From an uncultured Clostridia bacterium (GTDB lineage: Bacteria; Bacillota; Clostridia; Oscillospirales; Ruminococcaceae): a DNA stretch of 64,000 bases. The position numbers and the translations under genes were made by a program. Each line of letters opens with the position of its first letter. Position 1 is the stretch's first letter. The stretch covers positions 1-64,000 of the forward strand of contig CANRLH010000002.1 of NCBI GenBank assembly GCA_947631455.1, read 5' to 3'. Below the pieces are notes generated by a model that was not told where the DNA came from, ran no database searches, and was given only the letters and a program-made list of their open reading frames with translations. Positions 1 through 64,000 of the stretch are shown here, one piece after another.

Positions 1-27
1 TTTCGCAAAGAATCATAATTTGCGAAA
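1..27. promoter_or_regulatory. Perfect 9-bp inverted repeat upstream of the LytTR regulator
   Basis: TTTCGCAAA at 1-9 is the exact reverse complement of TTTGCGAAA at 19-27, with a 9-base spacer. No T-run follows, so it is not a convincing terminator. It lies about 35 bases before the response-regulator start, which would suit an operator. LytTR-family sites are usually direct repeats, so the binding protein is unknown. Confidence 0.4.
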
Positions 28-62
28 GTTTCATAAAAAATTTGTATGTGCGGAGGTATAAT

Positions 63-770
63 ATGCTTAAAATTGCAGTTGCGGATGATGAAGAAAAAGT
101 TTTGGATGAGATAGAAACGGCTATTTCTCAGTATGCTTTCAGCAATGACGTTTCAGTGAAAATTTTTAAATTCTCTGACGGGGATAGTTTGGTTCATTCT
201 TCGATGAAATTTGATTTGTTGTTTTTGGATATTGAAATGAAAATTTTAAACGGCATTGAAACAGCACAAGTGATTCGTGAGTCGGATATGTGCGTTCCTA
301 TCGTGTATATCACAAACTATAGTAAGTATTGGAGAAGCGCCTATAAGGTCCACGCATTCGATTTCATTTCAAAGCCGTTTGAAGCTGCCGATATATCAAG
401 AGTTATGAACGACTTTATGTTATCCATAAAAGAATCACAGTCCGAAACTGTGTCTTTAATTACCGATAAAGGATTGGTGATGCAAAAGCTTGATGAAGTA
501 TGCTATTTTATTGTGAAAAATAAAAAAAGTGTTTTGGTCGGTACGACTTTCAGTGAATATATTGCGAAAGAGTATTTATCAAACATTCAGGAAAAATTAT
601 CTGGTGATCAATTCTACTTGGTGCACAAATCGTGTATCGTAAACCTGAAGTATGTCCAAAATGTTTCAAAGGATAATGGCATCGTGATGAAGGACGGAAC
701 ATGGCTGCCACTGTCTCAAAGAAAACAAAAGGATTTCTTTTATCGCCTATCAAGGCAGATAAGAAACTAA
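63..770 (+). CDS. LytTR-family response regulator (AgrA/LytR-like)
   Basis: A 235-residue transcription regulator. Residues 1-120 are a receiver: acidic pair Asp8-Asp9, phosphoacceptor Asp56 in LLFLDIEM, the Thr of VYITNY and the Lys of ISKPFEA. Residues about 135-235 are a LytTR DNA-binding domain (FYLVHKSCIVNLKYV, LPLSQRKQKDF). The ATG at 63 is preferred over the in-frame TTG at 42 because CGGAGG at 51-56 is correctly spaced for it. The next gene is a GHKL kinase, so together they form an agr-like two-component system. No agrB or peptide gene is visible here; one could lie before the window. Confidence 0.9.
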   Translation: MLKIAVADDEEKVLDEIETAISQYAFSNDVSVKIFKFSDGDSLVHSSMKFDLLFLDIEMKILNGIETAQVIRESDMCVPIVYITNYSKYWRSAYKVHAFDFISKPFEAADISRVMNDFMLSIKESQSETVSLITDKGLVMQKLDEVCYFIVKNKKSVLVGTTFSEYIAKEYLSNIQEKLSGDQFYLVHKSCIVNLKYVQNVSKDNGIVMKDGTWLPLSQRKQKDFFYRLSRQIRN

Positions 771-834
771 GATTCAACATATGTGTAACAACTAATTTTC
801 GGTAAAATATTTAATATCGCTAGGAGGAAGATGT

Positions 835-2082
835 ATGGAAAACGCATTTTATTTAGTGATGAACGTCTTGAGAGTTTACGCCATTTACCTCTTGATAGAC
901 GTCTTTATCAGCAAGAAGGATATCAGCAGTAAGATTTTCTTTTTAACCTATGCCGCTTATTATGTTGTAAATTCGCTTTTGTATCTGACTTATCATTCGG
1001 TAGTAGTAAACATTGCTACTAACGTGATACCGATCTTTTTAATCACGTTCCTGTATAAGGCGAAAATCGGCAAAAGAATTTTTGTTACTGTTTTGATCTA
1101 TGCTATCGCTATGTTTGTGGAAAGTTCTCTTTTTGCTCTGTGTAAGATTTTAAGCTTTAACAGCGTTATCGTATACAGCGGATTCGCTCCGGACATAATG
1201 ATGTTTTTTATCGCTATGCTTGCACAGGCTATCCTTAAAGGAAAATTTAAAACTCTGTCGTCTGTAAGAGCAATCTATTACATAGTTATTGTTTTTGTTC
1301 CGGTGGGAAGTATCGTTATCGGTTATTTCACTTTGGGCGAATGGGATTTGAAAACTGTGATAGTTGCTGCTATTTTGCTTGTGATCAATTTCTTGGTGTT
1401 CTATTTCTTCGACGAAATATCTACTGCCTATAAGTACAGGTATGAAGCTTCGCTTTTACAACGGCAAAACGAAATACAACTCGCTAATTATACCGAAATA
1501 AGCAGGAATTATCAGGAATCACAGAAGATTATTCACGATATCAAAAAACATCTCTATACTATGAGCCAGCTCGCTAATATAGATCGAGAAAAAGCAGATA
1601 ACTATCGAAAAATTATCGAGAATAGTATCGATTCTCTCGTCTTTGGGTTTAATTGCACTAACCAGATCCTCAGTATCGTTATGAGCCAGAAAATTTCTGT
1701 CGCAGAAAGCGAGAATATTAAGGTCAAAACTGACGTCGAAGACCTGAGCCTGGACTTTATCGATGATATTGATATTACAGCTATCTTCGCTAATCTCTGG
1801 GATAACGCCATAGAGGCCTGCGCGCTGACAAGTGTCAATGAACGCTTTATCGATTTCTCTATGAGTCAGGTCAACGGTTTCATAATTATCAATATACAGA
1901 ATTCGTGCGACAATGATCCCGTCTCTAAAAACGGCAGGTTCGTTTCTACTAAGAAAAATCATAAGGGCATAGGTTTGTCTATCGTCAGCACCGCCGTCGA
2001 AAAATATAATGGCTTGTTTATCACCGATTATCAGAATAATACCTTTACTGTCGAGATCACTATTCCTGTGCCAGTTAAGTAA
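835..2082 (+). CDS. GHKL-domain sensor histidine kinase (AgrC-like)
   Basis: A 415-residue membrane kinase. The first ~200 residues hold about six or seven hydrophobic spans. A short linker leads to the dimerisation/His box (IIHDIKKHLYTM, near residue 233) and a GHKL ATPase domain with the N-box NLWDNAIEAC and G-box GIGLSIVSTAVEKY. This is the AgrC/DUF4173-type layout expected for a peptide or small-molecule sensor that phosphorylates the upstream LytTR regulator. The start is set by AGGAGGA at about 822-828. A strong terminator follows, so the regulator and kinase form the end of one transcript. Confidence 0.88.
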   Translation: MENAFYLVMNVLRVYAIYLLIDVFISKKDISSKIFFLTYAAYYVVNSLLYLTYHSVVVNIATNVIPIFLITFLYKAKIGKRIFVTVLIYAIAMFVESSLFALCKILSFNSVIVYSGFAPDIMMFFIAMLAQAILKGKFKTLSSVRAIYYIVIVFVPVGSIVIGYFTLGEWDLKTVIVAAILLVINFLVFYFFDEISTAYKYRYEASLLQRQNEIQLANYTEISRNYQESQKIIHDIKKHLYTMSQLANIDREKADNYRKIIENSIDSLVFGFNCTNQILSIVMSQKISVAESENIKVKTDVEDLSLDFIDDIDITAIFANLWDNAIEACALTSVNERFIDFSMSQVNGFIIINIQNSCDNDPVSKNGRFVSTKKNHKGIGLSIVSTAVEKYNGLFITDYQNNTFTVEITIPVPVK

Positions 2083-2103
2083 TTGTGCAGTTTATACAAA
2101 ATC

Positions 2104-2127
2104 AGAGCCTTTTTAGGCTCTTTTTTT
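2104..2127 (+). terminator. Intrinsic terminator after the kinase
   Basis: AGAGCCT, a TTTT loop, AGGCTCT, then six or more T residues. It sits 22 bases after the kinase stop codon. Confidence 0.9.
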
Positions 2128-2176
2128 GTGAGCCGATTGCGTTCAGGACGATATATCTGCGTTTGTCGAAAATATA

Positions 2177-2205
2177 TTGACTTATCAATTCCCAAAGCTT
2201 AAAAT
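2177..2205 (+). promoter_or_regulatory. Sigma-A promoter for the dockerin LRR protein
   Basis: TTGACT (2177-2182), a 17-base spacer and TAAAAT (2200-2205), ending 36 bases before the start codon. Confidence 0.65.
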
Positions 2206-2241
2206 CAAATTATCAATTTATTTTAAGGTGATGTGATTATT

Positions 2242-3933
2242 ATGGTTAAGAAATTTTTGGCGTTTGTTACTGCCACTGCTTTGGCTGCGGGCGCTTGCGC
2301 ATTCTCAGCTTTCGCTGAGGACACACCGGCTGTTGCGACCTCCGGAAACTGCGGCGAAAGTGTAACGTGGAGCTTTGATGAATCAACAGGCGTTCTCACA
2401 ATCTCAGGTACAGGGGATATGTATACAAGTTATACTCCTACTGATCAGTGGGAATATTATCCACTTAGGGAAAGTGTTAAGGAGGTTGTTGTTGAAGAAG
2501 GCGTAACTTCAATTGCTCAATGCGCTTTTGGTCTATTTGATCCAAGCACAGTGAAGCCTTCGGCATATCCTAATCTGTCTAAGCTTTCATTACCTTCAAC
2601 TGTAAAGGTTATAGGAAAAGATGCTTTTTATAAAGCAGGCTTAACGAGTATAGAATTCTCTGAGGGACTTGAATCTATAGGCGAGGAGGCTTTTAGCCAT
2701 ACAACAAAGTTAACAAGCATTGACCTGCCCGAAGGGCTTAAAACTATAGGTCCAAGTGCATTTAGACAATCTTCATTAACAGGAGATTTGATTTTACCTC
2801 AATCATTAAATGATATAGGTCAGGATGCATTTCAATTTACTGATATTACATCAGTTAATCTACATGAGGGAATGTCGTTAGGTGGCGCTGCTTTTGCAAA
2901 TTGTAATAATTTAAAGGAAGTGACTATACCGAAAAATTTAACTTATCCCGGGCGCGGCGAAATAAACATGGTTCGTTCAAACAAAGCATTTATTGAATGC
3001 AAAGAGCTTGAGAAGGTTACGATTTTAGGTGGTGGAACAGTTAAAATTCCTCTTGGCGGTGGTGATATGGAAAATGGCCTTGCAAGAGAAATGTTCAGAG
3101 GCTGCTCATCACTTAAAGAGATAATAATCAAAGCTGATGATATAAGCTATGTTGAAGCGTATGAAAAGAGAGGCGGTGACGTTTTAGGCACTTTTGATAT
3201 AACAAACAACCCGACATTCTATATCTACAAGGACAGTACAACAGAAAAAACACTGATAGATGCAGGCTATCTTACAGATTCAAATTTTGTGTATATTGCT
3301 AATACTTCTGCTTTAGAGGAAACCGTAAAGTCGGCTGAGGAAATGGATGTAAGTCAATATACCTCGGAATCTGTCGATGCCCTTAACAAGGCGATAGAGG
3401 CAGGAAAAGCTGTTATTGCAAATGAAACAGCAACACAAGAGGATGCTGACAATGCTGTAAAAGCTATTGAGGACGCTATTGAGGGACTTGAGGTAATGCA
3501 GAAAGGCTCAATCAGCGGAACTGTAACAGCACCGGGAGTTGATACTGAGGTTACGGTTACTGTAACGAACACGGACGGTGAAGTAATAGCCGAAGCAACA
3601 GCAACAGACGGCAAGTATACTGTTTCAGATCTTGAGGACGGAGAATATACAATTATCGTCACGGCAGAAAACTGTGTACCGAGAAGCTACGATGTAACGG
3701 TAGCAGACGGTGATGCAACACTTGACGCAGAGATACACCTAAAGGGTGACATTAACGGCGACGGAGAGATAACCACAGCGGACGTAGGAATTGCAAACTC
3801 GCACGCGCAAGAAGTATCAGCACTTGAGGGATATGACTTTGATGTAGCTGAAGTAACAGGCGACGGTGAGGTTACAACTGCGGATGTAGGAGTTATTAAC
3901 TCGCATGCACAGAGCGTAAGTGCTTTGTGGTAA
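2242..3933 (+). CDS. Secreted BspA-type leucine-rich-repeat protein with C-terminal dockerin
   Basis: A 563-residue exported protein. An N-terminal signal peptide (VKKFLAFVTATALAAGACAF, cleavage near AFAED) precedes LRR_5/BspA repeats to about residue 335 (units like LKTIGPSAFRQSSL). A FIVAR-like three-helix segment (~350-420) and a beta-sandwich like the carboxypeptidase regulatory domain (~425-500) follow. It ends with a type-I dockerin of two Ca-binding repeats (GDINGDGEITTADVGIANSH and VTGDGEVTTADVGVINSH). The dockerin implies docking to a cohesin scaffold at the cell surface, as in ruminococcal cellulosomes or amylosomes. The ATG at 2242 with AAGGTGA upstream is preferred to the GTG at 2233. 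The ligand is unknown. Confidence 0.87.
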   Translation: MVKKFLAFVTATALAAGACAFSAFAEDTPAVATSGNCGESVTWSFDESTGVLTISGTGDMYTSYTPTDQWEYYPLRESVKEVVVEEGVTSIAQCAFGLFDPSTVKPSAYPNLSKLSLPSTVKVIGKDAFYKAGLTSIEFSEGLESIGEEAFSHTTKLTSIDLPEGLKTIGPSAFRQSSLTGDLILPQSLNDIGQDAFQFTDITSVNLHEGMSLGGAAFANCNNLKEVTIPKNLTYPGRGEINMVRSNKAFIECKELEKVTILGGGTVKIPLGGGDMENGLAREMFRGCSSLKEIIIKADDISYVEAYEKRGGDVLGTFDITNNPTFYIYKDSTTEKTLIDAGYLTDSNFVYIANTSALEETVKSAEEMDVSQYTSESVDALNKAIEAGKAVIANETATQEDADNAVKAIEDAIEGLEVMQKGSISGTVTAPGVDTEVTVTVTNTDGEVIAEATATDGKYTVSDLEDGEYTIIVTAENCVPRSYDVTVADGDATLDAEIHLKGDINGDGEITTADVGIANSHAQEVSALEGYDFDVAEVTGDGEVTTADVGVINSHAQSVSALW

Positions 3934-4011
3934 AAGGAACAGAGGTGATAATAGATATAATATACACGCAAAAAACCGAACACACAACAAATTATTTAGG
4001 AGGAAAGAAAA

Positions 4012-7002
4012 ATGTTTGAAGGAAAAATCAAAAAAACAAGTCATAAACTGGTCGCATTTATAACGGGACTGGTTATACTTGTATCAACGGTCACAATATC
4101 CGTTATTCCTGCTATGGCAGCAGAGAACACATGGACAGTAACTGAAACCATAACAGCAACGCTAAGCGATGAAGGCGTTCTTACCTTTTCAGGTACGGGT
4201 GCGATTCCTGACTGTGCTATAGATAGCCGTCCATACGAGGACGCAGTGTCTAAAGCAACTTCCGTAGTTGTAGAAGATGGAATAACCGCAATTGGAAAAA
4301 TGGCTTTTGCTAGCTTTAAGGCAGCGACGAAGATAGATGTTGCAAAAAGTGTAGAAACCATTGGACAGAATGCATTTAATTTGTGCAATAACGCAAATTT
4401 AGTAATAGATATAAAGGGCGAGGTTACTTCAGTTGGAAAAAATGCTTTTAATATGTTGAAAAATACTGCAAAAATCAATGTATATAACCAAACTACATAT
4501 GACGCAGTTTATGCAGTGCTCACAACTACTCAGAAAAATAAGGGTATCTTAGTTTTAAATAGTGAAGGCGGCGGAGTAGACTTAACTCCACAAAAGGAAG
4601 CGTTGAGCAATCTAATTGATGAAGTCGAAAAGAACTATCCCGAGTGGTACTATACGGTGGAGTCATATGAGTATATAAAAACAAGATTAAGTGCTGCTAA
4701 GGAGGCTCTTGAAAGCGAAGAGGCAACGGCTGATTCGCTAAATGAAGCTTTAAGATCAATAAGCAAGTCCGCTAATCCTGGCCTTTTTACTGATCTCGTT
4801 TCAAACATCCAAGCAGCAATAGATGAGGCAAAGAAAGTTGACACAAGCAGCAATACAGCGTCAACAGCAGCCGCGCTGGCTGAGGCAATTAAAAAAGCTC
4901 AGGAAGTAGCTGACAAGGGAGTAAAGACAGATTCAAATGTTAATGGAGCAGATCAAGAGGAAGTAACCGAGGCAATTGAAGCAATTAACACAGCTAAGGA
5001 CGGACTTAAGGCAAAGGCATCTGCTGAAAAGGTAAAAGAATTTGAAGATCACTACTTAAAGGCAATAAGGTCAAACTTAGGATATACAGAAGACTCATGG
5101 GCTGAGTATGAGAAGGTTCTTGCAGAGTACTTAAAAGTATATGAGATAAGGAACACCGAGGCGAACGATGAGCAGATCGACGCAGCAATGAAGTCACTTG
5201 ATGAGGCGAAAGATAAGCTTGTAGAAACTCGTGACTACACAGAGTATGAAAAAGCAAAGAAGGCAGTTGAAGATTTCCTTGAAGCTAACGCAAAAGACTC
5301 AAAATATACAACAGGTTCACTTAAGGCTTTACAGGCAGTATATGATTATCAGGTATCGCGTGTAGAAGAAAACGGCGAATACATAAAAATGGTAGGTCAG
5401 GCTACAGTCGATGATGTAACCAAAGTATTAAAGAATAATCTTGATCCTACATCAAGCAGCTACAAATTAGCTTTAAAGGGCGATGTAAAGAACCTTGCAG
5501 CTCTGGTAGAGGAAGGCACGGCGCTTATTGAGAGCGATTATACATCAGATTCGTGGAAGATATTCAGCGAACAGATGGCAGCAGCAGAAAAGCTTGTAAA
5601 CGACCCTGACAACGCGGGAGTTGACGCGATCGCGGCAGCTGAGGAAGCGGTAAGAAAAGCGATCGACACGCTGGTAATCAATTACAGCTACAACAATGGA
5701 GAGGAAGTACCTCCGATAGGAAAGATTTACACCGGATATGCAGGCGCTCTTACAATAGACGAGGAAACTGCCAACGAAATGATAAACGGTGCAAGTGCAA
5801 TAAAGATAGTTTTTGACTGTGCACCTGACGTTGCATACAATATGTATGCGGATATGATTGAGCTTGAGGCAATAATCGCAGGCAAAAAGATCAATCAGAA
5901 TTACAGAGGTGAAGGCGACGGAACAGTAGGAGAGAAGAATATATCTATTGAACTGGCTCTGGACACGCCGATCAGCACAGGCGACAGTATTTCGATCACA
6001 GCGGCAACATACTCATGGAATGAAGCAGCAGATTATGTATTTACGGTCACAAAGCTTGAATACCTTGACGCAGACGGAAAGGTATTAAAGACGGTAAGCG
6101 GAGCAGATGAGACAGCAAAGCTTGACGAATTTAATGAGACAGTAGATGCGGCAAAGGCACTTATCGAGAGCGGAAACTATACTGATGACAGCATAAAGGC
6201 ACTTGAGGAAGCGGTAGCTAAGGCAGACGCACTGTTGACAGAGAGCAACGGCAAGCCGTTACCATCAAAGATGCCGGAGATAGTAGAAGCAATAGAAGCG
6301 GCAAAAAATACACTTGAACTCAAGCCGGCAGATTACACAGCAGTAGATGAGGCAATAGCAAACGTACCTGAGGACCTGAGCGTATACACAGAAGAGTCAG
6401 TAAAGGCACTTAACGATGCAATAGATGCAGTAGTAAGAGATAAGGACATAACCGAGCAGGCAACTGTAGACGGATATGCACAGGCGATCAATGACGCGAT
6501 CTCTGCACTTGAGTATCTTGCGGCAGACTACACAAAGGTAGACGAGGCTATAGCAAAGGTACCGGCTGACTTAAGCATCTACACTGATGAAACAGCGGCA
6601 GCAGTTACTGCGGCAGTAGAAGCAGTAGACAGAACAAAGAATATCACAGAGCAGGAAACAGTAGACGGATATGCTAAGGCGATAGAGGATGCGATTGCAG
6701 CACTGGTTGAAAAGCCGACGGAAGCAACAACCGGAGAGCCAATAACAAATGAGCCTACGGGAGATGTAACTACCGGATCAGACGATCAGCCAACAACAAA
6801 AGCGCCTACAGGCGGAAAAGATACAACAAAGGCACCGTCAACAACGGTAGCGCCGACAACAACAGCACCGGCCAAAGGAAATAACAACGGCAGTGCAACA
6901 GATAAGCCGGTAAACACAGGAGCACAGGCAGCAGTAGGACTATCTGCATTCCTGGCAGCGGCGGCAATAGGTTTGGTAGCGTTAAAGAAGAGAAATAAGT
7001 AA
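4012..7002 (+). CDS. Large surface LRR/FIVAR-repeat protein with sortase-like C-terminal anchor
   Basis: A 996-residue exported protein. A signal peptide (LVAFITGLVILVSTVTISV) ends at AMAAEN. A short LRR_5 block (~60-165) is followed by many FIVAR-type helical modules (~185-930; recurring DYTKVDEAIAKVP and YTDETAAAVTAAVEAV units) interrupted by a beta-rich domain (~560-700). A Thr/Pro linker (TTKAPTGGKDTTKAP) leads to KPVNTGAQ, a hydrophobic span and the tail KKRNK, a variant LPXTG-type wall-sorting signal. It starts after AGGAGGA, 78 bases behind the dockerin protein, and is probably co-transcribed with it. A role in adhesion or binding is inference from the family. Confidence 0.85.
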   Translation: MFEGKIKKTSHKLVAFITGLVILVSTVTISVIPAMAAENTWTVTETITATLSDEGVLTFSGTGAIPDCAIDSRPYEDAVSKATSVVVEDGITAIGKMAFASFKAATKIDVAKSVETIGQNAFNLCNNANLVIDIKGEVTSVGKNAFNMLKNTAKINVYNQTTYDAVYAVLTTTQKNKGILVLNSEGGGVDLTPQKEALSNLIDEVEKNYPEWYYTVESYEYIKTRLSAAKEALESEEATADSLNEALRSISKSANPGLFTDLVSNIQAAIDEAKKVDTSSNTASTAAALAEAIKKAQEVADKGVKTDSNVNGADQEEVTEAIEAINTAKDGLKAKASAEKVKEFEDHYLKAIRSNLGYTEDSWAEYEKVLAEYLKVYEIRNTEANDEQIDAAMKSLDEAKDKLVETRDYTEYEKAKKAVEDFLEANAKDSKYTTGSLKALQAVYDYQVSRVEENGEYIKMVGQATVDDVTKVLKNNLDPTSSSYKLALKGDVKNLAALVEEGTALIESDYTSDSWKIFSEQMAAAEKLVNDPDNAGVDAIAAAEEAVRKAIDTLVINYSYNNGEEVPPIGKIYTGYAGALTIDEETANEMINGASAIKIVFDCAPDVAYNMYADMIELEAIIAGKKINQNYRGEGDGTVGEKNISIELALDTPISTGDSISITAATYSWNEAADYVFTVTKLEYLDADGKVLKTVSGADETAKLDEFNETVDAAKALIESGNYTDDSIKALEEAVAKADALLTESNGKPLPSKMPEIVEAIEAAKNTLELKPADYTAVDEAIANVPEDLSVYTEESVKALNDAIDAVVRDKDITEQATVDGYAQAINDAISALEYLAADYTKVDEAIAKVPADLSIYTDETAAAVTAAVEAVDRTKNITEQETVDGYAKAIEDAIAALVEKPTEATTGEPITNEPTGDVTTGSDDQPTTKAPTGGKDTTKAPSTTVAPTTTAPAKGNNNGSATDKPVNTGAQAAVGLSAFLAAAAIGLVALKKRNK

Positions 7003-7009
7003 ATATGAC

Positions 7010-7159
7010 ATCTTCCAGATAATGTTACACATACGGAAAAGCGGCAGGTAATAAAATACCTGCAACCAAAACCAACTGTAACTGAACTGACAGAAACTTA
7101 TCTGTCAGTCAGTGACATGGTTTATGATATCAAGATATCTTCCAGATAATGTTACACAT
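7010..7159. repeat. 23-bp exact direct repeat in the 3' region (7010-7032 and 7137-7159)
   Basis: The 23-base block beginning ATCTTCCAGATAATG and ending TACACAT occurs twice, 127 bases apart, and each copy is followed by a similar CG(G)AAAAGCGGC. Small hairpins lie between the copies: GCAGGTA/TACCTGC at 7044-7063 and a CTGACAGA/TCTGTCAG pair near 7087-7107. It looks like a duplicated 3' untranslated region or terminator. Confidence 0.75.
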
Positions 7160-7162
7160 CCG

Positions 7163-7201
7163 AAAAAGCGGCTGACTTCTTTTGAAGCATGCCGCTTTTT
7201 T
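7163..7201 (+). terminator. Terminator of the surface-protein operon
   Basis: AAAAAGCGGC (7163-7172) pairs with GCCGCTTTTT (7191-7200), and the U-run is part of the 3' arm. It lies about 160 bases after the anchored protein. Confidence 0.85.
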
Positions 7202-7204
7202 GGT

Positions 7205-7245
7205 GAAAAAAATCAGGTTCATCAATAACATAATGAACCTGGTTT
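7205..7245 (-). terminator. Terminator of the polyamine operon
   Basis: CAGGTTCAT (7214-7222) and ATGAACCTG (7233-7241) form a perfect 9-bp stem. Read on the minus strand it is followed by ATTTTTTT, placing it just after the last gene of the polyamine operon. It may also act on the plus strand (GGTTTTTCC). Confidence 0.85.
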
Positions 7246-7256
7246 TTCCTTATTAT

Positions 7257-8396
7257 TTACAGACGACTTTTAAAATCATCATAATTAAAACTTCTGAGCG
7301 TTTTAAGATCACCGCTACTCTCAAGCAACATAATTGACGGAAGCGGCATACCGTTAAAGGTATTGTTCTTCACCGTTGTGTATATGGCCATATCCTCAAA
7401 AATCAACAAATCATCGGTCTGTAATGGTTTGTCAAATGAGTACTCACCGATAACGTCTCCCGCAAGGCAGGTCTGAGACCCCAAACGATAGGTAAATTCT
7501 TTTTCTTCCGGATATCCCGAACCATAAAGCGGGGGACGGTACGGCATTTCAAGCACATCCGGCATATGGCAGGCGGCAGATGTGTCTAAAATTGCGATCG
7601 GTATATCGTTTTCGGTTATGTCAAGAACTCTCGTGACCAGATATCCAGCGTTCAGCGCAATTGCCTCACCCGGTTCCAAATAAACCTCAAGTCCATATTT
7701 TTCCTGCATATGCGTTATACACCGCTCAAGAGTGGGAATATCATAATCAGCTCTTGTTATGTGGTGCCCACCGCCGAAATTTATCCACTCCATACTTTTA
7801 AGCACTTCTGAAAATCGTTCTTCAACGGCATCCAGGGTCATCTTAAGAGCGTCGGAATTCTGCTCGCACAGAGTGTGAAAGTGAATCCCACTCACATCCT
7901 GTAGGTTATCCGTCTGAAAATTTTTTGCTGTTATTCCAAGTCTCGATTTCGGTGAGCATGGATCGTAAATCTCGTGTCCTTTTTGAGTGGAAAACTCCGG
8001 ATTTATCCTAAGTCCTATCTTCTTACCGGCGCCAACAACCTTTTGTCGGTACTTTTCAAGCTGTGAAAAGGAATTGAAAATCACGTGGTCGCACAGGGAT
8101 AATATTTCATCTATTTCATCTTCCCTGTATGCAGCGGAAAAAATGTGATTCTCTTTACCCATACACTCATGTCCGAGCCTTGCCTCATAAAGTCCGCTGC
8201 AAGCCGTTCCGCTGATATATTGCCCGATAAGCGGATATAGGTGATAGCAGGAAAACGCCTTTTGTGCCAGTAGGATTTTGCAGCCTGTACGCTTTTCAAC
8301 GCCGCTTAGTGCTTCAAGGTTTTTTATAATTTTTGCTTCATCGATTATATAGCACGGCGTTTTTATTGAGTGGTTGTTTTTAAGAAGTTCTACCAT
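7257..8396 (-). CDS. nspC: Carboxynorspermidine/carboxyspermidine decarboxylase
   Basis: A PLP enzyme of the alanine-racemase-fold decarboxylase family that converts carboxyspermidine (or carboxynorspermidine) to spermidine (or norspermidine). At 379 residues it matches the family length. Visible are the PLP lysine in KILLAQKAFS, WINFGGGHH, LEPGEA (phosphate binding) and the C-terminal substrate loop TSAACHMPDVLEMPYRP. The ATG at 8396 with GAAAGG before it is preferred to a TTG 48 bases upstream. It is the last gene of the polyamine operon, directly after its partner dehydrogenase. Confidence 0.92.
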   Translation of the reverse strand: MVELLKNNHSIKTPCYIIDEAKIIKNLEALSGVEKRTGCKILLAQKAFSCYHLYPLIGQYISGTACSGLYEARLGHECMGKENHIFSAAYREDEIDEILSLCDHVIFNSFSQLEKYRQKVVGAGKKIGLRINPEFSTQKGHEIYDPCSPKSRLGITAKNFQTDNLQDVSGIHFHTLCEQNSDALKMTLDAVEERFSEVLKSMEWINFGGGHHITRADYDIPTLERCITHMQEKYGLEVYLEPGEAIALNAGYLVTRVLDITENDIPIAILDTSAACHMPDVLEMPYRPPLYGSGYPEEKEFTYRLGSQTCLAGDVIGEYSFDKPLQTDDLLIFEDMAIYTTVKNNTFNGMPLPSIMLLESSGDLKTLRSFNYDDFKSRL

Positions 8397-8455
8397 TACA
8401 AAGCCTTTCTGTCCGGAGCGTTGGTGTTTAAGCGAGTTTAACAAATAGTGTGACG

Positions 8456-9658
8456 TCAGTCAACAAGATCAGGGTCAAAATCCTCTTGCCAGGGAAGTCC
8501 CCACTTGTTGAGTTCATCCATAAACGGGTCGGGATCAAACTCCTCCACGTTGTAAACTCCCGCTTTATTCCACTTTCCTGTGAGTATCATCATAGCACCG
8601 ATCATTGCAGGTACTCCGGTGGTATATGAAACCGCCTGAGAGCCAACCTCTTTGTAGCATTCCTGATGATCGCATATATTATAAAGGTAATAGTTTTTAT
8701 TTTTGCCATCCTTTTTACCTCTGAATATACATCCGATATTCGTTTTGCCGACGGTTCTAGGACCCAGTGTTGCAGGATCAGGCAGGACGGCCTTGAGAAA
8801 TTTAAGCGGAACAATTTCTTTCCCTTCATAAATGATTGGTTTTATGGAGGTCATACCCACATTTTCAAGGCATTTCAGATGAGTAAGATAGCTTTGACCA
8901 AATGTCATAAAAAATCTTATGCGCTTTATTCCCTTTATATTTAGTGCAAGAGATTCAAGCTCTTCGTGGTGCAGGAGATACATATCCTTTTCACCGACAC
9001 CTTTAAAATTATAGGTGCGCTTTATTTCCATAGGCTCTGTTTCTATCCATTTTCCATCTTCAATATAGCTTCCTTTCGCTGAAACCTCTCTGATGTTGAT
9101 CTCAGGGTTAAAGTTTGTTGCAAACGGATACCCGTGATCTCCTCCGTTGCAGTCGAGAATGTCTATATAATTGATCTCGTCAAAGTGATGCTTCTGAGCA
9201 TATGCCGAAAACACACCGGTAACTCCGGGGTCAAAGCCGCAGCCCAATAGCGCGGTGATTCCTGCATTTTTAAATTTTTCTCTGTAAGCCCACTGCCATT
9301 TATACTCGAATTTCGCAGTGTCAGGCGGCTCGTAATTTGCTGTATCCACATAGTGTGTTTTTGTAGCAAGACAAGCTTCCATAACAGTAAGATCCTGATA
9401 CGGTAATGCAAGATTTAAAACTACGTCAGGCTTATATGAATTTATAAGTGCCACAAGTTCGTCAACATTATCCGCATCGACCTGCGCGGTTTCTATAATA
9501 GTGTCGGTTTTAGACTCAAGCTTTTGTTTTAATGCGTCACACTTTGACTTAGTGCGGCTGGCGATCATTATTCCTTCAAAAACGCTGCTGTTTTGACAGC
9601 ATTTGTGTATCGCTACCGAGGCTACTCCTCCGCAGCCGATTATCATACATTTTTTCAT
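8456..9658 (-). CDS. Carboxyspermidine dehydrogenase (saccharopine-dehydrogenase family)
   Basis: A 400-residue NAD(P)H-dependent enzyme. It condenses putrescine (or diaminopropane) with aspartate semialdehyde to give carboxyspermidine (carboxynorspermidine), the substrate of the next gene. An N-terminal Rossmann motif is seen (CMIIGCGGVASVAIHKC), then ALLGCGFDPGVTGVFSAYA of the Lys1/saccharopine-dehydrogenase family. AAGGAGAG precedes the start. Saccharopine dehydrogenases share the fold, but the neighbouring decarboxylase settles the assignment. About 28 bases separate it from speB upstream. Confidence 0.9.
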   Translation of the reverse strand: MKKCMIIGCGGVASVAIHKCCQNSSVFEGIMIASRTKSKCDALKQKLESKTDTIIETAQVDADNVDELVALINSYKPDVVLNLALPYQDLTVMEACLATKTHYVDTANYEPPDTAKFEYKWQWAYREKFKNAGITALLGCGFDPGVTGVFSAYAQKHHFDEINYIDILDCNGGDHGYPFATNFNPEINIREVSAKGSYIEDGKWIETEPMEIKRTYNFKGVGEKDMYLLHHEELESLALNIKGIKRIRFFMTFGQSYLTHLKCLENVGMTSIKPIIYEGKEIVPLKFLKAVLPDPATLGPRTVGKTNIGCIFRGKKDGKNKNYYLYNICDHQECYKEVGSQAVSYTTGVPAMIGAMMILTGKWNKAGVYNVEEFDPDPFMDELNKWGLPWQEDFDPDLVD

Positions 9659-9686
9659 TCTTTCTCTCCTTAAAAAATTTGTATTC

Positions 9687-10544
9687 TTAATCTTTGTGAG
9701 ATACCAAAATTAAAATTTCTCTTAAAATTTTGCACGCCAGTGCAGTAGACCTTCCACTCGTATCATAAACGGGGGAAAGCTCATTTATATCAAATCCTAC
9801 AATATTCAGTTTTGATACTTCTTTTATTGCGTCAAGAAGTGCTATAAAACTTACGCCACCCGCTTCAGGTGTGCCTGTGCCGGGAAATTCACTTGGGTCC
9901 AGAACATCAAGATCGAGTGTGAAATATACGGGGGCCTGTCCGATATTTTGTACTGATTTGGATACATTTCCTAAGTCAAACCTGTTCATAAAGGTGTGCT
10001 CTTTGGCAAATATAAATTCATCTCTTTCGCCGCTGCGTATACCGAACTGAAATATTTTACCGTCACCTAAAAGATCGTGGCATCTTCTCATAACACAAGC
10101 GTGGGAAAGCTTTACACCCAGGTAATCGTTTCTGAGATCTGCGTGTGCGTCAAACTGAACGACATGAAGATCATCATATTTTTTCGCTGCCGCTCTTACT
10201 GCTCCCAGTGTTACAAGATGCTCACCGCCTATCATGCAGGGTAATTTTCCGTCGTCAAGTATAGTTTGTGTTCTTTCTTCAATATCCAGAAGCGCCTGTT
10301 CCGGAATGCCAAAGGGCAGCTCTAAATCTCCGCTGTCAAAGACCTTTATATCTGTAAGATCCTCATCCTGATACGGTGAGTAGGTTTCTATACCGAAGCT
10401 TTCACTTCTCATCGACTGGGAAGCAAACCTGGTTCCCGGCCGAAACGAGGTGGTGCTGTCAAACGGAGCACCGAAAAGCACGATCCGGGCGTCATTATAG
10501 TCACAGTCGCAACCGATGAAGGTCTGTATATTTTTATTCAACAT
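9687..10544 (-). CDS. speB: Agmatinase
   Basis: A ureohydrolase that hydrolyses agmatine to putrescine and urea with a binuclear Mn centre. Its 285 residues are normal. Metal-ligand motifs are GGEHLVT, VVQFDAHADLR and FTLDLDVLDPS; PGTGTPEAGG is the substrate loop of agmatinases. Its start overlaps the end of speE by 11 bases, indicating translational coupling. It follows arginine decarboxylase in the operon, which fits the arginine-agmatine-putrescine route. Confidence 0.93.
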   Translation of the reverse strand: MLNKNIQTFIGCDCDYNDARIVLFGAPFDSTTSFRPGTRFASQSMRSESFGIETYSPYQDEDLTDIKVFDSGDLELPFGIPEQALLDIEERTQTILDDGKLPCMIGGEHLVTLGAVRAAAKKYDDLHVVQFDAHADLRNDYLGVKLSHACVMRRCHDLLGDGKIFQFGIRSGERDEFIFAKEHTFMNRFDLGNVSKSVQNIGQAPVYFTLDLDVLDPSEFPGTGTPEAGGVSFIALLDAIKEVSKLNIVGFDINELSPVYDTSGRSTALACKILREILILVSHKD

Positions 10545-11385
10545 CTCTTAACAGCTCCTCAACATAATTGGGAAGCGCAAACGCTCCCACATGGAGTCTT
10601 GGGTTGTAGTATCTTGTATTAAGCCCGAGCATATTCCACTTAGTGCCATTGTAGTCATTTGTGGGATGATATTTTTTTGAAGCAAAACCGAAAAGCCAAT
10701 GTCCCGACGGGTATGTAGGAATATGAGCCTGATATACCTTACTTATAGGAAAGCTTTCAACTATTCGTTTGTGAGAGCGCTGCATTGAGGCTGCGTCTTC
10801 AGCGTAAAACGGACTTTCATGCTGATTTACCATTATTCCGTCTTCTTTAAGAGCCTTAAAGCAGCTTCCGTAAAACTCTTTGGTAAACAGTCCTTCACCC
10901 GGTCCGAACGGATCGGTGGAATCAACTATGATAATGTCGTATTCGTTTTCACACTTTCTGACAAACTTTACTCCGTCCTCACAATAGATGTTAAGCCTTG
11001 GATCGTCAAAGCGGCAGGCGGTTGTAGGCAGATACTGCTTGCTGACTTCAATTACAAGCTCATCTATTTCAACGAGGTCTATCCTCTCAACAGAGGGGTA
11101 TCTTGTAAGCTCTCTGACTACTCCGCCGTCACCCGCGCCTATTACCAGAATGTTCTTCGGATTCGGGTGAACTGCCATGGGAGTGTGTGTTATCATCTCG
11201 TGATAAATAAATTCATCCTTTTCGGTCAGCATCATATACCCGTCGAGAGTTAAAAAACGTCCGAACTCCTTTGAGTCAAAGACATCTATACGCTGAAATT
11301 CGCTGTATCCGCTGTAAAGCTGTCTGTCAACTCTTATTGAAAATTTTACGTTAGGCGTATGCCTTTCGGTAAACCAAAGCTCCAT
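10534..11385 (-). CDS. speE: Spermidine synthase (polyamine aminopropyltransferase)
   Basis: Transfers aminopropyl from decarboxylated S-adenosylmethionine to putrescine or another polyamine. The 283-residue protein has an N-terminal beta domain and a Rossmann-like methyltransferase fold: VIGAGDGGVVRELTRY for cofactor binding and DIIIVDSTDPFGPGEGLFT with the catalytic Asp. It begins 1 base after the speA stop codon. The operon also holds the carboxyspermidine route, so its acceptor may be spermidine rather than putrescine (see findings). Confidence 0.93.
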   Translation of the reverse strand: MELWFTERHTPNVKFSIRVDRQLYSGYSEFQRIDVFDSKEFGRFLTLDGYMMLTEKDEFIYHEMITHTPMAVHPNPKNILVIGAGDGGVVRELTRYPSVERIDLVEIDELVIEVSKQYLPTTACRFDDPRLNIYCEDGVKFVRKCENEYDIIIVDSTDPFGPGEGLFTKEFYGSCFKALKEDGIMVNQHESPFYAEDAASMQRSHKRIVESFPISKVYQAHIPTYPSGHWLFGFASKKYHPTNDYNGTKWNMLGLNTRYYNPRLHVGAFALPNYVEELLRDVE

Positions 11386-11386
11386 G

Positions 11387-12838
11387 TTAAACTCCTTTCA
11401 AAACGTTGAGACGCTCAATGTTTATGTCTTCAGTGCCGGTCATTGAGCAACCTTTTTCCTTGGCATACTTTATATACCTTATTATGTCTTCCGTAATAAG
11501 CTCACCCGGAGCAAGAATTGGTATTCCCGGAGGATAGCACATTACAAATTCACTGCATATCCGCCCAACCGTTTTGTCTAGTTCAAGCGGAGTTTTTTCT
11601 GCGTAAAACGCTTTTCTAGGTGACCGGGCTACAATTGGATTTATATATTCCTGAGTCAGCATTTCACCTGTTTTTGCTCGACCGAAGCGTCTGCGTATCT
11701 CAGAAAGCGCGCTTATAAGGCGTTCGATGTCCTGCTTTCTGTCGCCGATTGAAAGATATGCCAGAATATTGCCTAAATCGCCGAACTCTATCTGTATATC
11801 ATATTCGTCACGGAGAATATCGTATACTTCAATTCCCGCAAGACCGACAGACAAAGTGTGAACAGAAAGCTTTGAAACATCAAAATCATATATGCTGTCG
11901 CCGTTAATAAGCTCTTTTGAAAAGGCGTAATATCCACCTATTGAGTTTATTTCAGAGCGTGCGTATTCCGCCATTTTAACTGCTTTTGAAAAAATATCTC
12001 TGCCGTTTAATGCAAGGCGCTTTCTTGATATATCAAGGCTTGTCAGCAAAAGATACGACGCGCTGGTGGTCTGGGTCAGATTTACAATCTGGCGCATATA
12101 ATCGGAATTTATATTCTTCCCCATAAGAAGAAATGAGCTTTGTGTGAGGCTTCCGCCTGACTTGTGCATACTTACCGATGAAATATCTGCACCTGCTCCC
12201 ATTGCAGTAAGTGGAAAATCATCGCCAAAATAAAAGTGGGTTCCGTGGGCCTCGTCAACAAGGCACAGCATACCGTTTTCATGTGCAAGCTCTGTAATTT
12301 TCTTTAAATCTGAGCAAACGCCGTAGTATGTCGGATTGTTTACAAGCACCGCCTTTGCATCCGGGTTTTCCTTTATTGCTTTTTGAACCTCGCTTACTGA
12401 CATTCCCAAGGATATCCCGAGGTCAGTGTTAACATCAGGATTGACGTAAACCGGAATAGCATCGCATAAGATCAGTGCGTTTATTGCGCTTCTGTGGACA
12501 TTTCTCGGAAGTATTATTTTGTCGCCGCTTTTACAGGCGTACATTATCATGCTTTGAACCGAAGATGTAGTTCCGCCGACCATAAAAAAAGCATTTTCAG
12601 CGCCGAATGCCTCGGCAGTAAGGCTTTCAGCTTCACGTATGACTGAAACGGGATGGCACAGGTTGTCCAGCGGCTTCATTGAATTTACGTCCACATCAAG
12701 ACAGCTCTGACCGAGAAATTCGGTAAGCTCTGCATTTCCGCGCCCTCTTTTATGACCGGGAACATCAAACGGAACTATGCGCATTTTTTTGAATCGCTGT
12801 AACGCCTCGTAAATCGGGGCGCGGTTCTGATCAAGCAT
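11387..12838 (-). CDS. speA: Arginine decarboxylase, Orn/Lys/Arg decarboxylase family
   Basis: A 483-residue PLP-dependent fold-type I decarboxylase of the short Firmicutes SpeA/YaaO type. It has GGTTSSVQSM near the cofactor phosphate, LVDEAHGTHF, and the PLP lysine in SVSMHKSGGSLTQ. The C-terminal domain includes the family's CYPPGIPILAPGE. Lysine or ornithine decarboxylase cannot be excluded from sequence alone, but the downstream agmatinase makes arginine the likely substrate. It starts 2 bases after speD. Confidence 0.88.
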   Translation of the reverse strand: MLDQNRAPIYEALQRFKKMRIVPFDVPGHKRGRGNAELTEFLGQSCLDVDVNSMKPLDNLCHPVSVIREAESLTAEAFGAENAFFMVGGTTSSVQSMIMYACKSGDKIILPRNVHRSAINALILCDAIPVYVNPDVNTDLGISLGMSVSEVQKAIKENPDAKAVLVNNPTYYGVCSDLKKITELAHENGMLCLVDEAHGTHFYFGDDFPLTAMGAGADISSVSMHKSGGSLTQSSFLLMGKNINSDYMRQIVNLTQTTSASYLLLTSLDISRKRLALNGRDIFSKAVKMAEYARSEINSIGGYYAFSKELINGDSIYDFDVSKLSVHTLSVGLAGIEVYDILRDEYDIQIEFGDLGNILAYLSIGDRKQDIERLISALSEIRRRFGRAKTGEMLTQEYINPIVARSPRKAFYAEKTPLELDKTVGRICSEFVMCYPPGIPILAPGELITEDIIRYIKYAKEKGCSMTGTEDINIERLNVLKGV

Positions 12839-12840
12839 AT

Positions 12841-13602
12841 TCAGTAAACATTCCTTCCGTTGAAAATTTCAATCATTTCTCGCTTAAGAGCCGTACTTAT
12901 ATCAAGCCTTTTGTGAGGAGGAAGCTCGTCTATATCCGTGTTGAAAAGATAGTTCTGTAAGTAAAGCTCCTTTATAAGCATTTTTGTGTGAAATATATTA
13001 GCCTGATACACGTTTATATCGATAGCGTCGTACTTTTTTAAAGTTTCACGGTTGATGTAATCCTGAATGGACGTAATGTCGTGGTCGATAAAAAGCTTTT
13101 CACCGTCGATGTTTCTGGTAAATCCCCGTACCCTGTAATCCATAGTTATTATGTCTGAATCAAAGCTTCCGATAAGATAATCAAGCGCTGTCAGAGGAGT
13201 TATTTTTCCGCAGGTCGCAACGTCGATATCTACGCGAAAGGTCACAATGCTGTTGTGCGGATGAAACTCCGGGTAGGTATGTACCGTCACGTGGCTTTTG
13301 TCAAGATGAGCGACGATCTCGTTCCCACCCGCAGGCACCATGGTATCATCTGCAATCAGAAAGGTAGCAGATGCACCCTGAGGATCATAGTCCTGCCTTG
13401 ATATACTTAAAACCTGAGCGCCTATCATTTCTGTAAGGTGCGTCATTATATCTGTTATTCTCTTTGAGTTGTACTGCTCGTCTATATAATGAATATAGTC
13501 CTTCTGTTCCTTAAGAGTTTTTGCATAGCAAACATCGTATATGTTAAAGCTCAACGACTTCGTTAGATTATTAAATCCGTAAAGTTTAAGTTTATTTTCC
13601 AT
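12841..13602 (-). CDS. speD: S-adenosylmethionine decarboxylase proenzyme
   Basis: Makes decarboxylated S-adenosylmethionine, the aminopropyl donor for SpeE. The 253-residue protein resembles the long E. coli-type class. The self-cleavage site is in [14 protein letters not shown]: cleavage before Ser103 would generate the pyruvoyl cofactor. The ATG at 13602 is chosen because GAGGTG (13609-13614) is 6 bases upstream; a longer in-frame start would run into the terminator hairpin. It is the first gene of the operon, directly after the structured leader. Confidence 0.93.
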
Positions 13603-13932
13603 AGTTTTCACCTCAAAACAAAAGCACACAAGAATCCTCACTCTTGTGTGCTTTAAAAATCGTATTGCTAACGAAAAACGAACAGATATTTTAATGCTGG
13701 TTTCAGAGCCTGTATAGCAAATATACTTTTACTACTCTTATTGACCGTTTCACAAGTTGATGCAAAATTAAAACAAACTTATAAAATTCTATTTGACTGA
13801 AAAGTCCAATCAATAAGGCAACAGAAGTTGCCGTGCCGGCATTTGACCTAGCTGTCCGTATGGCTTTGACTTCATTTAAGAAGTGGTCAATCTTTGCTGT
13901 ATGATGAGTTCTGAAACATCATTTCTGCAAGT
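13603..13932 (-). promoter_or_regulatory. Structured ~330-nt leader of the polyamine operon (candidate riboswitch/attenuator)
   Basis: Transcription from the promoter at 13939-13967 would give a ~330-nt untranslated leader ending in a terminator 7 bases before the speD ribosome-binding site. Segment A (complement of 13885-13891, ATTGACC) can pair with B (GGTCAA, complement of 13843-13848) or with C (GGTCAAT, complement of 13740-13746), so two folds exclude each other. Other stems are ATGATG/CATCAT, CTTC/GAAG, GGCAAC/GTTGCC and GTATA/TATAC. I cannot match it to a riboswitch class. SAM or a polyamine would be the logical ligands. Confidence 0.6.
13621..13654 (-). terminator. Attenuator-type terminator immediately upstream of speD
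   Basis: A perfect 13-bp stem: AAAGCACACAAGA at 13621-13633 against TCTTGTGTGCTTT at 13642-13654, with an 8-base loop. On the minus strand TTGTTTTG follows, then the speD ribosome-binding site. Its position after the operon promoter but before the first gene implies conditional termination. CTTGTG (complement of 13753-13758) could pair with CACAAG of its 5' arm as an anti-terminator. Confidence 0.75.
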
Positions 13933-13938
13933 TATTAC

Positions 13939-13967
13939 ATTTTAACACGGTTTAGCCGCTTTGTCAA
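13939..13967 (-). promoter_or_regulatory. Sigma-A promoter of the polyamine operon
   Basis: On the minus strand: TTGACA (complement of 13962-13967), a 17-base spacer and TAAAAT (complement of 13939-13944). Confidence 0.85.
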
Positions 13968-14065
13968 GAGAAAAACAGTGAAAAATGGAATTTTATGCTT
14001 AGATCTTTGCTGATAATGTGGGTGTTTATAAGATATGCTGTCATCAAACTATCGTATTCGTAAAA

Positions 14066-14233
14066 TTATCTGTGTTTTAAAATATATTCTGCGTTTCTGC
14101 GAAGTTCAAACAAAGTGTGGATAAATTCGTTTTGATCGCGCAGGATAAGCTGGATATCTGACGGGAGTGAGAAGAAATAATTCCTTGAGCTTGAGCTTGA
14201 CAGCAGCAGATGGCTGAGATTTTTGTATGGCAT
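14066..14233 (-). CDS. Small protein of unknown function (55 residues)
   Basis: An open frame of 55 codons starts at ATG 14233 behind GAGGTGA with ideal spacing, and ends with TAA at 14066. The protein begins MPYKNLSHLLLSSSSSRNYF, has a hydrophobic middle (SLPSDIQLIL) and ends in a basic helix (ELRRNAEYILKHR). I do not recognise the family. The clear ribosome-binding site, sensible composition and lack of an overlapping gene favour a real gene. It is read in the same direction as the polyamine operon but lies upstream of that operon's promoter. Confidence 0.65.
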   Translation of the reverse strand: MPYKNLSHLLLSSSSSRNYFFSLPSDIQLILRDQNEFIHTLFELRRNAEYILKHR

Positions 14234-14327
14234 AATAAGTCACCTCAAATATATTTTACTCATTTTTTTTAAAATAATTCTAAAGTATTGGCGATTATTT
14301 GGCCCCATGCGGATATTTGTTTTTGTA

Positions 14328-14356
14328 TTGACTTGTTTACGCTTTAGTGGTATAAT
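14328..14356 (+). promoter_or_regulatory. Sigma-A promoter of the FeoB-associated/HMA protein
   Basis: TTGACT (14328-14333), a 17-base spacer and TATAAT (14351-14356). Confidence 0.85.
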
Positions 14357-14360
14357 AAAG

Positions 14361-14379
14361 TTAGTTGATGCTAACCTAA
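14361..14379. promoter_or_regulatory. DtxR/IdeR-type metal-repressor box
   Basis: TTAGTTGATGCTAACCTAA matches the known 19-base DtxR consensus (TTAGGTTAGSCTAACCTAA) at 16 positions. It begins 4 bases after the -10 box and so covers the transcription start, a classic repression position. A DtxR-family protein loaded with Fe(II) or Mn(II) would block transcription when metal is plentiful. Confidence 0.7.
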
Positions 14380-14400
14380 AACAATAGAAAGTGTGATCTT

Positions 14401-14790
14401 ATGGTTTGTGCTATTGTAATTATTGTTACAGCGGTCATTGCGGCTTTTGTTATCAAAAGTTATGCTAAGAGAATAGCAGCAGGTTGCTGTGGGTCTGGCG
14501 GGGATACTATCAAGAAAATTGAACCCGTTAATGCCGATAAAAGCTCTTATTCTTATCTATATAAAATAAAGATAGAGGGAATGCATTGCCGGAAATGCGC
14601 CTTGAAGATTCAAAACGCTTTCAATGAAAGAGAAGGCTTTTTAGCTGAGGTGGATCTGAATGAAAACACGGCATATATCTATTCAAATAAAATACTTCCT
14701 GAATTTGAAATAAGGCGAACTGTTGTGGGCATGGATTATAAGGTAACAGACATAGAGAAAGTCAATGCCTTGTCTTCTGAATCTAATTAA
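14401..14790 (+). CDS. FeoB-associated Cys-rich membrane protein fused to a heavy-metal-associated domain
   Basis: A 129-residue protein. Residues 1-35 resemble the small FeoB-associated Cys-rich membrane protein: a hydrophobic helix (VCAIVIIVTAVIAAFVI) and then a GCCGSGG Cys-rich motif. Residues ~50-120 are an HMA (CopZ/MerP-like) domain with metal motif GMHCRKCALKIQNAF. The combination suggests metal capture or transfer at the inner membrane face. The DtxR-type box at its promoter points to iron or manganese limitation as the signal. No feoA or feoB is in the window. Metal specificity is unproven. Confidence 0.78.
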   Translation: MVCAIVIIVTAVIAAFVIKSYAKRIAAGCCGSGGDTIKKIEPVNADKSSYSYLYKIKIEGMHCRKCALKIQNAFNEREGFLAEVDLNENTAYIYSNKILPEFEIRRTVVGMDYKVTDIEKVNALSSESN

Positions 14791-14867
14791 ATCGGCAAAT
14801 GCAACAAATTATCAAGCGACATATTCAGCAATTAGATATATGCAGCGGCGGGTTTTCATTTTGCGAC

Positions 14868-14896
14868 TTGAAACGACTGGTAGTTTGTGGTATAAT
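14868..14896 (+). promoter_or_regulatory. Sigma-A promoter of the flavin reductase gene
   Basis: TTGAAA (14868-14873), a 17-base spacer and TATAAT (14891-14896). It is followed by a ~115-base leader with no clear structure. Confidence 0.75.
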
Positions 14897-15016
14897 CTAT
14901 TGACAGGATACTTAACATATGGCAAAAGGAAAATCAAGTTTTTTATAGTAAGCTATGAAAATCCAATTGCTTATGTAAATCAACTGAATCAACAGTAAAA
15001 AAAGGAGGAAATTAAC

Positions 15017-15577
15017 ATGAGGAAAAGTTTTGGTGCAAAGCCTCTTACTTATCCGCAACCGGTTTTTATAATTGCATCGTACGATGATAACGGTGTATCC
15101 GATGCTATGAATGCCGCTTGGGGCGGTATAAGCGACGCGGCGCAGGTGTCTTTGTGCCTGAGTTCAGGCCACAAAACTGTAAAAAATATCCTTAAACGCA
15201 AAGCATTTACAGTAAGCATGGCGGACGCAGATCATGTCACAGAATGTGACTATGTTGGAATAGTTTCAGCAAACGATGTATCTGATAAGCTTGAAAAAGC
15301 GGGATTTCACACAACTAAAAGTGAGCTTGTAGACGCACCGATTATTGATGAACTTGCAATGACCCTTGAGTGCAGGCTTTTAAGCTATGACGAAAAAACA
15401 GGTTTGATGCTTGGAGAGATCGTAAACGTAAGCGCAGATGAAAAGATCCTCAGTGATGACGGCAAAATTGATCCTGCAAAGCTTCGGCCAATTACTTTTG
15501 ACCCTGTGAATAACGCATATCTCGTTTTGGGAGAAAAGGTGGGAAATGCGTTTAAGGATGGCGCAAAGTTAAAGTAA
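15017..15577 (+). CDS. Flavin reductase-like (FMN-binding split-barrel) protein
   Basis: A 186-residue protein of the flavin reductase-like domain family (RutF/ferric-chelate-reductase type). It begins with KPLTYPQPVFIIASYDDNGV; VSLCLSSGHKTVKNIL and AFTVSMADADHVTECDYVG follow the family pattern for FMN binding and dimerisation. It likely reduces free or bound flavin with NAD(P)H in the cytosol; the physiological acceptor is unknown. AAAGGAGGAAA sets the start. It has its own promoter. Confidence 0.85.
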   Translation: MRKSFGAKPLTYPQPVFIIASYDDNGVSDAMNAAWGGISDAAQVSLCLSSGHKTVKNILKRKAFTVSMADADHVTECDYVGIVSANDVSDKLEKAGFHTTKSELVDAPIIDELAMTLECRLLSYDEKTGLMLGEIVNVSADEKILSDDGKIDPAKLRPITFDPVNNAYLVLGEKVGNAFKDGAKLK

Positions 15578-15837
15578 ATAAAGAAAAAAATAAATGCATG
15601 GGGTGCTGACGCTTTAAGCCTCATGCGTTTTGTAATGTTGCTTGTATTAGTGCTTGGAAGTTTATACGCACAAAAGCATGGGGAAAGTCGTTCATAGCTT
15701 TTATGTGTACGAATAATTGTACAGCCGGACAACTGTCCGAAAAATGTTACCGCAAATTAACTTTGGTGTGATAAAATAACTTCAGACCAATATCAGATGG
15801 TTCAGATGATATTAAAACTTTTCCGGAGGGTATGGCT

Positions 15838-16230
15838 ATGAATGAAAAAATGTATGTTACGATTTGCGGGATTTCACATTATTACGGAAAAACGCCTTTT
15901 GAAGTTGGGGGAGAGATTTTTCTTGTGAAGGATGAGGACAATGATTTTGACAGCGAGGCAATTGCGGCGGCGCTTCCATGTATTGGGATAATAGGGTACG
16001 TTGCCAATAGCAAAGATACTGTTTATCGGGGAACAATGAGTGCAGGAAGGCTTTACGATAAAATCAAGTATAAAGCATGTGCAAAGGTTTTGTTTGTAAC
16101 TCACTCGTCTGTAATAGCAGAAATTATTCAGGAAAAACAAAAAGGCAATAATAGGGAGTCTTATAACAATAATTATAAAAATTCGAATAACAGAAAAAAC
16201 ACAAAAATAGGTTTTAAATGCAGCGACTGA
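15838..16230 (+). CDS. HIRAN-domain protein
   Basis: A 130-residue stand-alone HIRAN domain (VTICGISHYYG, GGEIFLVKDEDNDFDSEAIA, GIIGYVANSKDTV, GTMSAGRLYDKI) with an Asn-rich tail (SYNNNYKNSNNRKN). HIRAN domains in helicases recognise 3' DNA ends or damaged DNA; isolated bacterial copies are uncharacterised. GGAGGG at 15825-15830 fits the ATG at 15838 better than the ATG at 15832. The Asn/Lys-rich tail looks disordered. It is a single-gene unit between terminators. Confidence 0.8.
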   Translation: MNEKMYVTICGISHYYGKTPFEVGGEIFLVKDEDNDFDSEAIAAALPCIGIIGYVANSKDTVYRGTMSAGRLYDKIKYKACAKVLFVTHSSVIAEIIQEKQKGNNRESYNNNYKNSNNRKNTKIGFKCSD

Positions 16231-16292
16231 AATTTTAAGCCGCACGTGGGTAAGTCCATAAATCTTTCTGTTTTAACTTAAAAATATTTAAT

Positions 16293-16350
16293 AATAAAAA
16301 TCAGATGTAATCAGCCTATCGGTATAAATTCTGAACGGCTGATTTTTATT
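16293..16350. terminator. Terminator after the HIRAN gene
   Basis: AATAAAAATCAG (16293-16304) and CTGATTTTTATT (16339-16350) are perfect complements. An overlapping stem AATCAGCC/GGCTGATT (16309-16316/16337-16344) can form instead. The AT-rich arms give U-runs on both strands. Confidence 0.75.
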
Positions 16351-16429
16351 ATTGTTTCATGGATATATAATTTTTGACATGAATTGACAGCCGATGTAAA
16401 AAAATGTCATTACCTTGGTTTTTTTATAC

Positions 16430-16458
16430 TTGTTTTGTTATATAAAATGTGGTAAAAT
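16430..16458 (+). promoter_or_regulatory. Possible vegetative promoter of spo0A
   Basis: TTGTTT (16430-16435), a 17-base spacer and TAAAAT (16453-16458), about 60 bases before the gene. A sigma-H promoter, as in Bacillus, is not clearly visible. Confidence 0.5.
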
Positions 16459-16515
16459 AAAGGTATGAATAAAAGATGGGTGGCTTGTAGACGTAAGCAG
16501 CCATAAAAGAAAGGA

Positions 16516-17283
16516 ATGGTTAAAGTGGAAAAGGTCAAGGTTCTTATCGGTGACGATAGTCTGGGTTTTGGAGTTGATGTTGCAAGCTCTTTAAGAAAAA
16601 TGGATTTTTACGTCATTACGCGTCCGAAAGACGGAAATAAGCTTATCAGCGTAATAAAGGACGAAAGTCCGGACGTTGTGGTAATTGACGCCGTTATGCC
16701 GAACCTTGACGCAATTGAGTTTATCAAAAAGTTAAATACTTCAGACTTTAAAAAGCCACACGTTATAGTTGTCAGTTCATATGAAAACCAGTTTATAGAA
16801 AAAAGTGTAATGGAACTTGGAGCGGCATGTTATATGCGCATGCCGTTTGAAACCAAGGCATTGGCTGACAGGATAAATAAAATTGTCAATTTTGATCCCG
16901 ACACGAATAAATTGATAGGTAAGGATTTAAAGGTGATAGTAACCGATATTATTCACCGTGCGGGAGTTCCTGCTCACATAAAAGGATATCACTATCTGCG
17001 AGAGGCCATTATGCTTTCGGTAAACGACAGCGAAATGTTAAACAGCGTTACAAAGATGCTTTATCCGTCAGTCGCGAAAAAGTTCAATACCACTCCTACA
17101 AGGGTGGAAAGAGCGATAAGACACGCGATAGAAATAGCGTGGGATCGTGGTAATATCGGAACGCTTAACTCTCTGTTTGGTTGCACTCTGAGCACAACTC
17201 GCGGAAAGCCTACTAACAGTGAATTCATTGCGCTTATTGTGGATAAAATCAATATTAAAGGAGAGAATGCAGCTCACTTTTAA
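16516..17283 (+). CDS. spo0A: Stage 0 sporulation protein A
   Basis: Master regulator of sporulation entry. The 255-residue protein has an N-terminal receiver (acidic GDDS, phosphoacceptor Asp in [12 protein letters not shown], Ser of VVSSYE, Lys of the FETK segment). After a linker comes the Spo0A C-terminal DNA-binding domain ([40 protein letters not shown]). The receiver is divergent: VVSSY replaces the usual Thr and the LIGDD start is unusual. An alternative GTG start at 16525 is better spaced from AAAGGA. spoVT follows at 100 bases. Confidence 0.95.
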
Positions 17284-17383
17284 TTTGTTTTTATAAAAAT
17301 AATTAAAAGTATATTCCCTGATCTTTTGCAGATAATACTTTTACAATTGATAAAAATTTGCTAAGAGAAAAGGAGAATATATA

Positions 17384-17917
17384 ATGAAAGCAACTGGTAT
17401 AGTCAGAAGGATCGACGACCTCGGGAGGGTCGTTATTCCTAAAGAAATAAGAAGAACTCTGAGAATAAGAGAAGGCGACCCGCTGGAGATTTTCACAAAC
17501 AGTGAAGGAGAAGTAATATTTAAAAAATACTCGTCGATTCACGAAATGAGCGAGGCAGCCACATCTGCGGCGGAGGTTATTTACAAGCTTGGCGGTGCGC
17601 CGGTGGTGGTTTTTGACAGGGATCATGTAGTAGCCGTTGCGGGAACTCCGAAAAAAGAATACAGCGAGAGGAGAGTTTCACAGGCGCTTGAGGATCTTAT
17701 AGAAAGCAGAAGCACATATATAAAAAACGGTGATGAGCTTATGCCTATCGAGGGAATATCAAAATCGGCGCTTGCTATAACTCCGATAATTTCCTCGGGT
17801 GATGTAACCGGTGCGGTAGCTTTCGTAGAGGGTGAAAATAACCAGCCGGTCAGCGAAAAGCATCTTATGCTGACAAAAGCTGCCGCCATGTTCTTAGGAA
17901 AGCAGATCGAAAGTTGA
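17384..17917 (+). CDS. spoVT: Stage V sporulation protein T (AbrB-type regulator)
   Basis: A 177-residue transition/forespore regulator. The N-terminal AbrB/SpoVT swapped-hairpin DNA-binding domain is near-identical to the Bacillus form (MKATGIVRRIDDLGRVVIPK, LRIREGDPLEIF). The C-terminal GAF domain (~60-177) is present. In Bacillus it tunes sigma-G genes in the forespore. AAAGGAGAA sets the start. A terminator follows. Confidence 0.93.
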   Translation: MKATGIVRRIDDLGRVVIPKEIRRTLRIREGDPLEIFTNSEGEVIFKKYSSIHEMSEAATSAAEVIYKLGGAPVVVFDRDHVVAVAGTPKKEYSERRVSQALEDLIESRSTYIKNGDELMPIEGISKSALAITPIISSGDVTGAVAFVEGENNQPVSEKHLMLTKAAAMFLGKQIES

Positions 17918-17929
17918 AAAAAAGATGGG

Positions 17930-17965
17930 TAAAGTCCTGCAAAATAAGCGGGGCTTTATTTTTTT
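17930..17965 (+). terminator. Terminator after spoVT
   Basis: TAAAGTCC (17930-17937) pairs with GGGCTTTA (17951-17958), including one G-U pair, followed by seven T residues. Confidence 0.85.
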
Positions 17966-18032
17966 GTAACCTAAACGGTAAAGCGCAATATAATAAAATA
18001 AACGACAAAATGCGATTACTGTGAGGTTTATA

Positions 18033-18815
18033 ATGATTTTAGATGTAATAATCAACATTGCGCTTCCTTTTCTGGGAACATCCTTAGGAGCTGCCTGCGT
18101 ATTTTTTATGAAAGGTCAGTTGGGCGCAAAAACACACCGTGCGCTTATCGGATTTGCTGCGGGAGTAATGCTGGCAGCGTCTGTATGGAGCCTTTTGATC
18201 CCTGCAATAGAGCAGGTTAGTGATATGGGAAAGCTTTCCTTTATACCCGCAGCGTCGGGGGTTTTATTTGGAGTGCTGGTTTTGCTCGTACTTGATAAGA
18301 TCGCTGCTAGACTCAGTTCCAACAACGAGTGCGTCAGAGGAGAAAAGGGCGGATTTAAAAGATCCTCTAAGCTTTTTTTAGCGGTAACTATTCACAACCT
18401 TCCCGAGGGAATGGCGGTGGGAGTCATAATAGCGGGATTCTTGGAAGGCGGTTCTGACATTACGGCTGCTATGGTGGCAGCGCTTTCCTTTGGGATCGCG
18501 ATACAGAATTTTCCTGAAGGCGCAATAATTTCAATGCCGATGAATGCCGCCGGTGTTAAAAAGGGAAAAGCCTTTTTTTACGGTGTTTTATCCGGAGCTG
18601 TTGAGCCGGTAGGAGCGGTTATAACTATCTTGATAGCAGGCGTGATAACCCCTGTGCTTCCGTTCCTTTTAAGCTTTGCCGCAGGAGCAATGCTTTACGT
18701 TATAGTAGAAGAGATGATCCCGGGACTTGCAGAGGGAGAGCACTCTTATTTCGGAACAATTTTCTTCACCGTAGGGTTTATACTTATGATGTCGCTTGAT
18801 GTAGCGCTTGGGTGA
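18033..18815 (+). CDS. ZIP-family divalent metal transporter
   Basis: A 260-residue membrane protein with about eight hydrophobic helices. The ZIP signature is in TM4 (AVTIHNLPEGMAVGV) and TM5 (FGIAIQNFPEGAIISMP), which hold the metal-binding His, Asn, Pro and Glu residues. It likely imports zinc or another divalent metal. The ATG at 18033 with GTGAGG 6 bases upstream is preferred to that GTG (18021) as a start. Confidence 0.9.
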   Translation: MILDVIINIALPFLGTSLGAACVFFMKGQLGAKTHRALIGFAAGVMLAASVWSLLIPAIEQVSDMGKLSFIPAASGVLFGVLVLLVLDKIAARLSSNNECVRGEKGGFKRSSKLFLAVTIHNLPEGMAVGVIIAGFLEGGSDITAAMVAALSFGIAIQNFPEGAIISMPMNAAGVKKGKAFFYGVLSGAVEPVGAVITILIAGVITPVLPFLLSFAAGAMLYVIVEEMIPGLAEGEHSYFGTIFFTVGFILMMSLDVALG

Positions 18816-18963
18816 ATCGGCCTACAAAACAAGCTTAGGACTGAAAACATATAAGGCAGAGTCACAGGGTAAGTTTAATCAATAAAAATTGATCAAATGA
18901 TTTAATGAATCAGTTATGCTGCTGTTTTGTGTAAATAATATTTACAGTGCTTTTCAAATATAG

Positions 18964-18992
18964 TTGAAATTGTGAAAAATATGTTGTATAAT
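18964..18992 (+). promoter_or_regulatory. Sigma-A promoter of the first LCP gene
   Basis: TTGAAA (18964-18969), a 17-base spacer and TATAAT (18987-18992), about 70 bases before the gene. Confidence 0.75.
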
Positions 18993-19064
18993 GATTAAAA
19001 CAACATAAAACAAAGCATTTTTGTGTAAAAGATATAGGAGACAATAAACAGCAGGAGGTTTAAA

Positions 19065-20660
19065 ATGCCAGATAAAAATAGCATTGACAATTCAAGAGAT
19101 AAAAAGGATCTGTCCGTAGACGAAATTATTAGTGACGTTATGAACAGAAACAAATCCTCAGCGCCTAAAAACGGCACCGATAAAGCGCATGACGTATTTT
19201 TAAATGAAGAGGACTATCTTTTGGACTTCGATTCGGATGTAAGTGTGGTTAGCAAAGATGTAAAAATTCAAAATCCATATGTTAAAAATACTGCAGAGAC
19301 GACCAATTTGAAAAACGACAGCGTGAAAGATATGGCTTCAATGATTGCCGCGGCTATTGCAAAAAAAACGGAAGATGAGGAATATGAAACCGAAACGGAT
19401 GACCTTAATAAAAGACTTGAGCCCGCTGCGGCAGTGGCATTAAAATCTGATAAAATAAACGCTGTCAATGGCAGTGATAATAATACAAAAGACGTAAAAG
19501 TAAACCGGAAAAATCTCAGCCAAAAAAGAATTACATCAATAGCAATATGCTATGTGTTAGGTGTGGTCTTTATTCTGCTCAGCGTGGGAATTTCTGTATT
19601 CGGATATTTTACAGGACTTTTGCAAAGAACTGATTCTCAGAATAACGGCAACTGGGGATTGACATTGAATTCTGCGACATATGAAGATATCGAAAGAGAA
19701 AATCAGCTAAGAGATCAGCTTGCAAAAGCGCAGCAGGGATTTATTTCAAGCGATAATGTAACAAATATTCTTATAATAGGAGAGGATATAAGAGACACTG
19801 CCGACAACACGAGCGGAAATACTGACGTCATGATGCTGTGCTCCATAAACGAGGAGACCAAAGAGGTAACTCTTACATCTTTTATGCGGGATATGTATGT
19901 TGAAATTGCACAGTCCGGCGGCGTTTACGCAAAGCTTAATTCCGCATATGGGGCGGGAGGAGCAGAGTTAACTATGCAGACGCTGAAGAACAACTTCGGC
20001 GTGGACGTTGACAAGTATGTTTTGTTTAACTTCTATTCGTTTATTGATATAGTAAACGCCTGCGGAGGTCTGGATATAAGAATATCTGACGAGGAGGCTA
20101 TAGGTATGCAGGCGCCTATGGCGGAGCAGAATGATTGCCTCAAAAATAAAAAGGGAACCGATTATCTGACAAAGGGCGGTACCTATCATATGAACGGAAA
20201 TCAGGCGCTTGCTTATGCAAGACTTAGATACGTTGGCGCGGCGGATTTTGAAAGAACCGCCAGACAGAGAAGAGTGGTAACCAAAATAGCCGAAAAGGCA
20301 AAGGATATGAGCCTTATTGAGCTTTCTGATCTTTTGGATAAGGTTTTAAGGCAGCTTAAAACAAATCTCACCGATGGAGAGATTGCTTATCTACTATATA
20401 ATTCGGCTGATCTTTTGACTTATAAAATAAATCAGCTCAGAATACCTGCTGATGGAATGTATACTAATGAAACGATCAGAACCCAGGATGTGCTGGTAGT
20501 GGATATTACGCAAAACATTAGGTTGTTTCAGGAAACGGTGTACGGATATACTAATATGAGCGATTTGACCTCAGAACCTGATGAAGACAAAACAGATCAA
20601 ACTGATTCAAGTGTGGATAACGCTTACGATGATTATGGCGAAATGAATATGTTTCACTAG
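19065..20660 (+). CDS. LytR-CpsA-Psr (LCP) family protein, paralogue 1
   Basis: LCP enzymes transfer lipid-linked teichoic acid or capsule polymers to peptidoglycan at the outer membrane face. This 531-residue protein has a ~155-residue acidic, probably disordered cytoplasmic N-terminus with a short helix motif (LSVDEIISDVMNR), one transmembrane helix (ITSIAICYVLGVVFILLSVG) and a C-terminal LCP domain: DVMMLCSINEETKEVTLTSF, MRDMYVEI, KLNSAYGAGGAEL and ALAYARLRYVGAADFERTAR with conserved Arg/Asp residues. AGGAGG precedes the start. Two paralogues follow at 26 and 30 kb. Confidence 0.92.
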   Translation: MPDKNSIDNSRDKKDLSVDEIISDVMNRNKSSAPKNGTDKAHDVFLNEEDYLLDFDSDVSVVSKDVKIQNPYVKNTAETTNLKNDSVKDMASMIAAAIAKKTEDEEYETETDDLNKRLEPAAAVALKSDKINAVNGSDNNTKDVKVNRKNLSQKRITSIAICYVLGVVFILLSVGISVFGYFTGLLQRTDSQNNGNWGLTLNSATYEDIERENQLRDQLAKAQQGFISSDNVTNILIIGEDIRDTADNTSGNTDVMMLCSINEETKEVTLTSFMRDMYVEIAQSGGVYAKLNSAYGAGGAELTMQTLKNNFGVDVDKYVLFNFYSFIDIVNACGGLDIRISDEEAIGMQAPMAEQNDCLKNKKGTDYLTKGGTYHMNGNQALAYARLRYVGAADFERTARQRRVVTKIAEKAKDMSLIELSDLLDKVLRQLKTNLTDGEIAYLLYNSADLLTYKINQLRIPADGMYTNETIRTQDVLVVDITQNIRLFQETVYGYTNMSDLTSEPDEDKTDQTDSSVDNAYDDYGEMNMFH

Positions 20661-20666
20661 AAGAAA

Positions 20667-20762
20667 AAATCCGGCTGCTGATTTTGAAGCGCATCCCATT
20701 ATTTAGACATTATATAACATTGTCTAACTTTTGGGGTGCATTTCAATTTCACAGTCGGATTT
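20667..20762. terminator. Long nested hairpin between convergent genes
   Basis: A 96-base imperfect hairpin. The outer arms AAATCCG/CGGATTT (20667-20673/20756-20762) enclose a middle pair (TGAAGCGCATCCCA against TGGGGTGCATTTCA, with G-U pairs) and an inner TTAGACA/TGTCTAA. T-runs flank both sides (minus-strand GATTTTTTCT; plus-strand ATTTATTTTTT), so it can serve as a bidirectional terminator. It is unusually long for one (see findings). Confidence 0.6.
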
Positions 20763-20767
20763 ATTTT

Positions 20768-21193
20768 TTACTGATCTTCAATTTCGCTTTCAGCTTCTTT
20801 TTGGTAAAAGTACTCAAGCACTGATTTTCTTGTAATTATGCCAATAAAGCAGTCCCTGTCATCTATTACAGAAACAAAGTTCTGATTCATTACCATAAGC
20901 AAAAGATCTTTCATTGTTGCGCTTATTCTTACTGGCTTGAATTTTTTTGGATCTATAATGTCTTTTATGTAAGCAGATTCCAAAAGCTTTAGGTCGGCGC
21001 TTGCGTCATTTCTTAAGAGATACCATAAAAAGTCGCCCTCTGATACAACTCCTGCGTATTTGCCCTCGCGGGTGATCACGGGGGTTGCTGTGAATTTGTG
21101 GGCTTTCATCTGTTCAAGTCCCTGACGTAATGTACTTGAATCGTACACGTAAGACACTGTTGACTTTGGCTTTAACAGCGATATGATGTTCAT
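20768..21193 (-). CDS. Tandem CBS-domain protein
   Basis: A 141-residue protein with two CBS motifs (~12-65: SSTLRQGLEQMKAHKFTATP, GVVSEGDFLWYLL; and ~80-135: VRISATMKDLLLMVMNQNFV, GIITRKSVLEYF). A CBS pair usually binds adenosine nucleotides, so it may act as a small energy or nucleotide sensor. It stands alone and faces the first LCP gene; its partner is unknown. Confidence 0.85.
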   Translation of the reverse strand: MNIISLLKPKSTVSYVYDSSTLRQGLEQMKAHKFTATPVITREGKYAGVVSEGDFLWYLLRNDASADLKLLESAYIKDIIDPKKFKPVRISATMKDLLLMVMNQNFVSVIDDRDCFIGIITRKSVLEYFYQKEAESEIEDQ

Positions 21194-21337
21194 TTAATAC
21201 CGTTCCTTCCAAGTTGCTCATAGGATTTTATCCTCTATAAATAATACTATCATAATTTTATGAATAATATGTGAAAACTCAAGAATTTTGCATAGCTTTT
21301 TAATTTGAAATATAATTGCTATTAAATTTTGTATGTA

Positions 21338-21366
21338 TTGACATATACCACGAATTGTATTATACT
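21338..21366 (+). promoter_or_regulatory. Sigma-A promoter of the DUF4234-DUF2752 pair
   Basis: TTGACA (21338-21343), a 17-base spacer and TATACT (21361-21366). Confidence 0.85.
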
Positions 21367-21400
21367 GAATGTATAAAAATACATAAGGAGGTATTATACT

Positions 21401-21814
21401 GTGGACAATAATAATCAGCAATATCAACCCTATAATCCTCAGCCTTCCGGGGGATATGTAGTTGAAGAGAGAAACATCGCGCTTTGCGTTATTCTTTCAA
21501 TAATTACCTGCGGAATCTATCAAATATACTGGATATATAAAATGTCTGAGGATCTTAATGTTGTTTCCGGCAGAAGAAATGATACTTCGGGTGCTATGGT
21601 TATTATATTATGGATCATCACATGCGGATTTTATGGCTGGTATTGGGTTTATAAGGCAGGAGAAAAGCTCCAGGCTGCGGGTCAGATCCAGAATAAGCCT
21701 ATTCCTAACAACGGCATTATATATCTGATTCTTTGTATCTTTCTCGGAATCGGCAGCATCATTTCAGCCTGCTTGATCCAGAATGAGCTTAACAATCTTA
21801 GGGGAGTATATTGA
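21401..21814 (+). CDS. DUF4234 membrane protein
   Basis: A 137-residue protein starting at GTG 21401, nine bases after AAGGAGG. A Gln/Pro/Asn-rich N-terminal tail (DNNNQQYQPYNPQPSGGYVV) precedes three hydrophobic spans. The first two carry the DUF4234 pattern (IITCGIYQIYWIYK, IITCGFYGWYWVYKAGEKL). Function is unknown. The gene overlaps the next by 4 bases and is translationally coupled to it. Confidence 0.8.
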   Translation: MDNNNQQYQPYNPQPSGGYVVEERNIALCVILSIITCGIYQIYWIYKMSEDLNVVSGRRNDTSGAMVIILWIITCGFYGWYWVYKAGEKLQAAGQIQNKPIPNNGIIYLILCIFLGIGSIISACLIQNELNNLRGVY

Positions 21815-22215
21815 CCTTAATGAAGCAAAGAAGAAAAAAAGCATTTACCGCCCTTGCAATTTTGATGTTTGCAGGGGCGGCATATGCTTTATTTATGTAT
21901 TTTACGGGGCTTGGGATCCCTTGCGTATTCCACAAAATAACTACGCTGTGGTGCCCCGGATGCGGAATATCCAGAATGATCCTGAGTGTTCTAAAGCTTG
22001 ACATTTACGCTGCTTTCAGATGTAATCCGTTTTTGTTTGTAACACTTCCGCTTTTTTTAATGGCTATTGCAAGAAAACTGTGGGTCTATTTAAAATATGA
22101 AAGCCCGATAAATGACAAGTGGCTAGACAGATGCCTTTTAGTGTATGCCGCCGCACTTGTTATTTTCGGGATTTTAAGAAACATTCCGGCGCTTGATTTT
22201 CTGGCTCCGCAATAA
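21811..22215 (+). CDS. DUF2752 membrane protein
   Basis: A 134-residue protein with three hydrophobic spans and the DUF2752 hallmark WCPGCGISRMIL near residue 50, a Cys pair that could bind metal or form a disulfide. The TTG at 21811 overlaps the TGA of the previous gene and sits 6 bases after GGGGAG; an ATG at 21820 is the alternative. Function is unknown, but DUF4234/TM2-like and DUF2752 proteins are often neighbours. Confidence 0.78.
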   Translation: MTLMKQRRKKAFTALAILMFAGAAYALFMYFTGLGIPCVFHKITTLWCPGCGISRMILSVLKLDIYAAFRCNPFLFVTLPLFLMAIARKLWVYLKYESPINDKWLDRCLLVYAAALVIFGILRNIPALDFLAPQ

Positions 22216-22250
22216 ATCTTTTTTGTATTAAGATATGGAAAAACAGGCAA

Positions 22251-22468
22251 AATAAAATTCCACCTTGCCGTCGCATAGCGTATAAAACCCGCACTCATGC
22301 AGGTGGGTAACCGCCTGATTGTTTCACGATCCCCTCGTCTCATAAGGATTTCTCGGCTTTCGCGGAGCCTTAGAGGAGGGTCTTCAATCTGCAAACAGAG
22401 TCTAAGTTCCCTTTTAAAATGTGTTGGATTATAAAATGCTATGCTTGATCGAACAAGGCAGAAATTTT
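22251..22468 (-). ncRNA. ssrS: Probable 6S RNA
   Basis: A ~218-nt region with no open frame that folds on the minus strand as one long rod, as 6S RNA does. The closing stem is AAAATTTCTGCCTTG (5') against CAAGGTGGAATTTT (3'). A terminal hairpin CCCTC..TCTAAGG/CCTTATGA..GAGGGG surrounds the loop. The 3' side of the central region carries CCCACCTGCATGAGTGCGGG and then GCGACGGCA, features I associate with Firmicutes 6S RNAs. 6S RNA sequesters sigma-A RNA polymerase in stationary phase. A covariance-model search would settle it. Confidence 0.5.
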
Positions 22469-22499
22469 ACTCAAATATTATCTGTAGTTTTTGTTCGTT

Positions 22500-22853
22500 T
22501 TATTCTTTAGTTTCTTCGCTTTCGGCCGCGCTGCTGTGATCATGCTCACAGCTTTCGTCGTCACACTCGTCCTCATAAATATCCTCGAGCATTGACATGA
22601 ATATCTCTCCGACCTTATCAAATGTCTCATCGTCATCAACGGACACCAATATTTCTTCATCATCTTCATAGGTGCTCTTCAATATTACCATAAGTCCGTC
22701 ATCTTCAAGAGAATCCTGAGGTTCATCATAATAAGGCGTGAGCGCATAATAAACATCACCCTCATACTCTGTTTCAGCCAAGACCTCAAAGGTTTGTTCT
22801 TTTCCGTCTTCGTCAACCAAAGTGTAAAGGTCGGGTGTGTATTCGTTCGGCAT
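22500..22853 (-). CDS. DUF1292 (YrzB-like) acidic protein
   Basis: A 117-residue, very acidic protein of the DUF1292 family (YTLVDEDGKEQTFEVLAETE, GDVYYALTPYY, DDEEILVSVDDDETFDKV). Such proteins usually sit near ruvX/alaS in Firmicutes, and their role is unknown. The C-terminal extension has a Cys/His cluster (DECDDESCEHDH) that might bind metal. AAGGAGGATACT sets the start. The candidate 6S RNA begins about 30 bases after the stop. Confidence 0.85.
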   Translation of the reverse strand: MPNEYTPDLYTLVDEDGKEQTFEVLAETEYEGDVYYALTPYYDEPQDSLEDDGLMVILKSTYEDDEEILVSVDDDETFDKVGEIFMSMLEDIYEDECDDESCEHDHSSAAESEETKE

Positions 22854-22911
22854 ATAGTATCCTCCTTTTTAAAGAAAAAATGCTGTGACTTTCAATCACG
22901 GCAACATATTT

Positions 22912-22940
22912 ATTATACACTATATTTTATTGCAAGTCAA
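22912..22940 (-). promoter_or_regulatory. Sigma-A promoter of the DUF1292 gene
   Basis: On the minus strand: TTGACT (complement of 22935-22940), a 17-base spacer and TATAAT (complement of 22912-22917). Confidence 0.8.
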
Positions 22941-22997
22941 GCGGATTTTGTAAAAGAAATGTTAAATAAAAACTTTCTATATTTTTAAAAAAAACTA

Positions 22998-23026
22998 TTG
23001 ACATTGCACAAAAAGTGTGCTATATT
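22998..23026 (+). promoter_or_regulatory. Sigma-A promoter of the small-peptide/frameshifted gene unit
   Basis: TTGACA (22998-23003), a 17-base spacer and TATATT (23021-23026). A TATAAT at 23026-23031 overlaps it but would be spaced too far. Confidence 0.75.
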
Positions 23027-23051
23027 ATAATCAAGGAAGAGGAAGAAAGGA

Positions 23052-23099
23052 ATGATGAGTATGAAAGCTTATCAGAAATTTATCCGAATCATTAAATAA
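23052..23099 (+). CDS. Possible 15-residue basic leader peptide
   Basis: ATG at 23052 follows GAAAGG and opens a 15-codon frame MMSMKAYQKFIRIIK ending in TAA. The peptide is cationic and amphipathic. It lies between a strong promoter and the frameshifted gene and could be a leader peptide or a chance frame. Confidence 0.35.
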   Translation: MMSMKAYQKFIRIIK

Positions 23100-23115
23100 G
23101 AAGGGAGCGAGTCCA

Positions 23116-23406
23116 ATGGGTTTAGAAGATTCATCACAGATTATTCTTTCCTTTGTTGCTCGTGAATTAAGGAGAACTTAAAACTCAGACGAAAGAGCTG
23201 ATAAAGTTAAATCAATATGATGTAAATATATCTGAGAACAAGGAAAGGAAATTAAAAGCAGAATACTTAATAACTTTTGGGGGTGGTTCCGCCGGTTATT
23301 CAGTCTTTTAACTAAACCGAAATCTATAAAGGAAGTACAGTCCGATGAAGTAGTTAATTTTCATTTGAACAAAATCTATGAAATCAGGTACAGTCCAATG
23401 AAATAA
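23116..23406 (+). pseudogene. Small ~97-residue gene with two compensating frameshifts
   Basis: ATG at 23116 behind GGGAGCG starts MGLEDSSQIILSFVARELRR, which stops at 23179-23181. In the +1 frame coding-like sequence continues at once (ELKTQTKELIKLNQYDVNIS, then KLKAEYLITFGGGSAGYSVF) to a stop near 23312. From there the original frame resumes (TKPKSIKEVQSDEVVNFHLN, then KIYEIRYSPMK) and ends with TAA at 23404-23406. The three parts join into one plausible protein of unknown family with a Gly-rich turn. The unit has its own promoter and terminator. It may be decayed, a sequencing error, or decoded by recoding. Confidence 0.7.
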
Positions 23407-23431
23407 GTAGTTTGTAAAATTTAATATAGAT

Positions 23432-23466
23432 AAAAGCAGACGGCACAAAATCCGTCTGCTTTTGTT
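23432..23466 (+). terminator. Strong terminator after the frameshifted gene
   Basis: AAAAGCAGACGG (23432-23443) and CCGTCTGCTTTT (23452-23463) form a perfect 12-bp stem with a T-rich tail. It can also act on the minus strand after cpsB. Confidence 0.9.
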
Positions 23467-23473
23467 TTATACG

Positions 23474-24190
23474 CTACAATATTACCTCATATGTTTCCAT
23501 ATCGTTTAACAGCCTTTTTCCACTTTCTTCTATCCGGCTAATCTTGTCACTGCCGTATTTCTTTTCGATAACCGTATATGCTTTGTTAACAGGAACACCT
23601 CTGTTTTCGTGGTGCATATCACTTCCAATAACCTGCACGAACCCTTGATTCATAAGCTTAAAGCAGATTCGTTTTGTCTTTCTATCAAGAAAAGAATTTG
23701 CATTTAGCTGGCCTAAAACATCCAGCGACATAAGCTCCTCAAGGTCGGAGTAATCGGTGAAGTTTAAATATCTTTCAATATGCGCGATCAAAACCTTTAC
23801 TTTGCCGCAGTCGACCAGATCAGATACTGCGTCAATCATCTGTCCGGAAAGCCTGAGATACGGCATTTCAAGCAAAAGGTAATTTGTTCCCTGTATGCAG
23901 AGCTTTTTAAGATCGTCGAGTTGATTAAGTTTGCTTGAGTATAAAACCTCTGAGCCGAGAAGTATCTTGGGATGTTCAGGCTTGAGATACGGTTTTAGCT
24001 GCTCGTATGAGTTTTGTCTTGCCGACAAAAAACTGCTTATACTTATTTCGTGACAGTAAAAATGCGGAGTACACACTACTACATCCGTTCCGTTTTGAGC
24101 CATTATGTCCAAAAGGTGTAATGATTCCTCCACTGACGAAGAACCGTCGTCAAGACAGGGGAGTATATGTGAATGAAAGTCTATTGTCAT
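23474..24190 (-). CDS. cpsB: CpsB/YwqE-type tyrosine-protein phosphatase (PHP family)
   Basis: A 238-residue Mn-dependent phosphatase that dephosphorylates the partner tyrosine kinase of capsule/EPS systems. PHP metal ligands are visible in MTIDFHSHILPCLDDGSSS, VVCTPHFY, LLGSEVL, LIAHIERY and VIGSDMHHENRG. It is the last gene of a cpsC-cpsD-cpsB operon, 35 bases after the kinase, with GGAGGAGG upstream of its ATG. No glycosyltransferases follow, so the module may act on a polymer made elsewhere. Confidence 0.9.
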   Translation of the reverse strand: MTIDFHSHILPCLDDGSSSVEESLHLLDIMAQNGTDVVVCTPHFYCHEISISSFLSARQNSYEQLKPYLKPEHPKILLGSEVLYSSKLNQLDDLKKLCIQGTNYLLLEMPYLRLSGQMIDAVSDLVDCGKVKVLIAHIERYLNFTDYSDLEELMSLDVLGQLNANSFLDRKTKRICFKLMNQGFVQVIGSDMHHENRGVPVNKAYTVIEKKYGSDKISRIEESGKRLLNDMETYEVIL

Positions 24191-24225
24191 ATATACCTCC
24201 TCCTCTTATAAGCGCTCCTCCTTAA

Positions 24226-25014
24226 TTATTTGCCTTGTTCCGAATCTGTTGCCGGTTCGGAGTATGAATAGTTATAATTGTAGTAGCTCTTCTTTTTATA
24301 GTATCCCGTTCCTCCGGATACCTGGCATGCGGTCTTCATAAAGCCAAGCACCTTTCCGTTAGCAAGCTTTATCTGTGAAAGCGCGCGTTGAAGGTCGGTG
24401 TGTTTTGTATATCCGTCCCTGATGATGAATACGATACCTGCAATATAATCATTTAAAAGCTGAGAATCTGAAACAATGTTTACCGGAGGGGTATCTATCA
24501 GTATATAGTCATAGTGAGGCTGCAACACGTCTATAAGCTTTCCGGTATTGGGCGACGATAAAAGCTCAGCCGGATTAGGAGGAATAGGTCCTGACGGTAT
24601 TAAATCAAGATTTGGTCTAACATTTTTAGTTATTGCTTCTGAAACCGTACACATTCCGCTTAAAATCGTGCTTGCACCCTTTGTTCGGCTGATTTTAAGC
24701 AAGGAATGCTGAACAGGTTTTCTAAGGTCAAGGTCAATAAGCATTACCTTAGCGCCTGTAGACGCAAGAGTTATCGCCATATTAAGGCAGTTTGTACTTT
24801 TTCCCTCCGCAGGGTTAGCGGAAGTAAAAACAACCACCTTTTTAGTCACCTGAGAAAGTGAAAACATAAGATTTGTTCTTGCCGTGTTGTAACCTTCCGA
24901 TATGATAAACTTGGTGCCCTCGTTAAGTATATATTTTCTTGATGTCGTTTTTGAACGCCTTAACTCGTTTCTGTGACCTGACGATTTCGATTTTTTAGCT
25001 ATTCCTATATTCAT
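24226..25014 (-). CDS. cpsD: CpsD/CapB-type cytoplasmic tyrosine kinase
   Basis: A 262-residue bacterial tyrosine (BY) kinase that works with the CpsC membrane adaptor. Visible are Walker A (SANPAEGKSTNCLNMA), Walker A' (VMLIDLDLRKP) and Walker B (YILIDTPP). A C-terminal Tyr cluster (YYKKKSYYNYNYSYSEP) is the autophosphorylation tail. It overlaps the end of cpsC by 20 bases. Confidence 0.92.
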   Translation of the reverse strand: MNIGIAKKSKSSGHRNELRRSKTTSRKYILNEGTKFIISEGYNTARTNLMFSLSQVTKKVVVFTSANPAEGKSTNCLNMAITLASTGAKVMLIDLDLRKPVQHSLLKISRTKGASTILSGMCTVSEAITKNVRPNLDLIPSGPIPPNPAELLSSPNTGKLIDVLQPHYDYILIDTPPVNIVSDSQLLNDYIAGIVFIIRDGYTKHTDLQRALSQIKLANGKVLGFMKTACQVSGGTGYYKKKSYYNYNYSYSEPATDSEQGK

Positions 25015-25741
25015 AGTCGTAACCTCCCTTTACGTTAGCCTCAAAGTCAACGATTTCAGCAAATACCGGTATGCCGTACATTGTGAGAAGATCGTCAGAG
25101 GGCTTGACCTTTGTGTCGACCATTTCAATAATTATTGCGATCACACATCCGAGTACCAAACCGATTATAAAGCCTATCGCTGTGTTTCTCGGAACATTCG
25201 GAGAAGATGGTTTGTCCGGTACGCTTGCGGCTACGACCTCTTTTACAACACCCGCATCGACAACAGATGAGTATACACTGTGTGCATTAAGGTCTATACT
25301 CTGAGCTACAACTGCCGAGAGATCCGGATCCTTAGTCTCAACGCTTACGGTCAGTATAGCTGTGTTTTCAGGTGCGGTAACTGTTATCCAGTCGGAAATG
25401 TCATCACTTGTGTAACTTGTTATTCCATGGTCGTTTTCAAGATCCTCAAGGATATAGTTTATCATCTTTTCACTGGTGAAAAGGATCTGACACGTTCCTG
25501 CAAGCTTTTCAGCCGCCTGGATATCTTGATAACCGATCTCCTGCTGCTGAATGGTACTGGACCCCTCGTTAGACTGAACGTACAGCATTATTGAAGACGT
25601 ATATTTTTTCGGAACTATCATTGTAAAAATAATCAGCGCACCTAAAGTAAAAATAACCGTCAAGGCAATTATAAACTTGATGTGCTTGATAATCATAAAA
25701 TATAAGCTTTTTAAGTCTATTGTCTTTTCAGTGTTATCCAT
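24995..25741 (-). CDS. cpsC: CpsC/YveK-type chain-length regulator (Wzz domain)
   Basis: A 248-residue membrane adaptor with an N-terminal transmembrane helix (FIIALTVIFTLGALIIFTMI), an extracellular Wzz-type domain, the Pro-rich motif PDKPSSPNVPRN and a second helix (TAIGFIIGLVLGCVIAIIIE). The short cytoplasmic tail activates the CpsD kinase in this family. The ATG at 25741 is favoured because AAAGGAG is only 2 bases from the ATG at 25747. Confidence 0.9.
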   Translation of the reverse strand: MDNTEKTIDLKSLYFMIIKHIKFIIALTVIFTLGALIIFTMIVPKKYTSSIMLYVQSNEGSSTIQQQEIGYQDIQAAEKLAGTCQILFTSEKMINYILEDLENDHGITSYTSDDISDWITVTAPENTAILTVSVETKDPDLSAVVAQSIDLNAHSVYSSVVDAGVVKEVVAASVPDKPSSPNVPRNTAIGFIIGLVLGCVIAIIIEMVDTKVKPSDDLLTMYGIPVFAEIVDFEANVKGGYDYEYRNS

Positions 25742-25914
25742 TAACATTTCTCCTTTAAAATTGTTACACTTTTTAAATAAATGCGTAGAGCATTGTCATT
25801 CGGTGTTATTTAAGTGTGTACTCTGATACGACACAAAAAAACAAGGAAATCCAATATCCATAAAAACAGTAAACACCCGCTTTTAGTTATATTTTTTATT
25901 TTTACTACCGATTT

Positions 25915-25943
25915 ATGATAACATATTTATTATTTTATGTCAA
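25915..25943 (-). promoter_or_regulatory. Sigma-A promoter of the cpsC-cpsD-cpsB operon
   Basis: On the minus strand: TTGACA (complement of 25938-25943), a 17-base spacer and TATCAT (complement of 25915-25920). The leader is ~170 bases. Confidence 0.8.
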
Positions 25944-26050
25944 CATAAACAAAGATAAAATTTTTATATATGTCAAATATGCAAATTTTATTGTATAAAT
26001 GGTAGCGTTTATTGTTTGAATTTTCACCTTGAGATAAAATTCCTTTTATG

Positions 26051-26079
26051 TTGACTTAAAATAAAAAATGTTGTATCAT
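26051..26079 (+). promoter_or_regulatory. Sigma-A promoter of LCP paralogue 2
   Basis: TTGACT (26051-26056), a 17-base spacer and TATCAT (26074-26079). The spacer and flanks closely resemble the divergent cps promoter. Confidence 0.8.
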
Positions 26080-26117
26080 ATTAACAGAAAGTATGTATAT
26101 CAAAGGAGAATAATGTT

Positions 26118-27749
26118 ATGGATAAATCGATTGACGATATTATAAATGAGGCGATGGAAAAGAAACGCAAAATGAGCGGTGAACAGATTCCTGAAAATAA
26201 GGACGACGTCAGAAAAACGACTCTTGATAACACCGCAGACTACCTTATTTCTGATATTTCTAAAGCAGAAAGCGATAATTATTCAGACGGCGTTTCTGAG
26301 TCCGAGGGTTCTTTATCGGACAAGCAGGGGGTTAAGGCTTCTGATGTACATGAGTCTAAGGATTCCATTACCATTTCTCAGGACGTTTTTGACAGCATCA
26401 TAAGTTCAAGAGACAAACCGAACACCGAGAACACCGAAACAAAAAGCAAAAAAAGCGCGGCTCCGGACTTTTTAGCTGACAACTACAACGAGGACGACGA
26501 GGATCTGGCTTCGCTTGGAATAGCAGGTAAGGAGGGCAGAAAAGTTACAGATTATCAGAGCAGAGAGTTTAAAAAGGATTCGCCCAAAAATTTTGATCAG
26601 GCCTATTATGATAAGTACGATAAGCTCAAAAAGCTTGATGCGCCGCCGGAAAGACCTCAGAGCACAAGCAAAAACCGCCTTAAGAAAAACGGTAAGAAAA
26701 AATGGTCGGCTAAGAAAAAAGTCATCACTATTGTTATAATAGCGTTGCTTATTATACTGCTTCTCGCGGGCGCTGCGGTGGCTTTGATATATAACTATAT
26801 ATCAAAAATAAATATTGTTAAAAGTCCTGACACCTCTATAGCTTCTTCAATAGTCGACGACGACAAGACAGACGAACCGGATTCTCCCAAAAAGGATATT
26901 GATGAGCTTAATGAGAAGGTTAAGAACAACATGGAGAAAAAAAGCGAGCCGCTTATGTATGACGAAAACGTGATGAATGTTTTGGTCATAGGTACTGATT
27001 CAAGAGGTTCTGAACGCGGAAGAAGCGACAGCATGATACTGGTATCTCTCAATAAAAATACTAACAGGATCATTATGACATCTTTCTTGAGAGATATTTA
27101 TCTGCATATCCCGCAGGTCGATGAATATACAAGGCTTAACCACGCCTACGCTTATGGCGGCGCTGAGCTTTTGATGGATACAATTGAAGAGAATTTCAGG
27201 ATAAAAATCGACAAGTATGTTATGGTGAACTTTTCTTCATTCGTTGACGTTGTGGATTCGGTTGGAGGAGTAGATATAAATGTTACCGAAGACGAGGTAC
27301 AGTATGTTAATTCGTATTTGTCTGAGATAAATATGTTAAGGGGCGATCCGACCGGCTCGGATAAAATCAGCTCCGCAGGACTTTATACACTTAACGGCAA
27401 GCAGGCCCTGGCATATTCAAGAATCAGATACGTTGGTACGGATTTCGGCAGAACAGAAAGACAGAGAACCGTTATGAACAAAGTTTTAAACAAGGCAAAG
27501 GCCATGAGTCTTTTTGAGATAAACGATTTGTTGAATGTTTTGCTTCCTAAACTGACTACTAACCTTACTGAGAATGAAATATTCTCACTTGTGCTGGACG
27601 TGTTTGAGTACCTTGATTTTGATACGATCTCACAGGCAATACCTCAAAACAGCGACTTCAGTTATCTTACCATAAGAGGAATGAGCGTTTTGGGAATAGA
27701 CTTTGATTCAAGCATTGATTACCTGAAAAAGACAATATACAATAAATAA
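26118..27749 (+). CDS. LytR-CpsA-Psr (LCP) family protein, paralogue 2
   Basis: A 543-residue protein laid out like paralogue 1: an N-terminal helix motif (SIDDIINEAMEKK), a ~190-residue charged cytoplasmic region ending in NGKKKWSAKKK, a transmembrane helix (VITIVIIALLIILLLAGAAV) and an LCP domain with DSMILVSLNKNTNRIIMTSF, LRDIYLHIP, RLNHAYAYGGAEL and ALAYSRIRYVGTDFGRTERQ. Its promoter is a near copy of the divergent cps promoter, so it probably attaches the polymer controlled by that module to the cell wall. Confidence 0.92.
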   Translation: MDKSIDDIINEAMEKKRKMSGEQIPENKDDVRKTTLDNTADYLISDISKAESDNYSDGVSESEGSLSDKQGVKASDVHESKDSITISQDVFDSIISSRDKPNTENTETKSKKSAAPDFLADNYNEDDEDLASLGIAGKEGRKVTDYQSREFKKDSPKNFDQAYYDKYDKLKKLDAPPERPQSTSKNRLKKNGKKKWSAKKKVITIVIIALLIILLLAGAAVALIYNYISKINIVKSPDTSIASSIVDDDKTDEPDSPKKDIDELNEKVKNNMEKKSEPLMYDENVMNVLVIGTDSRGSERGRSDSMILVSLNKNTNRIIMTSFLRDIYLHIPQVDEYTRLNHAYAYGGAELLMDTIEENFRIKIDKYVMVNFSSFVDVVDSVGGVDINVTEDEVQYVNSYLSEINMLRGDPTGSDKISSAGLYTLNGKQALAYSRIRYVGTDFGRTERQRTVMNKVLNKAKAMSLFEINDLLNVLLPKLTTNLTENEIFSLVLDVFEYLDFDTISQAIPQNSDFSYLTIRGMSVLGIDFDSSIDYLKKTIYNK

Positions 27750-27754
27750 ATCAA

Positions 27755-27783
27755 AAAGAGCAGCCTTTAAATGACTGCTCTTT
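27755..27783. terminator. Bidirectional terminator between LCP paralogue 2 and carD
   Basis: AAAGAGCAG (27755-27763) and CTGCTCTTT (27775-27783) form a perfect stem between convergent genes. T-rich sequence follows on the plus strand and TTTTTGATTT on the minus strand. Confidence 0.88.
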
Positions 27784-27790
27784 GTTGTTT

Positions 27791-28294
27791 TTAATTGTCT
27801 GATGAATAGCTTTTGATGTAGTTTAATACATTTGCAGGCTCAATGTCAAGTGACACGGCTATTTCTTCAAACGCCACTTTCTCAGCTTCTTTTAAAAACC
27901 GCTCGTCAAAACTTGACAGGCTCTTACCCTTTGAGTGGAGGTCTTCTCTGCGGTCGGCTATACTTTTTGCAAGAGACAAAATCTTTTTACTGTCGCCTGA
28001 GTGCAGAATCTCAGAAAAAATTTTTCTGCGTTCGCCGGTGTCGTCAATCCAGCCGCATGTCTCTGACGATACCTCTTTTATCATTTCAACTATTTCAGCT
28101 CTTGGCAAAAGTCCTCGCATTTTTGTGACGGTAACAGGTGCGTCGCAGGGGGCAAATATAGTAGAATTTCTGTCAAATACCGGTCTTAAAAGATAGTAAT
28201 CCAGCTCTTTTTCGCCGAACTTCTTCTTTACTATTTCACATACCGTACATACGCCTTGTGTTCCGTACAGTACGATGTCATTTTTACAGTACAT
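27791..28294 (-). CDS. CarD/CdnL family transcription regulator
   Basis: A 167-residue RNA-polymerase-binding protein. The N-terminal CarD/RID Tudor-like domain (NDIVLYGTQGVCTVCEIVKK, DYYLLRPVF, FAPCD) binds the RNA polymerase beta lobe. The C-terminal helical domain (~70-165) contacts promoter DNA in this family. It probably stabilises open complexes at rRNA or growth-related promoters. TAGGTGA supports the ATG at 28294 over the GTG at 28303. Confidence 0.88.
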   Translation of the reverse strand: MYCKNDIVLYGTQGVCTVCEIVKKKFGEKELDYYLLRPVFDRNSTIFAPCDAPVTVTKMRGLLPRAEIVEMIKEVSSETCGWIDDTGERRKIFSEILHSGDSKKILSLAKSIADRREDLHSKGKSLSSFDERFLKEAEKVAFEEIAVSLDIEPANVLNYIKSYSSDN

Positions 28295-28658
28295 TTTAAT
28301 CACCTAAAGTCCTTTCAATTTAATTATAACACAAATAAGCACCTGATTTCAAAGGACATTTTGAACAAAAAATGCTTTTAGGTTTAACTATATTTTATAT
28401 GGCTTTTACCGAATAGAAAAGACAATTTTGTACACAAAAATTTATGCGTAGTTACTTATTTATTAAATGCAGCATTTAGTGCAAGGCGGCAATATTTCAG
28501 TTATAAAAGAGATACTGTAAAGGCACTGAGCAGGTATTATTCTTTGGCGTTATTATTTGAGATCTTATGAGTTAGCAATAGAGTTTATCGGTATCCTTTG
28601 AACCTTTTTTTACTTTTATTCATACTATGAAATAGTAAAAGTGAAAGGAGGATTTTTT
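28295..28658. other. Intergenic region before the Cys-rich DUF11-like gene
   Basis: These 364 AT-rich bases have no credible gene. A small nested hairpin (ACTTTTA/TAAAAGT around ACTAT/ATAGT, 28611-28642) lies just before the ribosome-binding site of the next gene. No clear sigma-A promoter is seen, so a sporulation sigma factor may drive that gene. Confidence 0.4.
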
Positions 28659-29372
28659 GTGGAAGAAGGATTGGTCATTGTTCAAACCGTAACCCCTAAT
28701 GTGGTCTATACTGCAAACGAAACGGTTACCGTGGACATAGAGGTAACAAATACTACAAACAATGTGCTTAATAACGTGACAGTGACAAGCAGTTACGCAA
28801 ATCTCGGAACACTTCAGGGACAGGTTCTGGTAAACGGAACTCCATCTGAGACGGATATTGCAGACGGTATTGAGATAGCTACGTTAGGTCCCGGCGAAAC
28901 CGCAACGATAAGCTATGAGGTTTTGGTAACAAATATTACGCAGAGACCGGTCTCAATAACAACTACTGCATCTGACGCAGCAGCAACCACTTCAGCTGCT
29001 GAAACCGACGTTGTTTATGTGTCTCCGTATACGAGATACACAAGCGTTTCGGCTTCTATCTGCACGGAAGATATCGGCTGCGTTGAAGAGGTGTTTGTAG
29101 AAAGAGAACCAGTAAGATACGTAAATACTTGTGACACTACAGTGATAACCGCAGGCTTTTATATCGGTATAAAATATGAAAACTGCAAGGGCAAAAATAA
29201 GACTGCAAGACGGCATGAGATGGCAACATTTACCGTTCCGACCAATATGTTTAACCCGGATACTCTTGAGGTGAACGTAAACCGTATATGTACAGCATGC
29301 CGTGATTTCGCTCAGTGCATAACCGTTTATTTAAGCGCTGATTTTCCGCCGTCTGATGCGGCTCCGATGTAA
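28659..29372 (+). CDS. DUF11-like repeat protein with Cys-rich C-terminus
   Basis: A 237-residue protein. It begins at GTG 28659, seven bases after AAAGGAGG, rather than at the GTG at 28641 that lies in the ribosome-binding region. Residues ~5-120 form a DUF11-type immunoglobulin-like beta domain (VTVDIEVTNTTNNVLNNVTV, LGPGETATISYEV). The C-terminal ~110 residues hold six or more Cys (CTEDIGC, CDTT, NRICTACRDFAQC) and may be cross-linked. It has no signal peptide, so a spore coat or exosporium role is possible; this is inference. Confidence 0.65.
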   Translation: MEEGLVIVQTVTPNVVYTANETVTVDIEVTNTTNNVLNNVTVTSSYANLGTLQGQVLVNGTPSETDIADGIEIATLGPGETATISYEVLVTNITQRPVSITTTASDAAATTSAAETDVVYVSPYTRYTSVSASICTEDIGCVEEVFVEREPVRYVNTCDTTVITAGFYIGIKYENCKGKNKTARRHEMATFTVPTNMFNPDTLEVNVNRICTACRDFAQCITVYLSADFPPSDAAPM

Positions 29373-29512
29373 AAATTCACAGGAATTTTACCTTATTGGC
29401 ACAAATTCTTAAAGAGCGTCTGCTAAAATAGGTTTTAAACCGGCTCCCCTGTTTAGAGCTTATTGAGTAATTGCTTACATTTCGGGACGCTGTGCTTTCA
29501 GAGGTGTTGTTT

Positions 29513-30154
29513 ATGATAAAAGGTCTTATTTTTGATATGGACGGGCTTATACTTGATACAGAAAAGCTTTATAATAAGTTTACTAAAAAAGCGTGTGCTG
29601 ATTTCGGATTTAACTTGAGCGATACAGCGGCGCTTTCTCTGAGAAGCCTTTCAGGGGAAAACGCGAAAAAAAGATTTTTTGAGCTTTTTGGAGAAGAGTT
29701 TGATTATTTTAAAGTAAGACAGCACAGAATAAAACTTATGTACGACTATATAGAAAGGTATGGGGTAGAACCTAAACCGGGCGCAAGAGAATTTCTGTGT
29801 GCGGCAAGGAATAAAGGATATAGGCTTTCCATCGCTACGACATCTCCGTATGAGCGAACGGAAAGATTACTTAAGTCGGTGGGATTTTTTGAGCTGTTTG
29901 ATACTTTTGCGTGCGGCGATATGGTGGCTTTAAGCAAGCCCGCGCCGGATATTTATCTTCTTGCCGCAAAAAAGCTTTCGCTGGACACAGCGGAGTGTAT
30001 GGGCTTTGAGGATTCACCAAACGGGATCGAGGCTATGTTAAGGGCGGGCGTAAGACCTGTTATGATACCGGATCTAAGTGAGCCGGACGATGAGCTTAAA
30101 GACAAGCTGTTTGCTTTAAGGACAAGCTTATTAGACGCTTTTGACCTTTTGTGA
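29513..30154 (+). CDS. HAD-family phosphatase (beta-phosphoglucomutase-like)
   Basis: A 213-residue HAD subfamily IA hydrolase: motif I FDMDGLILDTEKL with nucleophile Asp, motif II IATTSPYE, motif III SKPAPDIYLLAAKK and motif IV GFEDSPNGIEAM. A four-helix cap lies between I and II. The substrate is probably a sugar phosphate. The start at 29513 follows GAGGTG. It lies 65 bases ahead of LCP paralogue 3 and may be co-transcribed with it. Confidence 0.85.
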   Translation: MIKGLIFDMDGLILDTEKLYNKFTKKACADFGFNLSDTAALSLRSLSGENAKKRFFELFGEEFDYFKVRQHRIKLMYDYIERYGVEPKPGAREFLCAARNKGYRLSIATTSPYERTERLLKSVGFFELFDTFACGDMVALSKPAPDIYLLAAKKLSLDTAECMGFEDSPNGIEAMLRAGVRPVMIPDLSEPDDELKDKLFALRTSLLDAFDLL

Positions 30155-30218
30155 TTTGACAACGTCACAAAAAAATAATATACTTTATGTAAGACAAAAA
30201 GAGAAAGGAGCGGCAAAT

Positions 30219-31892
30219 ATGCCCGACGAGACACTTGATAAGCTTTTGCAGGACAGCTTTTTGAGAAAACAGAAAAAAGAAAAAAGCTTTGCCGACCTGT
30301 ATGATCTGGGATATGAAAAAAATGATAAAAGCATAAACCGAAACGACGATATTTTTGATGCTGAAAAGGTCCTTGGTAAAACCGACCACAGAGACTTCGA
30401 CGACTTTTTGAAAGATTTTGACGACGACGAATGGGACAAGCTTAAAAGCGTTCGTTCAACCGGTGCTACTGATGAAGAGATCCAGTCCGCCAGCAATGCC
30501 GAGCTTTTCGGTGAGATGCCTATTGATGTGTCTGCGGCACAGCTTGTCAATCAGAAATACGAGGAAGAAAGGAACAAGCGCTTAAAGAGAAGAGAGCTTA
30601 CTGCCGTTGTGAGTGAAAGGCCTGAAGCTCAACAGGTACAAGACAGCTTGTATGCGCTTGATCGTCCTAAGGGTCATCCCGCTAACAGTCAGCATTCGGG
30701 GTATGTTCCGTATAACGCTAAGCAGCCGGAGCAAAGAAAGAATGCCGTCTCGTCAGGAAATGGTAAAAAAGCGAAATCAAAGCCGGATGATATGAGACAA
30801 AAAAAACAGAGCACACCTCGTAATTATAATTCTCAAAATAACAGTAAACAAAACAGCGTTGAAAATAAGAAAAACAGAAATAAAGGATCGGGTGAAGGGC
30901 AAATAAACGGAGAAAAATCAAAGAAAAAAAGTAAAATCAAAAAGGTCGTTATTATCATACTGCTGATATTACTGATAATCTTCGGGCTTTTAAGCGCCCT
31001 CATTTTCAGATATGCTGGTATGCTTAATATTGTCGAAAGCTCCGAGCAGGGCGAAACGGCAGCCGATGTCGTTGACGCATCGGGAGTTAAAAACATTCTG
31101 CTTATCGGTTCAGATACCAGAAACGAGGAGACAGGAAGGTCTGATACAATGATACTTATCAGCATTAACAGCAAAACCGACAAAATTGTGCAGACCTCAT
31201 TCATGAGAGATATTTTAGTTTCGATTCCGGGATACGGTTATGCAAAGCTCAATGCCGCTTACGCTTACGGCGGTGCAAAGCTGGTCATGGAGACCATAGA
31301 GCAGAACTTTAAAATAAAGGTTGAAAAGTATATGCACATCGATTTTCTTTCGTTTGTCGGAATAATCGACGCCGTGGGCGGTCTTGAATTGACTGTAAAT
31401 GATGACGAGGCTCTGGCTATGAACGATCCTATGAACGAGGTGAACGACATACTCGGGCGTGCGCATGACACAGGAAATTTGTCTTCCGGCGGAACATATC
31501 ATATGGACGGTGTTCAGTCTCTTGCATACGCAAGGATCAGATATGCCGGCGACGGGGATTTCGACCGCACTGAGAGACAAAGAGAAGTGGTAGAGAAAAT
31601 AATCGAAAAGTTTAAAGACCTAAGCATTTTTGAAATGAACAAGGCACTTGAAACGATACTTCCGGAGATCACTACCAATATGTCAAAAACCGAGATATAC
31701 TTTCTTTGCTTAAGACTTCCGTTTATCATGGGATATGATATGACCCAGTTCAGGGTTCCTTACGGCGAGCAGGGCACTGGTTTTTGGAACTACGGAGATT
31801 ATAACGGTGAGTCGATACTGGATATTGATTTTGATAAAAACAACGCTTTGCTCAAAAGTGTTGTAGTTGACGGAGAGAATCTAAATCAGTAG
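30219..31892 (+). CDS. LytR-CpsA-Psr (LCP) family protein, paralogue 3
   Basis: A 557-residue protein. An N-terminal helix motif (DETLDKLLQDSFLRK), a very long Lys/Gln/Asn-rich cytoplasmic region (to ~residue 235, ending in KKKSKIKKV), a transmembrane helix (VIIILLILLIIFGLLSALIF) and an LCP domain (DTMILISINSKTDKIVQTSF, MRDILVSIPGYGYAKLNAAY, LAYARIRYAGDGDFDRTERQ) are visible. The start at 30219 follows GAAAGGAG. The long basic N-terminus could bind an intracellular partner. Confidence 0.92.
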   Translation: MPDETLDKLLQDSFLRKQKKEKSFADLYDLGYEKNDKSINRNDDIFDAEKVLGKTDHRDFDDFLKDFDDDEWDKLKSVRSTGATDEEIQSASNAELFGEMPIDVSAAQLVNQKYEEERNKRLKRRELTAVVSERPEAQQVQDSLYALDRPKGHPANSQHSGYVPYNAKQPEQRKNAVSSGNGKKAKSKPDDMRQKKQSTPRNYNSQNNSKQNSVENKKNRNKGSGEGQINGEKSKKKSKIKKVVIIILLILLIIFGLLSALIFRYAGMLNIVESSEQGETAADVVDASGVKNILLIGSDTRNEETGRSDTMILISINSKTDKIVQTSFMRDILVSIPGYGYAKLNAAYAYGGAKLVMETIEQNFKIKVEKYMHIDFLSFVGIIDAVGGLELTVNDDEALAMNDPMNEVNDILGRAHDTGNLSSGGTYHMDGVQSLAYARIRYAGDGDFDRTERQREVVEKIIEKFKDLSIFEMNKALETILPEITTNMSKTEIYFLCLRLPFIMGYDMTQFRVPYGEQGTGFWNYGDYNGESILDIDFDKNNALLKSVVVDGENLNQ

Positions 31893-31970
31893 CATTTAAG
31901 CGGCAAATATTTCATATATTAAATTTTGCAAAAATATGTCGCATATTAAATTTTTGGGCATAATATATAA

Positions 31971-32056
31971 AAGCGGTGGTGAAAAAGACGCGGCAAAAGC
32001 GGTGAGTTTTTCGCCGCAGGGGAGCTTTTGCGGAAACGTCTTTTTTAAAACCGCTT
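31971..32056. repeat. Long imperfect hairpin after LCP paralogue 3
   Basis: An 86-base stem: AAGCGGT/ACCGCTT (31971-31977/32050-32056), GAAAAAGACG/CGTCTTTTTT (31981-31990/32037-32046) and CGGCAAAAGC/GCTTTTGCGG (31991-32000/32024-32033). It may act as a terminator or be a MITE-like repeat. It lies just before the cassette at 32.1 kb. Confidence 0.6.
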
Positions 32057-32066
32057 GATATAAATT

Positions 32067-32097
32067 AAAGCCGTATTCAATTTTTGAGTACGGCTTT
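32067..32097. terminator. Terminator before the insertion cassette
   Basis: AAAGCCGTA (32067-32075) pairs with TACGGCTTT (32089-32097). The AAA/TTT ends give U-runs on both strands. Confidence 0.75.
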
Positions 32098-32119
32098 TCG
32101 CTTTTACACATTGTGTTTT
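32096..32119. repeat. 24-bp direct repeat, left copy, flanking the insertion cassette
   Basis: The 24 bases starting TTTCGCTTTTACACATTG recur exactly at 34076-34099 on the other side of the cassette. The original locus probably read straight from this repeat into the glmS promoter. Confidence 0.85.
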
Positions 32120-32149
32120 TGTAGGTTTGACAATGATGTGTTACAAAAT

Positions 32150-32458
32150 TTAAAAAATAATTTCTCCGGTTTTTAAGAAATGATTTAAGAATTCCCGAGG
32201 AGTTTTCCAACCGAGAGGACGCATAGGGAAATTGTTATAATTCCTTCTGTGTACAGCTAATTGCTTTTTAAAATCATCAAATGAATAAAATTTATGAGTG
32301 GCATAAAAGTATTCGTTGTCTTTTCTGTGAGAGCGTTCCACCTTACCGTTATGCCTTGGGGTATATGGTCTGATAAGCTTGTTAGGAATACCTGATTCTT
32401 TGAGTTTAGCCTCAAAAAGCGTCATATCGTTTTTTCCACCGATAAACATATTGTCGGT
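32150..32458 (-). pseudogene. Truncated IS481-family transposase (C-terminal third)
   Basis: The frame starts without an initiation signal at TDNMFIGGKNDMTLFEAKL, where TDN corresponds to the second catalytic Asp motif. It continues with the family's C-terminal pattern (IRPYTPRHNGKVERSHRKDN, YNNFPMRPLGWKTP, containing the catalytic Glu). The N-terminal HTH and first Asp are missing. The break coincides with the stop codon of the CPBP gene, so the truncation marks a recombination junction. Not functional alone. Confidence 0.85.
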
Positions 32459-33202
32459 TTATATTGTATTCACGTCTTGCTTTTGGGAGAGTGTTTTTGT
32501 AAGGATAAGAGCATAGGCAACGGTAATCACAACCAGTATCAACTGGAAAATGATACGCTTTTCTACGGTCAATCCTGTTTCATTTGCAAAAACACTTGTA
32601 ATGTTAATTATAGAATGAGTAATAATGCAGGGGAGTAAACTACCACCACGATAATAAAGAATGACAAACAGAAAAGCAATCGCAATCGCTACTATAATTT
32701 GAAATAAGTTTTCAGTCAACTCCATACCGCTTCCATTTACCAAGTTTAGCAAATGTCCTAAACCAAAGGTAACGCTTGAAATGACAATCGCTGTTTTTAC
32801 ATGGTCCTTTGCAATCGCTCTAAAAAGAAATCCTCGAAAAATTACTTCTTCTACAAATCCAACGCAAAGCATACACACTATGTAGCAGACAGTACCAGCC
32901 AAGTTTAAATTAAATGCAATTCCGTTCCAAAAGTTTCTTGTAGCTAATATGACCAAGGGAATGTAGAAAAGAAAGTGACTGGCAGATACAGGAGATTTGC
33001 AAAGTCCATATTGTTTTAGTAATTTATTTTTCCAAATAAAAACGAAAAGAAGAATTGCCTGTAATACACAAAAAATAGCACTCGCAATATATGGAATTCC
33101 AATTTTTTCGTTCAATGGATTTGCCAAGGATTGCAAAACGCAGTAAATCACTATCCAAGCAATCGCAAATATCAGTTCGTTTTTCTCATATAGCTTTTTC
33201 AC
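32459..33202 (-). CDS. CPBP-family intramembrane glutamic protease (Abi domain)
   Basis: A 247-residue membrane protein with about seven hydrophobic spans and the three CPBP catalytic motifs: EEVIFRGFLF, SVTFGLGHLLNL and IITHSIINIT. Bacterial members are linked to bacteriocin immunity or protein processing. It overlaps the end of the TetR-type gene by 4 bases and is presumably controlled by it. It is cargo of the insertion cassette. Confidence 0.87.
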   Translation of the reverse strand: MKKLYEKNELIFAIAWIVIYCVLQSLANPLNEKIGIPYIASAIFCVLQAILLFVFIWKNKLLKQYGLCKSPVSASHFLFYIPLVILATRNFWNGIAFNLNLAGTVCYIVCMLCVGFVEEVIFRGFLFRAIAKDHVKTAIVISSVTFGLGHLLNLVNGSGMELTENLFQIIVAIAIAFLFVILYYRGGSLLPCIITHSIINITSVFANETGLTVEKRIIFQLILVVITVAYALILTKTLSQKQDVNTI

Positions 33203-33789
33203 TTCATTTCCTCCTGTGTGACTAATATCGCACCTCTGTATGCTCGTACCAAATGCTCTTTTATGACTTCTTCATCATACTCCAATGAATTGTTTGCAAT
33301 AATGCTGGCATACCCATGCGCAAACATACAAATTATTAAAAAAGCTTCTTTCATCTGCTTTGTGCCAATACCTGTTGCTCCCTGCATTGCAGAAAGGATA
33401 GGCGTTAATTCCTCAGAGTCTATCATCTCAAGGAGACTGTTTTCATCTGCATATCCCGATTGAAAAAGAAAGCGAAATAAATTTGGCTCTTTAATCGCAA
33501 AGCGGATATAATTCAATCCAATTTCAAGCGTAATTTCTTCTTGCGACTTTCCGATATTCATTAAATAGTTTGTGTGGTACTGATCCGCTTTTGCATAAGT
33601 AGCCTTTTTCAATTCCTCAATCGTCGAAAAATGATACATAACAGGCTGTGTAGAGCAATTTAGTTTCTTTGAAACCGTTCTTGCATTGATATTTTCCGCC
33701 CCTATTTCACGGGCAATCGCAAAGGCGGCATCAATAACCATATCTTTTGTAATCTTTGCTCTCGGCGGCAACTTGTTCTTCCTCCTCAT
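33199..33789 (-). CDS. TetR/AcrR-family transcription regulator
   Basis: Residues ~10-60 form a TetR-type HTH (KDMVIDAAFAIAREIGAENI, RTVSKKLNCSTQPVMYHFST); the rest is a helical ligand-binding domain with a WHG-like stretch (AFLIICMFAHGYASIIAN). The start is uncertain. ATG 33789 has AGGAGG overlapping its second and third codons, so the TTG at 33771, nine bases after AGGAGG, may be the true start. A palindrome overlaps its promoter, which suggests autorepression together with the CPBP gene. Confidence 0.85.
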   Translation of the reverse strand: MRRKNKLPPRAKITKDMVIDAAFAIAREIGAENINARTVSKKLNCSTQPVMYHFSTIEELKKATYAKADQYHTNYLMNIGKSQEEITLEIGLNYIRFAIKEPNLFRFLFQSGYADENSLLEMIDSEELTPILSAMQGATGIGTKQMKEAFLIICMFAHGYASIIANNSLEYDEEVIKEHLVRAYRGAILVTQEEMK

Positions 33790-33790
33790 A

Positions 33791-33844
33791 TTATAATTAT
33801 TGTTATATAACATAAATTATAACATTTCTCCGCTACTTTGTCAA
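33791..33844 (-). promoter_or_regulatory. Promoter and palindromic operator of the TetR-CPBP pair
   Basis: On the minus strand: perfect TTGACA (complement of 33839-33844), a 17-base spacer and TATAAT (complement of 33816-33821). A palindrome centred on TGTTATATAACA (33801-33812) with outer arms TTATAAT/ATTATAA (33791-33797/33816-33822) covers the -10 box and start site, as expected for autoregulation. Confidence 0.8.
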
Positions 33845-33873
33845 TACATCAGGATTAAATTTTTAAATGAAGG

Positions 33874-33908
33874 AAAAACCGCCGTCAACCGCCATCGGTT
33901 GACGGCGG
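33874..33908 (-). terminator. Strong terminator upstream of the TetR promoter
   Basis: CCGCCGTCAACC (33879-33890) and GGTTGACGGCGG (33897-33908) form a perfect GC-rich stem, followed on the minus strand by TTTTTCC. It would insulate the cassette genes from transcription entering from the right. Confidence 0.88.
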
Positions 33909-34075
33909 CAATTTCCTATGTGACGAGTATCAATTGTAAATCAAGTCGCTATAAACGACTTTGGCGGCTCGGTTGCGGATATTGTTCATAGCCTGCACCC
34001 ATTTCGCTGCCACAAAACACGATTGTTTTCTTTTTTGTCCCTATCTGGTATAACTTATCTATTGTAAACCTACAC

Positions 34076-34099
34076 TTTCGCTTTTACACATTGTGTTTT
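34076..34099. repeat. 24-bp direct repeat, right copy, flanking the insertion cassette
   Basis: Identical to 32096-32119. It ends 4 bases before the -35 box of the glmS promoter. Confidence 0.85.
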
Positions 34100-34103
34100 A
34101 TAC

Positions 34104-34132
34104 TTGATTTCTTGATTAAAATATGGTATTAT
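34104..34132 (+). promoter_or_regulatory. Probable sigma-A promoter of glmS
   Basis: TTGATT (34104-34109), a 17-base spacer and TATTAT (34127-34132). The ~75-base leader is too short for a glmS ribozyme. Confidence 0.7.
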
Positions 34133-34214
34133 GTCTGTATCTGATATTACCAATATTATTATCAACGGGGATTTTCCCGCTTAATGCTTGAGTTGACGAA
34201 AGGAGACGCTACTT

Positions 34215-36044
34215 ATGTGTGGTATTGTAGGCTACATAGGGAAAAAAGAATGTACTGGGATTTTGCTTGACGCTTTGTCTAAGCTTGAATACAGAGGATA
34301 TGATTCAGCCGGAATTGCCGTTTTTGACAAGGACGATAAAACTATAAAAACAGTTAAGGCAAAGGGTAGACTTAAAGACCTTGAGAAGAAAATGAACGGA
34401 GAGGGAAGACTTTGCGGCCTATGTGGAATAGGACATACCAGATGGGCTACACACGGAGAGCCGAGCGACATAAACAGTCACCCTCATGGAAATGCACGTG
34501 TCACCATAGTTCACAACGGAATAATTGAAAATTACAAAAAAATAAAGGAGTTTTTGGAATCAAAGGGATATGTCTTTGAGAGCCAGACTGATACGGAAAC
34601 AGTAGCAAAGCTTTTAGATTATTATTATGACGGCAAAAATCCTATGGATTGCATTAAAAACGTCATAAACCAAATTGAGGGTTCTTATGCACTGGGAATT
34701 TTATTTAAGGACTATCCGGACAGGATATATGCGATCAGGAAGGATTCGCCGCTTATAGTAGGAAGGGGCGAAAACGAATCCTTTATTGCATCTGATGTAC
34801 CTGCTATTTTAAAGTATACTAAGGACTATTATCTGCTGGATGAGGATGAGATCGCCGTTTTGGATAAATCAGGGGAAAGGTTTTATACAAAATTCGGTGA
34901 ACAGATAAAAAAAGAACTTTTAACGGCTGACTTTGATGAGGAATCTGCCGCTAAGGGCGGCTTTGAGCATTTTATGCTCAAAGAAATTCACGAGCAGCCA
35001 AACGCCATTAAAATGACAGTTACTCCCAGAATCTCAAACGGAATGCCGGACTTTTCTGAATGCGGTCTTACGGACGAAATGCTTTCAGGTTATAAGAGAA
35101 TATTTGTCATTGCCTGCGGAACGGCCATGCATGCCGGAACAGTCGGTAAATACGTTATAGAAAGACTTGCGAGAGTTCCTGTTACGGTAGACCTTGCATC
35201 TGAATTTCGGTACAGAAATCCGATACTCAATAAGGAAGATCTTGTCATTCTGGTTTCACAGTCGGGAGAAACGGCAGATACTCTGGCGGCTCTCAGGCTT
35301 GCCAAAAATGTAGGCGCTGCGACAATGAGCATAGTAAATGTGAAAGGCTCGTCAATCGCAAGAGAATCGGATATTGTGGTATATACACACGCGGGGCCTG
35401 AGATCTCCGTCGCTTCAACAAAGGCGTATATGGTTCAGATAGCCGTGTTTTATCTTCTCGCTTTTAAACTTGCATATATCAGGAATACTATTTCTAAGGA
35501 TGAGTGCAAAAGACTTGTTTCGGTTATGCTGAAGGTACCTTCAATCATTGAAAGTGTGTTGGAGCTCTCCGATACCTGCTCTTATGTTGCTTCAAAGCTT
35601 GTAAATTCGGAAAACCTGCTTTATATTGGCAGAGGACTTGACTATGCACTTTCCATGGAGGGTTCTCTGAAGCTTAAGGAAATTTCTTACATTCATTCGG
35701 AAGCGTATGCAGCGGGTGAGCTTAAGCACGGTACTATTTCCCTTGTGACAGAGCAGATGCCGGTTATCGCCGTTGCCACACAAAGAGAGCTTTTTGACAA
35801 AACGGTAAGCAACGTAAAGGAAGTTAAGGCTAGAGGCGCTAAGGTTATCTTAATCACGCACAAGTGCATGAGTGTTGACGAGGAGGCAGCCGATTACGTT
35901 ATAAAGCTTCCTACCATTGACGATATGCTTATGCCGATGATCGGCGTTGTTCCGCTGCAACTGATTGCCTATTATGCATCGGTGCTGCGAGGAAACGATG
36001 TTGATAAGCCGAGAAATCTTGCAAAGAGCGTAACGGTTGAATAG
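34215..36044 (+). CDS. glmS: Glutamine-fructose-6-phosphate aminotransferase (isomerizing)
   Basis: Makes glucosamine-6-phosphate from fructose-6-phosphate and glutamine, the first step to UDP-GlcNAc for peptidoglycan. At 609 residues it is full length. The N-terminal nucleophile Cys follows the initiator Met (MCGIVGYIG). The glutaminase domain (~1-240) has GHTRWATHGEPSDINSHPH. Two SIS domains follow (~285-430, with ACGTAMHAG and VSQSGETADT; ~455-590), and the protein ends in LAKSVTVE. AAAGGAGA sets the start. Confidence 0.97.
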   Translation: MCGIVGYIGKKECTGILLDALSKLEYRGYDSAGIAVFDKDDKTIKTVKAKGRLKDLEKKMNGEGRLCGLCGIGHTRWATHGEPSDINSHPHGNARVTIVHNGIIENYKKIKEFLESKGYVFESQTDTETVAKLLDYYYDGKNPMDCIKNVINQIEGSYALGILFKDYPDRIYAIRKDSPLIVGRGENESFIASDVPAILKYTKDYYLLDEDEIAVLDKSGERFYTKFGEQIKKELLTADFDEESAAKGGFEHFMLKEIHEQPNAIKMTVTPRISNGMPDFSECGLTDEMLSGYKRIFVIACGTAMHAGTVGKYVIERLARVPVTVDLASEFRYRNPILNKEDLVILVSQSGETADTLAALRLAKNVGAATMSIVNVKGSSIARESDIVVYTHAGPEISVASTKAYMVQIAVFYLLAFKLAYIRNTISKDECKRLVSVMLKVPSIIESVLELSDTCSYVASKLVNSENLLYIGRGLDYALSMEGSLKLKEISYIHSEAYAAGELKHGTISLVTEQMPVIAVATQRELFDKTVSNVKEVKARGAKVILITHKCMSVDEEAADYVIKLPTIDDMLMPMIGVVPLQLIAYYASVLRGNDVDKPRNLAKSVTVE

Positions 36045-36079
36045 TATTTTAATTTATTTTTACGGAAAGGAAAAAAGTA

Positions 36080-36727
36080 ATGAAGTATTCTGCGTGTATT
36101 TTTGACTTTGATCTGACACTTGCGGATTCTAAACCCGCGATACTGGAATGCTTTAAATTTGCTTTGAAAACCCACGGAATAAAACCTCCCGATGACTGTA
36201 CCATTGCAAAAACCATAGGGCTTACCATAGAGGACGCTTTTGAGCTGTTTTTGGGGCGCAGGGACGAGGAGCTTATAAACAGGCTTTCGGTTACATATCG
36301 TTCCAAGGCGGACGAGATAATGACGCCTATGACCTCATTTTATGACGATACGCTCGGAGTTTTACAGCTTTTAAAAAACTCCGGCATAAAAATAGGGGTG
36401 GTTTCGACAAAGCGTTCTTACAGGATAAGACAGGCGTTTGAACGTGAAAATAACCTCTCGGCAGTAGATAAAATAACCGGAATTGAGGACGTGAGCAACT
36501 GTAAACCCGATCCCGAGGGGCTTAATCGTACGATAGAATATTTCAAAATAGATAAATCGGAGGTTTTGTACATAGGCGACAGCTATATTGACGCTATGAC
36601 AGCTCAGAACGCAGGCGTGGATTTTTGTGCAGTACTTACGGGAACGACCGAAAAATCTGAGTTTGACAAGTATCCATATGTCGCTGTTTGCAAAGGCCTT
36701 ACCGAAATGATCAAGACCGTTTTTTGA
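36080..36727 (+). CDS. HAD-family hydrolase (phosphoglycolate phosphatase/PpaX-like)
   Basis: A 215-residue HAD IA phosphatase with nucleophile motif IFDFDLTLADSKPAIL, motif II GVVSTKRSYRI, Lys of CKPDPEGL and motif IV VLYIGDSYIDAMTAQNAG. The C1-type cap is helical. It could hydrolyse phosphoglycolate or pyrophosphate; the sequence does not decide. It follows glmS by 35 bases and is probably co-transcribed with it. A terminator follows. Confidence 0.85.
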   Translation: MKYSACIFDFDLTLADSKPAILECFKFALKTHGIKPPDDCTIAKTIGLTIEDAFELFLGRRDEELINRLSVTYRSKADEIMTPMTSFYDDTLGVLQLLKNSGIKIGVVSTKRSYRIRQAFERENNLSAVDKITGIEDVSNCKPDPEGLNRTIEYFKIDKSEVLYIGDSYIDAMTAQNAGVDFCAVLTGTTEKSEFDKYPYVAVCKGLTEMIKTVF

Positions 36728-36754
36728 TTGTTAATGCAATGTAAAATTTATATG

Positions 36755-36786
36755 AAGGTAATGTTAACAAACATTGCCTTTTTTTG
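36755..36786 (+). terminator. Terminator after the glmS-HAD unit
   Basis: AAGGTAATGTT (36755-36765) pairs with AACATTGCCTT (36770-36780), followed by five more T residues. Its 3' arm overlaps the -35 box of the next promoter. Confidence 0.8.
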
Positions 36787-36802
36787 CTATGTGTGGTACA
36801 AT
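36774..36802 (+). promoter_or_regulatory. Probable promoter of the yicC-to-thiN gene run
   Basis: TTGCCT (36774-36779), a 17-base spacer and TACAAT (36797-36802). It overlaps the upstream terminator arm. Confidence 0.55.
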
Positions 36803-36886
36803 ATTTTATTATAGAATCAGGATAATAAAGTATATAAATCAGGCATATGGATAAATGTATCGCAAACAGAGAAAAGAGGGACGTTA

Positions 36887-37765
36887 ATGCTTAAAAGTAT
36901 GACAGGATTCGGAAGAGCTCAGGAGGTTATAAATAACCGGGAAATACTCGTGGAAATCAAGTCTGTAAATCACCGCTATTATGAGTTTTATTCACGTGTG
37001 CCAAGAGCATATGGTTATCTTGACGAAAAACTTAAAGGCTTTTTAAACGGAAGAATTTCAAGAGGTAAGGTAGAGGTGAACGTTTCAATAGTGAATCAGG
37101 AGGGAGCTGACGCGGCGATAGAAGTTAATCGTTCTATTGCAAACGGATATGTAAATGCTCTTAGAAGCGCAAACGATCAGCTTAATCTTACTGACGACCT
37201 GTCGCTTTCCTCTATTTTGAAGTTACCGGATATTTTTAATGTCATAAAAACTGCTGAGGATGAGGAGGTCATTTGGGCTGATGTTAAAAAAGTAGCAGGT
37301 ACGGCTTTGGATAAATTTATAAAGATGAGAGAGACAGAGGGAGTTAAAATGCATAACGATATTTCCTCCCGACTTGACTATATCGAGGATGTTGTGGGGA
37401 AAATTGAAAAGCGCTCGCCTGAGGTCGTGAATGCTTACATGGACAAACTCTACTCAAAGTTAAAAGAGCTCTTGCAGGACAGAAATATCGACGACGCTAG
37501 GATCTTAACAGAGGCTTGCATTTTTTCAGAGAAAATTGCAGTGGACGAGGAAACGGTCAGACTTAAAAGCCATATTGCTCAGTACCGATCGCTTATCAAG
37601 TCACAAGAGCCGGTGGGAAGAAAGCTCGACTTTCTTACGCAGGAGCTTAACCGCGAAGTGAACACCATAGGATCTAAGGGCCAGGATCTTGAAACGACAA
37701 AAATGGTTGTGGATTTAAAAAGCGAAATTGAAAAAATCAGAGAGCAGATCCAAAACGTAGAATAG
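36887..37765 (+). CDS. YicC/YloC-family endoribonuclease
   Basis: A 292-residue protein matching the YicC family over its whole length: N-terminal LKSMTGFGRAQ, IKSVNHRYYEFYSRVPR and the C-terminal DUF1732 segment (KLDFLTQELNREVNTIGSKG). Members act as stress-related endoribonucleases in RNA turnover. In Bacillus the homologue yloC heads the same gene run, as here. GAGGGACG precedes the start. The next gene begins 11 bases after the stop. Confidence 0.93.
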   Translation: MLKSMTGFGRAQEVINNREILVEIKSVNHRYYEFYSRVPRAYGYLDEKLKGFLNGRISRGKVEVNVSIVNQEGADAAIEVNRSIANGYVNALRSANDQLNLTDDLSLSSILKLPDIFNVIKTAEDEEVIWADVKKVAGTALDKFIKMRETEGVKMHNDISSRLDYIEDVVGKIEKRSPEVVNAYMDKLYSKLKELLQDRNIDDARILTEACIFSEKIAVDEETVRLKSHIAQYRSLIKSQEPVGRKLDFLTQELNREVNTIGSKGQDLETTKMVVDLKSEIEKIREQIQNVE

Positions 37766-37776
37766 CGGGAGGTTTT

Positions 37777-38019
37777 ATGGAATTTTTAAACATCGGATAT
37801 TCAAACGTTGTGTCGCTTGACAATGTGGTTGCAATGGTGGCGCCGGATTCCGCGCCAATAAAGCGCATTATAACAGAGGCAAAGAACAAGGGAACTCTTA
37901 TTGACGCAACTTATGGCAGAAAGACCAGAACGGTCATTGTTATGAGCTCTGACCACGTGGTTTTGTCAGCGCTTGAAGCTTCTACTCTGTCTGCCAGAAC
38001 GGAGGGTAAATGTGAATAG
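37777..38019 (+). CDS. remA: Extracellular matrix regulator RemA (DUF370)
   Basis: An 80-residue DNA-binding protein that in Bacillus activates biofilm matrix and osmoprotection operons. The family pattern is clear: NIGYSNVVSLDNVVAMVAPD, SAPIKRIITEAKNKGTLIDA, YGRKTRTVIVMSSDHVVLSA. It sits between yicC and gmk as in Bacillus. Its stop overlaps the probable gmk start. Confidence 0.93.
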   Translation: MEFLNIGYSNVVSLDNVVAMVAPDSAPIKRIITEAKNKGTLIDATYGRKTRTVIVMSSDHVVLSALEASTLSARTEGKCE

Positions 38020-38629
38020 GGGAACTTTATATATAGTTACCGCTCCTTCAGGATGCGGAAAGGGGACTATTCTTGAAAATGCAGCCGATAAGCATGGTCT
38101 GGTATATTCCGTTTCAGCTACCACAAGGGCACCAAGGACAGGTGAGATCGATGGGGTGCATTATTTTTTTAAATCTCGCGAAGATTTTGAAGAAATGATA
38201 AAAAACGACGATTTTTTAGAATATGCCGAGTACTGTGGAAACTTTTACGGTACACCCAGAGACGCAGTAGAGAAGCTTATTGAAGAGGGCAAAGATGTGC
38301 TTTTGGAAATTGAAGTTCAGGGAGCAATGAAAGTAATGGATAAGTTGCCCCAGGCGGTCACGTTGTTTATACTTCCGCCGTCAGTCAGAGAACTGAAGCG
38401 AAGGCTTTTGAAAAGAGGGACTGAAGCGGCGGAGGTCGTAGAGGAACGGGTAAAAAAGGCAATTTGTGAGATCCCTTTTGCAAAGCATTTTGACTTTGTT
38501 ATTATAAATGATGATATAAACAATGCTATCAGGGATTTTGACGCATGTATTATTGCGGCAAAGCACTTGAGAAAATGTCACGGTAAAGATATCGACAATA
38601 AAATCACGGAGGTTTTGGAAAATGAGTAA
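38012..38629 (+). CDS. gmk: Guanylate kinase
   Basis: Phosphorylates GMP to GDP. The 205 residues are the normal length when the GTG at 38012 is used, with GGAGG about 8 bases before it; a start at 37973 would only extend into remA. The P-loop is VTAPSGCGKGTILE; SATTRAPRTGEIDGVHYFF binds GMP, and the lid follows (FLEYAEYCGNFYGTPR). It overlaps remA before it and rpoZ after it by 8 bases each. Confidence 0.95.
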   Translation: MNRGTLYIVTAPSGCGKGTILENAADKHGLVYSVSATTRAPRTGEIDGVHYFFKSREDFEEMIKNDDFLEYAEYCGNFYGTPRDAVEKLIEEGKDVLLEIEVQGAMKVMDKLPQAVTLFILPPSVRELKRRLLKRGTEAAEVVEERVKKAICEIPFAKHFDFVIINDDINNAIRDFDACIIAAKHLRKCHGKDIDNKITEVLENE

Positions 38630-38831
38630 ACCGGTATCAGCAGCACAGATTTTGAGAAATAATGAGAGCTACTATTCTTTGGTTCTTGCCATTGCGAAAA
38701 GAGCAAGGGAAATTGCGGACGATGCAATTGAAAAAAAGGAAGTTTTAAACGAAAAACCCGTAAAGACCGCCATTGACGAGTTTGTTGCGGGTGAATACAG
38801 AATCATAGAAGATCCCGGAGTAAGAGGATAA
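38622..38831 (+). CDS. rpoZ: DNA-directed RNA polymerase omega subunit
   Basis: A 69-residue omega subunit that helps fold the beta' subunit. The conserved segment is SYYSLVLAIAKRAREIADDA, followed by KPVKTAIDEFVAGEYRI. It overlaps the end of gmk by 8 bases, the standard Firmicutes arrangement. Confidence 0.93.
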   Translation: MSKPVSAAQILRNNESYYSLVLAIAKRAREIADDAIEKKEVLNEKPVKTAIDEFVAGEYRIIEDPGVRG

Positions 38832-38852
38832 AGCAGAGAGGAAGCAAAAGCA

Positions 38853-41315
38853 ATGCAGGCAAGATATTTGGTGGCAAAAACAGCGCTCTCCAATACGGCA
38901 CTCAGCTTTGACAAGGAATATAGCTATGCTGTGCCGCAAAGTCTTGCCGATGTGATAAAGCCTGGGTCAAGAGTGCTGGTTCCGTTTGGCCGTGGAAACA
39001 GAAAACGGCTGGGGTTTGTAACCAGACTTTACGAGTGCGATCATCATAAGGAAGAGCTTAAAAATATACTGCACGTGGTGGACACGGAGCCACTTTTAAA
39101 CAGCGAAATGTTAAGCCTTGTTTTCTGGCTCAAGGAAAACACCTTCTGCACATTTTACGAGGCTTACAGAACTATCGTGCCGACCGGCTATGATTACAGC
39201 CTTACTACTCACTATAAAAGAGTTAACGCAAGGCTTGAGGTAGAACTTACCGATGAGGAGAAAAAGCTCTTAAATGCTTTTATGCTTGAGCAGTCACAAA
39301 GGGACAGGGATCTTGTTATGGATTATTCCTCAAATCCGGAAAAAAAGGCTGTTGTAGAATCCCTCATAAACAAGGGTGTGATCGAGGAGACTGACATTTT
39401 AAAAAGAAAAGTCGGTGATGAAACTGTCAGAATGATCCGTTTGTCAAACGCTTATCTTGACGCTGAGGTGGGAGCTAGGATCACCCCTAAACAGCAGGTG
39501 GTAATAGATCTATTGGCTCAGTGCGAATCAGCTTCCGTAAAGGAAATCTGCTATATGGCAAACGTTACGCAGTCTATTATAAAAAGGCTTATCCAAAACG
39601 GCGTTTGTGAGGAATATGAGATCGAGTCTCTAAGAACTCCCAAAGGCACTGAGATAACAAGGACCGACCCCGAAAGTATCGTGCTTAACGATGAACAGCA
39701 GAGTGTTTTTGAGGGAATACTTTCGCTTGTTAAAGAGGGGAAACCATGCGGCTCACTCTTACACGGTGTTACCGGAAGCGGTAAAACAAGCGTTTTTATA
39801 CGCTTGATAAACGAAACGCTTAAACTTGAAAAGACCGCTATGATGCTGGTCCCGGAAATTTCTCTGACGCCGCAGATGGTCTCAAGGTTCAAATCCCTTT
39901 TCGGTGAGACAGTGGCGGTTATTCATTCAAACCTTTCCTTGGGGCAAAGGGTGGACGAGTTCAAGCGAATAAAATCGGGAAGTGCGCGTATAGTTATAGG
40001 TACGCGTTCCGCAGTGTTTTCGCCACTTGAAAACATAGGAATCATTATTATGGACGAAGAGGGAGAGCATACATATAAGTCCGAAAATTCTCCCAGATAC
40101 CATGCTAGAGATGTTGCTATCCAGCGATGTGGTCATAACAACTGCGCGTTGCTGCTTGCATCGGCAACGCCTTCGATAGAAAGTTGTTACTTTGCACATT
40201 CCGGAAGATTTCATCTTTTTGAGCTTAAACACAGATATAATCAGTCGCCGCTTCCGCAGGTGGTAATAGTCGATATGCAGAGAGAGGCCGAGGACGGGAA
40301 TGACTCTCTGTTTTCGCGCTCTCTGAAAGAGGCGATAGACGAAAATCTCAGACGGGGTGAACAGTCAATACTTCTTTTAAACCGAAGAGGATTTAATACG
40401 TATGTCACCTGTCTTGAGTGCAGAAATCCCGTTGAGTGCCCAAATTGCAGCATTCCGCTTACATATCATAAAAAGAACGATCGGCTGATGTGCCATTACT
40501 GTGGTTATACCAGAGCTAATATCACAGAGTGTGACCATTGTCATAGCACACATCTTAAAGCCACCGGAGTGGGTACTCAGCGAGTTGAGGATGAGGTGAC
40601 CCGATTATTTCCGTCGGCGAGAGTGCTTAGAATGGACGCGGATACTACCGGCTCAAGGTACGCATATGAAAAGGGGTTTGAGGCTTTTAAAAAGGGCGAG
40701 TATGACATAATGCTCGGAACTCAGATGATTGCAAAGGGCCTTGACTTTGAAAATGTGACGCTGGTGGGTGTACTATCTCTCGACAGAAGCCTTTATTCAG
40801 GCGGCTTTCAAAGCTATGAGAAAACCTTTTCACTTCTGACACAGGTAGTGGGAAGAAGCGGCAGAGGTAAAAAAAGGGGCATAGCTTTTATTCAGACGTA
40901 TTCTCCAGAGCACTATGTGATAGAGCTTGCTTCCAAGCAGGATTACAACGGATTTTATGAGGGTGAGATAGAGCTAAGACGCGCGCTTACTTATCCTCCG
41001 TTTTGCGACATATGCGTGATTGGATTTTCAAGTGAGATAAATTCGGATGCAGAGCGTTCTGCCAAAGAATTTATCAAAATTTTAAAGATAAATATTTCAC
41101 AGCTTAAATATAAAAAACCGCTGAGAGTTCTCGGTCCGTCGCCTTGCGTTATGTCGAGAATAAACGGCAGATTTCGCCACAGGATAATAATAAAATGCAA
41201 AAACTCATCGGACTTTAGAAAGCTTATGTATAAGACATTGATGGATTCTTACAGATCCAAAGTGTTTTGCAACACAAGGCTTTTTGCGGATATCAACGGC
41301 GATACAGAGATATGA
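38853..41315 (+). CDS. priA: Primosomal protein N' (replication restart helicase)
   Basis: An 820-residue 3'-to-5' helicase that reloads the replisome at stalled forks. It shows an N-terminal 3'-end-binding domain, Walker A (LLHGVTGSGKTSVFIRL), DEEGEHTYKSE (Walker B), LLASATPSIES (motif III) and the zinc region (CLECRNPVECPNCSIPL, LMCHYCGYTRANITECDHC). Motifs V-VI are LGTQMIAKGLDFENVTLV and TQVVGRSGRGKKRG. coaBC, which lies between rpoZ and priA in Bacillus, is absent here. Confidence 0.96.
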   Translation: MQARYLVAKTALSNTALSFDKEYSYAVPQSLADVIKPGSRVLVPFGRGNRKRLGFVTRLYECDHHKEELKNILHVVDTEPLLNSEMLSLVFWLKENTFCTFYEAYRTIVPTGYDYSLTTHYKRVNARLEVELTDEEKKLLNAFMLEQSQRDRDLVMDYSSNPEKKAVVESLINKGVIEETDILKRKVGDETVRMIRLSNAYLDAEVGARITPKQQVVIDLLAQCESASVKEICYMANVTQSIIKRLIQNGVCEEYEIESLRTPKGTEITRTDPESIVLNDEQQSVFEGILSLVKEGKPCGSLLHGVTGSGKTSVFIRLINETLKLEKTAMMLVPEISLTPQMVSRFKSLFGETVAVIHSNLSLGQRVDEFKRIKSGSARIVIGTRSAVFSPLENIGIIIMDEEGEHTYKSENSPRYHARDVAIQRCGHNNCALLLASATPSIESCYFAHSGRFHLFELKHRYNQSPLPQVVIVDMQREAEDGNDSLFSRSLKEAIDENLRRGEQSILLLNRRGFNTYVTCLECRNPVECPNCSIPLTYHKKNDRLMCHYCGYTRANITECDHCHSTHLKATGVGTQRVEDEVTRLFPSARVLRMDADTTGSRYAYEKGFEAFKKGEYDIMLGTQMIAKGLDFENVTLVGVLSLDRSLYSGGFQSYEKTFSLLTQVVGRSGRGKKRGIAFIQTYSPEHYVIELASKQDYNGFYEGEIELRRALTYPPFCDICVIGFSSEINSDAERSAKEFIKILKINISQLKYKKPLRVLGPSPCVMSRINGRFRHRIIIKCKNSSDFRKLMYKTLMDSYRSKVFCNTRLFADINGDTEI

Positions 41316-41401
41316 CGCGTTCGCCGTAAAAGCGTCTGGATTTTTATTAAACGGAATTTTTATAAACAAATAGAGTTTAAATTTTTTTAAAGGAGAATAA
41401 A

Positions 41402-41872
41402 ATGGCTCTTCGAACAATACTTAATAAAAGAGACGAAATACTTTCTAAAAAGTGCAGGCCGGTAGACAAATTTGACTCAAAGCTTCATACGCTTTTAGAC
41501 GATATGAAGGAAACTCTTTACAACGCCGACGGAGCAGGACTTGCTGCACCACAGGTGGGAATACTGAGGCGTGTCTGCGTTATGGATGTTGGCGAGGGAT
41601 ATATAGAACTTATAAATCCCGAAATCATAAAAACGAGCGGTGAGCAGACGGGCATTGAGGGATGTCTTTCCTGCCCGGGTGAATGGGGATACGTTACCAG
41701 ACCGATGAACGTGACCTTTAAAGCTCAGGATAGATTCGGAAACTGGTATGAAAAATCGGTCGAGGGGCTTTTTGCAAGATGTGTTATGCACGAATGTGAT
41801 CACTTAGACGGAAAAATATTTTTAGACCTTGTAACGCGGTGGGTCGATCCTGAGGAGCTTGAGGACAAGTGA
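41402..41872 (+). CDS. def: Peptide deformylase
   Basis: Removes the formyl group from new proteins with a catalytic metal. The 156-residue protein has all three motifs: GAGLAAPQVG, EGCLSCPGEWG (Cys ligand) and VMHECDHLDGKIF (HExxH). AAAGGAGAA sets the start. Its stop overlaps the first codons of fmt (4 bases). Confidence 0.96.
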   Translation: MALRTILNKRDEILSKKCRPVDKFDSKLHTLLDDMKETLYNADGAGLAAPQVGILRRVCVMDVGEGYIELINPEIIKTSGEQTGIEGCLSCPGEWGYVTRPMNVTFKAQDRFGNWYEKSVEGLFARCVMHECDHLDGKIFLDLVTRWVDPEELEDK

Positions 41873-42804
41873 GAATAATTTTTATGGGTACGCCGGATTT
41901 TGCCGTTCCGACACTGAAGGCGCTTATTGAGTCAGAGCATGAGGTAACGGCTGTTTTTACTCAACCTGATAAGCCTAAGGGCAGGGGAATGAGACTTACG
42001 CCTCCGCCCGTAAAGGAGCTTGCAGCTAAAAACGGCATTGAAGTTTTTCAGCCGGTCAGTTTAAAAAAAGACGCCAACAGATATATAAACGCTGTAAGAG
42101 TATTGAATCCGGATGTTATAGTGGTTGCGGCGTACGGCAAGATACTTCCGAAAGAGCTGCTTCAAATTCCGAAATACGGTTGTGTGAATGTTCACGGATC
42201 ACTTTTGCCGAAGTACAGGGGAGCGGCGCCTATACAGTGGTCGGTTTTAAACGGTGACCGTGTTACCGGCATAACCACTATGCTTATGTCTGAGGGCCTT
42301 GACACCGGAGATATTCTTCTTAAACGTGAAACAGAAATCGGAGAAAATGAAACGGCTTCAGAGCTTTTTGAAAGGCTTTCCGTTTTGGGAGCAGATCTTT
42401 TGATGGAAACGATTTGCAGGCTTGAGACCGGCGATATTACTCAAATACCTCAGGATGATAACGCAGCAAGCTATGCTAAAATGCTATCTAAGGATATGTG
42501 CGCGATTGATTTTTCAAAGGACGCATTTTCCGTCCACAAAAAGATATGCGGTCTTTCTGACTGGCCGTGTGCATGTACGGTGCTTTGGGGAAAAAGGCTT
42601 AAGGTTTACCGATCTGAGATCGTGGATATTGACACAAGCAGTATACCGAACGGAAGCATCATAGATGAGAAAAAATTTATAGTTGCCTGCGCCGACAAAG
42701 CCGTGCGTTTTGTTATCGTGCAGCAGGAGGGTTTGAAAAAAATGGATTCAGAGGATTTTTTAAGGGGAAGAAAAATACAAAGAGGAACAATTCTTGGATT
42801 ATAA
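41869..42804 (+). CDS. fmt: Methionyl-tRNA formyltransferase
   Basis: Formylates initiator Met-tRNA using 10-formyl-tetrahydrofolate. At 311 residues it is normal length. The N-terminal domain starts RIIFMGTPDFAVPTLKALIE and contains the catalytic Asn/His/Asp motif (VNVHGSLLPKYRGAAPIQWS, GITTMLMSEGLDTGDIL). The C-terminal OB-like domain ends in FLRGRKIQRGTILG. The GTG start at 41869 overlaps the def stop. Confidence 0.96.
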   Translation: MRIIFMGTPDFAVPTLKALIESEHEVTAVFTQPDKPKGRGMRLTPPPVKELAAKNGIEVFQPVSLKKDANRYINAVRVLNPDVIVVAAYGKILPKELLQIPKYGCVNVHGSLLPKYRGAAPIQWSVLNGDRVTGITTMLMSEGLDTGDILLKRETEIGENETASELFERLSVLGADLLMETICRLETGDITQIPQDDNAASYAKMLSKDMCAIDFSKDAFSVHKKICGLSDWPCACTVLWGKRLKVYRSEIVDIDTSSIPNGSIIDEKKFIVACADKAVRFVIVQQEGLKKMDSEDFLRGRKIQRGTILGL

Positions 42805-42822
42805 TTGAAAGGAGAATAAGAT

Positions 42823-43569
42823 ATGTTTGGCTTGTTTTATTACGATTGGACAATTTTGATTTTAATTCCGCCGATGATATTTGCGCTTATTGCTCAGGCA
42901 AGAGTTAACTCTGCATACAGCAAATACTCAAAGGTGAAAAGCGCAAGAGGACTTACAGCTCACGAGGTGGCAAGGCAGATACTTGACGCAAACGGTCTGA
43001 CCTATATAAAAATTGAGCATATTTCCGGAAAGCTTACCGATCACTATGATCCAAAGGCTGAGGTCATTCGTCTTTCAGACAGTGTTGACGGAAATGATTC
43101 TGTGGCGGCAATTGGTATAGCCGCCCATGAGTGCGGTCACGCGGTTCAGCATGCTCAGGGATACGCTCCTGTAAAAATTCGCAGTGCTATGGTGCCTATC
43201 ACGAATTTCGGCTCTAGACTTTCGATGATTTTTATTCTTCTGGGACTTGTTTTGGTGTTTGCACAAAAAGCAGCAACAGCAGGAGGAATGTATAATTTCG
43301 GAATGACTATTGCAGTTATCGGAATTATGTTGTTTGCGCTTTCTACCGTTTTTCAGCTGATTACTCTTCCGGTTGAGTTTAACGCTTCAAGCAGGGCAAT
43401 AAAAACACTTGAAAGCTTTCATATTTTGGAGGACTCTGAAATCCCTATGGCGAGATCTGTGCTCTCTGCCGCAGCTCTTACCTATGTTGCGGCTTTGGTG
43501 TCTTCATTAGCTACGCTCTTAAGACTTATTCTTATAGTCCTCGGTGCCGGAAGGGGAAGGAAAAATTGA
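42823..43569 (+). CDS. YugP-family zinc metallopeptidase
   Basis: A 248-residue membrane peptidase (Peptidase_M, PF04298). It has an N-terminal transmembrane helix, a cytosolic loop with the Zn motif IAAHECGHAVQHAQGYAPVK (HExxH) and three more helices (e.g. LSMIFILLGLVLVFA). VSSLATLLRLILIVLGAG forms the last span. The substrate is unknown. It lies between fmt and rsmB, where many Clostridia also have it, and overlaps rsmB by 4 bases. Confidence 0.9.
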   Translation: MFGLFYYDWTILILIPPMIFALIAQARVNSAYSKYSKVKSARGLTAHEVARQILDANGLTYIKIEHISGKLTDHYDPKAEVIRLSDSVDGNDSVAAIGIAAHECGHAVQHAQGYAPVKIRSAMVPITNFGSRLSMIFILLGLVLVFAQKAATAGGMYNFGMTIAVIGIMLFALSTVFQLITLPVEFNASSRAIKTLESFHILEDSEIPMARSVLSAAALTYVAALVSSLATLLRLILIVLGAGRGRKN

Positions 43570-44861
43570 CACAACGAGGCTTGGTTTTAAAGCTTCTTTT
43601 AAGACTTGACGAGGACGGCGGGTACTCAAATATTTTGCTTGATAATGAACTTCAAAAGCAAAACCTTGACAATATGCAAAGAGCTTTTGCAACAACACTT
43701 TTTTACGGTGTTATCGAAAGGCGAATAACTCTTGATTACTATATTTCAAAGCTGTCTAAAACAAAAATTCAAAAGCTTTCAAAGACGATTTTGAATATCC
43801 TGAGAATGGGGATATATCAGATAAAATTTATGGATTCTGTTCCCGATTCTGCCGCCGTAAACGAAAGTGTTATTCTTGCAAAGAAAAGCGCAAGTCCGCG
43901 ATCATCGGGTTTTGTAAACGGAGTGCTGCGCTCATTTATCAGAAATAAGGACAGCATTAAGCTGCCCGATGACAGGTTCGACAGGATGAGCGTTTTGTAT
44001 TCCTGCCCCAAACCGCTTATCTCAAAGCTTTGCTTAGAATATGGCGATGAAAATGCCGAGAGCTTTTTAATAAATTCTCTTATGCCGGCAAAGGTTTTTA
44101 TCAGGGTGAACACACTTAAGACAGACGCAAAGATGCTTGCAGCTATGCTTGAGGACGAGGGCGTTAGGGCGCAAAGGTGTGATTTTGACGAAAATGCACT
44201 GATCGTGTCTGGGAAAATATTTTCGACGAGTGCTTTTTCAAACGGGCTTTTTTACGTTCAGGATTATTCAAGCCAACTTGCTGCAAAGCATTTGGGTGCA
44301 AAAAGTGGTGAGAGAATACTTGATATATGCTCAGCACCCGGAGGAAAGGCTTTTACGATAGCGCTTGAAATGAATGGAGTGGGTGAGATCGTCGCCTGTG
44401 ACATTTATAAGCACAAGGTATCTTTGATAAAAGACGGGGCAAATCGCTTAGGAATCGACATAATAAATGCAAGGGTAAACGACGCATCAGTATATAACAA
44501 AAGCTTGGGTGAGTTTGACAGGGTGCTTTGCGATGTTCCCTGCTCTGGGTTCGGAATTATAAAGAGAAAGCCTGAGATAAAATATAAGCCGCTTGAAAAA
44601 ATCAAAGATCTGCCGCAAATTCAGATGAATATTTTAAAAACTTCGTCTTTGTACTTAAAGCCGGGCGGTGTGCTTATATACTCCACTTGCACACTCAACA
44701 GGGCTGAAAACGAGGATGTCATTGGAGACTTTCTTAAAAGCAATTCGGAATTTGAAGCTATCAATGAATTTGATGGCGGTTATACAAAAACAATTATGCC
44801 TGAGAATTTTGGTTCGGACGCTTTTTTTATCTCAAAAATAAGGCGCAGAAATAAGTGGTGA
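43566..44861 (+). CDS. rsmB: 16S rRNA m5C967 methyltransferase
   Basis: A 431-residue RNA methyltransferase. An N-terminal NusB-like domain (~1-140) precedes the SAM-binding fold: LDICSAPGGKAFTIALEM, VACDIYKHKV. The catalytic cysteines are in FDRVLCDVPCSGFGIIKRKP and IYSTCTLNRAENED. It starts with TTG overlapping the previous stop, and its end overlaps rlmN by 7 bases. Confidence 0.95.
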   Translation: MTQRGLVLKLLLRLDEDGGYSNILLDNELQKQNLDNMQRAFATTLFYGVIERRITLDYYISKLSKTKIQKLSKTILNILRMGIYQIKFMDSVPDSAAVNESVILAKKSASPRSSGFVNGVLRSFIRNKDSIKLPDDRFDRMSVLYSCPKPLISKLCLEYGDENAESFLINSLMPAKVFIRVNTLKTDAKMLAAMLEDEGVRAQRCDFDENALIVSGKIFSTSAFSNGLFYVQDYSSQLAAKHLGAKSGERILDICSAPGGKAFTIALEMNGVGEIVACDIYKHKVSLIKDGANRLGIDIINARVNDASVYNKSLGEFDRVLCDVPCSGFGIIKRKPEIKYKPLEKIKDLPQIQMNILKTSSLYLKPGGVLIYSTCTLNRAENEDVIGDFLKSNSEFEAINEFDGGYTKTIMPENFGSDAFFISKIRRRNKW

Positions 44862-45904
44862 AAAAATTGAGCGACAAATGTAAGAAAGACATATTATCTC
44901 TTGAATTTAATGAGCTTGAGGATGAAATATTAAGGCTTTCGGAACCTAAATTTCGTGCAAAGCAGATTTTTGACTGGCTTCATGTTAAGAGAGTGTCGGA
45001 TTTTGGCGCTATGACTAACTTATCTGCACAGTTTAGAGAGAGAATTTCATCTTTGTTTTGTATAAAATCACTATTTGCATTAAAAAGACTTGCGTCTAAG
45101 CAGGATAATACTGTAAAATATTTATATGAGCTTGATGATAATAACCGCGTTGAAACGGTTATGATGGAATACGAGCACGGCACAAGCCTTTGTATATCAA
45201 CTCAGGTCGGATGCAAGATGGGGTGTAGGTTCTGCGCTTCAACTCTCGCGGGATTTAAACGCAATCTGACTCCTTCAGAGATGCTTTTGCAGATATACGA
45301 GACCGAAAGACTTGAAGGGAAAAAAGTGCAGAGCCTGGTGCTTATGGGAATAGGTGAACCGCTTGATAATTTTGACAATGTAGTTAAGTTTCTCAAAATA
45401 TTAAGCGATGAGCGTGGAAAGAACCTGTCTTTGCGTCATGTGTCAATATCGACATGCGGAATAGTTCCTAAAATAGATGAACTTGCAAAGCTGAAACTTG
45501 GCGTTACGCTGTCTGTTTCGCTTCATGCCGGAAACGACAAGACAAGGTCTGAGATAATGCCGATAAACGACAGATATCATATAGATGAACTGATCGACGC
45601 CTGCAAAAGGTATTTTGATAAGACGGGCAGAAGGATTTCTTACGAATATGCCGTTATCAATGGGGTGAATGATAAAAAGGAAAATGCAGCGGAGCTTTAT
45701 TCTCTACTTGGTGGGCAGAACTGCCATGTAAATATTATCCCGGTAAATAAAATTAAGGAGCGAAGCTTTTCTTCAGACAGAAAAAGTGCAAATCAGTTTA
45801 AGAGATACCTTGAGAATTACGGGATAAATGCTACAGTCCGAAGGACATTGGGCAGTGACATAAACGCCGCATGCGGACAGCTAAGGCGTGAATACGAAAT
45901 ATGA
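44855..45904 (+). CDS. rlmN: 23S rRNA (adenine-2503) methyltransferase, radical SAM
   Basis: A 349-residue radical-SAM enzyme that methylates A2503 of 23S rRNA and A37 of some tRNAs. The 4Fe-4S motif is CKMGCRFCASTLAGFKRNLT. MGIGEPLDNFDNV and LRHVSISTCGIVPKI follow. The C-terminal catalytic Cys is in INAACGQLRREYEI. The start is GTG. Confidence 0.96.
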   Translation: MVKKLSDKCKKDILSLEFNELEDEILRLSEPKFRAKQIFDWLHVKRVSDFGAMTNLSAQFRERISSLFCIKSLFALKRLASKQDNTVKYLYELDDNNRVETVMMEYEHGTSLCISTQVGCKMGCRFCASTLAGFKRNLTPSEMLLQIYETERLEGKKVQSLVLMGIGEPLDNFDNVVKFLKILSDERGKNLSLRHVSISTCGIVPKIDELAKLKLGVTLSVSLHAGNDKTRSEIMPINDRYHIDELIDACKRYFDKTGRRISYEYAVINGVNDKKENAAELYSLLGGQNCHVNIIPVNKIKERSFSSDRKSANQFKRYLENYGINATVRRTLGSDINAACGQLRREYEI

Positions 45905-45921
45905 AGGGACGGTGATATAGC

Positions 45922-46650
45922 TTGTTTGTTACAGCAAAAAGTGACATCGGAATGTTAAGGGGAGAAAACCAGGATAATTTTAAGGTGGGTACGATTGGAG
46001 ACAATACGGCGATTTGCGTTGTGTGCGACGGAATGGGAGGCGCTTTAGCCGGCGGAGAGGCAAGTGAGGTTGCCTCAAACGTGGTGTTTGATCGACTTAA
46101 CTTAAGCTACCGAGAGGGGCTTAGCTCAAGAGCGGTGCAGAATCTGCTGGTAACGGCGCTCAGAACAGCAAACACCGTGGTATATGAAAAAGGCAGATCG
46201 GACAAGCTTAAGGAGGGCATGGGTACTACATGCGTTGCGGCAATAGCCTCTGGTGACATTGCATATATTGCGAGTGTGGGGGACAGCAGAGCGTACCTTT
46301 TGACATCAGGGGGTATAACCCAGATAACAAAAGACCATACTTTTGTTGAAATGCTTCAGCAACAGGGAAAGTATGATGAGAGCGATGCCGCTGCAAAGCA
46401 TATGAGCCATATTATCACCAAGGCGATTGGTACTGAGGAAACGGTTGATCCCGATTTTTTTGAAATACCGCTTGAGGAAAAATCACTTATACTTCTTTGC
46501 TCTGACGGACTCACAAATTACTTATCAGATGAGCAGATATATAATTTTGTATATGCAAAACCGCTCGAATCGGCGATGAACGATATGATAAATTATTGCA
46601 ACGATTCCGGCGGTAAGGACAACATAACGATAGCAATTATTGTAAACTGA
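45922..46650 (+). CDS. prpC: PP2C-type serine/threonine phosphatase (Stp/PrpC)
   Basis: A 242-residue Mn/Mg-dependent phosphatase that opposes the kinase encoded next. Motifs are SDIGMLRGENQDNF, AICVVCDGMGGALAGGEAS, YIASVGDSRAYL, LLCSDGLTNYL and GGKDNITIAII. It uses a TTG start at 45922 after ACGGTGA. The order rlmN-prpC-prkC-rsgA is as in Bacillus. Confidence 0.95.
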   Translation: MFVTAKSDIGMLRGENQDNFKVGTIGDNTAICVVCDGMGGALAGGEASEVASNVVFDRLNLSYREGLSSRAVQNLLVTALRTANTVVYEKGRSDKLKEGMGTTCVAAIASGDIAYIASVGDSRAYLLTSGGITQITKDHTFVEMLQQQGKYDESDAAAKHMSHIITKAIGTEETVDPDFFEIPLEEKSLILLCSDGLTNYLSDEQIYNFVYAKPLESAMNDMINYCNDSGGKDNITIAIIVN

Positions 46651-46676
46651 CAGAACAATTGGGAGGAACTTATAAG

Positions 46677-48818
46677 ATGGATGCTTATATCGGAAAAAGA
46701 TTAGACGGCAGATATGAAATTACAGAGCTTATAGGAATGGGCGGAATGGCTGATGTTTACAAGGCAGTGGACATCATGGAGGACAGAACCGTTGCGGTGA
46801 AGATTCTTAAAAATGAATTTTCTGAAAATGAGGAATTTTTAAGGCGCTTTAGAAATGAGAGTAAAGCCATTGCCGTGCTTTCTCATCCGAACATTGTTAA
46901 AATATACGACGTAGGCTTTTCAGATGAGATACAGTATATCGTTATGGAATACATAAACGGTATCACACTTAAGGAGTTTATTGAACAACAGGGCGTGCTT
47001 AGATGGAAGGATGCTTTGCATTTTATCACTCAGGTACTTAAAGCTCTCCAGCACGCGCACGACAGAGGCATAGTTCACAGAGATATAAAGCCTCAGAATA
47101 TTATGCTCTTTACTGACGGCACCATTAAGGTCATGGATTTCGGCATTGCACGTTTTTCACGTCAGGACGGAAGAACGCTTTCAGATAAGACTATCGGCTC
47201 GGTGCATTATATTTCACCTGAACAGGCAAGAGGTGACATAACAGATGAAAAGAGCGATATTTACTCTGTAGGTGTTATGCTTTATGAGATGCTTACAGGT
47301 GTTAAGCCGTTTGATGCGGAAAATCCTGTTGCAGTTGCTCTTATGCATATGCAGGAAAACGCAAAGAAACCAAGAGACATAGTCGCTACCATACCCGAGC
47401 CTTTAGAGGAAATAGTGATCCACGCTATGGAGAGAGAGCCTTCAAAAAGGTATCAGTCAGCCTCTGAGATGCTAAAGGATATTGAAACATTCAGACACGA
47501 TCCGGATGTTGTTTTCGGGTATACTTCGCAGCCGGATTCTGAATCTACAATATTTTTCAACCCCATAACTGACGCTGATGTAAACGGCGCAAAAACTCAG
47601 TCAAAGCAGGCGGATGAGGAAGAGGAATATTACGATGATGAGGAATATGATGAGGAAGAGGAAGAAGAGGATGAAAAGAAACGCTCTTATGTTGTTCCTA
47701 TTCTTGCCGCGGTAACGGTTGCAGTAGTAATAGTTGCGGCGTTTACCATATTCTTTATGGTCATGAAGTCAATGGGAGGTCTTTCCGGAAGTACCGGCAC
47801 TATTGAAATACCTAATTTTATCGGAATGAGCATTACAGACGCCAGAGATCAGTACGGCGACAAGTTGAATCTGATCACTCTTGATGAGAACAACGACGAA
47901 TACGCCGAAGGAATAATCTTTGAACAGGATATTGCGGAAGGTGAAATAAAGAAAGAGGGTTCTGAAATTACTCTTACGGTAAGCAAGGGCCCAAGAACAG
48001 AAATCATTCCTGATCTTGCAAACCAGACCTTTGAGGATGCGAGAAACGATCTTGAAAAGTTGGGCTTTAAGGCTTCCGAAACGCTTCAGAACTCCGATAC
48101 GGTTGCGGAGGGTCGGGTAATAAGAACCAATCCAGCCGTTAACGAGGCTGCACCTTTGGGTTCGACAGTTAAAGTGTTTGTGAGCAAGGGCCCTCTTCAG
48201 AAAACCGTAAAGGTTCCTGATGTATTAGGTAAAACCAAAGGTGATGCTAAAGCGATTTTAGAGAAAAATAAACTGACCGTTTCTTTCGAGGACGTTGATA
48301 CCGATGAGGTAGAAAAAGGAAAGGTCGTTTCTCAGTCGATATCCGAAGGACAGTATGTTGACGTAAAGACCGAGATCGTTTTGCAGATATCAACCGGTGA
48401 GGCCGCTCAGGCGACAGTTTCTATTCCGGTCAATGTACCGATAGGCGCTTGGGGCAGCTATGTGATAAATATTTCAGTAAATGGTTCACTTGTAAATACT
48501 CAGCCGATAGATCAGGCAGAAACATGGGCAGGAGGAAACGTTTACGTTCCGGTGTCAGGAAAGGGCGAACAAACGGTTGCGATTTCGGTTACGAATAACG
48601 AAAGCGGGCTGACAGCGGTTTACGGACAGTATAAAGTATCTTATAAGGATAAGAATTACGAAACTGTTTCAAATAACGCAAACTGCTTTGCACAGATAAC
48701 TCCTGAACAGCCGACGAATCCTCCCCAGACAGAAGCGCCGACAGACGAGGTCGTTGAGCCTGAAACAAACGGTTATGAAGAAGATAATGTCACAGACGAT
48801 GACATTTCAGCTGAATAA
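46677..48818 (+). CDS. prkC: PASTA-domain serine/threonine kinase (PrkC/Stk)
   Basis: A 713-residue membrane kinase that senses muropeptides or wall precursors. The kinase domain (~8-270) has GMGGMADVYKAVD, TVAVKILK, IVHRDIKPQNIML and VMDFGIARFS. A very acidic linker (EEEEYYDDEEYDEEEEEEDE) and one helix (VVPILAAVTVAVVIVAAFTI) lead to three extracellular PASTA domains (~380-580). A beta-rich C-terminal domain and a Thr/Pro tail without an anchor follow. The ATG at 46677 follows GGGAGG; an upstream TTG is unlikely. Confidence 0.95.
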   Translation: MDAYIGKRLDGRYEITELIGMGGMADVYKAVDIMEDRTVAVKILKNEFSENEEFLRRFRNESKAIAVLSHPNIVKIYDVGFSDEIQYIVMEYINGITLKEFIEQQGVLRWKDALHFITQVLKALQHAHDRGIVHRDIKPQNIMLFTDGTIKVMDFGIARFSRQDGRTLSDKTIGSVHYISPEQARGDITDEKSDIYSVGVMLYEMLTGVKPFDAENPVAVALMHMQENAKKPRDIVATIPEPLEEIVIHAMEREPSKRYQSASEMLKDIETFRHDPDVVFGYTSQPDSESTIFFNPITDADVNGAKTQSKQADEEEEYYDDEEYDEEEEEEDEKKRSYVVPILAAVTVAVVIVAAFTIFFMVMKSMGGLSGSTGTIEIPNFIGMSITDARDQYGDKLNLITLDENNDEYAEGIIFEQDIAEGEIKKEGSEITLTVSKGPRTEIIPDLANQTFEDARNDLEKLGFKASETLQNSDTVAEGRVIRTNPAVNEAAPLGSTVKVFVSKGPLQKTVKVPDVLGKTKGDAKAILEKNKLTVSFEDVDTDEVEKGKVVSQSISEGQYVDVKTEIVLQISTGEAAQATVSIPVNVPIGAWGSYVINISVNGSLVNTQPIDQAETWAGGNVYVPVSGKGEQTVAISVTNNESGLTAVYGQYKVSYKDKNYETVSNNANCFAQITPEQPTNPPQTEAPTDEVVEPETNGYEEDNVTDDDISAE

Positions 48819-48820
48819 TA

Positions 48821-49699
48821 ATGCAGGGAATAATAGTTAAACTGATCGGAGGCACATACAGCGTTTGTGCCTCCGACACTGTATATGAATGCAAGGCAAG
48901 GGGAGTTTTTCGCAATAGGGGTGTTTCACCAGTGTGCGGAGATAGTGTTTTGTTCGAAGTATTGCATGACGGTATCGGTGTGATCACTGAGGTTCTGCCC
49001 AGAAAATCAATTATAATAAGACCGCCCCTTGCAAACCTTGATTGTCTCGTGCTTGTAAATTCAATAGCTGAACCAAGTCCTAACTTTGAGCTTATAGACA
49101 AATTTTCGGCGGTTGCGGTGTTTAAGAACATTGAGCCAGTCATTGTGTTTACGAAAACCGATCTGCAAAGTGCCGACGCGCCTTTGAAAATATACGCAAA
49201 TGCGGGATTCAAGACATTTTCTGTCGATAATACCACTGGCGAAGGTGCTGACGAACTCAGAGAATACTTAACGGGAAAAATATCAGCCTTTACCGGTAAC
49301 ACGGGGGTTGGAAAATCTAGCCTTTTAAACAACATATTTAAAGGGCTTTGCCTTGATACCGGCGAAGTAAGTAAAAAGCTGGGACGTGGAAAACATACAA
49401 CCAGACACACACAGCTTTATCCAATTGACGGAGGAGGCTACATTGCCGACACACCCGGGTTTTCTACATTTGACACAAACAGATATGACATTATCAAAAA
49501 GGACGAGCTTGCACAGTGCTTTCCTGAATTTGCAGAGTATTTAGGAAAATGCCGTTTTCCTGACTGCACTCACACAGCGGAGCCTGGCTGTGCGGTGATA
49601 AAAGCTTGTAATAACGGGAATGTTTCTAACACCAGGTACCAGAGCTATAAGGCTATGTATAAGGAAGCTCAACTCATAAAGGAATGGGAGATAAAATGA
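48821..49699 (+). CDS. rsgA: Ribosome small-subunit-dependent GTPase A
   Basis: A 292-residue circularly permuted GTPase for 30S maturation. An N-terminal OB fold precedes G4 (VFTKTDL), G1 (AFTGNTGVGKSSLLNN), switch region (GRGKHTTRHTQLY) and G3 (YIADTPGFSTF). The C-terminal zinc knuckle is KCRFPDCTHTAEPGCAVIKA. It starts 2 bases after prkC. rpe, which follows rsgA in Bacillus, is absent. Confidence 0.96.
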   Translation: MQGIIVKLIGGTYSVCASDTVYECKARGVFRNRGVSPVCGDSVLFEVLHDGIGVITEVLPRKSIIIRPPLANLDCLVLVNSIAEPSPNFELIDKFSAVAVFKNIEPVIVFTKTDLQSADAPLKIYANAGFKTFSVDNTTGEGADELREYLTGKISAFTGNTGVGKSSLLNNIFKGLCLDTGEVSKKLGRGKHTTRHTQLYPIDGGGYIADTPGFSTFDTNRYDIIKKDELAQCFPEFAEYLGKCRFPDCTHTAEPGCAVIKACNNGNVSNTRYQSYKAMYKEAQLIKEWEIK

Positions 49700-50325
49700 C
49701 GGACCGCGTTTTTATATTTTCAGGACCGGATATAAAAGGCCTTTCTTTTTTAAAGGAGTATGATTTGTCTGGCTGTACCATAATAGCCGCAGACTGCGGT
49801 ATGAAGATTTTAAACAGACTGGGCATTACTCCGCACACCGTTATCGGCGATTTTGATTCTATGGATGCTCCAAGTGATGACAGGTTTCAAGTTATCAGGC
49901 ATAAGGTTGAAAAGGACGATACCGATACGATGCTGTGCATCAGGCATGCGCTTGATATAGGGGCAAGTGATATTACGATCGTCTCCGGGCTCGGAGGCAG
50001 GCTCGACCACACCATTGCAAATATTCAAAGCCTGGGATTTATCTTAAGCTCCGGGGCCAGAGGCAGGATAATATCCTCTGACGCGGAGGTTTTTCTCCTC
50101 AATGCCGGAAGTTATCAGTTTAAAAAGAAAAACGGATTTTCGATGTCACTTTTTAGCTATTCTGAGAAGGTCAGGGGGCTGAGTATAAGCGGTGCAAAGT
50201 ATGAGACAAAAAGCATTGATATCGACAATTCATTTCCTATCGGTGCAAGCAACTGCATAACAGATGATATTTGTAATATATCTTTCAGCGATGGAATACT
50301 GCTCATAGTGTTCTCAAGGCTTTAA
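49696..50325 (+). CDS. thiN: Thiamine diphosphokinase
   Basis: A 209-residue enzyme that pyrophosphorylates thiamine with ATP. Visible are IIAADCGMKILNRLGITPHT, VIGDFDSMD, EKDDTDTML and VSGLGGRLDHTIANI. The ATG at 49696 overlaps the rsgA stop (ATGA) and follows GGGAG; the ATG at 49684 lies inside that ribosome-binding region. The position before spoVM matches Bacillus. Confidence 0.93.
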   Translation: MTDRVFIFSGPDIKGLSFLKEYDLSGCTIIAADCGMKILNRLGITPHTVIGDFDSMDAPSDDRFQVIRHKVEKDDTDTMLCIRHALDIGASDITIVSGLGGRLDHTIANIQSLGFILSSGARGRIISSDAEVFLLNAGSYQFKKKNGFSMSLFSYSEKVRGLSISGAKYETKSIDIDNSFPIGASNCITDDICNISFSDGILLIVFSRL

Positions 50326-50380
50326 CCTTTTTTCGGACTTAGCATATCATAGTATTATCAAGCGTTTAGGAGATGATATT

Positions 50381-50464
50381 GTGAAGATCGTTATTGTAAA
50401 GCCGGGGATAATACTATCCGGCATTTTAAGAATTGTTTATAACGTAAAGAAGATAAATACATAA
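50381..50464 (+). CDS. spoVM: Stage V sporulation protein M (27-residue curvature-sensing peptide)
   Basis: A GTG-initiated 27-codon gene behind AGGAGATG: MKIVIVKPGIILSGILRIVY followed by a basic tail. It resembles SpoVM (26 residues in Bacillus): an amphipathic helix with a Pro near position 8 and a basic C-terminus. It sits directly after thiN, exactly the Bacillus spoVM position, and has its own terminator. SpoVM anchors SpoIVA on the curved forespore membrane to start coat assembly. Confidence 0.85.
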   Translation: MKIVIVKPGIILSGILRIVYNVKKINT

Positions 50465-50472
50465 TGGTTATC

Positions 50473-50498
50473 GAGCGGATTTTTTCTCCGCTCTTTTT
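50473..50498 (+). terminator. Terminator after spoVM
   Basis: GAGCGGA (50473-50479) pairs with TCCGCTC (50487-50493), followed by five T residues. Confidence 0.9.
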
Positions 50499-50511
50499 CA
50501 TATAAAAACAC

Positions 50512-50535
50512 CCCCTTGAATAAACTATTCAGGGG
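50512..50535 (+). promoter_or_regulatory. Hairpin that sequesters the ribosome-binding site of the site-2 protease gene
   Basis: CCCCTTGAATA (50512-50522) pairs with TATTCAGGGG (50526-50535), with one bulged T. The 3' arm contains AGGGG, the only ribosome-binding site for the ATG at 50543. The structure would lower translation unless it is melted or the transcript starts inside it. Confidence 0.55.
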
Positions 50536-50542
50536 ATTTACT

Positions 50543-51124
50543 ATGATAAGATTTAAGATCGGAAAAACAAACCTTACCCTTTGCTTTTCTTTTTTAGCGG
50601 TTGTAACCCTTTGTGTTTTATTATACGGTGAGAGGGTAATATTGCTTTCTGTTATTTCATGCCTTTTGCATGAGCTTGGGCATATCGCCGCTATGAAAGC
50701 CTATGGTGTAAATATAAAGGAAATTCGCCTTTACGGCGGAGGAATGAAAATAACCTGCGCGCCTAAGTTTTTGACGCTTTCTAAGGAATTAGTTATCGCA
50801 CTTAGCGGGGCGGCGGTCAATTTTCTTATTTGCATTTTAAGCGCTGCTTTTTTTAAAACGCTGTCTGTTATAAATCTTACTCTCGGGGTTTTTAATCTTC
50901 TTCCCATAGGATATCTGGACGGAGGCAGAGCGGCTGATGTTATTTTAGAAAGATTTCCAAAGCTTAAAGTGCCTGTTGTTTTTATAAAAGCTTTTACGGC
51001 GGCAAGCTTATTTATAATGATTGCTTTTGCCGTTTTAAGCGGAGCGATAAATTTAAGCATTTTTGTGACCGCTGCGTTTTTAGCGACATCTGAAGCGTTA
51101 ATACACACAAAAAAAGCAGAGTGA
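50543..51124 (+). CDS. spoIVFB: M50-family site-2 protease (SpoIVFB-like)
   Basis: A 193-residue intramembrane zinc protease. Zn motif HELGHIAAMKAYG is in the second span; the third ligand region is FNLLPIGYLDGGRAADVILE. About five hydrophobic spans are seen. In Bacillus SpoIVFB cleaves pro-sigma-K. The location after spoVM and the size fit, although other S2P proteases cannot be excluded. The ATG at 50543 follows AGGGG. A terminator overlaps the stop codon. Confidence 0.75.
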   Translation: MIRFKIGKTNLTLCFSFLAVVTLCVLLYGERVILLSVISCLLHELGHIAAMKAYGVNIKEIRLYGGGMKITCAPKFLTLSKELVIALSGAAVNFLICILSAAFFKTLSVINLTLGVFNLLPIGYLDGGRAADVILERFPKLKVPVVFIKAFTAASLFIMIAFAVLSGAINLSIFVTAAFLATSEALIHTKKAE

Positions 51125-51143
51125 TTTTACACTCCGCTTTTTT
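51111..51143. terminator. Bidirectional terminator between spoIVFB and purD
   Basis: AAAAAGCAGAGTG (51111-51123) pairs with CACTCCGCTTTTTT (51130-51143), one mismatch. U-runs occur on both strands between convergent genes. Confidence 0.85.
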
Positions 51144-51150
51144 GTTGTCT

Positions 51151-52506
51151 TTATTGCCTTAGGTAAACTCCGTTTTCCTCAATATAGTCCTCCATATCCT
51201 GCTTATAATCAAGATCAAGAGGGTCGCTTGTAAGCACCTTTAACGCGCGTCTTCCTATATCTTTTCTGAAGTGAACATTATCCCAGCTTATCTTTGATAC
51301 AGCAGCGTAGCTTTTGTCAAGAGCTCCCTGAAGGGTAAGAGCTGTGCAGGTTACTCCTAATACTCTTCCGCCGTTTGTTAAAAAACTTGCGCCGTCAGAT
51401 TTCGTTCCTGCATGATAAACAAACGCGCCATCTACCTGTCCGTTTTCGTCAAGTCCGTCTATCACAAGCCCCTTGGGATAACTTCCCGGATATCCACCGC
51501 TTGCCATTATTACACAGGAGCAGTAACCCTGTTTCCAGCTTATATCTGCGCTTTTGAGGTCGTGGTTATAAATTTTTACCATAATATCAGCGAGGTCGCC
51601 GTCAAGCATTGGCAGAACTACCTGTGTTTCCGGATCGCCGAATCGGCAGTTATATTCAATAACCTTTGGGCCTTTCGGCGTCAACATAAGCCCGAAGTAT
51701 AAGCAGCCTTCAAATACTCTGCCTTCCGATTTCATAGCGTTTACAGTGGGCAGAAAAATCTTTTCCATACACTCCTTTGCAACGTCATCTGTGTAGTACG
51801 GGTTTGGCGCAACAGTTCCCATTCCGCCGGTGTTTAAGCCCTTATCTCCGTCAAGCGCTCTTTTGTGATCCATTGAGGATATCATAGGTATTATAGTTTC
51901 GCCGTCGGTAAACGATAGCACGGAAACCTCAGGCCCCGTTAAAAATTCCTCAATTACAATCCGAAGTCCGGAATCGCCGAATTTTCTGTCTTTTATCATA
52001 GCGTTTACGGCATTGACAGCTTCATCCTCATTCTGTGCAATTATAACACCCTTTCCGAGTGCAAGGCCGTCTGCTTTAATTACGGCAGGATATGAGTTCT
52101 GCTCCTTTAAATACGCTATTGCTTTGTCAGCGTCTGTGAAAACCTCGTAAAACGCAGTAGGTATACCGTATTTTTTCATAAGATCTTTCGAGAAAACTTT
52201 ACTGCCTTCAATTATCGCTGCCGCTTTTGTCGGTCCGAAGGTCATAAAGCCCTCTGCACGCAGCGCGTCTACCATTCCCATAACCAGAGGATCGTCAGGA
52301 GCAACGACAACCATATCCACAGAAAGCTCTTTTGCGAGCGAAACCACTCCGTCGATATCCGTTGCCGATACGCTAAAGCAATCGGCATATTTTGAAATTC
52401 CGCCGTTTCCGGGAGTGCAGTAAAGCTTTTCGACTAATTTGCTCTCTTTAAGCTTCATAATTATCGCGTGTTCTCTTCCGCCGCCGCCTACTACGAGAAT
52501 CTTCAT
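51151..52506 (-). CDS. purD: Phosphoribosylamine-glycine ligase (GAR synthetase)
   Basis: An ATP-grasp enzyme of purine synthesis (phosphoribosylamine + glycine + ATP to GAR). 451 residues. The N-terminus is KILVVGGGGREHAIIMKL; ATP-grasp segments are YPAVIKADGLALGKGVIIA and LTGPEVSVLSFTDG; VIEYNCRFGDPETQVVLP is the metal-binding motif. No other pur genes are near. It is the third gene of the alaS-HIT-purD unit, 29 bases after the HIT gene. Confidence 0.96.
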   Translation of the reverse strand: MKILVVGGGGREHAIIMKLKESKLVEKLYCTPGNGGISKYADCFSVSATDIDGVVSLAKELSVDMVVVAPDDPLVMGMVDALRAEGFMTFGPTKAAAIIEGSKVFSKDLMKKYGIPTAFYEVFTDADKAIAYLKEQNSYPAVIKADGLALGKGVIIAQNEDEAVNAVNAMIKDRKFGDSGLRIVIEEFLTGPEVSVLSFTDGETIIPMISSMDHKRALDGDKGLNTGGMGTVAPNPYYTDDVAKECMEKIFLPTVNAMKSEGRVFEGCLYFGLMLTPKGPKVIEYNCRFGDPETQVVLPMLDGDLADIMVKIYNHDLKSADISWKQGYCSCVIMASGGYPGSYPKGLVIDGLDENGQVDGAFVYHAGTKSDGASFLTNGGRVLGVTCTALTLQGALDKSYAAVSKISWDNVHFRKDIGRRALKVLTSDPLDLDYKQDMEDYIEENGVYLRQ

Positions 52507-52535
52507 ATCTGATTACCTCCTTTTTAATATCTTAT

Positions 52536-52880
52536 TTATCCTGCGGGCCATTCAAGCTCTCTGCCGGCAAGTATATGAAAATGAATGTGAAAAACAGTCT
52601 GCCCCGCTGACTCTCCGCAGTTGTTTACGACCCTAAAGCCATCTTTTCCAAAGCCCTCATCTTTAGCGATTTTTGCAATTACCTCGTAAATATGCGCGAT
52701 ATACGATGAGTTTTGAGAATCTACCTCAAGTGCTGATGATATATGTTTTTTAGGCACCGCAAGGTAATGCACGGGCGCCGCAGGCGCTATGTCCTTAAAT
52801 ACATAGACTAAGTCGTCCTCATATACCTTGTTGGAGGGAACCTCTCCCTTTATGATCTTGCAAAACAAACAGTCTTCCAT
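52536..52880 (-). CDS. HIT-family nucleotide hydrolase (HinT-like)
   Basis: A 114-residue protein with the histidine triad VFHIHFHILAGRELEWPAG at the C-terminus and CLFCKIIKGEVPSNKVYEDD at the N-terminus. HinT enzymes hydrolyse adenosine phosphoramidates and aminoacyl-AMP; the position behind alaS fits disposal of aminoacyl adenylates. It starts 16 bases after alaS. Confidence 0.93.
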   Translation of the reverse strand: MEDCLFCKIIKGEVPSNKVYEDDLVYVFKDIAPAAPVHYLAVPKKHISSALEVDSQNSSYIAHIYEVIAKIAKDEGFGKDGFRVVNNCGESAGQTVFHIHFHILAGRELEWPAG

Positions 52881-52896
52881 ATAAAAACACCCTTTC

Positions 52897-55545
52897 TTAT
52901 TTAATGAACTCTGCGACTATATTGTTTACCTGTGTAAGTGCTTCGTCTATCTTATAGATATCACCGACTCCACCCATAGCGCTGTCAGGCTTACCGCCGC
53001 CTTTGCCGCCGGTAAGAGCAGAAACCTTCTTAAGAATGTTTCCTGCGTGGGCGCCCTTGTCAATAGCGGCCTTTGAACATGAGCAATGAACGATACCTTT
53101 ATCTTCGCTGGCTCTGCCAAATATAACTGCTGTGACCGGAGCATCCATAGACTTTATCTGATCGCCTATCTTTCTTAAAATATCGCCGCCGGCGTTCGCC
53201 ATAAAGCTTGCTATTACTTTTACTCCGTTTACATCGTTTCCGTTGCTGACAAGGTTTTTTATCTCTCCTAAAGCAAGTTTGTCGTTAAGCGTCTGAACCT
53301 CTTTTTCAAGGCTCTTTACATTTGAAAGAATGCTTTCGCACTTTGCGATAAAAGATGATATATCATTTACTTTGAGCATATGACTTGCTTTTACGATCGT
53401 TTCGTTAAACGAGTTAAACAGCTTTAAAAGTCCTCGTCCCGTAACAGCCTCTATACGTCTTACCCCTGCCGCAACCGAGGATTCAGATACTATCTTAAAA
53501 AGCCCAGCTTGTGAGGTGTTGTTGAGATGTGTTCCTCCGCAGAACTCGACAGAAAAATCACCCATTGAAACAACCCTTACAACCTCACCGTACTTTTCAC
53601 CGAATAGCGCCATTGCACCGAGCTTTTTAGCCTCATTTATCGGCATCTCTTCTGTCTTAATATCGATTGAATCAAGCAACTTCTGGTTTACAATAGCTTC
53701 TATCTTTGAAATTTCCTCAGGTGTTACCGCATCAAAATGTGAAAAGTCAAAGCGCAGCCTGTCAGCGCTTACCAGTTGTCCCGCCTGATGAACGTGATCT
53801 CCCAGAACCTCTCTTAACGCCGCCTGTAAAAGATGTGCACAGGAGTGATTTCGGGTAACAGACATTCTGTTCGCTTTGTCTACCTCAAGGCGTGCCGCCT
53901 GTCCGACCGCTATTTCGCCCTCTGTGACTATTGCAGTGTGAGATATCTTTCCGGCAACGACTTTTTGCGTATCAGTTACTGTAAGCTTTCCTGTTTCGGT
54001 AGCAATAGTTCCGATATCTCCGACCTGTCCGCCGCTTTCAGCGTAAAACGGTGTCTTTTCCGTGATGATATAAACCTCATCGCCTGTCGCCGCCGTGTTG
54101 ATAAGTTCGTCGTCAGTCGCAATATAATCTATTGTAGACACGCAGGATAGACATTCGTATCCTACAAATTCTGTGTGATAAGATCTGTCTATCTTATGGA
54201 AAACAGTTTCGTCAGCTCCCATATATTTTGAGCCGCCGCGTGCTTCTCTCGCACGTTCCTTTTGCTCCTGCATACATTTGTTAAATTCCTCCTCATCGCA
54301 TGAAAGCCCTTGCTCCTCTAAAAGTTCACGCGTCAGGTCGATAGGAAAGCCGTAGGTATCAGAAAGTAAAAAGCAGGATTTTCCGTCCAGAACTTTTTTA
54401 CCGTTTGTTTTCAGTTCGTCTATAAAGCCGCCTAGAATATTCATTCCCCTGTCTATCGTCTCGTTAAAGCTTTTTTCTTCGTTGGAAAGAAGCTTTTCTA
54501 TGTAGTCAAATTTCTCAATAAGCTCAGGGTATTCGCCTTTTGAGTTTTCAACCACAGTTTTAACAAGCTCGCTTAAGAAAAGGCCGTCTATGCCTAAAAG
54601 CTTTGCGTGGCGAACAGCTCTTCTTATAAGGCGGCGCATTACGTATCCTCTGCCCTCATTAGAAGGGAAAACACCGTCAGACGCCATAAATGTTACCGAG
54701 CGGATATGGTCGGTGATAACACGTATGGAAATGTCATTCTTATGGTCTTTTCCATACTCGCACTTTGCAATTTCGCATACCTTGTCTCTTATCGCCTTTA
54801 CGGTATCAACATCGAATATTGAGTCTACGTTCTGCATCATAGCGGCAAGGCGTTCCATGCCCATTCCCGTATCTATGTTCTTTTGCTTTAGGGGAGTATA
54901 TGTGCCGTCCTCATGACGTTCAAACTGTGTGAACACCAGATTCCAAAACTCCATATATCTGTCACAGTCACAGCCCACCGTACAATCGGGTTTGCCACAG
55001 CCGTATTTTTCACCTCTGTCAAAATAAATCTCTGAACACGGTCCGCACGGACCATCGATCCCAGCTTCCCAGAAGTTATCCTCTTTGCCCATTTTAAAGA
55101 TCTTATCTTCAGACAGACCTATCTTCTCATGCCATATCTCATACGCTTCGTCATCTTCCTTATATACGGAAACATACAGCCTGTCCTCAGGCAGTTCAAG
55201 CACCTTTGTGCAAAACTCCCACGCCCATGAAATCGCATCCTCTTTAAAGTAATCGCCGAAAGAGAAGTTTCCGAGCATCTCAAAAAAAGTTCCATGCCTT
55301 GCGGTAATTCCCACGTTTTCAATATCGCCTGTGCGGATACACTTCTGGCAGGTAGTCATTCGTCTTTTAGGGGGTTCTTCCTGCCCTGTAAAGTACGGCT
55401 TAAGCGGAGCCATGCCAGCGTTTATCAGAAGCAGACTGTTGTCGTTTTGCGGAACAAGTGGAAAGCTCTTATGTCTCAGATGCCCTTTGCTTTCAAAAAA
55501 ATTTAAAAACATATCTCTGAGTTCGTTAAGTGATGTGTTTTTCAT
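52897..55545 (-). CDS. alaS: Alanyl-tRNA synthetase
   Basis: Full length at 882 residues when the ATG at 55545 is used (AAAGGAG upstream). The frame stays open into the leader, but that part lies in the T-box. The class II catalytic domain starts LRDMFLNFFESKGHLRHKSF. The editing domain has zinc ligands in VTRNHSCAHLLQAALREVLG and FSVEFCGGTHLNNTSQAG. The C-terminal C-Ala domain has a Gly-rich GGKGGGKPDSAMGG. It is controlled by the alanine T-box and leads an operon with HIT and purD. Confidence 0.97.
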   Translation of the reverse strand: MKNTSLNELRDMFLNFFESKGHLRHKSFPLVPQNDNSLLLINAGMAPLKPYFTGQEEPPKRRMTTCQKCIRTGDIENVGITARHGTFFEMLGNFSFGDYFKEDAISWAWEFCTKVLELPEDRLYVSVYKEDDEAYEIWHEKIGLSEDKIFKMGKEDNFWEAGIDGPCGPCSEIYFDRGEKYGCGKPDCTVGCDCDRYMEFWNLVFTQFERHEDGTYTPLKQKNIDTGMGMERLAAMMQNVDSIFDVDTVKAIRDKVCEIAKCEYGKDHKNDISIRVITDHIRSVTFMASDGVFPSNEGRGYVMRRLIRRAVRHAKLLGIDGLFLSELVKTVVENSKGEYPELIEKFDYIEKLLSNEEKSFNETIDRGMNILGGFIDELKTNGKKVLDGKSCFLLSDTYGFPIDLTRELLEEQGLSCDEEEFNKCMQEQKERAREARGGSKYMGADETVFHKIDRSYHTEFVGYECLSCVSTIDYIATDDELINTAATGDEVYIITEKTPFYAESGGQVGDIGTIATETGKLTVTDTQKVVAGKISHTAIVTEGEIAVGQAARLEVDKANRMSVTRNHSCAHLLQAALREVLGDHVHQAGQLVSADRLRFDFSHFDAVTPEEISKIEAIVNQKLLDSIDIKTEEMPINEAKKLGAMALFGEKYGEVVRVVSMGDFSVEFCGGTHLNNTSQAGLFKIVSESSVAAGVRRIEAVTGRGLLKLFNSFNETIVKASHMLKVNDISSFIAKCESILSNVKSLEKEVQTLNDKLALGEIKNLVSNGNDVNGVKVIASFMANAGGDILRKIGDQIKSMDAPVTAVIFGRASEDKGIVHCSCSKAAIDKGAHAGNILKKVSALTGGKGGGKPDSAMGGVGDIYKIDEALTQVNNIVAEFIK

Positions 55546-55561
55546 ATATAATTCTCCTTTA

Positions 55562-55792
55562 AAAAATAAAAGCCCGCCCAAATATTGGGACGAACTTAAA
55601 AATTCCGTGGTACCACCCAAATTGCAGCATAAATAAAAAATGCTGCCGCTCGTGATCTTTAACGCAGATTTACGCTGCGGTTTTCCGCAGTGCTCAGGGT
55701 TAGCCGCCAAGAAGCGCCTGAAAGCTTTCACCGACCGCTTTCTCTCTGAAAAACGCCGCGCCTGGGTAAGTCCCTTCATAGCAGATTTTACT
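55562..55792 (-). promoter_or_regulatory. Alanine T-box riboswitch
   Basis: On the minus strand the leader has the AG bulge (CAGAGAG), the distal GGTGAAAGC loop, a probable specifier GCU (complement of 55702-55704, in GGCTAACCCTGAG) and the T-box GGGTGGTACCACGG (complement near 55604-55619) with the tRNA-binding TGG. The terminator GTCCCAA/TTGGGCGGG with a T-run sits just before alaS. Uncharged tRNA-Ala would stabilise the anti-terminator and turn on the alaS-HIT-purD operon. Confidence 0.93.
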
Positions 55793-55798
55793 AAAAAC

Positions 55799-55827
55799 AG
55801 TATATCAAAAACACATAAAAAAATCAA
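55799..55827 (-). promoter_or_regulatory. Sigma-A promoter of the alaS operon
   Basis: On the minus strand: TTGATT (complement of 55822-55827), a 17-base spacer and TATACT (complement of 55799-55804). It overlaps the last codons of the upstream gene. Confidence 0.75.
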
Positions 55828-56237
55828 GTGCTTTTTAAAATATTTTTGCTCTCAAGAAACACCCTTTTTGAAATAAGGGAGTTTATCTGCATGGTAAAGA
55901 ATGATAACAAAACCCAGACTAGTGAAAACTTAAGACATATCTGGCCGTTAAGGTCAAGCCCAACTTTGCTGTAATCCCATATATTAAGGCCTAGCCGAAT
56001 GTTTAAAAAGTAGCCCATAAGCGCTTCCATCGCTGTTATAAATATACCGCAGACAACTGCGCAGAAAATTGCAGAGGTTAAGCTTTTTCGAAAGCTGTCG
56101 ATTATGCTTATAAACAACATACAGATTCCTCCAAGAACCCCCATTGATATGTGCGTATAGCCTCTGAACAAAAGCTCTATTATTCCGTATCCCAGCGCGC
56201 CTATGGAAAACAGTGTAAATGACTTCAGATACTCCAT
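55824..56237 (-). CDS. Putative ABC transporter permease (CmpB/PF06541 family)
   Basis: A 137-residue protein with four hydrophobic spans matching the "putative ABC-transporter type IV" family: GALGYGIIELLFRGYTHISM, GGICMLFI, EALMGYFLNIRLGLNIWDYS and NGQICLKFSLVW. Function is unproven. It ends at the alaS promoter. Confidence 0.8.
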   Translation of the reverse strand: MEYLKSFTLFSIGALGYGIIELLFRGYTHISMGVLGGICMLFISIIDSFRKSLTSAIFCAVVCGIFITAMEALMGYFLNIRLGLNIWDYSKVGLDLNGQICLKFSLVWVLLSFFTMQINSLISKRVFLESKNILKST

Positions 56238-56329
56238 TTATATTTACCTCGAATATTTATTCGTTATGGCAGGATATTCTTGTAAAAATGTTGACTCTTT
56301 TATGTTGCACTGAGATAATAAAATAATTC

Positions 56330-56358
56330 TTGACAAACAAAAAAAAATATGGTAACAT
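56330..56358 (+). promoter_or_regulatory. Sigma-A promoter of tRNA-Leu
   Basis: TTGACA (56330-56335), a 17-base spacer and TAACAT (56353-56358), about 16 bases before the tRNA. Confidence 0.8.
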
Positions 56359-56374
56359 AATTAAGTTATAATGT

Positions 56375-56458
56375 GCCGGTATGATGGAATTGGCAGACGT
56401 GCTGGACTCAAAATCCAGTGGTAGCGATACCGTACCGGTTCGACCCCGGTTACCGGCA
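56375..56458 (+). tRNA. tRNA-Leu (anticodon CAA)
   Basis: An 84-nt class II tRNA: acceptor GCCGGTA/TACCGGC, anticodon stem CTGGA/TCCAG around the loop CTCAAAA (anticodon CAA, reads UUG), a long variable arm and T-arm GGTTCGACCCC. CCA is encoded at 56459-56461. Its 3' 56 bases recur at 63205-63260, marking the attachment site of a genomic island. Confidence 0.96.
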
Positions 56459-56461
56459 CCA
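56406..56461. repeat. att site, left (3' end of tRNA-Leu)
   Basis: 56 bases from the anticodon loop through CCA, identical to 63205-63260. Site-specific integration at a tRNA 3' end typically leaves such a pair. Confidence 0.9.
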
Positions 56462-56683
56462 GACCTCAACACGCTCGAAAGTGCTTGATTTTCAAGCATT
56501 TTCGGGCTTTTCTTTATGCCCGCCGTTGACCTTTGCTCCTCTGTCAAGATTCCGGACAACTTAAAGTGAAAAAACGTTAAACTGCACAAAAATGAAACTG
56601 CATTTATTCCACGGTCTGTTGGCAATGAGCCTATAAGAAATGTGGTAGGATGTCTGACACGGCATAAACACTGGTTTGTGATC

Positions 56684-57004
56684 TTACGATACACGCTGCT
56701 CGTAATTGCGTTCAAATTCTTCCAAAGAGAAATAACCGCATGCACTGTGTATTCTTGTGGTGTTGTAGAATGTGTCTATGTATTCAAATATGAGCCTGCG
56801 GGCATGATCCATATTACGGATTAGAAATCTGTTGAGCCATTCACGCTTTATCAGCGAATGAAATGATTCTATGCAGGTGATGTCCCACTTTTTTCGCTGT
56901 TTCAGATGGTTTTCTTCCGACAAAATCATAATATCCGCTTTTGGACAACCCAAGTTTTTTGAGTACCCCATTGACGGAAATATCCTGTCATGACAGCTTT
57001 TCAT
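56684..57004 (-). pseudogene. IS3 orfB remnant with internal deletion
   Basis: A 106-codon frame joins an N-terminal orfB fragment (FPSMGYSKNLGCPKADIMIL) directly to the C-terminal end of the integrase core (ITCIESFHSLIKREWLNRFL, TRIHSACGYFSLEEFE). Both catalytic Asp regions of the DDE core are missing, so it cannot be an active transposase. Confidence 0.8.
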
Positions 57005-57031
57005 GCTCTATTTGGCTGTACAATTTTCCCG

Positions 57032-57325
57032 TCATTTGCTCAGGATACCCATAGCTTTTTTTAATATTTCAAGTGCGTCCTTTGTATCTTTCAATTCCTT
57101 TTTCAGCCCTGCGATCTCTTTAGCTTCATTGCTTGAATAATTTCCCGAACCACGCATGACGACTTTTCCGTCCTTATCCCGAGCCTCAAGCCATCTGTGC
57201 AGCGCTGAGTGAGATACCCCTAAATTCTTCGAGCACGCCTCTAATGATAGTTCCGGATGCTCCCTGCGGTAATTCACCGCATCTTGCTTGAATTCCTGTG
57301 TGTACTGTTTTTGCAGATTTCCCAT
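57032..57325 (-). CDS. IS3-family transposase orfA
   Basis: A 97-residue HTH protein (QYTQEFKQDAVNYRREHPEL, ACSKNLGVSHSALHRWLEAR) followed by a Leu-zipper-like coiled coil (EIAGLKKELKDTKDALEILK). This is the standard orfA of IS3/IS150-type elements. GGAGGAAA precedes the start. Its partner orfB is broken. Confidence 0.87.
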   Translation of the reverse strand: MGNLQKQYTQEFKQDAVNYRREHPELSLEACSKNLGVSHSALHRWLEARDKDGKVVMRGSGNYSSNEAKEIAGLKKELKDTKDALEILKKAMGILSK

Positions 57326-57397
57326 TGCTTTTTCCTCCTGTGTTCTTTTTACTTATTATATCACTTTTTGTTCACTTTAGGGTGTCTGGGATTTATT

Positions 57398-57460
57398 CTG
57401 GCACCAGACAACATCGGGATAGGTGTCAAACAATTTCTCATAGTAAGGACGATTTTTCAT
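57398..57460 (-). pseudogene. N-terminal fragment of an excisionase-like HTH protein
   Basis: ATG at 57460 follows GGAGG with good spacing and encodes MKNRPYYEKLFDTYPDVV, after which the frame enters the IS3 end. The fragment resembles the start of the HTH/excisionase-like protein at 62515-62919 (EYETKLRDYPDLLTFKEL). The IS insertion removed the rest. Confidence 0.65.
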
Positions 57461-57693
57461 AGTGTACCTCCAGTTAAAATGAAAATTCTTTTTGAACTTT
57501 TCAGAAAACATCTTGTCAATGGCAGAGGAACACATTATACTAATATACAGATTTCGCATTAGAGCGCGTTATAGATTCGGGATCTAATGCGTGAAACAAT
57601 TTTGAAAATGACGGACGCCCAAATCCGTATGGGGTTGAGCGCTTTCTGTTTGTGAGCTCGGAATGATATAACTTTAAAAAATTGAAAATCCTA

Positions 57694-57722
57694 TTGATAT
57701 TATTCCGATAATGTGTTATACT
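57694..57722 (+). promoter_or_regulatory. Sigma-A promoter of the fic gene
   Basis: TTGATA (57694-57699), a 17-base spacer and TATACT (57717-57722), 31 bases before the start codon. Confidence 0.8.
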
Positions 57723-57753
57723 ATAGTCAAGTTGACGAAGAGGCGGTGATACC

Positions 57754-58671
57754 TTGGAGTATATGAAAGTGGCACAAGCAGCACAGCTATGGGGAATTTC
57801 TGATCGCCGCGTCCGTATTTTGTGCCAACAGGGAAAAATCGAGGGTGTTATTCAAAATGGGCGTTCCTATCTTATTCCTGTGAATGCGGTAAAGCCAGTT
57901 GACGGTCGTAGATTGCGGCATAAAGAAGTTTCGGAACAATATCTTGCCATATTCTCTCGCATTGACGCCTTAAAGGAACAATTGGATAAACGATGCCCTT
58001 TGACAGCTGGAGAACTCAAGCGGTTGCAAGATGAATTTCTTGTGGAATACACTTACAATTCCAACGCTATTGAGGGCAATACCCTGACCTTGCAGGAGAC
58101 AGCCCTTGTGCTGGAAGGTCTTACAATTGACCAAAAGCCACTCAAGGATCATCTGGAAGCGGTCGGTCATAAAGATGCTTTTTTGTATGTGCAGGAATTG
58201 GTACGCTATAATGTTCCTTTCTCGGAGAACATCATTAAACAGATTCATACTCTGGTGCTCATGGACAGGCCGGAGGATCGCGGCATCTATCGCCGTATCC
58301 CGGTGCGGATCATGGGGGCGTATCATACACCACCCGATCCAGTCATGGTTCCTAAATTGATGGAAAAGTTGATCAAGGAATTTGAAGCCAGCAAGTTGCA
58401 CCCGATTGAGAGAGCGGCGTTGTTCCACCTAAAGTTTGAGGGTATTCACCCGTTTTTGGACGGCAACGGCCGCACAGGACGGCTAATTCTAAATCTGTTC
58501 CTGGTGCAAAATGGATACCCTCCTATCAATGTGAAGGTTGCGGATCGAAAGCGATATTATGATGCGTTTGACAGCTATTATAGGGACAACGACGCAAGCG
58601 CAATGGTGAAAATGGTAGCGGAATATGTTAAAGCAACTCTATTTGCAATAGATCATGTGTTAGGCTTTTAA
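57754..58671 (+). CDS. Fic-family protein with N-terminal MerR-like HTH
   Basis: A 305-residue protein. Residues 1-50 are a MerR-like winged helix (KVAQAAQLWGISDRRVRILC, GRSYLIPVNAVKP). Residues ~90-100 carry the inhibitory motif SNAIEGN that blocks the gamma-phosphate pocket. The Fic core is FEGIHPFLDGNGRTGRLILN with catalytic His; VLMDRPEDRGIYR is the flap. Such enzymes AMPylate target proteins. TTG 57754 lies 8 bases after GAGGCGGTG; ATG 57763 is an alternative. The HTH suggests autoregulation or DNA-linked targeting. Confidence 0.9.
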   Translation: MEYMKVAQAAQLWGISDRRVRILCQQGKIEGVIQNGRSYLIPVNAVKPVDGRRLRHKEVSEQYLAIFSRIDALKEQLDKRCPLTAGELKRLQDEFLVEYTYNSNAIEGNTLTLQETALVLEGLTIDQKPLKDHLEAVGHKDAFLYVQELVRYNVPFSENIIKQIHTLVLMDRPEDRGIYRRIPVRIMGAYHTPPDPVMVPKLMEKLIKEFEASKLHPIERAALFHLKFEGIHPFLDGNGRTGRLILNLFLVQNGYPPINVKVADRKRYYDAFDSYYRDNDASAMVKMVAEYVKATLFAIDHVLGF

Positions 58672-58894
58672 TTAATATTATGATAGTAGGACAAAATACA
58701 CTGCTCTTGAATCAATCATTAAGACGTAGGCTATGAGCTATGGAGCAATGAACTAATTGTTCGAAATAGATTTACCATAGCTTTTAGGATTACGTTGTCC
58801 TTTAATCAAAGTTGTCTGTATTTTATAATAAAGTGGATGTTGCTCCTCCAAGTTGGGAATAGACGTTAGATCACGAAATAAGGGTGTGTAAAAA

Positions 58895-59878
58895 ATGGAA
58901 CGAGATTTTAGATATTTGCGTGACAAGTATGATGATGCTGGTGCAAGAGAAATTTTCGAGAAAATATGTACAGAATGGCTTTATGCAAAGTATGGAGAAA
59001 GCGCACATAATATAAAGGTGAATCAGGGTGATGCAGGTATTGATATTCTTGTTGGTGATTTTTCTGCACCCATAATTAACTATCAATGTAAGTTCTTTTT
59101 AGATGGTATTGGAGATGTGCAAAAGCAGCAAATCAGAGATTCGTTTCTTACTGCAGTTAATTCCAAGCTATATACAATGAAAAAATGGGTTCTTTGTGTG
59201 CCATGTTTATTGAGCGCGAATGAGTTTAACTGGTGGAGCAACTGGAGTGCTAATCAGAAAGCGATATATAGTATTGATATCGCTCTCCATGAAGGTAGTT
59301 ATCTAATCTCACAATTAAAGAATTATGATATATATAAGACAGCTTTTGACGATGATATCCGTATAAAACTGGATTCCATCCTATCTTTTTTTGGAGAAGA
59401 ACGGCAAAGAATTCAAAAAGAAATAATTGTAATGCTTAATGAAATAGAGCCATATCAATTTAAAGATATGATTTTTGTAAAAAAATTAGAAAGCGCGAAC
59501 ATAACCTACTTAGACGGATGTATGCGAGATTTTTTCAATGCAGAATTAGTCGAACATACTGTTCAAAGCAAAGGAGATTCGGAAAATATGCGTTTACTCA
59601 GCAACCTGAAACAAAAGGTCTTTTCTCTTTGGGAAACACAATACCTGAGATATTCAAATGATTCTGATGGCAACGACTTGCTATCGCGTACATATGAGCG
59701 CATTGAAGATAATGATACAACTACACTAAGCTGTTCGGCAATTCCCGAAGTAAGTCTGTTAGCTAAAAAAGGCATGTTGCATCAGTGGGCAGAGGAATGT
59801 AGCATTGGGTGGCTAAAGGACTATAAGCAGAAGCTCGAAGGGTACATGACTAAGGAGATGGCGCAACATGGAGATTAA
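58895..59878 (+). CDS. ABC-3C system effector: restriction-endonuclease-fold domain plus C-terminal ABC-3C domain
   Basis: A 327-residue protein, first of a three-gene operon. Residues ~15-110 resemble a PD-(D/E)XK (Mrr-like) nuclease: FEKICTEWLYAKYG with Glu22, GDAGIDILVGD with Asp50 and NYQCKFF with Gln64/Lys66. The rest is helical and matches the position of the CTD that couples the effector to the ATPase in ABC-three-component systems. AAGGGTGTG precedes the ATG. No clear promoter is seen in the 223 bases before it. Nuclease activity is inferred from motifs only. Confidence 0.75.
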   Translation: MERDFRYLRDKYDDAGAREIFEKICTEWLYAKYGESAHNIKVNQGDAGIDILVGDFSAPIINYQCKFFLDGIGDVQKQQIRDSFLTAVNSKLYTMKKWVLCVPCLLSANEFNWWSNWSANQKAIYSIDIALHEGSYLISQLKNYDIYKTAFDDDIRIKLDSILSFFGEERQRIQKEIIVMLNEIEPYQFKDMIFVKKLESANITYLDGCMRDFFNAELVEHTVQSKGDSENMRLLSNLKQKVFSLWETQYLRYSNDSDGNDLLSRTYERIEDNDTTTLSCSAIPEVSLLAKKGMLHQWAEECSIGWLKDYKQKLEGYMTKEMAQHGD

Positions 59879-60332
59879 CTTCACAGAATATATAAATGAT
59901 TCTGTACGAATTCTAATTCTACTTAATGCTGCAAAGAGTAGAAAATCACTATCTATGACAGATCGTAAAATAATGTTGCTTGATTATTTTTTGAAGTTTC
60001 CTAATACAATGCTTGGTGACTATTATAATATACCAAATGAAATGAAGACGCTTGACGAATATTACGCTTTTTTTCATTGGCAACCAGACGTTGTTCGCTA
60101 TCGAAAGAGTTTAAATTTTTTGATGGCTAAGGAATTTATAGAAAGACAATTGGAAAGGAATCAAACTATCTATTCCATTACCGATCGTGGCGTAGAAGCT
60201 ATTGATAATATTAAGACAACACATAAAACTCATTTGGAAGAATTAACATCTGCCATTTTGCCAGTCATGTCCAAGCTATCGGATTCCAAAATTGAAGAGC
60301 AGATTCGTTCGAAGTCAAATATCTTTTTGTGA
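59868..60332 (+). CDS. ABC-3C system middle component
   Basis: A 154-residue protein with a winged-helix-like fold (KSLSMTDRKIMLLDYFLKFP, RKSLNFLMAKEFIERQLE, TIYSITDRGVEAIDNI). It overlaps the effector gene by 11 bases and is followed 16 bases later by the ATPase gene. Size, fold and order match the middle component (MC) of ABC-3C systems, thought to bridge effector and ATPase. Confidence 0.75.
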   Translation: MEINFTEYINDSVRILILLNAAKSRKSLSMTDRKIMLLDYFLKFPNTMLGDYYNIPNEMKTLDEYYAFFHWQPDVVRYRKSLNFLMAKEFIERQLERNQTIYSITDRGVEAIDNIKTTHKTHLEELTSAILPVMSKLSDSKIEEQIRSKSNIFL

Positions 60333-60348
60333 AATGGAGACGGTGACA

Positions 60349-62259
60349 ATGAAAAAAAGGCTTAAGATTGAGTCGCTTACATTAGTAGGAATAAGGAAAA
60401 ATTATATCGTCCAATTTCACGATGGCTTTAATTTAATATCCGGACATACCTCAACAGGCAAGACATCTATCTTAGAAATGATTGACTATGCATTGGGTGC
60501 ACATAACCATAAATCGTATATTGAGATAGGTAATTCATGCTCTGATGTTGAGCTAATCATTTTGATTGGTCATGAGAAATTTAAAATTCGACGTGAACTG
60601 TTTAATTATAAATCCCCTGTAGTCGTGGAGGATTGGAGAGAAGATAATCAAAAATTCCTTTTCTATAATCGGTATGAGATCGACGCGCCAAGCAACCCAA
60701 GGTCGCTTTCTGCTTTTCTGATTGAAAAATTAGGTTTAGCGAATATCTCCATATCTGGGCAGGCTTTTAGTTTTCGGGATATATTTAAATACTGTTACAT
60801 AAAGCAAACTGAGATTGACAACGAAGACATTTTGGGTGAAAAGACATGGCAGAAAGATTTTAAAAGGAAAGCAACATTCGAAATTTTATTTAAAATCTAC
60901 GACAGCGCCCTGGAGGAATACAAGCGCACTCTTGAAAACCGCAAGCAGGAAGTTCATGAATTGGCCCTTCAGATTACTGGCATACAGAATTTTTTGAAAA
61001 CGGTCGATATTGTAGACTCTGTTGCTTGTGAGGAACTCAAAAAGACGATTAGACAAGAAATCTCTGAATTAAAGAATCAATTAGTTGAAATTAAAAAAGA
61101 AAATGGTAATATGTCAAGCGAAGCTATTGCGTTACGTCGGCAGATAGAAAGATATAAAGCCAAACTTGAAGATTTGGCAGAAAAGCATAGAGATCAGGGG
61201 CAGTACATTAAAAAGCTACAACTCTTGTATAATCAATATCTTAGCGAAATAGAGAAGAAAGAGTTGGCAATACAAGGTTACCTTACTTTTAACCAATATG
61301 AGTTTGTATTTTGCCCTAATTGTTTGCGTCCGATTGCACGTTCTGAAAATGCAGAAATTTGTTGCTTATGCGGAAGTGAAAAAAGCGATGATTCGGCAGA
61401 AACATTAATTCTGAAAAATGAAATATCAGTACTTAAGCGAAAAGCAAACGAACTGTTGAAATATATCGACGCTGAAGATAGAAAATACGACACTATCGTC
61501 CATGACACGCACGAACTGAGCGCGGCTTTATCTGAGGCCGAAATGGAATTGCAACATTTATCGCAAGGCTATCTTGACCCTGTTATGGAGCAGGTCGAAT
61601 ACATCAATTATGAAGTTGGCCGCAAAAATAGACATTTATTTGAGCTGGAAAAGGACTCGAAAATGTTTCAGGAGGTCGATAGACTTAATGAGATTTTAAA
61701 GGAAAAGGAAGATTCAATACATCTTCTTAAGGCTAATATCAAAACGTTATCTGAAAATGCGGTTGACAAGCAAGAATTGATTAAGCAACTTTCTGAGGCA
61801 CTATTTGATATTTTGAAAGCATTTAAATACCCAAAATTAACTAGCGCATACATTGATGATAAGCGATACTTGCCTTATGTTAGAGACAGAAAATATGATG
61901 ACATTGGTAGCTTAGCGGGAGTATCGTTAATAACAATTGCCTACTACTTATCATTGTTGACCGTTGGTTCCTCTGAGAAATATTTTCACCCCAATTTGTT
62001 AATCATTGATTCTCCTAGAAAAAATTTGGGCGCACAAAGCAAGAACGATGACGAAGAAGAATTTAAAGATGAGACTATTTTCAACTCAACAATTCTCTAC
62101 CTTTATGATTTCTCCGAAAGGCATAAAGACGAAATTCAAATGATTGTTGTTAATAATGGATATCCCGAATTCTTGCCCCACGAATGCATTGTCGCGGAGT
62201 TTGATGCTGACGAGCAACACGGCTTACCGAGGGGACTTATTGATGATGCGCCTAACTAA
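60349..62259 (+). CDS. ABC-3C system ATPase (Rad50/SMC-like, DUF3732)
   Basis: A 636-residue ATPase. Walker A (LISGHTSTGKTSILEMIDYA) is near residue 30. Long coiled coils (~200-300 and ~365-500) flank a zinc-hook-like motif (YEFVFCPNCLRPIARSENAE, ICCLCGSEK). The C-terminal half has Walker B (NLLIIDSPRKNLGAQ) within DUF3732, ending VNNGYPEFLPHECIVAEFDA. ABC-3C ATPases are proposed to detect invasive nucleic acid and trigger the effector. The ATG at 60349 is preferred (GGAG 9 bases upstream) over in-frame starts at 60292 and 60334. Confidence 0.85.
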   Translation: MKKRLKIESLTLVGIRKNYIVQFHDGFNLISGHTSTGKTSILEMIDYALGAHNHKSYIEIGNSCSDVELIILIGHEKFKIRRELFNYKSPVVVEDWREDNQKFLFYNRYEIDAPSNPRSLSAFLIEKLGLANISISGQAFSFRDIFKYCYIKQTEIDNEDILGEKTWQKDFKRKATFEILFKIYDSALEEYKRTLENRKQEVHELALQITGIQNFLKTVDIVDSVACEELKKTIRQEISELKNQLVEIKKENGNMSSEAIALRRQIERYKAKLEDLAEKHRDQGQYIKKLQLLYNQYLSEIEKKELAIQGYLTFNQYEFVFCPNCLRPIARSENAEICCLCGSEKSDDSAETLILKNEISVLKRKANELLKYIDAEDRKYDTIVHDTHELSAALSEAEMELQHLSQGYLDPVMEQVEYINYEVGRKNRHLFELEKDSKMFQEVDRLNEILKEKEDSIHLLKANIKTLSENAVDKQELIKQLSEALFDILKAFKYPKLTSAYIDDKRYLPYVRDRKYDDIGSLAGVSLITIAYYLSLLTVGSSEKYFHPNLLIIDSPRKNLGAQSKNDDEEEFKDETIFNSTILYLYDFSERHKDEIQMIVVNNGYPEFLPHECIVAEFDADEQHGLPRGLIDDAPN

Positions 62260-62401
62260 ACCTGATATTATGCAAATAAAAAAGCAAATTATGGCATAAT
62301 ATTGCCTTGCTGATTGGTTTACAGTACCACCGTTTGTTCCTAGTGTGTTTCCCCATATGGATTTGTCACCGCGACGAAATCTGTAGCTATGTATGGAAGA
62401 A

Positions 62402-62434
62402 AAAGCCGTTTACTCCAAATAGAATAAGCGGCTT
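62402..62434 (-). terminator. Terminator after the excisionase-like gene
   Basis: AAAGCCG (62402-62408) pairs with CGGCTT (62429-62434); on the minus strand the T-rich CTTTTTCTTCC follows. No other feature is seen in 62260-62514. Confidence 0.7.
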
Positions 62435-62514
62435 CGGTAAGGTAATATCTTAACTTCTTGATGCATCAGCCCGTATGTATTGCTGTGTTGATATGCTCGG
62501 CTGTTCGGGATGCG

Positions 62515-62919
62515 TCATTTGCAGTTCTCCGGATTCCAGCAAGGGCTTGAGATATAACCTAAAAAAGTTTTTTTGCTTTTCACATCCAGTAGGAACATCA
62601 AGTCCTTTCGGGTTTGGGGCTCCTTGCAAAGAAACAGTATTTTTTGCTTTATTTTTTCGTCCTTGCTCATCATTTGGAAGTGTCTTGCTTCAACATTCTT
62701 TTTGAAAATTGAATAATCCTCGCTCATCATAAAGTCAATCAAGTACGCTTTTGGAATCAGATATTTATTACCGATGCGAAAATGTTTGATTTTGTTTTTG
62801 TGAATCAATTCAAAGGCAGTTCGGTCGCAAATATCGCCCTGTATAGGCCGCAGCTCTTTGAAGGTCAAAAGATCCGGGTAATCGCGTAATTTGGTTTCAT
62901 ATTCGATTCTCGTAGACAT
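62515..62919 (-). CDS. Excisionase-like helix-turn-helix protein
   Basis: A 134-residue protein. Residues ~15-70 match the MerR-like excisionase HTH seen in many integrative elements (LLTFKELRPIQGDICDRTAF, KHFRIGNKYLIPKAYLIDFM). Its tail (DEKIKQKILFLCKEPQTRKD) is a further helical region. TAGGAG precedes the ATG. It is near the right att site, as xis genes usually are, but no integrase accompanies it. It is related to the truncated fragment at 57398-57460. Confidence 0.75.
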   Translation of the reverse strand: MSTRIEYETKLRDYPDLLTFKELRPIQGDICDRTAFELIHKNKIKHFRIGNKYLIPKAYLIDFMMSEDYSIFKKNVEARHFQMMSKDEKIKQKILFLCKEPQTRKDLMFLLDVKSKKTFLGYISSPCWNPENCK

Positions 62920-63204
62920 TGCGATTCTCCTATCAGTAAAAATGAATTGTCAATGGCGGTGGCAAACACTGCATTGGGGTTCGACCCGCTGTTTCCATTT
63001 CACTGATTAGATTTTGCAGAAATGTCCCTCAGATGGACCTCCAATTTCTTTTTTGAGCGTCAGAACGGTGATTCTTGAAAACCCTTGCGGGATCGGGATT
63101 TTCGGCGTCAGGCAGGGAAAAGCCTTGATATTGCGGGCTTTTTTGATGGTAGCAAGTTCCGCTAAGTTCATCCAAAGGACGGTTGCTTCGGTGCGGACTG
63201 TAAA
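62920..63204. other. Gene-free right arm of the island
   Basis: 285 bases between the excisionase-like gene and the right att site. A minus-strand frame continues here from the antisense of the tRNA copy, but it has no ribosome-binding site or recognisable domain. It may be the eroded site of a lost integrase gene. Confidence 0.4.
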
Positions 63205-63260
63205 ACTCAAAATCCAGTGGTAGCGATACCGTACCGGTTCGACCCCGGTTACCGGCACCA
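63205..63260. repeat. att site, right (copy of tRNA-Leu 3' end)
   Basis: 56 bases identical to 56406-56461, including the encoded CCA, without the 5' half of the tRNA. It is not a functional tRNA gene. Confidence 0.9.
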
Positions 63261-63503
63261 ATTCGCAGTAAGCTATATTTGCTTGCTGCGATTTTTTATT
63301 ACCGTAAAACAAAACGATATCTTGCAATTATCTCCCTGACTGAGCGGTTAAGCAATGTGTAATACTCATATGTCGCATTTATTATATTAGACATTTTATA
63401 CTTATCGACGACACTTTTTTGCATTTTTCATTATATGCCTACTTTATCAGCTAAAATAAAAAAAGCAAACAGACATTATTGTTTAGATAAGGAGGTGTTA
63501 TTT

Positions 63504-63791
63504 ATGAAACCAGGCGCTTGGAATTTCAGCAATTCAAGTTCTACCGGACTTCCGCAAAAGGTTGCCACCGGTTTTACTGAAGTGACACAAGATCTTGAGG
63601 GTGCAAATTATGAGTTTTTGCTTTACTGTGGAAATCAGGTCGTAAATGGCATAAATCATATGATTATCTGCAATAAAACTCTTGTTACAAAGGAAGGCCA
63701 CGGAACACTTGCTGTTATGATTCTTCACGAGGATCCGATAGATGAGATTAAAAGCAAGTTTTCTATTATTTCAATTACCGATATCGGCTAA
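63504..63791 (+). CDS. Small protein with stefin/cystatin-like motifs
   Basis: A 95-residue protein starting at ATG 63504 behind AAGGAGGTG. It begins MKPGAWNF, has GANYEFLLYCGNQVVNGINH in the middle and a C-terminal strand SKFSIISITDIG. The N-terminal Gly4 and the QVVNG at 45-49 match the two cystatin inhibitory elements (N-terminal Gly; QxVxG). There is no signal peptide, as in stefins. A cysteine-protease-inhibitor role is inference; the beta-rich fold could serve another purpose. It lies just outside the island. Confidence 0.55.
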   Translation: MKPGAWNFSNSSSTGLPQKVATGFTEVTQDLEGANYEFLLYCGNQVVNGINHMIICNKTLVTKEGHGTLAVMILHEDPIDEIKSKFSIISITDIG

Positions 63792-63921
63792 CATTTTTAT
63801 TAGTGGATATTGATTTTACTAAGTCTGGCAATCGTAAAATCAAGTTTAGTATGACGTGAGCAGACTTACCGATTGGCTGTCTGTTGAAACGGGTTTTGAT
63901 AGAACTGCTGAATACGTATCG

Positions 63922-63960
63922 AATAAAAGCGGATAGAATTTTCTACCCGCTTTTATTTTA
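63922..63960 (+). terminator. Terminator near the right edge of the window
   Basis: AATAAAAGCGG (63922-63932) pairs with CCGCTTTTATT (63947-63957), followed by a T-rich tail. Confidence 0.8.
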
Positions 63961-64000
63961 CCTTTTAAGCCACACTAGCTTTTTAATATGAATATCTTAT

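Follow-up and report, generated by a model that had tools for sequence, protein, structure and literature searches.

The SpF59/ldcC hairpin as one helix of a larger conserved leader RNA before polyamine genes: a putative polyamine-responsive transcription attenuator

Introduction

Rfam family RF02440 (SpF59_sRNA, ldcC RNA) is modelled as a 54-nt sRNA gene family of streptococci, and its description names no ligand. The added name ldcC points to a candidate motif reportedly published by Weinberg et al. 2017. In the literature searched we recognised no paper treating the SpF59/ldcC RNA, which does not disprove that one exists; the string 'SpF59' occurs as part of strain names in the available text of a Legionella genome study and also in a ubiquitin review, and the word ldcC is absent from the available part of a review of C. 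difficile riboswitches (PMC11477304). The spermidine riboswitch that we found in print is, in the available part of its description, a variant of the SAM-I riboswitch with 13 examples, which has the SAM-I four-stem architecture, acts as a terminator-based OFF switch and precedes polyamine genes including ldcC, speE and speB (Salvail et al., 2023; PMC10853860). Natural polyamine riboswitches were long doubted, and in the same part of the paper the authors state that more classes surely await discovery.

Here we describe the leader of a speD operon in a 64,000-nt stretch of DNA from an uncultured Clostridia bacterium, referred to as the window. Like the published spermidine riboswitch, the leader RNA precedes polyamine genes and is terminator-based, but its core is different and it has no match to a SAM family. 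It resembles T-box and similar terminator/antiterminator leaders in that the 5' arm of the terminator competes for a leader strand. Unlike the RF02440 entry, it carries both a terminator and an antiterminator, and the Rfam hairpin is one helix in a cis leader of about 220 nt.

Methods

Sequences of relatives were collected partly with the exact pattern GCCATACGGACAGCNNGGTC, which gave at least 118 stretches; conservation within GCCATACGGACAGCNNGGTC is therefore by construction. The rows of alignment A1 were chosen for the CUUGURA core and GACUCU, and those of alignment A2 for the core and a CUC end. Two pattern matches without the core (L067 and L100) were removed ahead of the counts. Among instances of a looser pattern the core was present in 160/174 and GACUCU in 129/174, the misses including contig ends, true variants and chance matches inside genes. 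With the window substituted for its own locus copy (L001), the core was found in 156 of 169 instances, which represent 151 different sequences when compared over the stretch that begins at GACC and ends shortly after the core.

Results

The speD leader contains the RF02440 hairpin

The operon lies on the minus strand in the order speD, Orn/Lys/Arg decarboxylase, speE, agmatinase, and the following features define it and its leader.

12841..13602, minus strand: speD, the SAM decarboxylase gene that opens the operon; TIGR03331, 396.1 bits against a cut-off of 255.8
9687..12838, minus strand: remainder of the operon, Orn/Lys/Arg decarboxylase (PF01276, 245.6 bits), speE and agmatinase
13939..13967, minus strand: promoter by consensus match only, -35 TTGACA at 13967-13962 and -10 TAAAAT at 13944-13939
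13621..13654, minus strand: intrinsic terminator 5' of speD, a perfect 13-bp stem AAAGCACACAAGA/TCTTGTGTGCTTT with a U-rich tail
13836..13889, minus strand: RF02440 SpF59/ldcC hairpin (cmscan), comprising P2, P3 and the conserved GCCAUACGGACAGC at 13864-13851

The initial annotation of this DNA had placed a consensus promoter about 330 bases 5' of speD and a perfect 13-bp terminator just before the ribosome-binding site, and both are borne out: the promoter agrees with the consensus at 11 of 12 positions and has a 17-nt spacer with TG, and the terminator directly precedes the ribosome-binding site and the speD ATG at 13602. The leader between promoter and speD is about 330 nt long, with a transcription start expected near 13932. 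By itself the promoter site is weak evidence, because the same 1.5-kb stretch contains 10 promoter-like sites against 4.8 expected from shuffles. The leader fold is more stable than 100 of 100 shuffles (z -4.87).

When the window was scanned with cmscan, the leader matched RF02440 at 62.0 bits, above the curated gathering cut-off of 37.2 (E 9.7e-9 for the whole window), and the match recurred with permissive filters. The two share the arrangement UGACC...GCCAUACGGACAGC..GGUCA..UGCCG end to end (model positions 1-54), and the window RNA is a member of the family. The earlier statement that the leader could be matched to no known class was accordingly wrong, and the RNA is not unassigned because its core hairpin is the RF02440 match. 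The structured leader RNA is real, as confirmed beyond chance by the cmscan E-value and by covariation across the family.

No SAM or other riboswitch family was matched in the leader at Rfam gathering thresholds, no SAM family was found at E values up to 1 within 13560-14020, and the SAM-I fold was not found; SAM-I and the other known riboswitch classes were rejected. Two snoRNA matches in the leader region (E 0.5-0.7) were taken as chance. T-box gave no Rfam match in the speD leader, the only T-box leader of the window lying at 55583-55788 on the minus strand (RF00230, 106.4 bits). A 6S RNA is also present, at 22253-22467 on the minus strand (RF00013, 70.3 bits).

Conservation and covariation extend over about 220 nt

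In relatives, conservation and covariation reach over about 220 nt, of which the Rfam model covers 54. The elements of this domain in the window are as follows.

13700..13917, minus strand: entire conserved RNA domain as delimited by the two P1a strands (218 nt), from alignments of relatives
13910..13917, minus strand: P1a 5' strand GUUUCAGA, 8 bp with 13707-13700 in the window
13700..13707, minus strand: P1a 3' strand UCUGAAAC
13893..13897, minus strand: P1b 5' strand GCAAA, pairing with UUUGC at 13721-13717
13885..13890, minus strand: P2 5' strand UUGACC, inside segment A (see below); P2 covaries
13843..13848, minus strand: P2 3' strand GGUCAA, segment B; P2 covaries
13817..13832, minus strand: P4 hairpin GGCAAC uucu GUUGCC, both-side changes in 6/6 pairs in relatives
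13705..13844, minus strand: 3' domain (model R1), nearly all beyond the Rfam model; cmsearch 106.5 bits, the window being a training row
13808..13816, minus strand: P5 5' strand UUAUUGAUU, 98.1% of cells paired in relatives
13738..13746, minus strand: P5 3' strand GGUCAAUAA, including segment C
13795..13806, minus strand: P6 hairpin GACU uuuc AGUC, both-side changes in 4/4 pairs in relatives
13776..13786, minus strand: P7 5' strand UUUUAUAAGUU, 97.3% of cells paired, both-side change in 2/11 pairs
13748..13758, minus strand: P7 3' strand AACUUGUGAAA, containing the antiterminator strand CUUGUG (13756-13751)

An alignment of 74 sequences of the 3' part supports seven helices, with both-side changes in 20 of 41 pairs and 95.9% of cells paired; on each of five measures, 0 of 500 shuffles equalled the observed value. 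For P1a and P1b, 0 of 5000 permutations reached the pairing seen with the own partner, in a test that used 112 of 136 usable instances once near-duplicates had been removed and that ignores shared ancestry. Two further helices, P8 and P9, are present in most relatives and missing from the window copy; P9 was omitted from R1 because MAFFT gave no single register for it, and RNAalifold on alignment A2 also missed both P8 and P9. The conserved part in relatives is large and multi-helix, with long, nearly invariant stretches, and as a conserved structured domain before related genes it agrees with a transcription-attenuation riboswitch.

The domain does not preserve a reading frame, because the distances between anchors are spread over all three phases for 5 of 5 anchor pairs, and a conserved leader peptide, as in a leader-peptide attenuator, was rejected on these random phases. 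The 3' strand with AGRCUCU (window 13738-13705, minus strand) can pair either with the 5' strand of P1a or with an almost invariant GAGU close by (P10), so that a second switch inside the domain, P1a against P10, is possible; L158 keeps the short hairpin alone.

Alternative pairings of the P2 strand

Segments A (13891-13885), B (13848-13843) and C (13746-13740) and the motif CTTGTG (13756-13751), as named in the initial annotation, are all present at the coordinates given there, which are correct. A switch had been proposed in which A pairs with either B or C. The first pairing stands: A:B is P2, which covaries, its outer pair being kept, G-U included, in 148 of 156 instances with three Watson-Crick types (U-A, G-C and C-G). 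The second does not stand as a conserved alternative and was rejected, since the base outside GACC pairs in only 80 of 153 instances and no covariation between A and C was seen in relatives: the base 3' of the core GGUC is A in 152/153, regardless of the opposite base in A, and the tetramer itself differs from GGUC in 24/153. Moreover, C is part of the 3' strand of the conserved helix P5. A:C is energetically possible in the window and appears, by eye, in the predicted fold of its partial transcript; among 153 family folds it is found in 24, compared with 58 for P2, 102 for P5 and 121 for P7. Because of these folds A:C may have a lineage-specific role, but as the switch itself an exchange between A:B and A:C is very unlikely.

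Distribution of the RNA

RF02440 was present in 49/197 genomes of the family, 41/391 of the class and 18/398 of the phylum, with one match per carrier genome, under the stricter filters that were used for searches of more than 40 genomes and that lose weak matches. Model R1, built on the 3' part alone, matched 25 of the 398 phylum genomes (four of these matches reproducing a training row exactly and a fifth coming close to one), including 18/18 with RF02440, and in all 18 the two matches adjoin. The seven R1 matches missed by RF02440 have E values from the 1e-20 class to 1e-4. R1 therefore detects members that the Rfam model overlooks, because speD or the decarboxylase lies 3' of each of the seven. 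When seven loci were scanned against Rfam at gathering, nothing matched in the 3' part, and two of these loci, L187 and L189, had no RF02440 match at all.

Carriers among the matches listed include Bacillus, Paenibacillus, Acetobacterium, Blautia, Faecalibacterium, Phascolarctobacterium, Acidaminococcus and one spirochaete MAG, and carrier loci compared side by side are alike over about 220 nt. Lactococcus lactis was the only one of 14 named control genomes with an RF02440 match. Two genomes of the window's genus given as 99% complete (G074 and G164) had no RF02440 match under the stricter filters, and the RNA seems patchy within that genus. Phage carriage was rejected on 0 matches of a single exact pattern in viral contigs. 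Two genomes of one genus, at loci L198 and L200 (~1500-1720), have the 3' part CUUGUGAA...AAUAAGAGUAGUAAAAGUA...GACUCUG and the P1b partner before speD, the ldcC hairpin and inner helices seemingly missing by eye; a terminator follows the RNA in L198, again by eye, and is less clear in L200.

Gene context and candidate ligand

A polyamine gene follows the RNA on the same strand in 149/149 scorable instances, as tallied from the longest nearby ORF after 7 of the 156 had been dropped because no long ORF lay close enough. The RNA precedes speD 58 times, a gene for an Orn/Lys/Arg decarboxylase 40 times, one for a potA-type ATPase 31 times and a carboxynorspermidine-synthase-like gene 20 times, and partition of the first genes by BLAST gave the same four groups without overlap. 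Members of the last, saccharopine-dehydrogenase-like group are at least 91% identical to L051, from a Bacillus, where aligned; the three that were scanned matched the NCBIfam carboxynorspermidine synthase model below its cut-off (whole L051 protein 421.8 against 800 bits), and the next gene of L051 is nspC, for carboxynorspermidine decarboxylase (502.6 bits against a cut-off of 409). The median distance from core to start codon ranges from 158 to 274 nt by gene group.

SAM or a polyamine had been put forward as the ligand. A polyamine fits, polyamines being common to all four gene groups, and repression by spermidine would account for this most simply; the ligand may also be putrescine or a different polyamine. 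A riboswitch for some other ligand (SAM, decarboxylated SAM, agmatine, putrescine, cadaverine, lysine or arginine) would agree with the consumption of SAM by speD (58/149) and with the diamines or agmatine produced by the decarboxylases (40/149), but 31/149 instances precede a potA-type gene, and in 20/149 the gene that follows is carboxynorspermidine-synthase-like and belongs to the SAM-free route. These two contexts disfavour SAM in particular, and none of SAM, decarboxylated SAM and the amino acids is shared by the four groups, so that we consider another ligand unlikely.

Terminator and antiterminator

A terminator lies 3' of the domain in 113 of the 154 instances with enough sequence; the other 41 have none by the criteria used, at least one of them (L019) looking real by eye. 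The 24-nt region around the start of the terminator 5' arm contains CAAG or CAGG (CARG) in 97/113, against 32/231 in a control set of other terminators from the same loci, and the duplex of the core ACUUGURAAACGGUC with the arm has a mean energy of -9.3 kcal/mol compared with -5.3 in the controls. In 60 of 113 instances, where about 9% would be expected, no other stretch of the RNA pairs better with the arm than the core does; in the remaining 53 the core is outscored by another stretch. Variable bases just 5' of the core, which form the 3' strand of P9, extend the helix between core and arm. In 96 of the 113 instances, retained once near-duplicates had been removed, core and flank pair with their own terminator arm at -15.15 kcal/mol and with permuted arms at -12.68 (sd 0.23; 0/5000, shared ancestry ignored), a result that recurs when three lineage groups, of 42, 18 and 35, are taken separately. 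The earlier suggestion that CTTGTG could open the terminator has thus held up, in that the terminator 5' arm pairs with the core and covaries with its flank.

Rfam files RF02440 as 'Gene; sRNA', and a terminated leader would indeed look like an sRNA. That the leader is the gene of a trans-acting small RNA is nevertheless extremely improbable, given that the terminator covaries with the flank of the core and that a polyamine gene lies 3' on the same strand in every scored instance; this anatomy speaks for a cis leader.

The core strand that pairs with the terminator arm is also the 3' strand of P7. Since domain folding and antitermination exclude each other through this shared strand, the folded domain would be the terminated state. 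A terminator with a competing antiterminator is tied to the domain at the level of the family, and the antiterminator is weak in the window, where CUUGUG pairs over 6 bp with the following element at -7.5 kcal/mol, compared with the mean of -15.15 over 96 instances.

13643..13648, minus strand: CACAAG in the terminator 5' arm, pairing with CUUGUG

The window's free fold has an energy of -90.9 kcal/mol, compared with -67.9 with the antiterminator forced, a cost of 23 kcal/mol. Because energy folding so strongly favours the terminator, the window copy would have to act kinetically or be mostly OFF. Relative to the free minimum, the consensus aptamer with the terminator costs 7 to 11 kcal/mol (-79.6 with P1 to P7, -83.9 with P2 to P7), and P5 to P7 with the terminator (-90.1) costs 0.8; in the predicted partial transcript of the window P1b, P2, P5 and P6 are improbable. 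Energy folding alone thus does not arrive at the complete consensus aptamer.

Discussion

By its apparent mode of action we class the window RNA with the transcription-attenuation riboswitches, ligand binding being putative, and on the strength of its sequence and that of its relatives a riboswitch for polyamines is the probable reading. Our working model is that the nascent leader would adopt an extended structure of many helices (P1-P7, joined by P8 and P9 in most relatives), which a polyamine, most likely spermidine, would stabilise. In the folded state P7 (and P9) would hold ACUUGURAAACG, leaving the terminator arm free, and transcription would stop before speD; at low polyamine, ACUUGURAAACG would instead pair with the terminator 5' arm as the antiterminator, and the operon would be read. 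The antiterminator logic would be identical with any binder, including a regulatory protein whose binding to the RNA would select either the terminator or the antiterminator, and L198 and L200, which seem by eye to keep just the 3' part, look as if a short site were enough. However, the large multi-helix domain with its long, nearly invariant stretches is more aptamer-like, and a regulator is the first gene in 0 of 149 scored instances; a protein-dependent attenuator is in our opinion quite unlikely.

We see roughly even chances that this RNA is a second natural riboswitch class for spermidine (or polyamines), its fold unrelated to the SAM-I variant: more widespread in Bacillota, about 220 nt long, present once per carrier genome among those searched and placed before the leading polyamine gene of each lineage, with the 54-nt SpF59/ldcC hairpin as one helix. 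The architecture is novel only if the ldcC motif of Weinberg et al. 2017 does not already show the full length. A large conserved RNA precedes genes for both SAM-dependent and SAM-free spermidine synthesis and for polyamine import, which suggests redrawing RF02440 at full length, and the mapped switching helix makes the question of a polyamine riboswitch directly testable in laboratory Bacillus.

In four loci (L077, L099, L111 and L149) the RNA is short and has no terminator by the criteria used. A CCAUC...GAUGG hairpin is seen by eye beside the start codon in three of them; it could hide the ribosome-binding site, which may mean translational control.
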